Source of the DNA: Euzebyales bacterium
GTDB lineage: Bacteria > Actinomycetota > Nitriliruptoria > Euzebyales > JAHELV01
Direction of reading: 5' to 3'
NCBI GenBank assembly: GCA_035461305.1
Contig: DATHVN010000182.1
Coordinates: 1-34,816, forward strand
DNA length: 34,816 nt
Shown: in pieces, positions 1-34,816 of the stretch
Layout: each line of letters opens with the position of its first letter
Numbering within the stretch: the stretch's first letter is position 1
Position numbers and translations under genes: made by a program
Notes under the pieces: generated by a model
Seen by the model: only the letters and a program-made list of their open reading frames with translations
What the model was told of the DNA's origin: nothing
The model's database searches: none

Positions 1-110
1 GCGACGAGCCACAGCAGCCCCGGGGCGGCGAACGCCTGCCACAGCCACCCCGGATCCGTGCCCTCCCGCGTCCGGTGCCTCCGGGCCGGGCGCTCGGACG
101 CGTCAGCCAC
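1..110 (-). CDS. ABC transporter permease, PotB-type, N-terminal fragment cut by window edge
   Basis: Reading leftward from a GTG at 110-108, an open frame runs to the window edge and gives about 36 residues. A charged cytoplasmic start is followed by the beginning of a hydrophobic helix (APGLLWLVA). The GTG overlaps the stop of the upstream potD-like gene (GTGGCTGA), a typical translationally coupled arrangement. Position directly after a polyamine-type binding protein is where the inner-membrane permease PotB normally lies, so the call rests mainly on context plus the hydrophobic onset. Too little is visible to identify the EAA loop or the family directly. Confidence 0.6.
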   Translation of the reverse strand, partial: MADASERPARRHRTREGTDPGWLWQAFAAPGLLWLV

Positions 111-1407
111 CAGCCTGGGCCATCGACCAGGCCTGCTTCCACAGCTGGTCGACCTGTGGGGTCAGCTGCAGCGGCACCTGTCCGATCTCGAAGTCCTCCT
201 CGCGGACGACGGCCGACTCGAGGTTGGGTGGTACCCACTCGTCGGCGACCAGCGTCTCGGGGTTGATCGTGGTAAGCGGTGGCTGGTACCCGGTCCACCC
301 GAAGTTCTCGAGGGCGTTGTCGTTGTCGAGCATGAAGTTAAGGAACTCGTGCGCGAGCACGGGGTGCTCAGCGTTCGCCATGACCACCATGCAGTCGCTC
401 GAGATCAGGCCGCCGGTGGTCGACGCCGAGCCCTGCGGCGGCCAGATGTAGCGCAGCACCGACGGGTCGTCGCCCTTCGGCATGTAGTACTGCGCATTGA
501 CCATGTCGCCGGACCACGCGTGGTGGATGGCGAGCTTGCCCTCGGGCAGCTTGATGTAGGCACCGTCGATCGAGTACCGGATGTTCACGAGGTCGACGAG
601 CTCAGCCAGGCTCGCACCTGCCTCCTGGAGGACGGCACGGTCGGACGTGTTGGGGTCCTGGATGCCGTTGTGGTACGGCGCGACGGTCAGCGTCTCGCGA
701 TCGTCGTCGTACAACCCGACCTTGCCCTTGTACTGCGGTTCCCAGAAGATGTCCCAGGGGTTATCCATGCTGTCGGGGTCGAGGTCGACCTGGTCGGTCC
801 GCCACGCCAGCCCCGTCTGGTACAGCGCGTAGGGCACGCTGTATCGCGACCCGCCGTCGTAGTAGGGGTCGGCCAGCGTCGGCCAGACGTTGGCCTCGAG
901 GTTGGGCAGGTAGTCGTGGTTCAACGGCTGCAGCAGCCTGCCGGCGACGTACTTGGGCAGCACGGGCGAGGTCGGGAAGAACACGTCGGCCTGCAGCTCG
1001 CCGGTCGACAGCTTCCGCAGCGCCTCGTCGGGGTTGTAGAAGGTCGTCAGCTCGTACTCGACACCGGTCTCCTTGGCGAACTTCTTCAGCGTCGGCACGT
1101 TGAGGTAGTCGGCCCAGTTGTAGATCCGCAGTGGGCCGTCCTCGATGTCCAGGCCGGACTCGATCGGCGGGATGTCGTCGAACAGCGGCTGCTCGACGGG
1201 GCTGCCGGGCGACCCGATGGCGAGCCCACCGGTGGCGTCGGGCGGGCTGCTCGCGGCCGACGTCGACCCACCGGCCTCGTCGCCGGTCGACGCCGCGCCA
1301 CCGCAGGCGCTGAGCAGCACGCCCCCCGCGACACCCCCGGTCAGGCGCAGGAAGTCCCGTCTCGACAGCCCCCGCGGTCGGATCAGGCGCTCTCGGGGAT
1401 GTCGCAT
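103..1407 (-). CDS. potD: Spermidine/putrescine-type ABC transporter substrate-binding lipoprotein
   Basis: 434 residues. The N-terminus carries a twin-arginine motif (SRRDFLRL) followed by a hydrophobic stretch and a lipobox ending LLSAC, so it is probably a Tat-exported lipoprotein. Mature sequence begins with a low-complexity Ser/Ala/Gly linker, then the PotD-like fold: LRIYNWADYL, TTFYNPDEAL, DVFFPTSPVLPKY, WDIFWEPQYKGKVGLYDD and NAEHPVLAHEFLNFMLD are all family hallmarks. A strong AGGAGG lies 7 bases before the ATG, within the 18-base gap after the TetR gene. It should deliver polyamines or a related amine/opine to a PotB/PotC permease whose first codons overlap its stop. The exact ligand cannot be read from sequence. 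Confidence 0.92.
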   Translation of the reverse strand: MRHPRERLIRPRGLSRRDFLRLTGGVAGGVLLSACGGAASTGDEAGGSTSAASSPPDATGGLAIGSPGSPVEQPLFDDIPPIESGLDIEDGPLRIYNWADYLNVPTLKKFAKETGVEYELTTFYNPDEALRKLSTGELQADVFFPTSPVLPKYVAGRLLQPLNHDYLPNLEANVWPTLADPYYDGGSRYSVPYALYQTGLAWRTDQVDLDPDSMDNPWDIFWEPQYKGKVGLYDDDRETLTVAPYHNGIQDPNTSDRAVLQEAGASLAELVDLVNIRYSIDGAYIKLPEGKLAIHHAWSGDMVNAQYYMPKGDDPSVLRYIWPPQGSASTTGGLISSDCMVVMANAEHPVLAHEFLNFMLDNDNALENFGWTGYQPPLTTINPETLVADEWVPPNLESAVVREEDFEIGQVPLQLTPQVDQLWKQAWSMAQAGG

Positions 1408-1425
1408 CGGGTTCCTCCTGTGGAG

Positions 1426-2061
1426 TCAGCTGGCAGGGACCTCGTCGTGGGTGAAGCCGAGGCGCCGCATCGCGTACGCCAGCGACAGGTGCAGCATGTT
1501 GGTGCCGTCGACCTCGGTGTCGTCGAGTGCGACCTGCAGCGCGAGGCCGTCCATGAGTGCCGCCAGCTCCAGCGCGAACTCGTGGGGATCGACGTCGGCC
1601 GTGAAGACCTCGCGGTGCTGGCCGGTGCGCACCACGTCGGCGATGGTCGAACGCCACCGCCGGTCGAGCGCCGCCCGCCTCCGCGCCACGTCGGGGTCGT
1701 GCAGTGCCCGTGCCCACAGCTCCACCCACAGGCGCCACTCCGCGTCGACGCCGTCGTGTGCCCGCGGCGTACCGGGGCACGATCCCGCGACCAGCTCGAC
1801 GAGCTGTTGGCGGGGGTCCTCGATCGCGCTGATCGCGCGGAAGATGTGCAGGTAGAACCGGTCCTCGGCCGCTGCGAGCGCCTCGGACAGCAGCTGATCC
1901 TTGCTGCCGAAGTAGTAGAGGATCAGTCCAGCGCTCGTCGACGCCGCGGCGGCGATGTCGGCGATGCGTGCCTCGCCGAGCCCGCGATCGCTGATGACGC
2001 GGGCGGCGGCATCCAGGATCTGCTGCCGTCGCTGTTCGTTGTTCGCCGGTCGAGAACCCAC
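1426..2061 (-). CDS. TetR family transcriptional regulator
   Basis: 211 residues starting at GTG 2061 with GGAG about 7 bases upstream. The N-terminal 50 residues are a classic TetR helix-turn-helix: RRQQILDAAARVISDRGL, then IADIAAAAS and LILYYFGSKDQLL. The remainder is a helical ligand/dimerisation domain ending around residue 200. It is the first gene of the minus-strand unit with potD (18-base gap) and diverges from the FAD oxidoreductase. Two related palindromic sites in the intergenic region (2081-2094 and 2220-2233) are good candidates for its operators. It therefore probably represses its own transporter operon and the divergent catabolic genes until an amine or acyl ligand binds; the ligand is not known. 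Confidence 0.92.
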   Translation of the reverse strand: MGSRPANNEQRRQQILDAAARVISDRGLGEARIADIAAAASTSAGLILYYFGSKDQLLSEALAAAEDRFYLHIFRAISAIEDPRQQLVELVAGSCPGTPRAHDGVDAEWRLWVELWARALHDPDVARRRAALDRRWRSTIADVVRTGQHREVFTADVDPHEFALELAALMDGLALQVALDDTEVDGTNMLHLSLAYAMRRLGFTHDEVPAS

Positions 2062-2080
2062 GATCGTCTCCGTAGAGGAC

Positions 2081-2094
2081 TGATTAGCTATTCA
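2081..2094. promoter_or_regulatory. Candidate TetR operator, site 1
   Basis: TGATTAGCTATTCA is a near-perfect 14-bp palindrome (12 of 14 positions symmetric, centre AGCT) located 20 bases upstream of the tetR GTG. A related sequence in inverted orientation lies at 2220-2233. Palindrome length and position fit a TetR-type operator; binding is inferred. Confidence 0.6.
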
Positions 2095-2219
2095 AGACAA
2101 TGCGAGGCTGAACGTCAACCAGGGACCCGTCCGTTCGCCTGTGCGAGGGGCGGTGATTCGCTGCAGAGCAGAACAGGCACTTCCCTACACCCTCCGCGCT
2201 CAGGTACGCTGCCGAACAT

Positions 2220-2233
2220 TGAACGGCTAGTCA
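2220..2233. promoter_or_regulatory. Candidate TetR operator, site 2
   Basis: TGAACGGCTAGTCA ends 10 bases before the oxidoreductase ATG and just before its AAAGGA ribosome site. A 15-base comparison with the reverse complement of site 1 gives 12 matches (TTGAAYRGCTARTCA). It is less symmetric than site 1, so perhaps a weaker site. Binding here would block expression of the divergent catabolic genes. Confidence 0.5.
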
Positions 2234-2243
2234 AAGGATTGTG

Positions 2244-3886
2244 ATGGCGGCGAACCGGTACGACGCGATCGTCATCGGTGGCGGGCACAACGGGCTCATC
2301 GCTGCCGCGTACCTGGCGCGCAGCGGCGCCCGCGTGGTCGTCTGTGAAGCGCGTCACAAGACCGGCGGGGCCGCCGCCACCGACACCCCGTGGCCGGACG
2401 CGCCCGACTTCAAGGTGACCACCTACTCATACGTCATGAGCCTGATGCCCGACGAGATCATGCCGACCTCGACCTGGCGCGCCACGGCTACCGGATCCAT
2501 GCCATGGGTCCGTACTACGTCGCGTTCCCCGACGGCGGCTCGCTGATGATCGGATCGGACGACGCCGCCAGCGACACGGCCGCGATCAAGCGCTTCAGCG
2601 CGCGAGACGCCGCGGCATACCCCCAGTGGAGGGAGTGGCTCGGGAGCATCGCCGACGTGCTGGCCCCACTGCTGCTCACGGTGCCGCCCAGACTTGGGTC
2701 GCGCCACCCGGAGGACGTCGTCGACCAGCTGAGGCTGCTGTGGCGCCTGCGCGGGCTCGACCCCCGCCGCATCGGGGACATCACGCGGCTGCTCACGATG
2801 AGCATCGGCGACCTGCTGGACGACTGGTTCGAGTCGGACCAGGTCAAGGCCGCCCTCGCTGTCGACGGGGTCATCGGCACCTGGGCGGGGCCTCGGGCGC
2901 CGGGCACCGCCTACGTGCTCGCGCACCACGAGATCGGCGACGTCGGCGTGGGGCTCGGTTCATGGGGCTACCCCGAGGGCGGCATGGGCGCCGTGGCCGA
3001 CGCCATCCACGCGTCGGCGGCCGCCTTTGGCGCCGAGGTGCGGCTCCGGGCCCCGGTGGACCGGGTCATGGTCCGCGACGGGCGAACCACGGGCGTCGTG
3101 CTCGGCGGTGGCGAGGAGCTGTACGCCGACACGGTGGTCACGACCATCCACCCACAGATCACCTTTCTGCAGCAGATCGACGAGCACGACCTCCCAGCCG
3201 ACTTCCTGCAGTCGATCCGCCGGTGGAGGTCGCGCTCGGGCACGGTGAAGATCAACCTCGCTCTGTCGGAGCTGCCCGACTTCACCGCCGACCCCGGCGT
3301 CTCCGCAGGGCTGCACCACGGCGGCGCGATCGAGCTGAGCCACTCGGTCGACTACCTCGAGGAGGCGTTCCAGGAGGCCCGCGCGGGCCGCCCGGCGACG
3401 CGGCCCTTCTCAGACGGCGTCATCCCCACCGCGTTGGATCCCACGCTGTGCCCCGAGGGGTACCACATCATGTCGCTGTTCACCCAGTGGGTGTCCGAGA
3501 CGTGGGCCGACGAGCAGGACCAGGACGCTCTGGAGGCGTACGCCGACCGGGTCATCGCCGGCTACACCGAGCTGGCGCCGAACTTCGCCGACGCGATCGT
3601 CCACCGGCAGGTCCTGGGACCCAAGGACATGGCCGACGAGCTCGGCCTGATCGGCGGCAACATCTTCCACGGCGACCTGTCCGCCGACCAGCTGTTCCAC
3701 ATGCGGCCCGCGGCCGGCTACGCGGACTACCGCTCGCCGATCGCCGGGCTGTACCAGGCGTCCTCGGCGACCCACGCCGGTGGCGGGGTGTGCGGCATCC
3801 CGGCGATGCTGGCGGTGTGCCAGATCGTCGCCGACCGGCGGAAGACGGCCAGGTGGCGCCGGCGGTTCGCACCGAGCGGGCGCTGA
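2244..3886 (+). pseudogene. NAD(P)/FAD-dependent oxidoreductase, phytoene-desaturase/PYROXD2-like, one frameshift
   Basis: The frame from ATG 2244 (AAAGGA 5 bases upstream; GTG 2241 is an alternative) encodes a dinucleotide-binding start, DAIVIGGGHNGLIAAAYLA, and runs in family register to DEIM at 2462. The continuation DLDLARHGYRIHAMGPYY is in the +2 frame from 2465 and stays open to 3886, ending GGGVCGIPAMLAVCQIV, the C-terminal FAD-contact region. One base seems lost near 2463 (expected ATG CGC GAC, observed ATGCCGAC). Restored, the protein would be about 547 residues, normal for this COG1233-type family. The rest of the frame shows no further damage, so this is a very recent lesion or a sequence error. 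Candidate operator site 2 lies immediately upstream. Substrate unknown. Confidence 0.85.
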
Positions 3887-3945
3887 CCGCCCGCGGGAGA
3901 CCGGGCGGGCTCGTGGCGCGCTCGGCGATCGGCGAGAATCCGTCC

Positions 3946-6039
3946 GTGGAACCCGCCGGGACGAGTGACCTGCGGCCGCTGCTCGAGGCGCGGTCGGTGG
4001 CGGTCGTGGGTGCCAGCAGCCGGTCCGACTCGGTGGGGCAGGTGGCGATGGCGCAGCTGCTGGGCGGCGGCTTCGACGGGGCGGTCCACCCGGTCAACCC
4101 GCGCTACGCCGAGCTGTGCGGCCTGCCGTGCGTCCCCCGGCTGGCCGACGTCGTCGACGTCGTCGACCTCGCGGTGCTCGCCGTCGGCAACGAGCGGCTC
4201 GAGGCGCAGCTCGAGGCGGCCGCCGCGATCGGGGCGCGCGCCGCGGTGATCTTCGCCAGCGCCTTCGAGCACGACCCCGGCCCGACGCCGCTGACTGCGC
4301 GGCTCGCGGCAATCGCGCGGTCAGCCGGCATGGTGCTGTGCGGGGCCAACAGCATGGGGTTCGTCCACCTCGACGTGGGGCTGCGTGCCACCGCCTACGC
4401 CCAGCCGCTCGAACTCCAGCCGGGACCGGTGACGTTGCTGACCCACTCGGGGTCGGTGCTGACCGCCATGCTCCACAACCGGAAGCGGGTGCGGTTCAAC
4501 CTGGCGGTGTCGACCGGCCAGGAGCTCGTCACGACGATGGCCGAGTACCTGCGCTACGCGGTGGAGCGCCCCACGACCCGCGTCGTCGCCCTGTTCTGCG
4601 AGACCGTGCGGGACCCCGAGGGCTTCGTCGCGGCGCTCGACCTCTCCCGGCGAGGCGACGTCGCGGTCGTCGCCCTGACCGTGGGGCGGCACGCGGCGTC
4701 GCGAGACCTCGTCACCGCCCACTCCGGCGCACTGGCCGGTGCCGACGGCGCCTACGAGGCGGTGTTCGATGCCTACGACGTGCACCGCGTGCGCACCATC
4801 GACGAACTGCTCGACGCCACGGCCGTGCTGTCGATGGACCGGGGCGCGGCGCCCGGCGGCCTCGCGGTCATGCACGACTCCGGTGGCGAGCGGGCACACC
4901 TGCTGGACCTGGCGCTGGACACAGGCGTGGCTCTGGCCGCACCGAACGCCACGACACGGGCCGCGATGGCCGAGGTGCTCGACGCGGGCCTGCCGGCCAC
5001 CAACCCGCTGGATGCCTGGGGCAGCAGCGTCGGCTACCACGACGTGTTCATGACGTGCGGCCGGGCGCTGCTCGATGATTCCGACACCGCAGCCCTCGCG
5101 TTCTGTGTCGACCTGCCAGACGCCGAAGGCGATGACACGTATCCGCTGATCGCCAGGGAGCTGCACGCCGCGACCGACAAGCCGGTCGTCGTGCTCGCCA
5201 ACGTCAGCGGAGCGGTCAACCCGGTCGTCGCCGACCGGCTGCGCGCGGCGGGGATCGTGGTGCTGGAGGGCACGACCACCGGGCTCGCCGCGCTGTCGCA
5301 CCTGCTGGACCGGCGCGACCGCCGGGCGCGGGTACCGGCGGCGCCGGCATCGCCGGGTGATCCGCTGGTCCGGCAGCGCTGGCGGAAGCGTCTGCGCGAC
5401 CCGGCCCCATGGACCGAGGTTGAGGCATTGGCGCTGCTCGCCGACCACGGCATGCCCGTCGTGGCGCACGCACAGGTCGAGTACGGGGCGGATGCCGTTC
5501 GGGCGGCCGACCGGCTCGGCTACCCGGTGGTGCTCAAGACGGCGGCGGATGTGGCGCACAAGTCCGACGTCGCAGGCGTGCACCTGGACCTGCGGGACGC
5601 GGCGGAGGTGCGTGCCGCCTACGACCGGCTGGCCGCTGAGCTCGGCCCGAGGGTGACGGTCGCCGCGATGGCACGTGCCGGTGTCGAGCTCGCACTGGGT
5701 GTGACCGTCGATCCCACGTTCGGTCCGCTGGTGGTCGTCGGTGCCGGCGGGGTCCTGGTCGAGGTCCTCGCGGACCGCCGCGTCACGCTGCCCCCGGTCG
5801 ACGCGGCGCACGCGACCGACCTGCTCGGCGACCTGTCGCTCGCGTCGTTGCTGCGCGGCGTCCGGGACCGGCCGGCGGTCGACCTCCCGGCCGTCGCGGC
5901 GGCCGTCGTCGCGCTGTCGACGGTCGCGGTCGAACTCGGCGACCTGCTCGCCGCCGTGGATGTCAACCCCCTGATCTGTAGTCCCGACGGGTGCGTCGCC
6001 GTCGACGCCCTCGTCGTGCCAGCCCGAGGTGAGGCGTGA
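3946..6039 (+). CDS. Acetate--CoA ligase (ADP-forming) family acyl-CoA synthetase, fused alpha/beta
   Basis: 697 residues from GTG 3946 (GTG 3913 also in frame). The order is CoA-binding Rossmann domain (SVAVVGASSRSDSVGQ, residues about 13-140), succinyl-CoA-ligase-like domains (about 150-460) with the HSGALAGADGAYEAVF segment that carries the phospho-histidine region in this family, and a C-terminal ATP-grasp domain (about 490-690; YPVVLKTAADVAHKSDVAGV, GPLVVVGAGGVLVEVL, DVNPLI). The single-chain alpha-beta arrangement matches NDP-forming acyl-CoA synthetases that convert a carboxylic acid, CoA and ATP to acyl-CoA, ADP and phosphate. It lies 59 bases after the FAD oxidoreductase, likely the same transcript, and could activate an acid released by that oxidation. 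Substrate not deducible. Confidence 0.9.
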   Translation: MEPAGTSDLRPLLEARSVAVVGASSRSDSVGQVAMAQLLGGGFDGAVHPVNPRYAELCGLPCVPRLADVVDVVDLAVLAVGNERLEAQLEAAAAIGARAAVIFASAFEHDPGPTPLTARLAAIARSAGMVLCGANSMGFVHLDVGLRATAYAQPLELQPGPVTLLTHSGSVLTAMLHNRKRVRFNLAVSTGQELVTTMAEYLRYAVERPTTRVVALFCETVRDPEGFVAALDLSRRGDVAVVALTVGRHAASRDLVTAHSGALAGADGAYEAVFDAYDVHRVRTIDELLDATAVLSMDRGAAPGGLAVMHDSGGERAHLLDLALDTGVALAAPNATTRAAMAEVLDAGLPATNPLDAWGSSVGYHDVFMTCGRALLDDSDTAALAFCVDLPDAEGDDTYPLIARELHAATDKPVVVLANVSGAVNPVVADRLRAAGIVVLEGTTTGLAALSHLLDRRDRRARVPAAPASPGDPLVRQRWRKRLRDPAPWTEVEALALLADHGMPVVAHAQVEYGADAVRAADRLGYPVVLKTAADVAHKSDVAGVHLDLRDAAEVRAAYDRLAAELGPRVTVAAMARAGVELALGVTVDPTFGPLVVVGAGGVLVEVLADRRVTLPPVDAAHATDLLGDLSLASLLRGVRDRPAVDLPAVAAAVVALSTVAVELGDLLAAVDVNPLICSPDGCVAVDALVVPARGEA

Positions 6040-6364
6040 CCGAGCCCGGCCCCCGCCGGGACGAAGGTGTCCAACCGCGCCCGGATGCGTGCGAGGTAGT
6101 CCCAGTCGATCTGCTGCGCCACGCCGCGGACCTCCTCGGGGTTGCTCATGCCGAACAGCAGGCCGCCCTCGTGCTCCCGCCAGTACGTGCCGCCGTCGAC
6201 GTCGACGACCATCGGCACCTGCTCGCCACCCAGGTCGACGCTCGGCTGCGTTCACCGCGACCTGGTGGCGGGCGCCGGCGACCGGGATGTGGGCGCCGGC
6301 GAGCGCTCCGACCGCCGCGAGGGGTCGGCCCGCCTGTCAGCACGACCCGGTCGGTCGGGATCAG
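6039..6364 (-). pseudogene. Remnant of a DAO-type FAD-dependent oxidoreductase
   Basis: No intact gene lies between 6040 and 6504. On the minus strand, adjoining pieces in different frames read like the substrate-binding half of a glycine/sarcosine/D-amino-acid oxidase-like protein: PTDRVVLTGGPT, then after a frame change LAAVGALAGAHIPVAGARHQ, then after another change MVVDVDGGTYWREHEGG, GLLFGMSNPEE and DWDYLARIRARLDTFVP. The homology-like reading stops next to the stop codon of the acyl-CoA synthetase, where the C-terminal part should begin. Neither an N-terminal FAD motif nor a C-terminus is visible. I interpret it as a truncated, multiply frameshifted relic of an amine-oxidising enzyme from the same catabolic cluster. 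The right boundary is approximate. Confidence 0.65.
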
Positions 6365-6504
6365 GGGCGGCGTGCCGGTTGACACCGGTGGCCCACGGCG
6401 GCTCACGGCGGCCCGACGCACGGTCACGCCGTGCCACGACGGATCGTAGGGCGGATCTTCCGGCCCGGCCGGGAGACCCGCGCCCCACAACGAACGGCAG
6501 CGCC

Positions 6505-7677
6505 ATGAACGAGTTGCACTCGGCCGACGACCTCGACCTGCAGGCGCGGGCGCGGACCTTCGTCGACGCCGAGCTGATCCCCCATGAGGTGGCGGCCGAG
6601 CACAACGGCGGCCACCTGCCCGCCGAGGTGCTCGACCGCCAACGCCGCCGCGCCGACGAGCTGGGTCTGCTGGGGATCAGCGTGCCCGCCGCCCACGGCG
6701 GGCCGGGCTACACGATCCTGCAGCAGGTGCTGGTGTCCGAGCAGATCGGGCGGGTCACGAACACGCTGGGCTGGGTCGTGACCACGCCGCCACGGTGGCT
6801 CGCCGACGTTGCCACGCCGGCGCAGCTGGAACGCTGGGTGCTGCCCACGTTCCGCGGCGCGCGCCACGAGTGCTACGCCATCACCGAGGAGGGCGCCGGC
6901 TCGGACGTCGATGGCATCGTCGCGACGGCCAGCAGGATCGACGGCGGCTGGGTGCTGCGCGGCGAGAAGTGGCACGTGACCTCGGCCAACCTGGCGGACT
7001 GGTGCCTGTTCCAGGCGAAGCTGGCCGACGGGCCAGACGCGGGCAACCACGCGCTGTTCATGCTCGACCTCGCCACGCCGGGGGTGCGAGTGGTCCGCAC
7101 GCCCGCGTACGCACAGGTGTCGGCGCACGAGCACCCCGTCATCGCGTTCGATGACGTCGAGGTCGGCGACGACGCACTGGTGGGGTCGACCGGCGACGGC
7201 ATGCGCTGGACCCACGAGTGGTTCCGCTACGAGCGCCTCATGATCGCTGCGCGGTGCTGCGGCGCCGCCGAGCGCCTGATCGACGAGACCACGGCCTTCG
7301 CGTCGCAGCGCGAGACGTTCGGGCAGCCGTTGCTCGACCACCAGGCGCCGGCGTTCATGCTGGCCGACGCCCTGACCGAGCTGTGGGCCGCCCGGCTCAT
7401 GACCTACCGCACCGCCGTCGAGATGGAGGCCGGCGCCGACGTCAAGCTGCTGCACCCGCACTGCTCGATGGTGAAGCTGTTCGCCTCGGAGATGGCGAAC
7501 CGCGTGGCGGACCGCGCCGTGCAGATCTTCGGCGGCCGTGGCTACATGCGTGAGAACGTCGCCGAGCGCTTCTATCGCGAGCTGCGGGTCGACCGCATCT
7601 GGGAGGGCCCGTCGGAGATCCAACGGATGATCATCGCCGACCAGCTCCGCAAGCGTGGGGTCGTCCTCGCCCGTTGA
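6505..7677 (+). CDS. Acyl-CoA dehydrogenase family protein
   Basis: 390 residues from ATG 6505 (no strong ribosome site). Family features in order: an N-terminal helical domain with LGLLGISVPAAHGGPGY, the FAD/substrate strand CYAITEEGAGSDVDGI, the C-terminal helical domain with ASQRETFGQPLLDHQAPAFMLA, QIFGGRGYMRE, and DRIWEGPSEIQRMII. Glu367 in WEGPSEI occupies the position of the MCAD-type catalytic base. It should be an electron-transfer-flavoprotein-linked flavoenzyme introducing an alpha,beta double bond into an acyl-CoA. Coming after the acyl-CoA synthetase and the oxidase relic, it fits the acyl-CoA leg of the same degradative cluster, although the 465-base relic separates them. Chain-length preference is not readable. 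Confidence 0.93.
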   Translation: MNELHSADDLDLQARARTFVDAELIPHEVAAEHNGGHLPAEVLDRQRRRADELGLLGISVPAAHGGPGYTILQQVLVSEQIGRVTNTLGWVVTTPPRWLADVATPAQLERWVLPTFRGARHECYAITEEGAGSDVDGIVATASRIDGGWVLRGEKWHVTSANLADWCLFQAKLADGPDAGNHALFMLDLATPGVRVVRTPAYAQVSAHEHPVIAFDDVEVGDDALVGSTGDGMRWTHEWFRYERLMIAARCCGAAERLIDETTAFASQRETFGQPLLDHQAPAFMLADALTELWAARLMTYRTAVEMEAGADVKLLHPHCSMVKLFASEMANRVADRAVQIFGGRGYMRENVAERFYRELRVDRIWEGPSEIQRMIIADQLRKRGVVLAR

Positions 7678-7680
7678 GCG

Positions 7681-7806
7681 CCCGACCCGCTGGGAAGCCG
7701 GCTGACCGCATGCGGTGGATCGCCTCCCCGAACCGCGGTGCTGCGCCGTCTGGGGAGCCTGACCGCGCCATGTGGTGGGTGGCTCCCAGGAACGGCGGTG
7801 CGGCGC
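7681..7806. repeat. Imperfect tandem repeat, two units of about 57-60 bp, between convergent genes
   Basis: Two adjacent units in the gap between the acyl-CoA dehydrogenase and the lrp-like gene align well: GACCGCATGCGGTGGATCGC at 7704 against GACCGCGCCATGTGGTGGGT at 7761, each followed by a match to GAACSGCGGTGCKGCGC. If translated on the plus strand they give MRWIASPNRGAA and MWWVAPRNGGAA, but there is no ribosome site and I do not call a gene. The unit could be a small dispersed intergenic repeat; a genome-wide count would tell. Confidence 0.55.
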
Positions 7807-7828
7807 GGGACGTCACATCGCGGACGGT

Positions 7829-9627
<1,799 letters not shown>

Positions 9628-9630
9628 ACG

Positions 9631-10266
9631 TTAGCCGGACCTGCCCGGAACGTAGGGCGTCCACGGCATGACAGGCTGAGGATCGCTGAGGTTGCGGTAG
9701 CGCTCGAAGTCCTTCTCGAGCTCCTCGATCGCCTTCTCACGCGATCCGAACCCCTCGACGGTCACGGTCTTCTGCTCGAGGTCCTTGTAGATCGAGAAGA
9801 AGTGTTGGATCTCGTCGAGCAGGTGGTTGGGGACATCGTCGAGCTCGTCGATGGACTCCCAGGCCGGGTCCTTGCTGGGCACGGTGATGATCTTCGTGTC
9901 GCGGCCCTTGTCGTCGGTCATGTAGAAGACGCCGACGACGCGCGCCGAGATCACGCAGCCCGGGAAGGTCGGGTCGCCGAGGATCACCAGCGCGTCCAGC
10001 GGGTCGCCGTCCTCGCCCCACGCCTCCGCGACGAAGCCGTAGTCACCGGGATACTGGACCGCCGTGAACAGCTTGCGGTCGAGCCGGAAGCGCCCCGTCT
10101 CGACATCCCACTCGTACTTGTTGCGCGAGCCCTTGGGGATCTCGACGTAGACGTCGATGATCGTGGGATCCGGTCGCTGGCCGGTGTCCTCGTCCTTCTT
10201 GCGCTCCTCGGGCTCCTGCGCCTGGGCCTCGGCCTCCTCGGCGCTGTGGTCCTGCGTCGACGACAT
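9631..10266 (-). CDS. ppa: Inorganic pyrophosphatase, family I
   Basis: 211 residues; AAGGAG lies 8 bases before ATG 10266. Residues about 1-35 are an acidic Glu/Gln-rich extension not found in the usual 160-175-residue enzyme. The core then shows IDVYVEIPKGSRNKYEWD, YPGDYGFV, the metal-binding signature GEDGDPLDAL, and KGRDTKIITVPSKDP. It hydrolyses pyrophosphate in the cytoplasm, pulling biosynthetic reactions forward. It is the last gene of the ygfZ-phosphatase-kinase-ppa minus-strand run, 15 bases after the kinase. The charged N-terminal tail is unusual but may simply be disordered. Confidence 0.97.
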   Translation of the reverse strand: MSSTQDHSAEEAEAQAQEPEERKKDEDTGQRPDPTIIDVYVEIPKGSRNKYEWDVETGRFRLDRKLFTAVQYPGDYGFVAEAWGEDGDPLDALVILGDPTFPGCVISARVVGVFYMTDDKGRDTKIITVPSKDPAWESIDELDDVPNHLLDEIQHFFSIYKDLEQKTVTVEGFGSREKAIEELEKDFERYRNLSDPQPVMPWTPYVPGRSG

Positions 10267-10281
10267 GCGTGCTCCTTGCTG

Positions 10282-11091
10282 TCAGTGCCACCCCAAGCTG
10301 TCGAGGCGGTCGACCACCGGGCCCACGTATCCCGCCCCGAAATGCCACACGTGGATCAGCAGGTGGTACAGCTGCAGCGCCGGCCGGCGTTGCGCTGCGC
10401 CACTCGGGAGCGGCCACCGGGAGTCGTACCCCGCGAAGAAGGGTTCGGGAACACCGCCGAACAGACGGGTGAAGGCGAGCTCGAGCTCGCGGTCGGCCAT
10501 CCACACGGCGGGGTCGACCAGCCAGGACCCGTCGACGATGTTGCCGCTCCACAGGTCGCCATGGACCAGGCTCGCGCTCGGCGCGTGCGCGCCGAGCAGG
10601 TCGCCCAGCGGCCCGGCGATCGCGCGCTCGAGCCGCCGGCGAACGTCGTCGGGCAGCGCGTCCGCGCCGAGCAGCGGACGCAGCCGCTGCTCGACCAAGA
10701 ACACCGGCCAGTCGTCGGACCACCCGCCGAGCTGGATCGCCCGCCCCAGCAGGTTGTCGCGATGCCAGCCGAACCTGTCGCCGCAGGTCGTGCGGTGGAC
10801 ATCGGCCAGGCACACCCCGAGCGCGTGCCAGTCGGCGTCCCCCGACACGTGGCGCAGCACCAGGACGTCGTCGTCGGCAGCCAGCACGTCGGGTACCGGC
10901 GCACCGGCGTGGGCCAGCGCCGTCAGGCCGTCGACCTCGACGTCGACCGGGTACGGCGCCCGCTTGACGACCACCGGCGTGGCGTCGTCGAGCGTGCCGG
11001 CCCACACGGTGCAGATCGATCCGCCCCCGAGGCGGCGCGCTCCGTGGAGGCGGCCCAGCCCGTCCGGCAGGGCCGGGGTGGCCGCCGTCAC
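10282..11091 (-). CDS. Fructosamine kinase family protein
   Basis: 269 residues starting at GTG 11091, which overlaps the phosphatase stop as GTGA, implying translational coupling. The fold is that of the FN3K/aminoglycoside phosphotransferase group: RRLGGGSICTVWAGTL (nucleotide loop), VVVKRAP (lysine), the catalytic loop SLVHGDLWSGNIV and VDPAVWMADRELELAFTRLF (Mg-binding Asp). It should phosphorylate a glycated amine (ketosamine), allowing deglycation. In bacteria fructosamine-3-kinase-like genes often sit beside low-molecular-weight phosphatases, as here. Actual substrate is unproven for most bacterial members. Confidence 0.88.
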   Translation of the reverse strand: MTAATPALPDGLGRLHGARRLGGGSICTVWAGTLDDATPVVVKRAPYPVDVEVDGLTALAHAGAPVPDVLAADDDVLVLRHVSGDADWHALGVCLADVHRTTCGDRFGWHRDNLLGRAIQLGGWSDDWPVFLVEQRLRPLLGADALPDDVRRRLERAIAGPLGDLLGAHAPSASLVHGDLWSGNIVDGSWLVDPAVWMADRELELAFTRLFGGVPEPFFAGYDSRWPLPSGAAQRRPALQLYHLLIHVWHFGAGYVGPVVDRLDSLGWH

Positions 11092-11573
11092 CCGACGGCC
11101 CCGCCGTCGAGCCGATCGACGATGTCGTCCGCCAGGCCGTTGGCGGCGACGCGGCAGATCCGCACGACCTCCGCAAACCCCTGGAATCCGCCGTAGTAGG
11201 GGTCGGGCACCTCGGCTGCGCTGGCGTCGGGGTCGTAGTCGCGGAACAGGCGGATGCGGTCGCGCACCGCATCGTCGGGCGCCATCGCCCGCAGATCCGA
11301 CAGGTTGTCGCGGTCCATGGCCAGGATCAGGTCCCAGCCCGCCAGCTCGCCGGAGGTGACCTGCCGGGCGGGGCCGTGCAGCGTGAGGCCCGCTGCCTCG
11401 GCCGCTGCCTGCATCCGCGCGTCCGGAGGCCTGCCGACGTGCCACGCGCCGATGCCGGCCGAGTCGAGCTCGACGTGATTGGCGACACCGGCGTCGATCA
11501 GCGCCTCGAGCGTCGCGGCGTGCGCTGTCGGCGAGCGGCAGATGTTGCCGAGGCAGACGAACAGCACGCGCAT
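11088..11573 (-). CDS. Low-molecular-weight protein-tyrosine phosphatase
   Basis: 161 residues. The P-loop is at the N-terminus: VCLGNICRSP, with nucleophile Cys7 and Arg13 (C-x5-R-S), and the general acid is Asp124 in DPYYGGF. These cover the whole catalytic set, so the enzyme is likely active. It begins one base after the ygfZ stop (TGAC ATG) and overlaps the kinase start by four bases. A wider role in dephosphorylating small substrates, for instance acting with the fructosamine kinase neighbour, is possible but not shown. Confidence 0.95.
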   Translation of the reverse strand: MRVLFVCLGNICRSPTAHAATLEALIDAGVANHVELDSAGIGAWHVGRPPDARMQAAAEAAGLTLHGPARQVTSGELAGWDLILAMDRDNLSDLRAMAPDDAVRDRIRLFRDYDPDASAAEVPDPYYGGFQGFAEVVRICRVAANGLADDIVDRLDGGAVG

Positions 11574-11574
11574 G

Positions 11575-12483
11575 TCAGGCGCCTGGCTGCGGCAGGTCGT
11601 CGCCCACGCGCTGCAGCGCCCGTCCGGGCACGCCGTCGGCGTCGAGGGTGCGGTCGGCCAGCGAGCCGTCACGTTCCAGCGGCAGCAGCGCCAGGGCCAC
11701 CGTCCGCGCGCCGTCGGGCGCGGCGCTGGTGATGACCCCCGTCCGGTCGCCGACGCGGACCTCGACGTCGGCGGGGACGGCGGCGTCGAACTCGGCGACC
11801 CACAGCGCGCGGCGCGGGCGGCCCAGGTTCCACGTCTTGGCGATCGACTCCTGCCCCGGGTAGCAGCCCTTGCGCAGGTGCACGTGGGTCGGCAGCAGGC
11901 CCAGCTCCTGTGTGCGTCGGCCGGCGGCGATCTCGTGGCCCCACGCGGGCACTGCCGCACGGATCCGCCAGAGCTCCCAGTCGTGCGGGTCGGCCTCGGG
12001 CAACCTGAGCTCGGCGACCCGTTCGGTCACCCACGCCACCGAGCCAAGGTAGTCGACCCCGCCCGAGCGGTCCCGGACCACGATGCCGTCGCCGTGTGGC
12101 GCGGCGGTCATCCGCTGCGACCGGGCACCGGGGAGGCCGTCGGTGTCGGAGCCGCGGACGCTCACCATGCGCCAGCCGTCCGAGACGTCCTCTGCGGTCG
12201 CGTCGAGCAGGAACGTGAACCGTCCCAACGCGTCGGCGAGGCTGGCCGTCACAACCGCCGGCGTAACGAGAAGCACATCACCGGCGCGGACGATCGCGCG
12301 CCCCTCGGCCAGTGCCGAGCCCTTGGCGTCGAGGTACAGGAAGTCGGCCACCGTGCCGGGGCGCGCGTCCTCCAGGTGCTGTGACAACAGGCTGTGCAAG
12401 TAGGTCTGACGGTCGTTGCCGGTCACGCGGATGACGCCGACCGGCCGGGCGTACGTCGCGGTGGTGGTGGTGAGCAGGCTCAT
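11575..12483 (-). CDS. ygfZ: YgfZ/GcvT-like folate-binding protein
   Basis: 302 residues from ATG 12483 (MSLLTTTTATYARPVGVIRV). ATG 12525 is in frame but would run into the likely promoter of the divergent mini-ORF, and neither start has a good ribosome site. The YgfZ signature KGCYPGQE is at residues 205-212, Cys207 being the conserved cysteine. An aminomethyltransferase-like beta-barrel follows. YgfZ proteins bind tetrahydrofolate and support repair or assembly of particular Fe-S enzymes. It heads the minus-strand run ygfZ, LMW-PTP, fructosamine kinase, ppa with gaps of 1, -4 and 15 bases. Confidence 0.93.
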   Translation of the reverse strand: MSLLTTTTATYARPVGVIRVTGNDRQTYLHSLLSQHLEDARPGTVADFLYLDAKGSALAEGRAIVRAGDVLLVTPAVVTASLADALGRFTFLLDATAEDVSDGWRMVSVRGSDTDGLPGARSQRMTAAPHGDGIVVRDRSGGVDYLGSVAWVTERVAELRLPEADPHDWELWRIRAAVPAWGHEIAAGRRTQELGLLPTHVHLRKGCYPGQESIAKTWNLGRPRRALWVAEFDAAVPADVEVRVGDRTGVITSAAPDGARTVALALLPLERDGSLADRTLDADGVPGRALQRVGDDLPQPGA

Positions 12484-12518
12484 GAGGGCACGGTAGCGTG
12501 CGACCGTGCGATCGGCCG

Positions 12519-12548
12519 TTGCCATCGAACAGCACCGGTGTCATGCTG
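12519..12548 (+). promoter_or_regulatory. Possible promoter for the 15-codon ORF
   Basis: TTGCCA at 12519-12524 and CATGCT at 12543-12548 are 18 bases apart and resemble -35/-10 boxes. Transcription from about 12554 would give a roughly 26-base leader starting just before the long Shine-Dalgarno. The match to the -10 consensus is imperfect, so this is tentative. Confidence 0.3.
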
Positions 12549-12558
12549 GCCGGACGAC

Positions 12559-12765
12559 AGAAAGGAGGTGGTCCAACGCATGAGTTCTGATAGTTCGCGC
12601 GTGACCGTCGAGGTGATGAGGCGCTAGCGCCTATCCGGTCATCGAGGCATCCGACCGGACCACCATAGGTGCCTCGCGATACCACCCTCCTCACCCGCTC
12701 GTTCGTCAGCGGGAGCTGGTCACACCCGCCCACCCGGAACCGCCCTACCAGCGGTGCTCACCGGG
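12559..12765 (+). ncRNA. Predicted structured leader RNA with pseudoknot and SD-pairing segments
   Basis: After the mini-ORF a possible H-type pseudoknot is visible: stem 1 CCGGTC 12635-12640 with GACCGG 12653-12658, and stem 2 CGAGGCA 12643-12649 (inside the stem-1 loop) with TGCCTCG 12670-12676. GGTGGTCC of the Shine-Dalgarno (12567-12574) is exactly complementary to GGACCACC 12657-12664, which overlaps stem 1; ACCACCCTCC 12681-12690 is a second, one-bulge partner. Further hairpins are CCCGCT/AGCGGG (12694-12713) and nested CCCGG-ACCGC/GCGGT-CCGGG (12733-12765). Mutually exclusive pairings suggest a switch controlling mini-ORF translation or downstream transcription. The function is inferred from base-pairing only. 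Confidence 0.45.
12580..12627 (+). CDS. 15-residue ORF behind a near-perfect anti-16S Shine-Dalgarno
   Basis: ATG 12580 to TAG 12627 encodes MSSDSSRVTVEVMRR. Directly upstream, 12559-12574 reads AGAAAGGAGGTGGTCC, which matches the complement of the canonical 16S rRNA 3' end at all but one base over 16 bases; GGAGG to ATG is 11 bases. The stop codon sits inside a perfect 14-bp palindrome, AGGCGCTAGCGCCT (12619-12632). The peptide is Ser-rich with no Leu, Cys, Trp or His runs, so it is not an obvious amino-acid attenuator. It diverges from ygfZ. I do not recognise the peptide; it could be a leader ORF or a genuine microprotein. Confidence 0.5.
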   Translation: MSSDSSRVTVEVMRR

Positions 12766-12797
12766 GCTGCGACGATCGACGGCGAGTGCAGGATGCC

Positions 12798-12828
12798 GGC
12801 GGCCCGGGCCCTCATGGCCCGGGCCGTC
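12798..12828 (+). terminator. Strong GC hairpin, candidate terminator of the leader RNA
   Basis: CGGCCCGGGCC 12800-12810 and GGCCCGGGCCG 12816-12826 form an 11-bp perfect stem with a CTCAT loop, extendable to 13 bp with one G-U pair. No U-tract follows, as is common for actinobacterial terminators. It lies 139 bases before the acyltransferase promoter-like TATGAT (12967-12972). The remaining stretch to 13020 shows no gene I can support. Confidence 0.5.
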
Positions 12829-12966
12829 CCCTCTCCCTGACGGCTTCCAAGCCGCTGCGGGCCTACGGCCGGAGCTGTCGGTCGCCGCCGTTCGGACAGC
12901 CGATGGACCTCTCTCGTCGGGGGCACGGGGCGCACCGCCTGCGGGGAATCCGCGGGGGCCGGTGCG

Positions 12967-12972
12967 TATGAT
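12967..12972 (+). promoter_or_regulatory. Candidate -10 element for the acyltransferase gene
   Basis: TATGAT 54 bases before ATG 13021 fits a TANNNT -10 box; no convincing -35 is seen. The same hexamer occurs before the GNAT gene at 14714. Confidence 0.4.
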
Positions 12973-13020
12973 CGCCCGCGAGTTGAATGGCGCCCGCTTC
13001 AGCCCAGGCGGCCGGGGGCG

Positions 13021-14277
13021 ATGGACGTACGCACGATGACGACACGCGAGGACCGCACGGACGACGGACGTGCGGACGAGGGCAGCGTGCCCGATGGTGA
13101 GGCCAGCATCGCACCGCTCGCTGGCGGGGTGCAGTATCGACCCGGGCTGACGGGGCTGCGTGCCGTCGCGGTGACCGGCATCGTGCTGGCCGCCGCGGGT
13201 CACACCTGGATCCCGGGTGGACGGGTCGCCGGCGTCGAGGTGCTCTTCGTCGTCAGTGGCTACCTGACGGTCGCGACCGTGACCGCGGCCGACCGGCCGC
13301 TGCGCCGCGCCGACGCGGCTCGTGCGCTTGCGGCCCGCGCGCGCCGTGTACTGCCCGCACTTCTGACCCTGCTCGGCGGCGTGTCGCTCCTGGTCCTCGC
13401 GACCCGACCCGACGGGCTGTTCCGCCTCGGCGGTGAGATCCGCGCGACGCTGCTCGGCATCGTCAACTGGCAGATCATCATGGCCGCCGATGACGCGGCC
13501 GCCGTACCGTCGTCGGTCGAGCACCTGTGGCCGATCGCCGTCGGCGCGCAGCTCACGCTGGTCGTGGTGCTATCACTGATGGCGGCGGCCACGCCGCGCG
13601 CACGCGCCCTGGTGCGCCTCGGGGCCGTGGTGCTGGCCGTGGCCTCGGCGATCGCCCTCTCGGTCCTGGCCGACGGGCCGCAGATCGCGGACCGCCTGCG
13701 GTACGGCACAGACACCCGGGCGACTGGCCTGCTGCTCGGGGCCGCGATGGGGCTGGCCGTCACGCCGGCGCGTCACGGGACGGTGACGGGCATCCGCGGT
13801 CGCCGCCTGCGAACGGTCGGCGTGCTCGCGGTCCTGGGCATCGTCGTGACGATGTGGGTCGGCGGCGAGGGCGCCGGGTGGATCGGCGCCGGCGGTCCGC
13901 TGCTCACTGATGTCCTCGCGGTGGTCGCGGTCGCAGTGATCGTGCGGGGTGCAGCAGCGGGACCGCTGATGGCCTCCGGACTGCAGTGGCTGGGCCTGCG
14001 GTCGTACGCGATCTACCTGTGGCACTGGCCGGTGATCGTGGCACTCGGCGGGCCGTCCGCGGTGGCGCGACCGACCACGACCGCCGTGTACCTGCTGTCC
14101 GTCGTGATCCTCGGCGACGTGACCTATCGCTTCGTCGAGGTCCCGCTCGGCGCGACGTGGCGCGTGGAGGGCAGCCGCACGGCCGGCCGCACCGGGGTCG
14201 CAGTCGGCGTGGCGGGGCTGGCGTGCGGCGCAGCGTGCGCAGCCGCGCTGCTGACATCGGCGCCCTTCATGCCGTGA
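13021..14277 (+). CDS. Membrane acyltransferase, acyltransferase-3 (OafA/YrhL) family
   Basis: 418 residues from ATG 13021 (GGGGG upstream; ATG 13036 possible). A 35-residue polar N-terminus precedes about ten hydrophobic helices. Helix 1 carries the family start PGLTGLRAVAVTGIVL with the conserved Arg, and His in AAAGHTWIPGG sits where the catalytic histidine is expected. VEVLFVVSGYL, SSVEHLWPIAVGAQL and SYAIYLWHWPVIV are other hallmarks. Such proteins O-acylate cell-wall polymers, lipids or exopolysaccharide using an acyl donor across the membrane. There is no C-terminal SGNH domain. It ends at a convergent terminator shared with the GDT1-like gene. Acceptor unknown. Confidence 0.88.
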   Translation: MDVRTMTTREDRTDDGRADEGSVPDGEASIAPLAGGVQYRPGLTGLRAVAVTGIVLAAAGHTWIPGGRVAGVEVLFVVSGYLTVATVTAADRPLRRADAARALAARARRVLPALLTLLGGVSLLVLATRPDGLFRLGGEIRATLLGIVNWQIIMAADDAAAVPSSVEHLWPIAVGAQLTLVVVLSLMAAATPRARALVRLGAVVLAVASAIALSVLADGPQIADRLRYGTDTRATGLLLGAAMGLAVTPARHGTVTGIRGRRLRTVGVLAVLGIVVTMWVGGEGAGWIGAGGPLLTDVLAVVAVAVIVRGAAAGPLMASGLQWLGLRSYAIYLWHWPVIVALGGPSAVARPTTTAVYLLSVVILGDVTYRFVEVPLGATWRVEGSRTAGRTGVAVGVAGLACGAACAAALLTSAPFMP

Positions 14278-14280
14278 CGA

Positions 14281-14334
14281 CGGAACCTCCACCGGGCTGC
14301 CCGGTGCGCGCGGTCCGGACGGCGGGGGGTTCCG
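14281..14334. terminator. Bidirectional terminator-like nested hairpin
   Basis: Outer arms CGGAACC 14281-14287 and GGTTCCG 14328-14334 enclose a perfect inner hairpin CACCGGG-ctg-CCCGGTG (14290-14306). It fills the gap between convergent genes, so it can serve both. Confidence 0.65.
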
Positions 14335-14339
14335 GTGGC

Positions 14340-14627
14340 TCATCCGCGCAGGCCCTGCAGCGCCTCCCACCCCACGAGCACGCCGACGATCACGAAGACC
14401 GCGGCCGCGATGAGCTGGAGGATCTCCGCCGGCACGATCCGCAGCAGTCCCTGACCGCCGAGGACGGCGACCGCCGTCGACGCGATCAGCGCGAGGCTCG
14501 CACCGGTGAACACGGCGAGCGGCGGCTGGCCGCTCGCGACGAACGAGATCACGGCCAGTTGGGTCTTGTCGCCCAGCTCGGCCAGGAACAGCGCGCCGAA
14601 CACGGTCGCGATGATGCGCAGATCCAT
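14340..14627 (-). CDS. GDT1/TMEM165 (UPF0016) family membrane protein, single half-unit
   Basis: 95 residues from ATG 14627 with AAAGG 9 bases upstream. Three hydrophobic helices are visible. Helix 1 contains AELGDKTQL, matching the family motif E-x-G-D-K/R-T/S that lines the cation path. Eukaryotic and many bacterial members have two such units in one chain; this gene has one, so it would need to homodimerise or pair with another half-size protein. Family members export Mn2+ or Ca2+ from the cytoplasm. No second copy is adjacent; the neighbours are a GNAT gene (divergent) and the acyltransferase (convergent). Confidence 0.88.
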   Translation of the reverse strand: MDLRIIATVFGALFLAELGDKTQLAVISFVASGQPPLAVFTGASLALIASTAVAVLGGQGLLRIVPAEILQLIAAAVFVIVGVLVGWEALQGLRG

Positions 14628-14713
14628 GGGTGAGGCCTTTCGCCGGGGCGTGTCGGGGCGGCCGAGCTTGACGCGACCGGGACGGTGCGTACCGGGTCCC
14701 GAGCCGCACTCGC

Positions 14714-14719
14714 TATGAT
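14714..14719 (+). promoter_or_regulatory. Candidate -10 element placing a leaderless start
   Basis: TATGAT ends 7 bases before ATG 14727, so the expected transcription start falls on or next to the start codon. No ribosome site exists, as expected for a leaderless mRNA. Confidence 0.5.
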
Positions 14720-14726
14720 CCGGCGG

Positions 14727-15512
14727 ATGATGCCGACCGACACACCCGCGCCGGTGGCCGACAGGACCGCGGTGCTCGACGTCTTCACCGAGCACCGCGC
14801 CATCCACGCGTACGGCATCGTCGATGTCGTCCAGTTCTGGGACACGTCACGGTGGTGGGTCCGTGACCGTGGTGTGGTGGGGCTGGTCGGGCTGCCGGGG
14901 GTGAACCACGGCGTGGTGTACGCCGTCTCGGCGGTGTACGCGGCGGCGACGCTGGCACTGCTGGCCGATGTCGTGGACGACCTGCCGGACCGCTTCGACA
15001 TCACCGGTCCATCGGGCCTCGCCGAGCGGATGGCGCCGACCCACCACGCCAACCGGGTCGAGCCGTACGTCAAGATGCAGCTGATCAGACCGGATCTGCT
15101 GCCGGATCCCGGTCCTGGCGTCCGGTTGCTCGAGGCCGACGACGGCGACGCGTGCACCGCGCTGCTCGAGCAGACGAGCACATCCCCGGAGTTCTTCCGC
15201 CACGACCTGCTCGGCACGGGCCGGCACACCGGCATCTTCGACGGCAACACCCTCGTGGCGATGGCCGGCACGCACGTCATCGACACCGGTCAGGGCATCG
15301 CCGCGATCGGCAACGTCAACACGCTGCCCGCCTACCGGAGTCGCGGGCTCGCGCGTCAGGTCGTCGCCGCGCTCGCTCTGAGGTTGTGGGACGAGGTCGA
15401 CGTCGTCGCCCTCAACGTCGGGCGCGACAACACGCCGGCGCGCAACCTCTACGAGGGCCTCGGTTTCCTTCCGCTCATGGAGTACGAGGAAGCCGAGCTC
15501 ATCCGCCGCTGA
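14727..15512 (+). CDS. GNAT family N-acetyltransferase
   Basis: 261 residues from ATG 14727, chosen because a -10-like TATGAT ends 7 bases upstream and there is no Shine-Dalgarno; ATG 14715 and 14730 are also in frame. The C-terminal half (about 145-260) is the acetyl-CoA-binding GNAT fold of FR47 type: TLVAMAGTHVI, IGNVNTLPAYRSRGLARQVV (the R-x-x-G-x-A pyrophosphate loop) and ARNLYEGLGFLPLMEYEEAE. The N-terminal half is a divergent region that may be a second, degenerate GNAT-like lobe. Substrate unknown. It is followed after 84 bases by the amino acid transporter operon. Confidence 0.88.
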   Translation: MMPTDTPAPVADRTAVLDVFTEHRAIHAYGIVDVVQFWDTSRWWVRDRGVVGLVGLPGVNHGVVYAVSAVYAAATLALLADVVDDLPDRFDITGPSGLAERMAPTHHANRVEPYVKMQLIRPDLLPDPGPGVRLLEADDGDACTALLEQTSTSPEFFRHDLLGTGRHTGIFDGNTLVAMAGTHVIDTGQGIAAIGNVNTLPAYRSRGLARQVVAALALRLWDEVDVVALNVGRDNTPARNLYEGLGFLPLMEYEEAELIRR

Positions 15513-15549
15513 GGAAGCGCGACGTACGATTGCCGTCGGAGAACGTCGT

Positions 15550-15577
15550 CGGCGACACCCGGCGACACCCGGCGACC
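15550..15577. repeat. Short tandem repeat, CGGCGACACC in 2.8 copies
   Basis: Units at 15550, 15560 and 15570 (last partial) in the leader of the amino acid ABC operon. A TACGAT (-10-like) lies at 15525-15530. The repeat could be a slippage site or a regulator contact; no further evidence. Confidence 0.6.
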
Positions 15578-15596
15578 GAGCGGACAGGAGCGTGTG

Positions 15597-16550
15597 GTGA
15601 GACCGTGGATCGCGCTGGCATTTGGCCTGATGATGCTGCTGACGGCCTGCGGCGGCGCCGCGGAGACGTCAGATGGCGGCGCGGCGTCGGAGGAGGCGCC
15701 GACCGCGGCTGATGACACCATCGCCTCCGAGGCCGCGTCAGAACCGACGGAGCTCGCCTGCGACGTCGACAGCCTGCCGCTGAAGACGGAGGGCACCCTG
15801 ACGGTCGCGACCGGTGAGCCGGTGTTCGAGCCGTGGATGGTCGACGACGATCCGACGAACGGCGAGGGCTTCGAGAGCGCCCTGGTCTACGCCCTGGCCG
15901 AGCAGCTCGGGTTCGCCGAAGGCGACGTCGAGTGGGTGCGGACCGGCTTCGACGAGGCCATCGCGCCGGGCACGAAGGACTACGACTTCAACATCCAGCA
16001 GTACTCGATCACGCCCGAGCGCGACGAGGTTGTCGACTTCTCCGACGGCTACTACGAGGTCGAGCAGGCGCTGGTCGCTGCCGAGGACTCGTCGGTCGCC
16101 GACGCCACGAGCGTCGCCGACCTGCAGTCGGCGCGTCTGGGTGCGGCGATCGGCACCACGAGCCTCGACTACATCGAGCAGGTGATCCAGCCAGAGGCGC
16201 AGGCCCAGGTCTTTGACGACAACGCTGCGGCCAAGGCGGCGTTCGACGCCGGTCAGGTCGACGGGCTGGTGTTCGACCTTCCCACCGCCTACTACATCAC
16301 AGCCGTCGAGATCCCCGACGCGTCGATCGTCGGCGTGCTGCCGCGGGAGGACACGACGGCGGCGTCGGAGTCGGGCGCGAGCGAGGCGGCCGGCGGTGCC
16401 GAGGAGCTCGGCATGCTGTTCGAGGAGGGTAGCGAGCTCGTGCCGTGCGTCAACCAGGCACTGGCGGCGTTGCGCGACGACGGCACCCTGGATGCGCTCG
16501 AGGAGGAGTGGCTCAGCCGGTCCGGTGACATCCCGACGCTGACGCCCTAG
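15597..16550 (+). CDS. Polar amino acid ABC transporter substrate-binding lipoprotein
   Basis: 317 residues from GTG 15597 (ACAGGAG six bases upstream; GTG 15594 is too close). The signal sequence ends in the lipobox LLTAC, then an acidic Ser/Ala linker. The periplasmic-binding-protein 3 fold follows: EGTLTVATGEPVFEPWM, GFESALVYALAEQLGF, DFNIQQYSITPERDEVVDFS, SARLGAAIGTTSLDYIEQ, and CVNQALAALRDDGTLDALEEEW. It should capture an amino acid outside the membrane for the permease and ATPase that follow directly. Two insertions, one at residues about 245-275 rich in Ser/Glu/Ala, make it longer than the usual 260-280 residues. Ligand not identifiable. Confidence 0.93.
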   Translation: MRPWIALAFGLMMLLTACGGAAETSDGGAASEEAPTAADDTIASEAASEPTELACDVDSLPLKTEGTLTVATGEPVFEPWMVDDDPTNGEGFESALVYALAEQLGFAEGDVEWVRTGFDEAIAPGTKDYDFNIQQYSITPERDEVVDFSDGYYEVEQALVAAEDSSVADATSVADLQSARLGAAIGTTSLDYIEQVIQPEAQAQVFDDNAAAKAAFDAGQVDGLVFDLPTAYYITAVEIPDASIVGVLPREDTTAASESGASEAAGGAEELGMLFEEGSELVPCVNQALAALRDDGTLDALEEEWLSRSGDIPTLTP

Positions 16551-16554
16551 TTCG

Positions 16555-17448
16555 TTGGGGGCGCCCGGACCCGAGTCGGTCGACGTCGAGGCCACGCCGC
16601 CGAGCGCCTGGCCCGGATCCGGTGCGTTGGGCGCCGCCCGTGGATGGCTCGCCGAGGAGGGCGCCAAGGGCGCGCTGATCGCCGCGGTCAGCACGGTCGC
16701 GGTGTTCGGGCTGGCGGTCTGGGCGGTCCTCGGCAGCCAGAACTGGGACGCCGTGCGATCCCAGTTCTTCAACCCCGAGAACTTCGCCGAGGCGTGGCCC
16801 GACGTGCTCGCCGGGTTCTGGCTCGACCTGCGCATGTTCGCGATCGCGCAGATCGCGATACTGGTGTTCGCCCTGCTCGTTGCGGTCATCCGCAGCCTGC
16901 GCGGTCCGGCGTTCGTGCCGCTGCGGCTGCTCGCCGTCCTCTACATCGATCTGTTCCGCGGCGTGCCGTTGATCCTGGCCATCCTGCTGTTCGGCTTCGG
17001 CGTCCCCGCGCTCGACCTGCCCGGGGTGCCACGCAGCCCGCTGTTCTGGGGCGTCACGACGCTGGTCCTGTCGTACTCCGCCTACACCGCCGAGGTCTAC
17101 CGCTCCGGCATCGACTCGGTGCCCGAGAGCCAGCGGTCGTCCGCACAGTCGCTCGGGCTGACCCAGTGGCAGAGCCTGCGCTACGCGATCCTGCCCCAGG
17201 CGGTGCGAAACGTCGTGCCGGCGTTGCTCAACGGCCTGGTGAGCCTGCAGAAGGACGTCGCGCTGGTCAGCGTGCTCGGGGTGCGCGAGGCTGTGCGTGC
17301 GGCCGAGATCTACACGTCGCGGACGTTCAACTACACGTCGTTCGTGGCCGCCACCGTGCTGTTCCTGCTCATCAGCGTGCCGGCGGCACGGTTCGCCGAC
17401 TGGTACTCGGCCCGCGACCGGGCCCGGCGCTCGCAGATGGCGGCATGA
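16555..17448 (+). CDS. Polar amino acid ABC transporter permease (HisM/GlnP type)
   Basis: 297 residues if started at TTG 16555; there is no clear ribosome site, so translation may be coupled to the binding-protein stop four bases upstream. An unusual 40-residue Pro/Gly-rich N-terminus precedes about five membrane helices. The ATPase-contacting loop is clear: EVYRSGIDSVPESQRSSAQS, then LGLTQWQSLRYAILPQAVRN. It forms the channel, probably as a homodimer because only one permease gene is present. It overlaps the ATPase start by four bases (ATGA). Confidence 0.92.
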   Translation: MGAPGPESVDVEATPPSAWPGSGALGAARGWLAEEGAKGALIAAVSTVAVFGLAVWAVLGSQNWDAVRSQFFNPENFAEAWPDVLAGFWLDLRMFAIAQIAILVFALLVAVIRSLRGPAFVPLRLLAVLYIDLFRGVPLILAILLFGFGVPALDLPGVPRSPLFWGVTTLVLSYSAYTAEVYRSGIDSVPESQRSSAQSLGLTQWQSLRYAILPQAVRNVVPALLNGLVSLQKDVALVSVLGVREAVRAAEIYTSRTFNYTSFVAATVLFLLISVPAARFADWYSARDRARRSQMAA

Positions 17449-18212
17449 GCGCGGCCGACACGGCAGGGACGCCGCGCCTGCAGCTCGACGGCGTGCACAA
17501 GCGGTTCGGCGCGAAGCTGGTGCTGCGCGGGATCGACCTGACCGTCGACGAGCACGAGGTCGTGTGCCTCATCGGGCCCAGCGGGTGCGGGAAGTCGACC
17601 CTGCTGCGCTGCGTCGACCTGCTCGAGCGCATCGACGCGGGGCGCATCCTGCTCGACGGCCGCGACATCACCGCGCGGGGCATCGACGCGAACGCGGTGC
17701 GCAAGCGCATGGCCATCGTGTTCCAGGCGTTCAACCTGTTCCCGCACCTGTCGGTGATCGACAACGTCACGCTGGCACCGCGCAAAGCGCACCGGCTCCG
17801 CCGTGTGGACGCGGAGGCCAAGGCCCGCGACCTGCTTTCGCGGTTCGGGCTGGCCGACAAGGCCGACGAGTACCCCGAGCGGCTGTCCGGTGGCCAGCAG
17901 CAGCGGGCGGCGATCGTGCGTGCGTTGACGATCGACCCCGATCTGCTGCTGCTCGACGAGGTGACCTCGGCGCTGGACCCCGAGCTCGTGGCCGAGGTGC
18001 TGGCCGCGATCCGGGAGCTCGCCGCCAGTGGCATGACCATGGTCCTCGCCACACACGAGATGGGGTTCGCCCGCGATGTCGCCGACCGCGTGTGCTTCCT
18101 GCACGAGGGCCGCGTGCTCGAGTCCGGCCCGCCCGCCCAGGTGCTGACCGACCCGCTCGAGGAGCGCACCCGCCAGTTTCTGTCACGCATCATCGAGGCC
18201 GGCCGTCTCTGA
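17445..18212 (+). CDS. Polar amino acid ABC transporter ATP-binding protein
   Basis: 255 residues. Walker A is GPSGCGKST (residues 44-52), Q-loop VFQAFNLFPHLSV, signature LSGGQQQRAAIVRAL, Walker B LLLLDEVTSALDPE and H-loop LATHEMGF. The FNLFPHLSV segment and HEMGFARDVADRV are typical of the GlnQ/HisP amino acid importer group. ATG overlaps the permease stop, completing a binding protein-permease-ATPase operon. A long inverted repeat immediately after the stop probably ends the transcript. Confidence 0.96.
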   Translation: MSAADTAGTPRLQLDGVHKRFGAKLVLRGIDLTVDEHEVVCLIGPSGCGKSTLLRCVDLLERIDAGRILLDGRDITARGIDANAVRKRMAIVFQAFNLFPHLSVIDNVTLAPRKAHRLRRVDAEAKARDLLSRFGLADKADEYPERLSGGQQQRAAIVRALTIDPDLLLLDEVTSALDPELVAEVLAAIRELAASGMTMVLATHEMGFARDVADRVCFLHEGRVLESGPPAQVLTDPLEERTRQFLSRIIEAGRL

Positions 18213-18213
18213 C

Positions 18214-18264
18214 CGATCTGGGGAACCGGCCCCACCACCTGCTGCCTCCCCTGTCCCCAGATCG
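18214..18264. terminator. 11-bp inverted repeat after the ABC operon, candidate terminator or operator
   Basis: CGATCTGGGGA 18214-18224 is perfectly inverted as TCCCCAGATCG 18254-18264 with 29 bases between. A third partial copy, CGATCTGG, is nearby at 18277-18284. Either a long-loop terminator for the transporter operon or a multi-site operator for the downstream SDR gene would fit. Confidence 0.5.
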
Positions 18265-18388
18265 ATTCGGTCCATACGATCTGGAAGACATCCAACGGTA
18301 CGGTGCACCTGCCGTCCTCAGGAGTGCGTGCCACGGTGTGGCGGCTGACCACGAGGGTGGCGACCTGTCCGGTGGACGAGGAGTGGGA

Positions 18389-19190
18389 ATGACCGCCGAT
18401 GGTGCCGGCGCCGAACGGCGCCGCGTCGCGATCGTGACCGGGGGTCAGCCGGAGGGTCGGCATCGGCGCGGCCATCGCACGACGGCTCGCGACGGACGGG
18501 TGGCGGTTGATGCTGCACGCGTGGACCCCGCACGACGTCGGACAGCCCTGGGGCGCCGACCCGGGTGGGCCTGAGGCGATCGTGGACGGGCTGCGCGCCG
18601 GCGGCGCCGACGTCCGCGCGGTGTCTGCGGACTTCGCCGAGGCCGACGGTGTGGACCGCGTCATGCGAGCCGCGGCCGGCGCCTACGGCCACGTGGACGC
18701 GCTGATCGCGAACCACGCCCGCAGCAGCAACCAGTCGGTCGAGGAGCTGACCGCCGATGAGCTGCAGCGCACGTTCGCGGTCAACACGACCGCGACGTTG
18801 CTGCTGACACAGGCCGTCGTGGCGCAGCACGACGGTCGTGACGGTGGCCGCGTCGTGCTGTTCACGTCGGGCCAGTACCACCGTGCGATGCCCGACGAAC
18901 TACCCTACGTCGCGTCGAAGGCGGCACTGCACGAGCTCGCGCCGAGCCTTGCGGTCCATCTCGCGCCGCGGGGGATCACCGTGAACTGCGTCAACCCCGG
19001 CCCCACCGACACAGGCTACGTCGACGAGGTCGGACGGCGGGCCGTTGCCGCCGCGAACCCCGGTCGACGTTGGGGCCGGCCCGACGACACCGCCCGGCTG
19101 GTGGCCTGGCTGGTCAGCGACGAGGCGGCGTGGATCACGGGGCAGACGATCGCGTCGGACGGCGGATGGTCCGCACGCGGCGGTGGATGA
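18389..19190 (+). pseudogene. Short-chain dehydrogenase/reductase, one frameshift in a G5 run
   Basis: ATG 18389 (GAGGAG upstream) opens with RRRVAIVTG and then leaves frame at the GGGGG run 18440-18444. If one G is removed the reading becomes VTGVSRRVGIGAAIARRL, a good SDR cofactor loop, and continues in frame to 19190. The later part holds DALIANHARSS, the catalytic set Ser in VVLFTSGQYHR with YVASKAAL (Tyr-x-x-x-Lys), and VNPGPTDTGYVDE. Restored length is about 266 residues. Because the indel is in a homopolymer and nothing else is damaged, a sequencing error is as likely as a true pseudogene. It would be an NAD(P)-dependent oxidoreductase of unknown substrate. Confidence 0.82.
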
Positions 19191-19204
19191 GTCCGTGCCG
19201 CGGC

Positions 19205-19690
19205 TCAGGTCGCAGACCGTGGAACGAACCGGACGAACGGGACCGCCCGCCCCAGCTCCCGGTAGTCCCGCACGCTGCCGGCGACCTCGAAGCCCATGAA
19301 CCCCGCCAGCCGCCGTGCCGTGCGTGGATGCGCATCCGCGTACCGCGCCATCATGCCAGAGCCCTCGTCGTCGGACAGCGCGCGGGCCGTGACGGGGATG
19401 GTCCGGCGTCCGACCTGGATGCTGACGTCCGGTGTCGCCAGGAGGTTGCGGTACCAGTCGGCTGTCGGGCCGAAGCCGGACGCCACGGTCCAGGTGTCCG
19501 CGCGCGGGTCGTGGTCGACGACCTCCACGACCACGGTCCGAAGACGTCCGCTGCGGCGTCCGACGTGGTTGATCAGCACGAACCGGGTGCCGAGCAGCCA
19601 TCCCAGGCCGAGCCGGTAGCAGTGGACCGGCAGACGGAACAGCAGCCGTCGCCAGCCCGTCGGTCGCTCGGGGCGTCGTCGCTGCCGCAT
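19205..19690 (-). CDS. Nitroreductase/deazaflavin-dependent (DDN-type) family protein
   Basis: 161 residues from ATG 19690 with GGAGG four bases upstream; an upstream in-frame ATG (19717) lacks a site. The split-barrel DDN fold is shown by LLINHVGRRSGRLRTVVVEV-like sequence (residues about 34-55), a central DHDPRADTWTVASGFG and WYRNLLATPDVSIQVGRRTI. Actinobacterial members bind coenzyme F420 or another cofactor and reduce quinones or nitro compounds; F420 use is inferred from family. It converges with the SDR gene (14-base gap) and diverges from the secreted propeller gene. Confidence 0.9.
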   Translation of the reverse strand: MRQRRRPERPTGWRRLLFRLPVHCYRLGLGWLLGTRFVLINHVGRRSGRLRTVVVEVVDHDPRADTWTVASGFGPTADWYRNLLATPDVSIQVGRRTIPVTARALSDDEGSGMMARYADAHPRTARRLAGFMGFEVAGSVRDYRELGRAVPFVRFVPRSAT

Positions 19691-19766
19691 CAGTCCTCCG
19701 GTGTCCGCCGGCCGCACGATCCGGCTAGCATCGGGCGTCGTCGGAGTCGTTCTTCAGGGGGCCACC

Positions 19767-20729
19767 GTGCGGCGCGCACTCAGCATCATCCTCGCACTGC
19801 TCCTGGCCGTCGCTGCGGTGCCGGCCCTCGCGCATCCGGTGCTGCCGGACACGATCACGCTGACCAGCGACGCCACCGCGGACACGGGCTTCCAGGCGGA
19901 GGGCATCGTGGCGCGCGGGCGCTACGCGTGGGCGGGATCCCTGGCGACCGGAACGATCGTGCGGGCCAACCTGGTGACAGGTGAGGTCACCACGCTGGTG
20001 GAGTCGGCTGCGGGCCCGGCTGTCGGCCTGGCACTCGACGGTCGTGGTCGGTTGTGGGTGGCGGGCGGCCCCAGCGGCCAGGCCCGCGTCCACGACACAC
20101 GTACCGGCGAAGAGGTCGCTGTCCTCCAGCTGGCCGGGGCGGGCACGGCGTTCATCAACGACGTGACGGTCACCCGGGACGCAGCCTACCTGACGGACTC
20201 GTTCAACGCGGTGCTGTACCGCGTGCCGATCTCCCGGCGTGGCGACGTCGGCGACGCCGAGGCACTGACGCTCGGTGGGGACTTCGAGCTCGCCGACGGC
20301 TTCAACAGCAACGGCATCGTCGCCACCGGCTCGGGACGGCGGACCCGCCTCGTCCTCGCGCAGTCCACCGACCCGGTCGACGCTGAGGGCAGCGCGCTGT
20401 ACGTCGTCGACCCCTCCGGAGCGACCGCCGAGGCCGAGCGCATCGCGTTGCGGGGCGACGTCAGCAACGCGGACGGGCTCGTACTGCGTGGCCGGACCCT
20501 GTACGTCGTGGAGAACCAGCTGGACCGGATCGCAGAGGTGCGCCTCTCGGGTGACCTGCGGCGGGGTGAGGTCGTCCGGCGGCTCACCGATGACGACTTC
20601 GCCACGCCAACGACGGCCACGCTGGCCCTCGGCGCGCTGTATGCCGTCAACGCGCAGTTCGCGGCCCAGGGTGCTGGTGCCGACCCGGCCACGCTCGACT
20701 ACGAGATCGTCCGCGTCGAGCTTCGGTGA
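19767..20729 (+). CDS. Secreted six-bladed-propeller-like protein (SMP-30/gluconolactonase-like)
   Basis: 320 residues from GTG 19767 (AGGGGG six bases upstream). A clean signal peptide runs to about residue 23 (LLLAVAAVPALA, Ala-x-Ala cleavage before HPVLPDT). The rest consists of repeated four-strand units with hydrophobic-Gly-aspartate turns: EGIVARGRYAWAGSL, VGLALDGRGRLWVAGG, INDVTVTRDAAYLTDSFNAV, GIVATGSGRRTRLVLAQ and ADGLVLRGRTLYVVENQ. This pattern is typical of SMP-30/NHL propellers. A few homologues are labelled superoxide dismutase in databases, with no basis visible here. A TAGCAT (-10-like) lies at 19726-19731. Function unknown, probably extracytoplasmic binding or lactonase. Confidence 0.8.
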   Translation: MRRALSIILALLLAVAAVPALAHPVLPDTITLTSDATADTGFQAEGIVARGRYAWAGSLATGTIVRANLVTGEVTTLVESAAGPAVGLALDGRGRLWVAGGPSGQARVHDTRTGEEVAVLQLAGAGTAFINDVTVTRDAAYLTDSFNAVLYRVPISRRGDVGDAEALTLGGDFELADGFNSNGIVATGSGRRTRLVLAQSTDPVDAEGSALYVVDPSGATAEAERIALRGDVSNADGLVLRGRTLYVVENQLDRIAEVRLSGDLRRGEVVRRLTDDDFATPTTATLALGALYAVNAQFAAQGAGADPATLDYEIVRVELR

Positions 20730-20731
20730 CC

Positions 20732-20753
20732 GGCGCCAGCCGCCGAAGGCGCC
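20732..20753 (+). terminator. Hairpin terminator between convergent genes
   Basis: GGCGCC 20732-20737 pairs with GGCGCC 20748-20753, loop of 10 bases, followed by TCTTGG. It lies 2 bases after the propeller stop and before the end of the convergent nitrilase gene. Confidence 0.45.
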
Positions 20754-20783
20754 TCTTGGCCGTAGGACGGTCCCCGCTCCGGG

Positions 20784-21542
20784 TCAGCGACGGTCCTGCA
20801 TGAACCGGAACCGGTCGCGGGTGGCGGCGACGGTCGCAGCGTCCACGTCGCACACGAGCAGCGCCTCACGATCGGCTGCCGACGCGAGCACCTCACCCAT
20901 CGGATCGACGACCATCGAGTCGCCGACGTAGGTCAGCCTGCCACCCGTGCCGACGCGGTTCACGCCGAGCACGTAGGCCTGGTTCTCGACGGCCCGGGCG
21001 CGCAGCAACGTGCGCCAGTGCTCGCGCCGGGTGTCGGGCCAGTTCGCCGGCACGATGTAGACGTCGGTGTCCTGCGCGGTCGCCCAGAACTCGTCTGCGA
21101 AGCGCAGGTCGTAGCAGACGAACAGCGTGACCCGCAGGCCCTCGACGTCGACGGTCACGTGGTCGCTGCCCGCCCGGAAGTGCTCGTGCTCGCCGGAGTG
21201 GGTGAAGGGGTGGATCTTGCAGTAGCGGTGCACGGCCCCGTCCGGGGCGGCCAGCACCAGGGTGTTGAACGGCCGCTCGGTGGCGTCGACCCGCTCGGCC
21301 ACGGAGCCGGCTATCCACGCGTCGTGGCGCTGCGCCTGCTCGACGAGGAACGACGCGGCCGGACCTCCGACCGGTTCGGCGGTGACGTCGGTGTTCATCG
21401 AGAAGCCCGTGGCGTACATCTCGGTGAGCACGATCAGGCGCGCGCCCGCACCTGCCGCGCCGGCGATCCGTGGTGCCAGTGCGGCGAAGTTGGCCTTGGG
21501 GTCCTCCCACGCGATGTCGTGCTGGATGACTGCGACCCTCAT
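20784..21542 (-). CDS. Carbon-nitrogen hydrolase, omega-amidase-like
   Basis: 252 residues, a normal length for a single-domain nitrilase-superfamily amidase. The catalytic triad is Glu41 (VLTEMYATGFSMN), Lys109 (YCKIHPF) and Cys143 (FVCYDLRF). The ATGFSM and YDLRFAD segments resemble the Nit2/omega-amidase branch that hydrolyses alpha-ketoglutaramate or alpha-ketosuccinamate. It follows the PLP aminotransferase by 61 bases on the same strand. Together they make the glutamine transaminase-omega-amidase pair that salvages keto acids (for example the methionine keto acid) at the expense of glutamine; the pair assignment is inference. Confidence 0.88.
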   Translation of the reverse strand: MRVAVIQHDIAWEDPKANFAALAPRIAGAAGAGARLIVLTEMYATGFSMNTDVTAEPVGGPAASFLVEQAQRHDAWIAGSVAERVDATERPFNTLVLAAPDGAVHRYCKIHPFTHSGEHEHFRAGSDHVTVDVEGLRVTLFVCYDLRFADEFWATAQDTDVYIVPANWPDTRREHWRTLLRARAVENQAYVLGVNRVGTGGRLTYVGDSMVVDPMGEVLASAADREALLVCDVDAATVAATRDRFRFMQDRR

Positions 21543-21603
21543 GACGTCGGATCTCCGCCGTCGCTGCCCTCGGCGCGCATGTGCATCCCCTCTCCGACCG
21601 GGC

Positions 21604-22806
21604 TCATCGGCCCTTGTCGAGCTTCGCCAGCCGCGCCAGCCCCTCGTCGATCAGCGCCTCGGACTTGCAGAACGCGAACCGCACGAGCGGCGCGCCGACC
21701 TCGGTGTCGTCGTAGAGCACGACCTCGGGCACCGCCGCGACGCCGACGCGCTCGGGCAGGGTCATGCAGAACGCCATGCCGTCGTCGTAGCCGAGCGGGC
21801 GGATGTCGGCGGTGGCGAAGTAGGTGCCGGCGGGTGTGCCCACCTCATAGCCGAGCGCGCGCAGGCCGTCGCACAGCTGGTCGCGCCGCGCGCGGTAGTG
21901 GCTTGTCAGCTCGTCGAACACGCCGTCACCGAGCGATAGCCCGTACGCGACGGCGTGCTGGAACGGCGTGCCGTTGGTGAACGTCAGGAACTGCTTGGTC
22001 GTCCGCAGCGCGGTGGTCAGCGGCGGTGAGGCGCACGCCCAGCCGATCTTCCAGCCGGTGAACGAGAAGCTCTTCCCGGCCGAGGAGATCGTCACCGTGC
22101 GATCGCGCATGCCGGGGTATGTCGCCAGCGGCACGTGCTCACCGTCGAACACGAGGTGCTCGTAGACCTCGTCGGTGACCACCAGCAGATCGTGGGCGAC
22201 GCACAGCTCGGCGATCTGCGCCAGCTCGTCGCGGCGGAACACCTTGCCGGTCGGGTTGTGGGGGCTGTTGAGCACGAGCATCCGCGTCCGTGGCGTGATG
22301 GCGCGCGCGAGCGCGTCGGGATCGAACGAGAAGTCCGGCGGACGCAGCGTCACCGTCCGGCGCACCGCGCCCGCCATTGCGATGTTCGCGGCGTGCGAGT
22401 CGTAGTAGGGCTCGAAGGTCACGACCTCGTCGCCGGTGTCGCACATCGCCAGGACGGCTGCCGCCAACGCCTCGGTGGCGCCGGCGGTCCCCGTGATCTC
22501 GTCGTCGGGGTCGAACGCCAGGCCGTAGCGGCGGTGCTGGTGCGCCGCGATCGCGCGACGCAGTGCGGGCACGCCGGTGCCGGGCGCGTACTGGTTGTGT
22601 CCGTCGCGCAGCGCGGCGATCGCCGCGTCACGGATCTCTGCCGGACCCTCGACGTCGGGGAACCCCTGGCCCAGGTTGACCGCGTCGTGGCGGACGGCCA
22701 GGCCGGTCATCACCGCGAAGATCGTCGTGCCGAATCCCTGCATGCGGGGGATCAGCGGCGAGCGTGGCGACGGCCTGCCCGCGGGCGATGAAGCGGTGGG
22801 GCACAT
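21604..22806 (-). CDS. PLP-dependent aminotransferase, kynurenine/glutamine transaminase type
   Basis: 400 residues from ATG 22806 with GGAGG eight bases upstream. Fold-type I class I/II features: NLGQGFPDVEGPAEI, NQYAPGTGVPALRRAI, GATEALAAAV, EPYYDSHAA, LNSPHNPTGKVF, VTDEVYEHLVFDG, and the Schiff-base lysine Lys245 in SSAGKSFSFTGWKIGW; the phosphate/carboxylate Arg is in APLVRFAFCKS. The FTGWKIGW and QGFPD patterns match kynurenine aminotransferase/glutamine transaminase K and methionine aminotransferase rather than AspC. N-succinyldiaminopimelate aminotransferase (DapC) is an alternative annotation for this clade. The omega-amidase neighbour favours glutamine-dependent keto-acid transamination. 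Confidence 0.9.
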   Translation of the reverse strand: MCPTASSPAGRPSPRSPLIPRMQGFGTTIFAVMTGLAVRHDAVNLGQGFPDVEGPAEIRDAAIAALRDGHNQYAPGTGVPALRRAIAAHQHRRYGLAFDPDDEITGTAGATEALAAAVLAMCDTGDEVVTFEPYYDSHAANIAMAGAVRRTVTLRPPDFSFDPDALARAITPRTRMLVLNSPHNPTGKVFRRDELAQIAELCVAHDLLVVTDEVYEHLVFDGEHVPLATYPGMRDRTVTISSAGKSFSFTGWKIGWACASPPLTTALRTTKQFLTFTNGTPFQHAVAYGLSLGDGVFDELTSHYRARRDQLCDGLRALGYEVGTPAGTYFATADIRPLGYDDGMAFCMTLPERVGVAAVPEVVLYDDTEVGAPLVRFAFCKSEALIDEGLARLAKLDKGR

Positions 22807-22994
22807 GGACTCGCCTCCGGCGGCTGGGATGTCCCAGATGGTAGCGGGCGTGTCGGATGTTCGGTGGCCGCGTGTCGGTGCCCGACGACCGCACGGCAGC
22901 CGGTCGGCGCGAACGGCCGATCGCGGCGCCCGGGCTCCGAGAGGCCCGCGACGTGCCGCGGGCTGGCTGGTCGGGCGATTCGCGGATTGCCTAC

Positions 22995-23040
22995 GCATGT
23001 GCGAGGCTCTGGCCCCCGGTGGTGTTGTCCCTGCACATGC
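22995..23040. promoter_or_regulatory. Inverted repeat in the aminotransferase/conservon divergent region
   Basis: GCATGTGC 22995-23002 and GCACATGC 23033-23040 are exact inverted copies 30 bases apart in the 330-base region between the two divergent genes. This could be an operator. I see no other gene in 22807-23124. Confidence 0.35.
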
Positions 23041-23136
23041 CGGCGAGCGCCAGGCACGACGACGATGCCTTCCGGAGGGGTGCACCATCATCGACCTCGC
23101 CGTGGGCACGGCGTCGATCGCAACGTGAGTGGACGT

Positions 23137-26100
23137 ATGGCGCGCAGACCAGCCAGCTCGACCAGAGACCGCAGCCGGCCGACGGCGCGGGGACGGTCCA
23201 CGCCGGCCCGGCAGTCGTTGCAGAGCCGGATCCTGTCACGCGTGCTCGTGATCTCGATCGCGCCGATGCTGTTCATCGGCATGATCGCGCTGGTCAGCCT
23301 GGTCGGGTTGTCGCGGTCGGCGGAGCAGGACGTCGCGGCCAGCCGCGAGGAGCTCAGGCAGGACGTCGTCGGACCGGCGGTCCGGAGGGACGCCGCCGGC
23401 GTCGCGCGCGAGGTGGAGCGACTGCTGGCCGAGCGGGTCGCCGACGTCGTCGAACTGTCCGTGTCGCCACTGCTGGTGTCCGCCGCAGGGGAGGCAGCGA
23501 CGGATGTCGGCGACGCCCTGGTCGCGACGCCGATCACCGAGCTCGAGCAGCAGTACGCCGGCTCACGACGGTTGGCGGGGGGCTCGGACGCCGAGCGGCA
23601 CCTCCGCGCGATCGCGAAGCGCCAGGCGGTGTTCCGGCAGCTGCTGTTCACGGAGCGCAACGGCTTCACGGTCGGCTCGTCGTCGAATCCGGAGCACCTC
23701 AGCAACAGCGGGGAGCCATGGTGGTCGACCGCGTGGGACGACGGGTTCTTCATCGGCCCCGTCGAGCGACTCGGCACGGACGCCTACGGCCTGACGGTTG
23801 CGGCCCGCATCGGTGAGCAGGGGACCGACGAGCACGCCGGGGTCGTGAAGGCGATCATCAACGTGCGGGTGCTGCAGCGGACCACGGACCGGATCGCCCG
23901 GGACAGCGGCTCTGACGTGACGCTGCTGACCGGGGAGGGCGAGCTGCTGGCCGAGACCGTCTCCGACCACGACGCCTCACGGCTGTTGAACCCCGAGATC
24001 GAGCTGGACGCCGAGCGCGCGGAGACCGTCGAGCGTGCTCTCGGTAGCAATGAACCGGGCGTGGCGCTGACCGAGAGCTCCGTCGCCGGCTTCGCACCGG
24101 TGTCGACGGTCGACGGCCGTCTGCGGCGCCTGCTCCAGCGCTTCGACAACCTCGACCAGGACCCGATCTCGTGGATCGCTGTCGTGGAGCGGCCCATCGA
24201 CGCGGCCTTCGCGCCCCTGGCCAGGCTGTCGGACGTGTCGGACGGCCTCAGCGCGACCGCGCGCACGTTCGCGATCATCGTCGTCGTCGCCCTCCTGCTC
24301 TCGCTGATCGCCGCGTTCCTCGTGTCGACCCGCCTGGCCCAGCGCATCGTCGGACCGCTCCGGTCGCTCGGCGCGACCGCACGCAACATCGCCGACCACC
24401 AGCTGCCGGTGCTCGTGCACCGTGCGCAGAGGCCAGGCGCTGGCCGCGACACCGACCTGCCCGTGCTCCCCGCGGTCGAGCTGCGCACCAACGACGAGAT
24501 CGAGGACGTCGCCGACGCGTTCAACATCGTCAGCAGCACCGCTGCCGACCTCGCCGCCGACCAGGCACGGAGCCGCCGGAACGTCGCCCGCATGTTCGTC
24601 AGCCTCGGTCGTCGCAACCAGAACCTGCTGAGCCGTCAGCTCGAGTTCATCGACCGGCTCGAGCGCGACACCTCCGACCCCGACCTGCTAGACGACCTGT
24701 TCCGCCTCGACCACCTCGCGACACGGATGCGGCGCAACGCCGAGAGCCTGCTGGTGCTCGCCGGCGAGGAGCCCGCACGCCGGTGGTCGGAGCCGGTCTC
24801 GTTGACCTCCGTGGTGCGGGGTGCGATCTCCGAGGTCGAGGACTACCGGCGCGTCACCCTCGACGGCGTCGACGAGGCGCAACTCGCCGGCGCCGCGGTC
24901 GCCGACGTCACGCACCTGCTGGCCGAGCTCATCGAGAACGCCACGCAGTTCTCGCCGCCCGACACACCGGTCGACGTCGTCGGCCGACGGGTCGTCGACG
25001 GCTACGCGCTGGCCGTCGTCGACGACGGCGTCGGCATGAGCGTGGAGCAGCTCGAGGACGCGAACCGGCGGATCGACGCATCGCCGATGGTCGATCGGGT
25101 GCCCTCCAGCTTCCTCGGCCTGTTCGTGGTCGGTCGCCTCGCCGCCCGGCACCGCATCCGCGTGCGGCTGGGCGAGTCGACGACCGAGGGTGTGACGGCA
25201 AAGGTGCTGCTGCCGACGGCGCTGATCGACCCGCCGGTGCCGACGGGCGTGGCCGGGAACCGCGGGCCGGCGCTCGAGGCCGGTGCGCTGCCCGACGACG
25301 CTGCCGAGGGTGCGGCAGCGCACGACGTGACCGCCGCGGAGTCCGACGCCGACGGCGTCGGGATCGACGTGGCCGATGACACCGCGACCGAGCGGACGCA
25401 CGTCTCGGCGTCGGTGGTGCGCGAGCGCCGCCCGGCGTTCGACCAGACCGCGCCGCCCATCCCCGGACGTGGTGGCCGCACGTGGTCGTCGGAGGAGCGG
25501 ACGTCGTCCCGTGCGCCGTTCGACCATATCGAGATGCGCGGGCTGACCGACGACGAGGTCGACCTGCGGGACGCGGAGACTGAGCCCGACGTCGGACCCG
25601 CCGAGTCCGACGACCGGTCATCTACCGTTGACGAGCACGGTCCTGATGACGGAGCGGCGGCGGGACCGCCCGACGAGGCCGTCGACCTGGGCCTTGATCT
25701 GCGGGAGCCGTCCGAGGTGCGCGACGATCGACCCGACACGGCGACGCAGGAGCCGGGCGAGCCGTGGTCGGGTGACCGCGCGTTCGACGATCTGGCGTAC
25801 ACCGGAGAAGCGCGCTACCCACCGGTCGGCGACAGCGCCCCAACGGACGTCGAGGTCGCCGAGGACGCGTTCGGAGCGGAGCCGGTGGCCGGAAGCGCGA
25901 TCGGAGCGGATCGAGCGGAGGTCGGGGACGTGGTGGCGGGGGACGTGGTTGCCGAGCCCGTGGCGAGGGATCGGGCCGCAGCGACCGACGGTCCCGGGGA
26001 CCTCGAGACCGAGGTCGTGTCCGACGAGCCCGACGACGTCGAGACGGCGGGCGAGCCGGTCACCACGGACCGGCGCGATCAGCCGACGGCGGACGACGTC

Positions 26101-26706
26101 GGTGCGTGGTGGACCGGTGATCTCGGCCCGCATGAACCGGCCGAGGGGTCGCTGGACGACATCTGGGCGCCGCACGACACCACGGTGTTCCCCGCCGATG
26201 ACCGGCCAGCGCCTGGCGCAACCGACGGCACCCCGGCGCCCGGTGGGACCGAGGACACGCGGCCGCCTGCCGCGACCGATGACGATCCGCTGATCGAGCC
26301 GGCTCCGCTCGACGACGATCCGCTGGTCGAGCCGGCTCCGCTCGACGACGATCGACCAGCGGCCGTGACGGAGGCGGAGGACGACCCGCGCGACGCCGCA
26401 CCTGTCCTCGAGGTACGTCGGCGGGCCTCGCGGCGGGAAGGCGCCGCCGGCGGCCCTGCCAACGGCCGGGCGCTGCTGCGCACGGAACGAACACCGGCCG
26501 CAGATGACGCGGCGCCGTCGGAGCCTTCGCCCTCTCGGGCGACGACGAACGCCGAGGTGACCGACGAGCATGGTGTCACGCTCACGGCCGCCGAGCACGA
26601 GGCGCGGGCCACACGGGACCGCCTGTCGCGCTTCCAGCGCGCGGTGCAGGAGGGTCGATCACAGACACGGAGTCGGCACAACGGGGGAGAGCATCACGAT
26701 GCGTAA
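23137..26706 (+). CDS. cvnA: Conservon CvnA: dCache sensor with HAMP, kinase-like ATPase and long acidic tail
   Basis: About 1189 residues from ATG 23137 (GTG 23125 is an alternative; neither has a strong site). Helix 1 lies at about 32-58 and helix 2 at about 378-400, enclosing a 320-residue extracytoplasmic region with dCache-like sequence (TERNGFTVGSSS, GEPWWSTAWDDGFFIGPV). HAMP follows, then VARMFVSLGRRNQNLLSRQ, FRLDHLATRMRRNAESLLVL, the N-box ELIENATQFSPPDTPV (about 597) and DDGVGMS (about 629). From about 700 to the end is a low-complexity Asp/Glu/Pro/Ala tail including two 33-bp repeats. It heads the four-gene conservon, overlapping cvnB by 8 bases. Such proteins relay a membrane signal to the roadblock/GTPase pair. 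Confidence 0.9.
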   Translation: MARRPASSTRDRSRPTARGRSTPARQSLQSRILSRVLVISIAPMLFIGMIALVSLVGLSRSAEQDVAASREELRQDVVGPAVRRDAAGVAREVERLLAERVADVVELSVSPLLVSAAGEAATDVGDALVATPITELEQQYAGSRRLAGGSDAERHLRAIAKRQAVFRQLLFTERNGFTVGSSSNPEHLSNSGEPWWSTAWDDGFFIGPVERLGTDAYGLTVAARIGEQGTDEHAGVVKAIINVRVLQRTTDRIARDSGSDVTLLTGEGELLAETVSDHDASRLLNPEIELDAERAETVERALGSNEPGVALTESSVAGFAPVSTVDGRLRRLLQRFDNLDQDPISWIAVVERPIDAAFAPLARLSDVSDGLSATARTFAIIVVVALLLSLIAAFLVSTRLAQRIVGPLRSLGATARNIADHQLPVLVHRAQRPGAGRDTDLPVLPAVELRTNDEIEDVADAFNIVSSTAADLAADQARSRRNVARMFVSLGRRNQNLLSRQLEFIDRLERDTSDPDLLDDLFRLDHLATRMRRNAESLLVLAGEEPARRWSEPVSLTSVVRGAISEVEDYRRVTLDGVDEAQLAGAAVADVTHLLAELIENATQFSPPDTPVDVVGRRVVDGYALAVVDDGVGMSVEQLEDANRRIDASPMVDRVPSSFLGLFVVGRLAARHRIRVRLGESTTEGVTAKVLLPTALIDPPVPTGVAGNRGPALEAGALPDDAAEGAAAHDVTAAESDADGVGIDVADDTATERTHVSASVVRERRPAFDQTAPPIPGRGGRTWSSEERTSSRAPFDHIEMRGLTDDEVDLRDAETEPDVGPAESDDRSSTVDEHGPDDGAAAGPPDEAVDLGLDLREPSEVRDDRPDTATQEPGEPWSGDRAFDDLAYTGEARYPPVGDSAPTDVEVAEDAFGAEPVAGSAIGADRAEVGDVVAGDVVAEPVARDRAAATDGPGDLETEVVSDEPDDVETAGEPVTTDRRDQPTADDVGAWWTGDLGPHEPAEGSLDDIWAPHDTTVFPADDRPAPGATDGTPAPGGTEDTRPPAATDDDPLIEPAPLDDDPLVEPAPLDDDRPAAVTEAEDDPRDAAPVLEVRRRASRREGAAGGPANGRALLRTERTPAADDAAPSEPSPSRATTNAEVTDEHGVTLTAAEHEARATRDRLSRFQRAVQEGRSQTRSRHNGGEHHDA
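26281..26346 (+). repeat. Two 33-bp tandem repeats inside the cvnA tail
   Basis: GACGATCCGCTGATCGAGCC at 26281 and GACGATCCGCTGGTCGAGCC at 26314 begin two 33-bp units differing at one base, encoding DDPLIEPAPLD and DDPLVEPAPLD. A third start (GACGAT) follows. Indicates recent in-frame expansion of the disordered tail. Confidence 0.85.
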
Positions 26707-27121
26707 GCTGAGTGGCAGCGCACGCAACTTCAACTGGTTGCTGTCAAACTTCGTCCGCGACGTCGCCGGGGTGCGCGAGGCGATCGCTGTCAGCTCGGAC
26801 GGGTTTCTGCTCGCCGGATCGGCGGGAAGGGAACGGGACGGCGTCGAGCAGTTCGCGGCGATCGTGTCCGGCCTGACCAGCCTGACCAATGGCGCCGGGA
26901 GCCTGCTGGACTGCGGCGACGTCGATCAGGTGATCGTCGAGATGCGCGAGGGCGTGCTGTTCATCTCGTCGATCAGCGACGGCAGCACCCTCGCGGTCCT
27001 CGCCGACAAGGACTGCGACATGGGCCTGGTCGGCTACGAGATGACGTTGCTCCTCGACCGGGTCGGCACGACGCTGACGCCCGCGCTCATCAGCGAGCTG
27101 AAGAACGCGCTCACCGTATGA
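26699..27121 (+). CDS. cvnB: Conservon CvnB: roadblock/LC7 domain protein
   Basis: 140 residues from ATG 26699, which overlaps the cvnA stop by 8 bases, with GGGGGAG upstream. Roadblock/LC7 pattern: NFNWLLSNFVRDVAGVREAI, AVSSDGFLLAGS, EQFAAIVSGLTSLT and VIVEMREGVLFISSISDGST. These small alpha/beta proteins act as MglB-like partners and GTPase-activating proteins for the small GTPase, here CvnD two genes downstream. Its stop overlaps cvnC as ATGA. Confidence 0.95.
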   Translation: MRKLSGSARNFNWLLSNFVRDVAGVREAIAVSSDGFLLAGSAGRERDGVEQFAAIVSGLTSLTNGAGSLLDCGDVDQVIVEMREGVLFISSISDGSTLAVLADKDCDMGLVGYEMTLLLDRVGTTLTPALISELKNALTV

Positions 27122-27471
27122 ACGGCCGTCCGCACGCCGAGGACCACGGGCGCCTCGTGCCGCCCTACATCGTGACTGGCGGACGCACCCGCTCGTCGGC
27201 TGACGACCTCGCGTTGGAGACCCTGGTGACGACGACAGCGGAGGGCATCGCGGGCGCCGACCGCCACGTGTTCGAGCAGCGGCGCATCCTCATGACCTGC
27301 CGCGACCCGATGTCGATCGCAGAGGTCGCCGCCGAGCTCGAGGTGCCGGCCGGCGTCGCCCGCGTGCTGATCGGTGACCTGGTGTCCGATGGCCTGCTGC
27401 GCGTCACCGGACCGACCGATATGAACGAACAGCTCATCAGGAGGCTGATCGATGCCGTCCGCTCCCTCTGA
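27118..27471 (+). CDS. cvnC: Conservon CvnC: DUF742 protein
   Basis: 117 residues. DUF742 is recognised by RLVPPYIVTGGRTRSS near the N-terminus and by the winged-helix-like C-terminal half (MSIAEVAAELEVPAGVARVL, GDLVSDGLLRV). Translationally coupled to cvnB (ATGA) and overlapping cvnD by 20 bases. DUF742 proteins interact with the other conservon members; a DNA-binding role is suggested by the helix-turn-helix-like region but not established. Confidence 0.95.
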   Translation: MNGRPHAEDHGRLVPPYIVTGGRTRSSADDLALETLVTTTAEGIAGADRHVFEQRRILMTCRDPMSIAEVAAELEVPAGVARVLIGDLVSDGLLRVTGPTDMNEQLIRRLIDAVRSL

Positions 27472-28093
27472 GGGTCCCGCATCGGCCACGCAGCCGAAGT
27501 CGGTCAAGATCATCGTGTCCGGCGGCTTCGGCGTCGGCAAGACCACGTTCGTGGGGGCGGTGTCGGAGATCGTCCCGTTGCGGACCGAGGCCGCCATGAC
27601 ATCCGCCAGCGTCGACATCGACGACGCCGCGTGGCTGCCCGACAAGACGACGACCACGGTCGCGATGGACTTCGGTCGGATCACCTTCGACGACGCGTTG
27701 CGCCTGTACCTGTTCGGAACACCGGGGCAGGACCGGTTCGGGTTCATGTGGGACGACCTGGTGCGGGGCGCGCTCGGGGCGGTCGTGCTCGTCGACACGC
27801 GCCGGCTCGACCACTGCTACACCTCGATCGACTACTACGAGTCGCGTGACATCCCGTTCGTCGTCGCGGTCAATCAGTTCGACGACGCGCCTGTCCATCA
27901 CCGCGACGACATCCGGTACGCGCTGAACGTCGGCGACGACGTGCCGATGCTGCGCTGCGACGCCCGCGACCGCGAGTCTGTCAAGGAGGTGCTGGTCGCC
28001 CTGCTCGAGACCGTCCTGCTCGCCGTGCAGCGGCAGCGGGCCGAGGGGAACGACGTCAACAGCCAGGCCTCGGTCGCCGCGGCACAGGGCTGA
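27452..28093 (+). CDS. cvnD: Conservon CvnD: small GTPase
   Basis: 213 residues from ATG 27452 inside the end of cvnC. G1 P-loop GGFGVGKTT at residues 24-32, G3 FGTPGQDRF, and G4 NQFD (specificity toward guanine) are all present; the MTSASVDIDD and TTTTVAMDFG segments fill the switch region. It is the molecular switch of the conservon, analogous to MglA with CvnB as MglB. The C-terminal tail (EGNDVNSQASVAAAQG) is not lipidated. No cytochrome P450 (cvnE) follows; instead the next gene converges from the other strand with a 9-base gap. Confidence 0.95.
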   Translation: MPSAPSEGPASATQPKSVKIIVSGGFGVGKTTFVGAVSEIVPLRTEAAMTSASVDIDDAAWLPDKTTTTVAMDFGRITFDDALRLYLFGTPGQDRFGFMWDDLVRGALGAVVLVDTRRLDHCYTSIDYYESRDIPFVVAVNQFDDAPVHHRDDIRYALNVGDDVPMLRCDARDRESVKEVLVALLETVLLAVQRQRAEGNDVNSQASVAAAQG

Positions 28094-28102
28094 CCTCCGG
28101 CG

Positions 28103-29560
28103 TCAGCGGCGGGCAGCGTTCGCCCGCGGCGGCTCACCCAGGTCGGCGTCGTCCTCGACGGCGGCGAGCCCCCGGGGCGCGGCCACGCAGGCGACGCCCA
28201 GCAGCGTGCACGCGCCGATCGCCCACAGCGTCATACGCTGCGCTCCGGCGATGGTCGAGGAGGTCCCGAGCACGACCACCACCAGCAGCACCGTCGCGGT
28301 CACGATGACGGCCCAGATGGCAACTGGCAGTCCGAGCACCCACCTGCGCAGCGGCGCCGCGTCGTCGTGCTGCTGCGGGTCCGTGTGCGCGCGCCAGGCG
28401 GCGAACCCGGCGGCGGCGAAGGCACCGCCGACGAGCGCGGGCAGCATCACGGTCGCGACCTTGGCGTGCGCGGCGAGCATGTCGGCCGCGACGGCCTGCT
28501 CGGTCTGCGTCTGTGACAGGAACTGGTTCACCACGAGCAGGACGACCACCTGGAACACGCAGAGCATGCCGATGAACAGCAGCGTGAACTGGGCCACCGC
28601 CGTCCAGGTGCCCGCCTCGCGCAGAGCGGCGCGCCACGCGGGCGCGTCCGACGTGTCCCGGCTGTCGGTGGCTGTGGTCGACGCCGCGTCGGCCGGCGCC
28701 TGCGCTGCCGTCGGACCGTCGTCGCGGGCCGATGCCCGCGGGGTCCCGCCGTGGGCCGTGCGCGGTGCCGCCGTCGCGCCGGCTGCGTCCGTCGACGCCT
28801 CGGTGGACACGTCGGGTGACGGACCGCGGTCCATCGGGACGGTCGGGATGTTGGCGAACCGGTCGGTGATCGGGCCCGCGTCGTCCAGCGACGCCGCCGC
28901 GGGAGACGGCTCGTCGGCTCGTGCCTGTGGACCCGTCGTGGCGGGCGGCGCTCCAGCGGCCTCGGCGGCGTCGGGCGCGCGCGCCCGGACGACGTCCTGG
29001 TCGTCCGCCGGCGGGGCCTCGGCGTCGAGGCGGTCCGTGTCGCCCATCGGTTCGACCGGGTGGGCGGTCGGGGCCTGGTCCGTGGACCCGGCCGCGGCGT
29101 CGTCCGTGACGTCGTCGGCGCCGGTGGGAGCCAGATCGTCGACCGCGCCCGCCTGGAGCCGGTCGGGCGCGGCGGAGGCGTCGGACGGGATGCGGGTGTC
29201 CGGCGGGGACTGGAACGCCTCGATCAGCGACGCCGCCACTGACGACGGCTCCGTTCGATGCGGCCGGTCGGGTTCGTCGCTGCCGGGTTCGTCGCCACCG
29301 GGTTCGATCTCACGCAGGACGACCTGCTCGCGTCCGTCGTCGTCCCGGCGTGGACCGCGGGGGCGCCTCGAGGTCGTCGCGCCGGCCTGGTCCTCCGGTG
29401 GGTGACCGGCATCGCCGGCGCTCATGACGCGAGCCTGCTGGAGCATGCCAGCGAGCACGCTGTCGCCTGCGACGTCCCCTGACTCCAGCCCGGCGCGGCA
29501 CGAGGCGCAGACACGGGTGCCCGCCCGTGTGTCCCAGCCGCACACTTCACACGCCTGCAT
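28103..29560 (-). CDS. Zinc-ribbon, disordered-linker, four-helix membrane protein of unknown function
   Basis: 485 residues from ATG 29560 (GTG 29566 possible). The N-terminus is a compact zinc ribbon: Cys4, Cys7, Cys18 and Cys21 in CEVCGWDTRAGTRVCASC. Residues about 30-335 are a low-complexity Asp/Ala/Pro/Thr linker similar in composition to the cvnA tail. The last 150 residues contain four hydrophobic helices (VAQFTLLFIGMLCVFQVVVL; MLPALVGGAFAAAGFAAW; VAIWAVIVTATVLLVVVVLG; LWAIGACTLLGVACVA). I do not recognise the family. It ends 9 bases from the cvnD stop on the opposite strand. A membrane scaffold or zinc-dependent adaptor is conceivable but unsupported. Confidence 0.8.
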   Translation of the reverse strand: MQACEVCGWDTRAGTRVCASCRAGLESGDVAGDSVLAGMLQQARVMSAGDAGHPPEDQAGATTSRRPRGPRRDDDGREQVVLREIEPGGDEPGSDEPDRPHRTEPSSVAASLIEAFQSPPDTRIPSDASAAPDRLQAGAVDDLAPTGADDVTDDAAAGSTDQAPTAHPVEPMGDTDRLDAEAPPADDQDVVRARAPDAAEAAGAPPATTGPQARADEPSPAAASLDDAGPITDRFANIPTVPMDRGPSPDVSTEASTDAAGATAAPRTAHGGTPRASARDDGPTAAQAPADAASTTATDSRDTSDAPAWRAALREAGTWTAVAQFTLLFIGMLCVFQVVVLLVVNQFLSQTQTEQAVAADMLAAHAKVATVMLPALVGGAFAAAGFAAWRAHTDPQQHDDAAPLRRWVLGLPVAIWAVIVTATVLLVVVVLGTSSTIAGAQRMTLWAIGACTLLGVACVAAPRGLAAVEDDADLGEPPRANAARR

Positions 29561-29676
29561 GTCCACCGTTCCTACTGGATCGCAACCACGATGGCCGAAG
29601 ACAGCGGTGGCCGTACTGTACCGGAGGCCGGGTGGGGCGCCGAATCCGCGGGTGCCATCGAACGGACGGCGCCTCC

Positions 29677-30054
29677 CTACCAGTGCAGCACAGCGTCGGC
29701 CGTGCGCAGCAGCTCGGACTGCTCCGCGGCGTCGGCGATGGTGACGCCGGAGATGAGCGCGTCGGCGTCGAGGCCCTGGTGGGCGGCGCTCACGGCGTCG
29801 ACGTAGACGAGGACGCCGGACTCGAGGAGGCCCCGCAGATCGCGCGCACACCGGGCGTTGGGCAGCGGCACGCCGGCGAGGCGCGCCTCCGGCACGGCGC
29901 CGCTCGCCGCCGCGTACTCGATCGCGACGCCGCGGAGCAGCACCGTCAGATCGACGTCCTCCGCGACGGCGTAGACGTTGGCCTCGAGCACCGGATCGTG
30001 GGGCGACATCGCGGCCGGCGCCGCGGTCAGGATGCTCACGACACGACGCGCCAC
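29677..30054 (-). CDS. DsrF/TusC-like protein with the usual cysteine replaced by Asp
   Basis: 125 residues from GTG 30054, chosen for GGAGGAGG six bases upstream; it overlaps the previous gene by 19 bases. The fold pattern follows DsrF/TusC: VVSILTAAP at the start, EDVDLTVLLRGVAIEYA, LLESGVLVYVDAVSAAHQGL and a C-terminal AELL-like helix ending TADAVLHW. In typical family members the VYV segment is followed by Cys; here residue 86 is Asp. The only cysteine is Cys69 (NARCARDL), elsewhere in the fold. It is the last of three consecutive DsrE-superfamily genes. Sulfur carriage at the normal position is therefore impossible. Confidence 0.75.
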   Translation of the reverse strand: MARRVVSILTAAPAAMSPHDPVLEANVYAVAEDVDLTVLLRGVAIEYAAASGAVPEARLAGVPLPNARCARDLRGLLESGVLVYVDAVSAAHQGLDADALISGVTIADAAEQSELLRTADAVLHW

Positions 30055-30395
30055 GGCTGACCTCCTCCCGGTGCGAGCACCACGTCGGCCTCCCGCACGA
30101 AACGCCACAGGTCCGCGTCGTCACCCGCGACCACGCCGTCGACCATGCGGCGTCCTCCAGCGGCCCCTGCCTCGACGACCCAGTCGAGCGTGGCACCGTG
30201 CACACCGCGGTGCAGCAGGGCGCGAACGGCGTCCGCGATGGGGCCGGAATCCAGCGCCAGGTCGACCGCAGTGCCGTGGGCGAACACCATGACCCGGTGC
30301 TCCGCCGCCAGGAGCCGGTCTGCCAGCTGCAGGGCGGTCGCCGCGGCCGACGAGCTGGTCGCCGACGACAGCACCACGGTGACGGCGCGGCTCAC
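30036..30395 (-). CDS. DsrE/TusD-like protein lacking cysteine
   Basis: 119 residues from GTG 30395, which overlaps the previous stop as GTGA; GTG 30398 and 30401 are also in frame. The DsrE pattern is visible: VTVVLSSATSSSAAATALQL, ADRLLAAEHRVMVFAHGTAV, LHRGVHGATLDWVVEAGAAG, then an acidic loop and READVVLAPGGG. In DsrE/TusD the strand after the third helix carries the persulfide-forming Cys (near residue 78); here that stretch is DWVVEAGAAG and the whole protein contains no cysteine. Middle gene of the three-gene set, overlapping both neighbours. Confidence 0.72.
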   Translation of the reverse strand: MSRAVTVVLSSATSSSAAATALQLADRLLAAEHRVMVFAHGTAVDLALDSGPIADAVRALLHRGVHGATLDWVVEAGAAGGRRMVDGVVAGDDADLWRFVREADVVLAPGGGQPWRVVS

Positions 30396-30697
30396 CACCA
30401 CTGCGCCCGCGTCTCGGGGTCGCCAAGCAGCGTGACGACGGCATCCAGATCGACCAGCTCCACACCCACGGCTCGTGGCTCGACGGCGCGCTCGGTCACA
30501 GCGTCGGTGTGTGCCCAGATCCGCACACCTGCGTCGCGGGCCGCCGCGAGGTCGTCGGCCGCGTCGTGGGTGGGCCGGAGGACCGTGGTGGCGGCGTCAA
30601 GCAGCACGATGGTCACGTCCGCACCTGCCGTGGCCCACCCGGTACCCAGCGCGAGCGCCTCCTCCGGTTGTTGCGACGTCAACAGCGCATGGGTCAT
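30392..30697 (-). CDS. DsrH/TusB-like protein lacking cysteine
   Basis: 101 residues from ATG 30697 (GGGAGG nine bases upstream). Short Rossmann-like pattern: HALLTSQQPEEALAL, ADVTIVLLDAATTVL, ARDAGVRIWAHTDAV and VELVDLDAVVTLL, ending in tandem tryptophans (QWW), a terminus reminiscent of DsrH/TusB. No cysteine anywhere. First of three overlapping DsrE-superfamily genes and 31 bases after the wHTH-TusA regulator. Assignment to DsrH rather than DsrE rests on size, order and C-terminus and is the least certain of the three. Confidence 0.65.
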   Translation of the reverse strand: MTHALLTSQQPEEALALGTGWATAGADVTIVLLDAATTVLRPTHDAADDLAAARDAGVRIWAHTDAVTERAVEPRAVGVELVDLDAVVTLLGDPETRAQWW

Positions 30698-30728
30698 GGT
30701 GCGTGCCCTCCCGCCACACGACACGAGA

Positions 30729-31796
30729 TCATGTCCGCCCCTTGCGGATGAGCAGCCGGATCGCCGGCCGTCCCTGGTCGTCGGTCGCGCGCTCGACCCC
30801 GATGAGCTCGTGGCCGGCGCGGTCGGCCCACCGTGCGAACGCGGCCGGGGAGCCCGGTCCGCCGGCCAGCACCTCCAGCACCGCGCCCGGGTCGAGCGCG
30901 GTGATCGCTCGCATGGCACGGACAACGCCGGTCTCGCGGGGTGCGCCGCGCGCATCGACGCGCCCACCCACCGTGACCAGCAGGCGGTTGCTCGCCGGCC
31001 CTGCCGGGGCGGGACGCACAGCCCAGCCTGGCGCTCGGTCGCCGTCGACGTCGGCGACCGGCGCAAGCTGCACCGGCCGCCACACGCGCGCGAAGGCACC
31101 CGTCAGCAACCCCCACTCCAGCGCGGCCGCCAGCCCACCCCGTACCGGACGGAGCGGGTCGATCAAGCCGCCCAGCCGGCTGAGCAGCGCCTCGCCGTCG
31201 TCGGCCTGGTGCACCTCGACGAGGTAGCCCTCGGACCGCAGGATCCTGCCGACGACGGCGGCCGCCTCCGGCAGCGACCCGCACGGCTCGTCGCTGCGGT
31301 CGGCCAGCCGGTTGCCCTCGCGGGCGGCCGCCTGGCGGACGACCTCAAGCCGCCCCCCGGTCTGCGGACCGTTGCCGTTGCCGCTGACGATCACCTCGCC
31401 CAGCAGGCGAAGCAGCGTCGTGGGTCCCTGGGTGGGTCGGACGATCGGGTCGACACGGATCTCGTCGGCACCGATCTCGGCACGTGCCAGGTAGACCTTC
31501 GCCGGACGCCCGCCGCCCGGGTGCTTGCGGCTGCTGACAACGACCAGCCCCGCGTCGGCGAGGGTCTCCAGGTGCGTCCGTGCCACGTTGGGGTGCAGAT
31601 CGAACGCCCCGGCGATGTCACGCACCGTCTGGCCCTCCCCGACGTGGCGCAGGTGCTCGTAGATGCTCGCCCGTGTGGTGCTGCGCAGCGCCCGCCGAGT
31701 GCTGACGTCCGCAGTGCGACGGACCCAGCGCTCGGACGGCGCGCCTGCGCCCGGGCCGTCGTCAGCCATGGCCGGGGGCGCGGCGGAGCACCGCAT
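30729..31796 (-). CDS. Winged-helix regulator fused to a cysteine-less TusA-like domain
   Basis: 355 residues from ATG 31796 (ATG 31769 is possible; no ribosome site at either). Residues about 35-105 are an ArsR-like winged helix: TTRASIYEHLRHVGEGQTVR, DIAGAFDLHPNVARTHLETL, with wing GGGRPAKVYLA. A middle region (about 115-275) of unknown fold includes SDEPCGSLPEAA. Residues 279-355 read as a TusA/SirA domain (VDARGAPRETGVVRAMRAI, DPGAVLEVLAGGPGSPAAF, RWADRAGHELIGVE, IRLLIRKG), but the CPxP motif that carries the sulfur is absent. It directly precedes three DsrE-superfamily genes, so it probably controls them, perhaps sensing a sulfur-relay state. Confidence 0.8.
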   Translation of the reverse strand: MRCSAAPPAMADDGPGAGAPSERWVRRTADVSTRRALRSTTRASIYEHLRHVGEGQTVRDIAGAFDLHPNVARTHLETLADAGLVVVSSRKHPGGGRPAKVYLARAEIGADEIRVDPIVRPTQGPTTLLRLLGEVIVSGNGNGPQTGGRLEVVRQAAAREGNRLADRSDEPCGSLPEAAAVVGRILRSEGYLVEVHQADDGEALLSRLGGLIDPLRPVRGGLAAALEWGLLTGAFARVWRPVQLAPVADVDGDRAPGWAVRPAPAGPASNRLLVTVGGRVDARGAPRETGVVRAMRAITALDPGAVLEVLAGGPGSPAAFARWADRAGHELIGVERATDDQGRPAIRLLIRKGRT

Positions 31797-31839
31797 CCGT
31801 CGGTCTGAGGATGTGCAGGCCCATCGATGGATGATGCGA

Positions 31840-31925
31840 GACCAACATAGCCCCGTTTCTACCGTATTGATCGCCAGATCAGCCTGGCGGGCGCTCGGTC
31901 CGGTAAATATGCACGGTAAACACTA
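31840..31925. promoter_or_regulatory. AT-richer control region upstream of the wHTH-TusA gene
   Basis: The 161-base gap 31797-31957 holds a local AT-rich patch. CGGTAAA occurs at 31901-31907 and 31914-31920 (13-bp spacing), and CCGTTTCTACCG at 31853-31864 gives CGGTAGA on the other strand. TATGTT (minus strand, 31849-31844) could be the -10 box. These may be autoregulatory sites. Confidence 0.4.
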
Positions 31926-31957
31926 GAGCCTTGGTCGAGTCGCGCGTCATCGTGCGG

Positions 31958-33001
31958 TCAGGCCATCACCAGCTGCGCCCACAACAACGCCAGGGGCACA
32001 CCCAACAGCACGGCGTCGGCGGTGCCGATCAGCAGGGCCGGGACCGCCTCGCCGGTCGCCTCGGACGCCGTGCCCGCACGACGGAGGACCTGGCGGAACC
32101 GCGCGCTGGCCAGCGCGGCGACGACCGCCGCGAGCGCGAAGCCGACGATCAGCACCACCGGTGGGGGCGCGACGTCGCTGGCCGCGTATACGACGAGGCC
32201 AGACGGCAGTGCGGTTGCGACGGCGGCGACTACCAGGTAGCGCTTGCGGTGGCGTACCGTCGGGCGACTCGCGACGACGACGGCTGCGTCGGTCAGCGCG
32301 ATCATCGCCAGCGCACTGGCCACCAGGACCGGGTCGAGCTGATCGTGCAGGGCGACCAGGGTCGCGGCGCCGACGGCGACAAGCAGACCGGCAAACAGCG
32401 TCGACCCCACGACCGCCGCCGTTTCGTGTCGTCGTGGCGACGCGAACGCCAGGAGGAAGCTGGTCATCACCGCGAGTGCGAGGACGCCGCCCACCCACCG
32501 GCGCCCGGTGTCGGGCGCGATGAGCAGCAGCGTCGGAGGTCCGGCACCCATCACCAGCGCGGTCGGTAGCAGGGTGCGGACACTGGCCACTCCGAGTGTG
32601 GCGTGGAGGTCGATCAGGCTGCCGACGGCCACCACGACGACGACCAGGCCGAACGCCCACCGGCTCGAGAAGACGCCCACGAGCAACAGCAGCGGGACCA
32701 GCAGCGACCCGGCGAGCAGCAGCCGGTAGACGCGCTGCTGACGCAGCGTGGCGGTCGATCCACCGCTGAACGGCGGCAGGAGGGCGAGCTCGGCGCCGTC
32801 GGCCGCCAGGTTGGCCTCGTCGAGCGCCACGCGCCGGCCGTCGAGCATGCCCGACGCCACCGTCACGCGCGTCGCGAAGGGCTCGCCGAAGCGGTCGCAG
32901 AGGTCAGCGACGATCGCCGGCACCGTGTCGGGTGCGACCTCGACCTGCGCGGTGCCGGCCGCGTCACGCAACGCGGCGAACAACCGCACCGTGACCGCCA
33001 C
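31958..33001 (-). CDS. MoaD/ThiS-like ubiquitin-fold domain fused to a polytopic membrane domain
   Basis: 347 residues from GTG 33001 (AAAGG about six bases upstream; the frame extends further but without a site). Residues 1-81 are a MoaD-like beta-grasp: VTVRLFAALRDAAGTAQVEV, CDRFGEPFATRV, VALDEANLAADGAELALLPP, ending FSGG at 78-81. MoaD/ThiS normally end at this Gly-Gly so that the terminus can be adenylated and thiocarboxylated; here the chain continues and contains about nine hydrophobic helices to the C-terminus. The membrane part resembles no transporter I can name; a phosphatidate cytidylyltransferase-like label lacks its signature. It diverges from glnR and lies upstream of the DsrE-like cluster. 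Confidence 0.8.
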   Translation of the reverse strand: MAVTVRLFAALRDAAGTAQVEVAPDTVPAIVADLCDRFGEPFATRVTVASGMLDGRRVALDEANLAADGAELALLPPFSGGSTATLRQQRVYRLLLAGSLLVPLLLLVGVFSSRWAFGLVVVVVAVGSLIDLHATLGVASVRTLLPTALVMGAGPPTLLLIAPDTGRRWVGGVLALAVMTSFLLAFASPRRHETAAVVGSTLFAGLLVAVGAATLVALHDQLDPVLVASALAMIALTDAAVVVASRPTVRHRKRYLVVAAVATALPSGLVVYAASDVAPPPVVLIVGFALAAVVAALASARFRQVLRRAGTASEATGEAVPALLIGTADAVLLGVPLALLWAQLVMA

Positions 33002-33142
33002 AGACCGCCTTTCGCCCGTTGCTGCCCAGTGTGCCCAGCCCTCACTCGTCCTCGTCGTCCCACGCGCAGCGTAGCCCGTGCCGGCGGTCATTGGCCGCGT
33101 CGGCGGTGGCGGCCCGACTGGTGCTACCGTTCAGCACAGCTT

Positions 33143-33160
33143 CGTGGAGCCGCTTCCACG
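33143..33160 (+). promoter_or_regulatory. Hairpin in the glnR leader
   Basis: CGTGGA-gccgct-TCCACG is a 6-bp stem with a 6-base loop, 69 bases before the glnR GTG. TACCGT at 33125-33130 fits a TANNNT -10 box upstream of it, so the hairpin would be in the 5' UTR. Confidence 0.35.
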
Positions 33161-33228
33161 GAGCACACGGTGGGTGGACACCGCCGGACGGGCGGCGCCG
33201 TGTGAGGCTCTCGACACAGGGACGGCCG

Positions 33229-33909
33229 GTGAGGTTGCTGATCCTCTCCGACGGTGACAGCGCGAAAACGCTGTTACCGGCCTTGGAGTTCCTCGACCAC
33301 AGCGTGGCCGTGGCGCCACTGCACCCGCGCGAGGCGCCCGACGCGCACGAGGCCGACCTGGTGGTGATCGACGCGACCGACGACCTGGGTGCGGCGTCGA
33401 GCACGTGCCGGTCGATCGTCGCCTCCGATCGGTCGCGTCCCGTGCTGGTCGTCGTCGACGAGGGCGGGCTGGCGGCCATCAAGAGCACGTGGGGCTTCGA
33501 CGACTGGCTGCTGCCACGTGCCCGGCCTGCAGAGCTCGAGACGCGGCTGCGGCTGCTGGCCGAGAACGCCCGCAACACGCGCAGCTCGCGGGCACGCATC
33601 GGCGACCTGTCGATCGACGAGGAGACCTACGTCGTGCGGCTGCGCGGCAAGCCGCTCGACCTGACCTTCCGCGAGTTCGAGCTGCTGAAGTACCTCGCGA
33701 ACAACCCGGGCCGGGTCTTCACGAGGTCACAGCTGCTGCAGGAGGTGTGGGGCTACGACTACTTCGGTGGCACCCGCACCGTCGACGTCCACATCCGGCG
33801 CCTGCGTGCCAAGCTCGGGACCGAGCACGAGCAGTTGATCGGCACCGTCCGCGGGGTCGGGTACAAGCTTGATCCGGCCGGCTCGAGCTCATCGGGCGAG
33901 ACGCCCTGA
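33229..33909 (+). CDS. glnR: GlnR-type OmpR-family response regulator, global nitrogen regulator
   Basis: 226 residues from GTG 33229 (CAGGGA about six bases upstream), the start that aligns with known GlnR proteins; GTG 33202 is also in frame. The N-terminal domain is an atypical receiver (LLILSDGDSAKTLLPALEFL, ADLVVIDATDD, VLVVVDEGGLAAIKSTWGFD) without the usual acidic triad. The C-terminal winged helix is highly conserved: LDLTFREFELLKYLANNPGR, FTRSQLLQEVWGYDYFGGTR, TVDVHIRRLRAKLG, GTVRGVGYKL. GlnR activates ammonium assimilation and nitrate/urea genes under nitrogen limitation in actinobacteria. No partner kinase adjoins, as usual. The mshD neighbour supports orthology. Confidence 0.93.
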   Translation: MRLLILSDGDSAKTLLPALEFLDHSVAVAPLHPREAPDAHEADLVVIDATDDLGAASSTCRSIVASDRSRPVLVVVDEGGLAAIKSTWGFDDWLLPRARPAELETRLRLLAENARNTRSSRARIGDLSIDEETYVVRLRGKPLDLTFREFELLKYLANNPGRVFTRSQLLQEVWGYDYFGGTRTVDVHIRRLRAKLGTEHEQLIGTVRGVGYKLDPAGSSSSGETP

Positions 33910-33915
33910 CGGGCT

Positions 33916-33937
33916 CCGCGCCCGCCGTGCGGCGCGG
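33916..33937. terminator. Terminator-like hairpin between glnR and mshD
   Basis: CCGCGCC 33916-33922 pairs exactly with GGCGCGG 33931-33937 across an 8-base loop in the 31-base gap between the two convergent genes. It can serve either strand. Confidence 0.55.
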
Positions 33938-33940
33938 ACG

Positions 33941-34816
33941 TCAGAACGCCGGCCGGCGCAGGTCGGCAGCCGGGCCATCGATCGACGGCGCGATCCAGCG
34001 TTCGTAGCAGACGTCACGGTACGCGTGCTGGAACTGTTCCGACTCGTAGAGGCGGACGGCGTTGGTGCTCGCGCAGTCGACGTAGAGGATCGCCTGACGG
34101 CAGCCTCGTTGGTACAGGTGGTGCACTCCGGCCTGGAGCAGGCTCCTTCCCAGACCGAGGCCCTGGGCGCGCGGGTGGACGGCGAGCACGTAGACCTCAC
34201 CGACGGGTTCGTGCGCCGGATGCTCGTCGGATTCGTGGCCGTGCCACTTGGTCCAGTGGAAGCCCAGCAGCTCGTCACCGCGCCAGGTCATCAGCAGGTC
34301 GTCGGGCCGGAACCAGTCGAGCGCACGCCGCTCGGCGAAGTCGTCTGCATCCCACCCCCCGTTCTCGGGGTGGCCGGCGAACGCGGCGTTGTTGACCTCC
34401 AGGAACGCCTCGTCATCCTGCTCGCCCTGGTACGTGCGCAGTTCGACGCCTTCTGGGAGCTTCGTCTGCTCTGGCGGTGCGGTCAGGCGCCGTGTCATGA
34501 ACGCCAGTTCGCGCTGGATGTCGAAGCCCAACTCGTAGGCGAGCGTCTGGTCGGCGCGCTCGACGCGATGGACCCACAGGTACAGCAGGCCCCCACCGGC
34601 GCGGCCGACCGCCGCGGTGGTCTCATCGAGGAGTGCGGTGGCGACCTCGCCGCTCTGGCGGTGGTTGGGGTGCACCACCACCTCGACCGCGACGCGCGGC
34701 CGATCGCCGGGCCGGCCCCAGCGCATGTGCGCATAGCCGATCAGTTGGCCCCGCTCGTGCGCCAGGACGCCGAGCCAGCCGGTCGCGCCCACCTTGAGGT
34801 GGGAGTACTTGTGCTC
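33941..34816 (-). CDS. mshD: Mycothiol synthase (mycothiol acetyltransferase), N-terminus beyond window
   Basis: The frame is open to the window edge, giving 291 residues of the usual 300 or so; the true start is outside. Two GNAT domains are visible: an N-terminal one (LGVLAHERGQLIGYAHMRWG, VVHPNHRQSGEVATALLDET) and a C-terminal one (FLEVNNAAFAGHPENGGWDA, MTWRGDELLGFHWTKWH, GEVYVLAVHPRAQGLGLGRS, LYVDCASTNAVRLYESEQF). This double-GNAT plan with HPENGGW is characteristic of MshD, which acetylates Cys-GlcN-Ins with acetyl-CoA in the last step of mycothiol synthesis. The convergent glnR-mshD pair also occurs in mycobacteria. It shows the organism makes mycothiol. Confidence 0.95.
   Translation of the reverse strand, partial: EHKYSHLKVGATGWLGVLAHERGQLIGYAHMRWGRPGDRPRVAVEVVVHPNHRQSGEVATALLDETTAAVGRAGGGLLYLWVHRVERADQTLAYELGFDIQRELAFMTRRLTAPPEQTKLPEGVELRTYQGEQDDEAFLEVNNAAFAGHPENGGWDADDFAERRALDWFRPDDLLMTWRGDELLGFHWTKWHGHESDEHPAHEPVGEVYVLAVHPRAQGLGLGRSLLQAGVHHLYQRGCRQAILYVDCASTNAVRLYESEQFQHAYRDVCYERWIAPSIDGPAADLRRPAF

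Follow-up and report, generated by a model that had tools for sequence, protein, structure and literature searches.

Four consecutive genes on the minus strand, between positions 31796 and 29677 of the window (the whole stretch of 34,816 nucleotides that was analyzed, a 34.8 kb contig from a Euzebyales genome of 72% GC), encode a regulator, REG, and three proteins, H, E and F, of the DsrE fold. The operon is built on the DsrEFH/TusBCD scaffold, but judged from its sequence it would not function as a sulfurtransferase of that kind, because Cys78 of DsrE/TusD, regarded as the defining residue of such complexes, was sought in E and an acidic residue was found in its place. A preliminary description of this DNA had proposed that the set was repurposed. 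This is well supported by a replacement that is clade-wide, by the retained fold, order and overlap of the genes and by purifying selection, although two of the four losses first listed do not stand; the specific mechanism is only moderately supported. Our leading reading, which we hold tentatively, is that a former sulfur relay now serves as an interaction or ligand switch for REG, in which both the complex and its signal are predicted. The genes are as follows.

30729..31796, minus strand: REG, with an ArsR/SufR-type winged helix-turn-helix (wHTH), a SufR-like middle and a C-terminal TusA-like domain
30392..30697, minus strand: H, DsrH/TusB-like, 101 aa, no Cys
30036..30395, minus strand: E, DsrE/TusD-like, 119 aa, no Cys
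29677..30054, minus strand: F, DsrF/TusC-like, 125 aa, one non-conserved Cys (NARCARD), Asp86 after VYV

Overlapping DsrH-, DsrE- and DsrF-like genes had been placed on the minus strand here, and the gene calls and the Pfam and profile matches agree. E and H overlap by 4 nt and F and E by 19 nt; in most cases across the named loci, adjoining genes of the operon share 1 or 4 nt. Against the Pfam DsrE cut-off of 22.7 bits, H scored 22.7 (at the cut-off), E 22.4 (just under it) and F 25.0. Phmmer searches of the PDB with the single window proteins gave nothing useful, so family profiles were needed: that of H matched A. vinosum DsrH (2hy5_C) at 2.9e-4, and that of F matched MTH1491 at 8e-4 and DsrF at 0.045. 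Since the E profile matched DsrE (2hy5_A) at only 0.09, a structure model of E was made (AF2; pLDDT 90, pTM 0.85), and Foldseek matched it to YchN, DsrH, a putative DsrE, MTH1491, DsrF and TusBCD chains (prob 0.99-1.00), giving the DsrE fold that had been expected. In a tree of 35 sequences, unrooted and with several long branches, E, F and H resolved as separate groups, and E fell within a DsrE/TusD clade (support 95/94) beside five sequences, all Cys-bearing (E. coli TusD, a DsrE encoded in the same genome and one sequence each or more from further genomes in the phylum, three in total). The Pfam scores, the profile matches, the modeled fold of E and the tree all point to three tandem DsrE-fold subunits.

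It was observed that Glu75 of E (window 30173-30171) occupies the position of the persulfide Cys78 of DsrE/TusD, the DsrE segment 'LDMVVCVAAAQRRG' being paired by HMMER with 'LDWVVDAAAARALG' of the E family. When MAFFT was used to add E. coli TusD to the aligned E family, the Cys region was misplaced; that alignment was discarded, and HMMER with DsrE and hhalign with a Cys-bearing trio described below (L113) were used instead. The Cys78 column holds Asp or Glu in 27/27 members of the class, within the motif W-[VILM]-[VTA]-[DE] (27/27), the Trp of which is invariant. The absence of Cys from E was borne out and takes the form of a position-specific replacement. Because Cys78 is replaced, H-E-F should not carry persulfide.

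The other two subunits contribute less to this argument. H does lack Cys, as had been described, but this is no real loss, since E. coli TusB also has none; the H of one relative (L058/L012) carries a Cys. Asp86 does follow VYV in F, but Asp is present at this position in A. vinosum DsrF as well (RIYVDRDSLEARG), Cys occurs there only in E. coli TusC, and F-family members differ in this residue, which rules out Asp86 as a lost Cys. The Cys of F also means that the trio is not Cys-less throughout, contrary to the preliminary description. Total absence of Cys was likewise ruled out as significant in itself: with Cys at a frequency of 0.9% in the window, the probability (P) that a protein as small as E or H has none is ~0.33-0.40. 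A coordinated loss of sulfur-bearing residues is upheld at the E and TusA positions and fails for the DsrH- and DsrF-like proteins (two of the four), and the Cys-loss argument is carried only by the E position, the TusA position and a SufR-type site in REG.

REG could be divided into three parts, all on the minus strand.

Residues ~29-104: ArsR/SufR-type wHTH (Pfam HTH_20, 36.1 bits, above cut-off)
Residues ~125-262 (window ~31422-31011): SufR-like middle without Cys ligands (weak TIGR02702 match and alignment)
Residues ~276-351: TusA-like domain (Pfam TusA, 33.9 bits, above cut-off)

The AF2 model of REG was moderate (pLDDT 78, pTM 0.45), and its domain arrangement is uncertain. Foldseek matched its N terminus to ArsR (6j05) and its C terminus to TusA (3lvj_C, TMt 0.73), the latter confirming the TusA fold anticipated earlier. 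Long, low-TM matches of the full-length model to methyltransferases headed the list and were ignored. The model also matched TRAPPC3 and BcsD (prob 1.00, TMt ~0.5), and on this basis the SufR-type middle region may possibly adopt a V4R/TRAPP-like fold.

REG has two Cys, and REtG stands at the CPxP position of its TusA-like domain. CPxP was replaced by [RYH]-[EDQ]-x-[GA] in 38/38 regulators aligned, so that the reported lack of CPxP extends to the family. A normal TusA that has CPRP is encoded in the same genome (C36), as is a DsrE bearing CCGTC (C60). In the middle region, which the preliminary description had not mentioned as a sulfur-related site, five SufR-like relatives, one of them from the same genome, carry the cysteines of a CPF...C pattern, which match the part of SufR in which Fe-S ligands have been described (PMC11995493; positions 171, 175, 188 and 216 in C. 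glutamicum); 0/9 REG proteins compared do. TIGR02702 (SufR) matched REG residues 41-200 weakly, far under its cut-off. REG thus resembles the SufR-type regulators (M. tuberculosis Rv1460, C. glutamicum SufR) in its ArsR-like wHTH and alignable C-terminal region, but differs in lacking Cys of the Fe-S type, in having a TusA domain and in its surroundings, with no suf genes among the flanking genes identified (MoaD-like, GlnR, GNAT, DUF4395, thioredoxin and YgfZ). As read from the alignments, three separate sulfur or cluster sites (E, TusA and SufR-type) appear to have been lost together, and no alternative conserved Cys was found in the aligned homologues of E, H, F or REG.

The sulfane-sulfur response of the repressors sHdrR and SoxR is based on Cys. 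These repressors (PMC12423496, PMC10451225) resemble REG in being of the ArsR type and in their tie to sulfur metabolism, but REG has no conserved Cys. No description of an HTH-TusA fusion or of a Cys-less DsrE set was found in the open-access literature searched.

We suggest the following mechanism. REG would be a SufR/ArsR-type wHTH repressor or activator, probably dimeric, in which the SufR-type Cys site is gone and a CPxP-free TusA domain has been added. H-E-F would form a TusB-TusD-TusC (DsrHEF) complex in which the essential Cys78 has become an invariant Asp/Glu, and would most likely dock the TusA-like domain of REG as DsrE docks genuine TusA. A signal would alter this docking and hence DNA binding by REG, which may also autoregulate the operon. 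A small metabolite or an ion bound where the active site used to be might provide this signal, and the acidic site there could offer a pocket for such a ligand or ion, or imitate a charged state; competition by genuine TusA or by desulfurase partners would be an alternative signal. An entire relay and a SufR-type regulator, both without their sulfur or cluster Cys, might then represent a non-catalytic sensing complex, comparable to a pseudokinase and bearing an acidic site where a persulfide would otherwise sit, a generalization that we put forward with some reservation. The search for an operator shared upstream of REG within the genus found only one short, uninterpretable box, ACGGTAGAAA (window ~31850-31866), kept in 4/4 genus genomes amid otherwise diverged DNA; it is a possible promoter or operator element.

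Formation of a complex between H-E-F and REG would mirror, by analogy, the known functional pairing of TusA with DsrEFH. In A. vinosum DsrEFH and E. coli TusBCD, sulfurtransferases of alpha2beta2gamma2 composition, there are likewise three tandem DsrE-fold subunits, corresponding one to one, and overlapping genes; E groups with DsrE/TusD, and in E. coli a regulator gene, yheO, lies directly upstream of tusDCB. The operon described here differs in lacking Cys78, in the invariant Asp/Glu, in the order H-E-F, in its TusA-fused regulator and in having no DsrC/TusE. DsrEFH type II of cable bacteria (PMC13293266) is also a short, divergent set clustered with a TusA domain, but it keeps Cys67 and transfers sulfur, whereas the present clade lacks the Cys and has its CPxP-free TusA fused to a wHTH. 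A cluster resembling type II was found in another family of the phylum (L119; G368:C121, ~85.7-87.5 kb), where a lipoyl-carrier-like gene accompanies TusA(CPYP)-H-F-E and E bears Cys.

The distribution of the genes was examined in the class (Nitriliruptoria) and beyond. REG matches were found in 25/30 genomes of the order and in 16 or more further class genomes; matches from beyond the class cover mainly the HTH and middle parts. The E profile was positive in 27/66 class genomes and had no match in 358 other genomes of the phylum (396 having been sampled from the phylum). A pattern scan for F across 84,980 species genomes, of limited sensitivity, gave 14 relatives, all assigned to the class from record titles or from context. 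Relatives of the operon occur in Euzebyaceae, Egibacteraceae, Nitriliruptoraceae and Nitriliruptorales metagenome-assembled genomes. The alignment of homologues proposed in the preliminary description places the Cys loss clade-wide, with no homologue in the same context retaining the Cys; its presence across 27 class genomes rules out a peculiarity of a single genome.

Several class genomes keep REG, with its Cys-less TusA domain, in the absence of the trio. The core of this domain (GxGxPAAFARWADRAGH) is near-invariant even though REG often stands without the trio, and the domain must therefore have a role that does not depend on it. Accordingly, REG might act without the trio altogether, its TusA-like domain docking on a cysteine desulfurase or other TusA partner, dimerizing or binding a ligand, and H-E-F might be a binding complex in its own right, Cys-free and linked to REG by no more than a common operon. 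We consider this a real possibility, though not the one we would choose. It fits the observation that DUF4395 (L061:6377-6859), thioredoxin-like and YgfZ/CAF17-like genes (L076:1962-2853, L076:116-1018) follow REG with or without the trio. Against it, every E found lay directly downstream of REG, with an identical REG-H-E-F order in 27/27 E-bearing class genomes, and TusA with DsrEFH is a functional pair that recurs as TusA-H-F-E in L119.

A switch formed by H-E-F and REG has also to be weighed against the persistence of sulfur chemistry, with H-E-F as a scaffold and the persulfide carried on the genuine TusA, the C60 DsrE or a DsrC. The genome does encode all three elsewhere, the DsrC gene lying at C163:67776, away from the operon and beside another DsrE-family gene, and the neighborhood of the operon is related to thiols and sulfur. 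However, PMC3397948 places the sulfur transferred in vitro, in A. vinosum and E. coli, only on Cys78 of DsrE/TusD, and describes Cys78 of TusD, citing Numata et al. 2006, as the sole essential Cys of TusBCD. In DsrEFH type II the active Cys of DsrE is conserved in 99.3% of sequences from 985 genomes, the exceptions without Cys being attributed to sequencing error, and persulfidation of DsrE by TusA depends strictly on this residue, a Cys67Ser DsrE exchanging no sulfur with TusA (PMC13293266). With the essential Cys changed to a charged residue across the clade and no other conserved Cys in E, H, F or REG, the scaffold alternative appears unlikely.

It may also be asked whether E ever had the Cys, or whether its lineage descends from a Cys-free DsrE-fold subunit such that nothing was lost. 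Neither DsrF nor DsrH subunits have the essential Cys, short proteins are being compared, and the unrooted tree leaves several forks open. The best evidence that the Cys was replaced in the E lineage comes from an additional H-E-F trio in G411, a genome of the same class (L113:6001-7159; G411:C12); the trio has no regulator and lies between unrelated metabolic genes. Its E reads LNWINCGLC, and in the hhalign alignment (prob 97.6) this Cys falls precisely at Glu75 of the window E; its F and H also match their window counterparts (hhalign; F prob 97.0). This trio has the gene order of the window operon and differs by the Cys at the Glu75 position and by having no REG beside it; among Cys-bearing relatives it stands closest to the window trio. 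Since E groups with DsrE/TusD rather than with F or H, and Cys occupies the aligned position in the nearest relatives of E, an always Cys-free lineage is quite improbable.

Among four genus genomes, dN/dS was 0.12-0.23 for E, 0.17-0.22 for REG, 0.21-0.35 for H and 0.26-0.34 for F, so that E is the most constrained member of the trio. As all values lie within 0.12-0.35, the genes are functional and not decaying; the notion that they are remnants of a sulfur relay that lost its active-site residues is effectively refuted by these data and by frames and overlaps that are intact, and an acidic replacement that is invariant, across the class. That a class keeps three subunits with an acidic residue together with a CPxP-free TusA regulator suggests that the scaffold can be selected without sulfur chemistry. 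This raises the questions of what DsrE-type complexes recognize besides persulfide and whether TusA-DsrE docking can be used as a switch, and such genes should not be annotated as sulfurtransferases.

Upstream of REG, three conserved neighbors were found.

31958..33091, minus strand: MoaD/ThiS-like domain and, from sequence only, a likely multi-helix membrane region
33127..33909, plus strand: GlnR-type response regulator (Pfam GlnR_1st, 114.4 bits; Trans_reg_C, 104.5 bits)
33941..34792, minus strand: GNAT acetyltransferase (Pfam Acetyltransf_1, 66.6 bits)

The first scored below the NCBIfam SAMP1/MoaD cut-off and just below that of ThiS (20.6 bits), and its family is present in 18/27 loci compared. 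The GNAT gene we take to be MshD-like by its position, following the glnR-mshD arrangement of Mycobacterium. Downstream, many relatives have genes for DUF4395, thioredoxin, a YgfZ/CAF17-like protein and AhpC/TSA or PAPS reductase. From the YgfZ, DUF4395, thioredoxin, AhpC and PAPS-reductase neighbors we infer a role for the operon in thiol or Fe-S homeostasis, a role also suggested by what is presumably a comparable glnR-mshD locus in Mycobacterium with thioredoxin, rhodanese and YgfZ genes.

A lone DsrE-family protein with TVCTPCA[ST]RRG was found near the operon in three genomes (L076:1429-1788, L055:4510-4869 and L056:3391-3750). On the plus strand of the window (22864-28093), a large gene and genes for a Roadblock/LC7 protein, a small protein and a GTPase stand in a row that resembles an actinobacterial conservon and whose place beside the operon is conserved within the genus (L051, L073). 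Elsewhere in the same genome (L114:8521-10073; L002 = G000:C163), genes for a pyridine-nucleotide-disulfide oxidoreductase, a DsrC-family protein and a DsrE-family protein adjoin one another; the oxidoreductase gave a weak sulfide-dehydrogenase match, and the group is a possible sulfide oxidation cluster.
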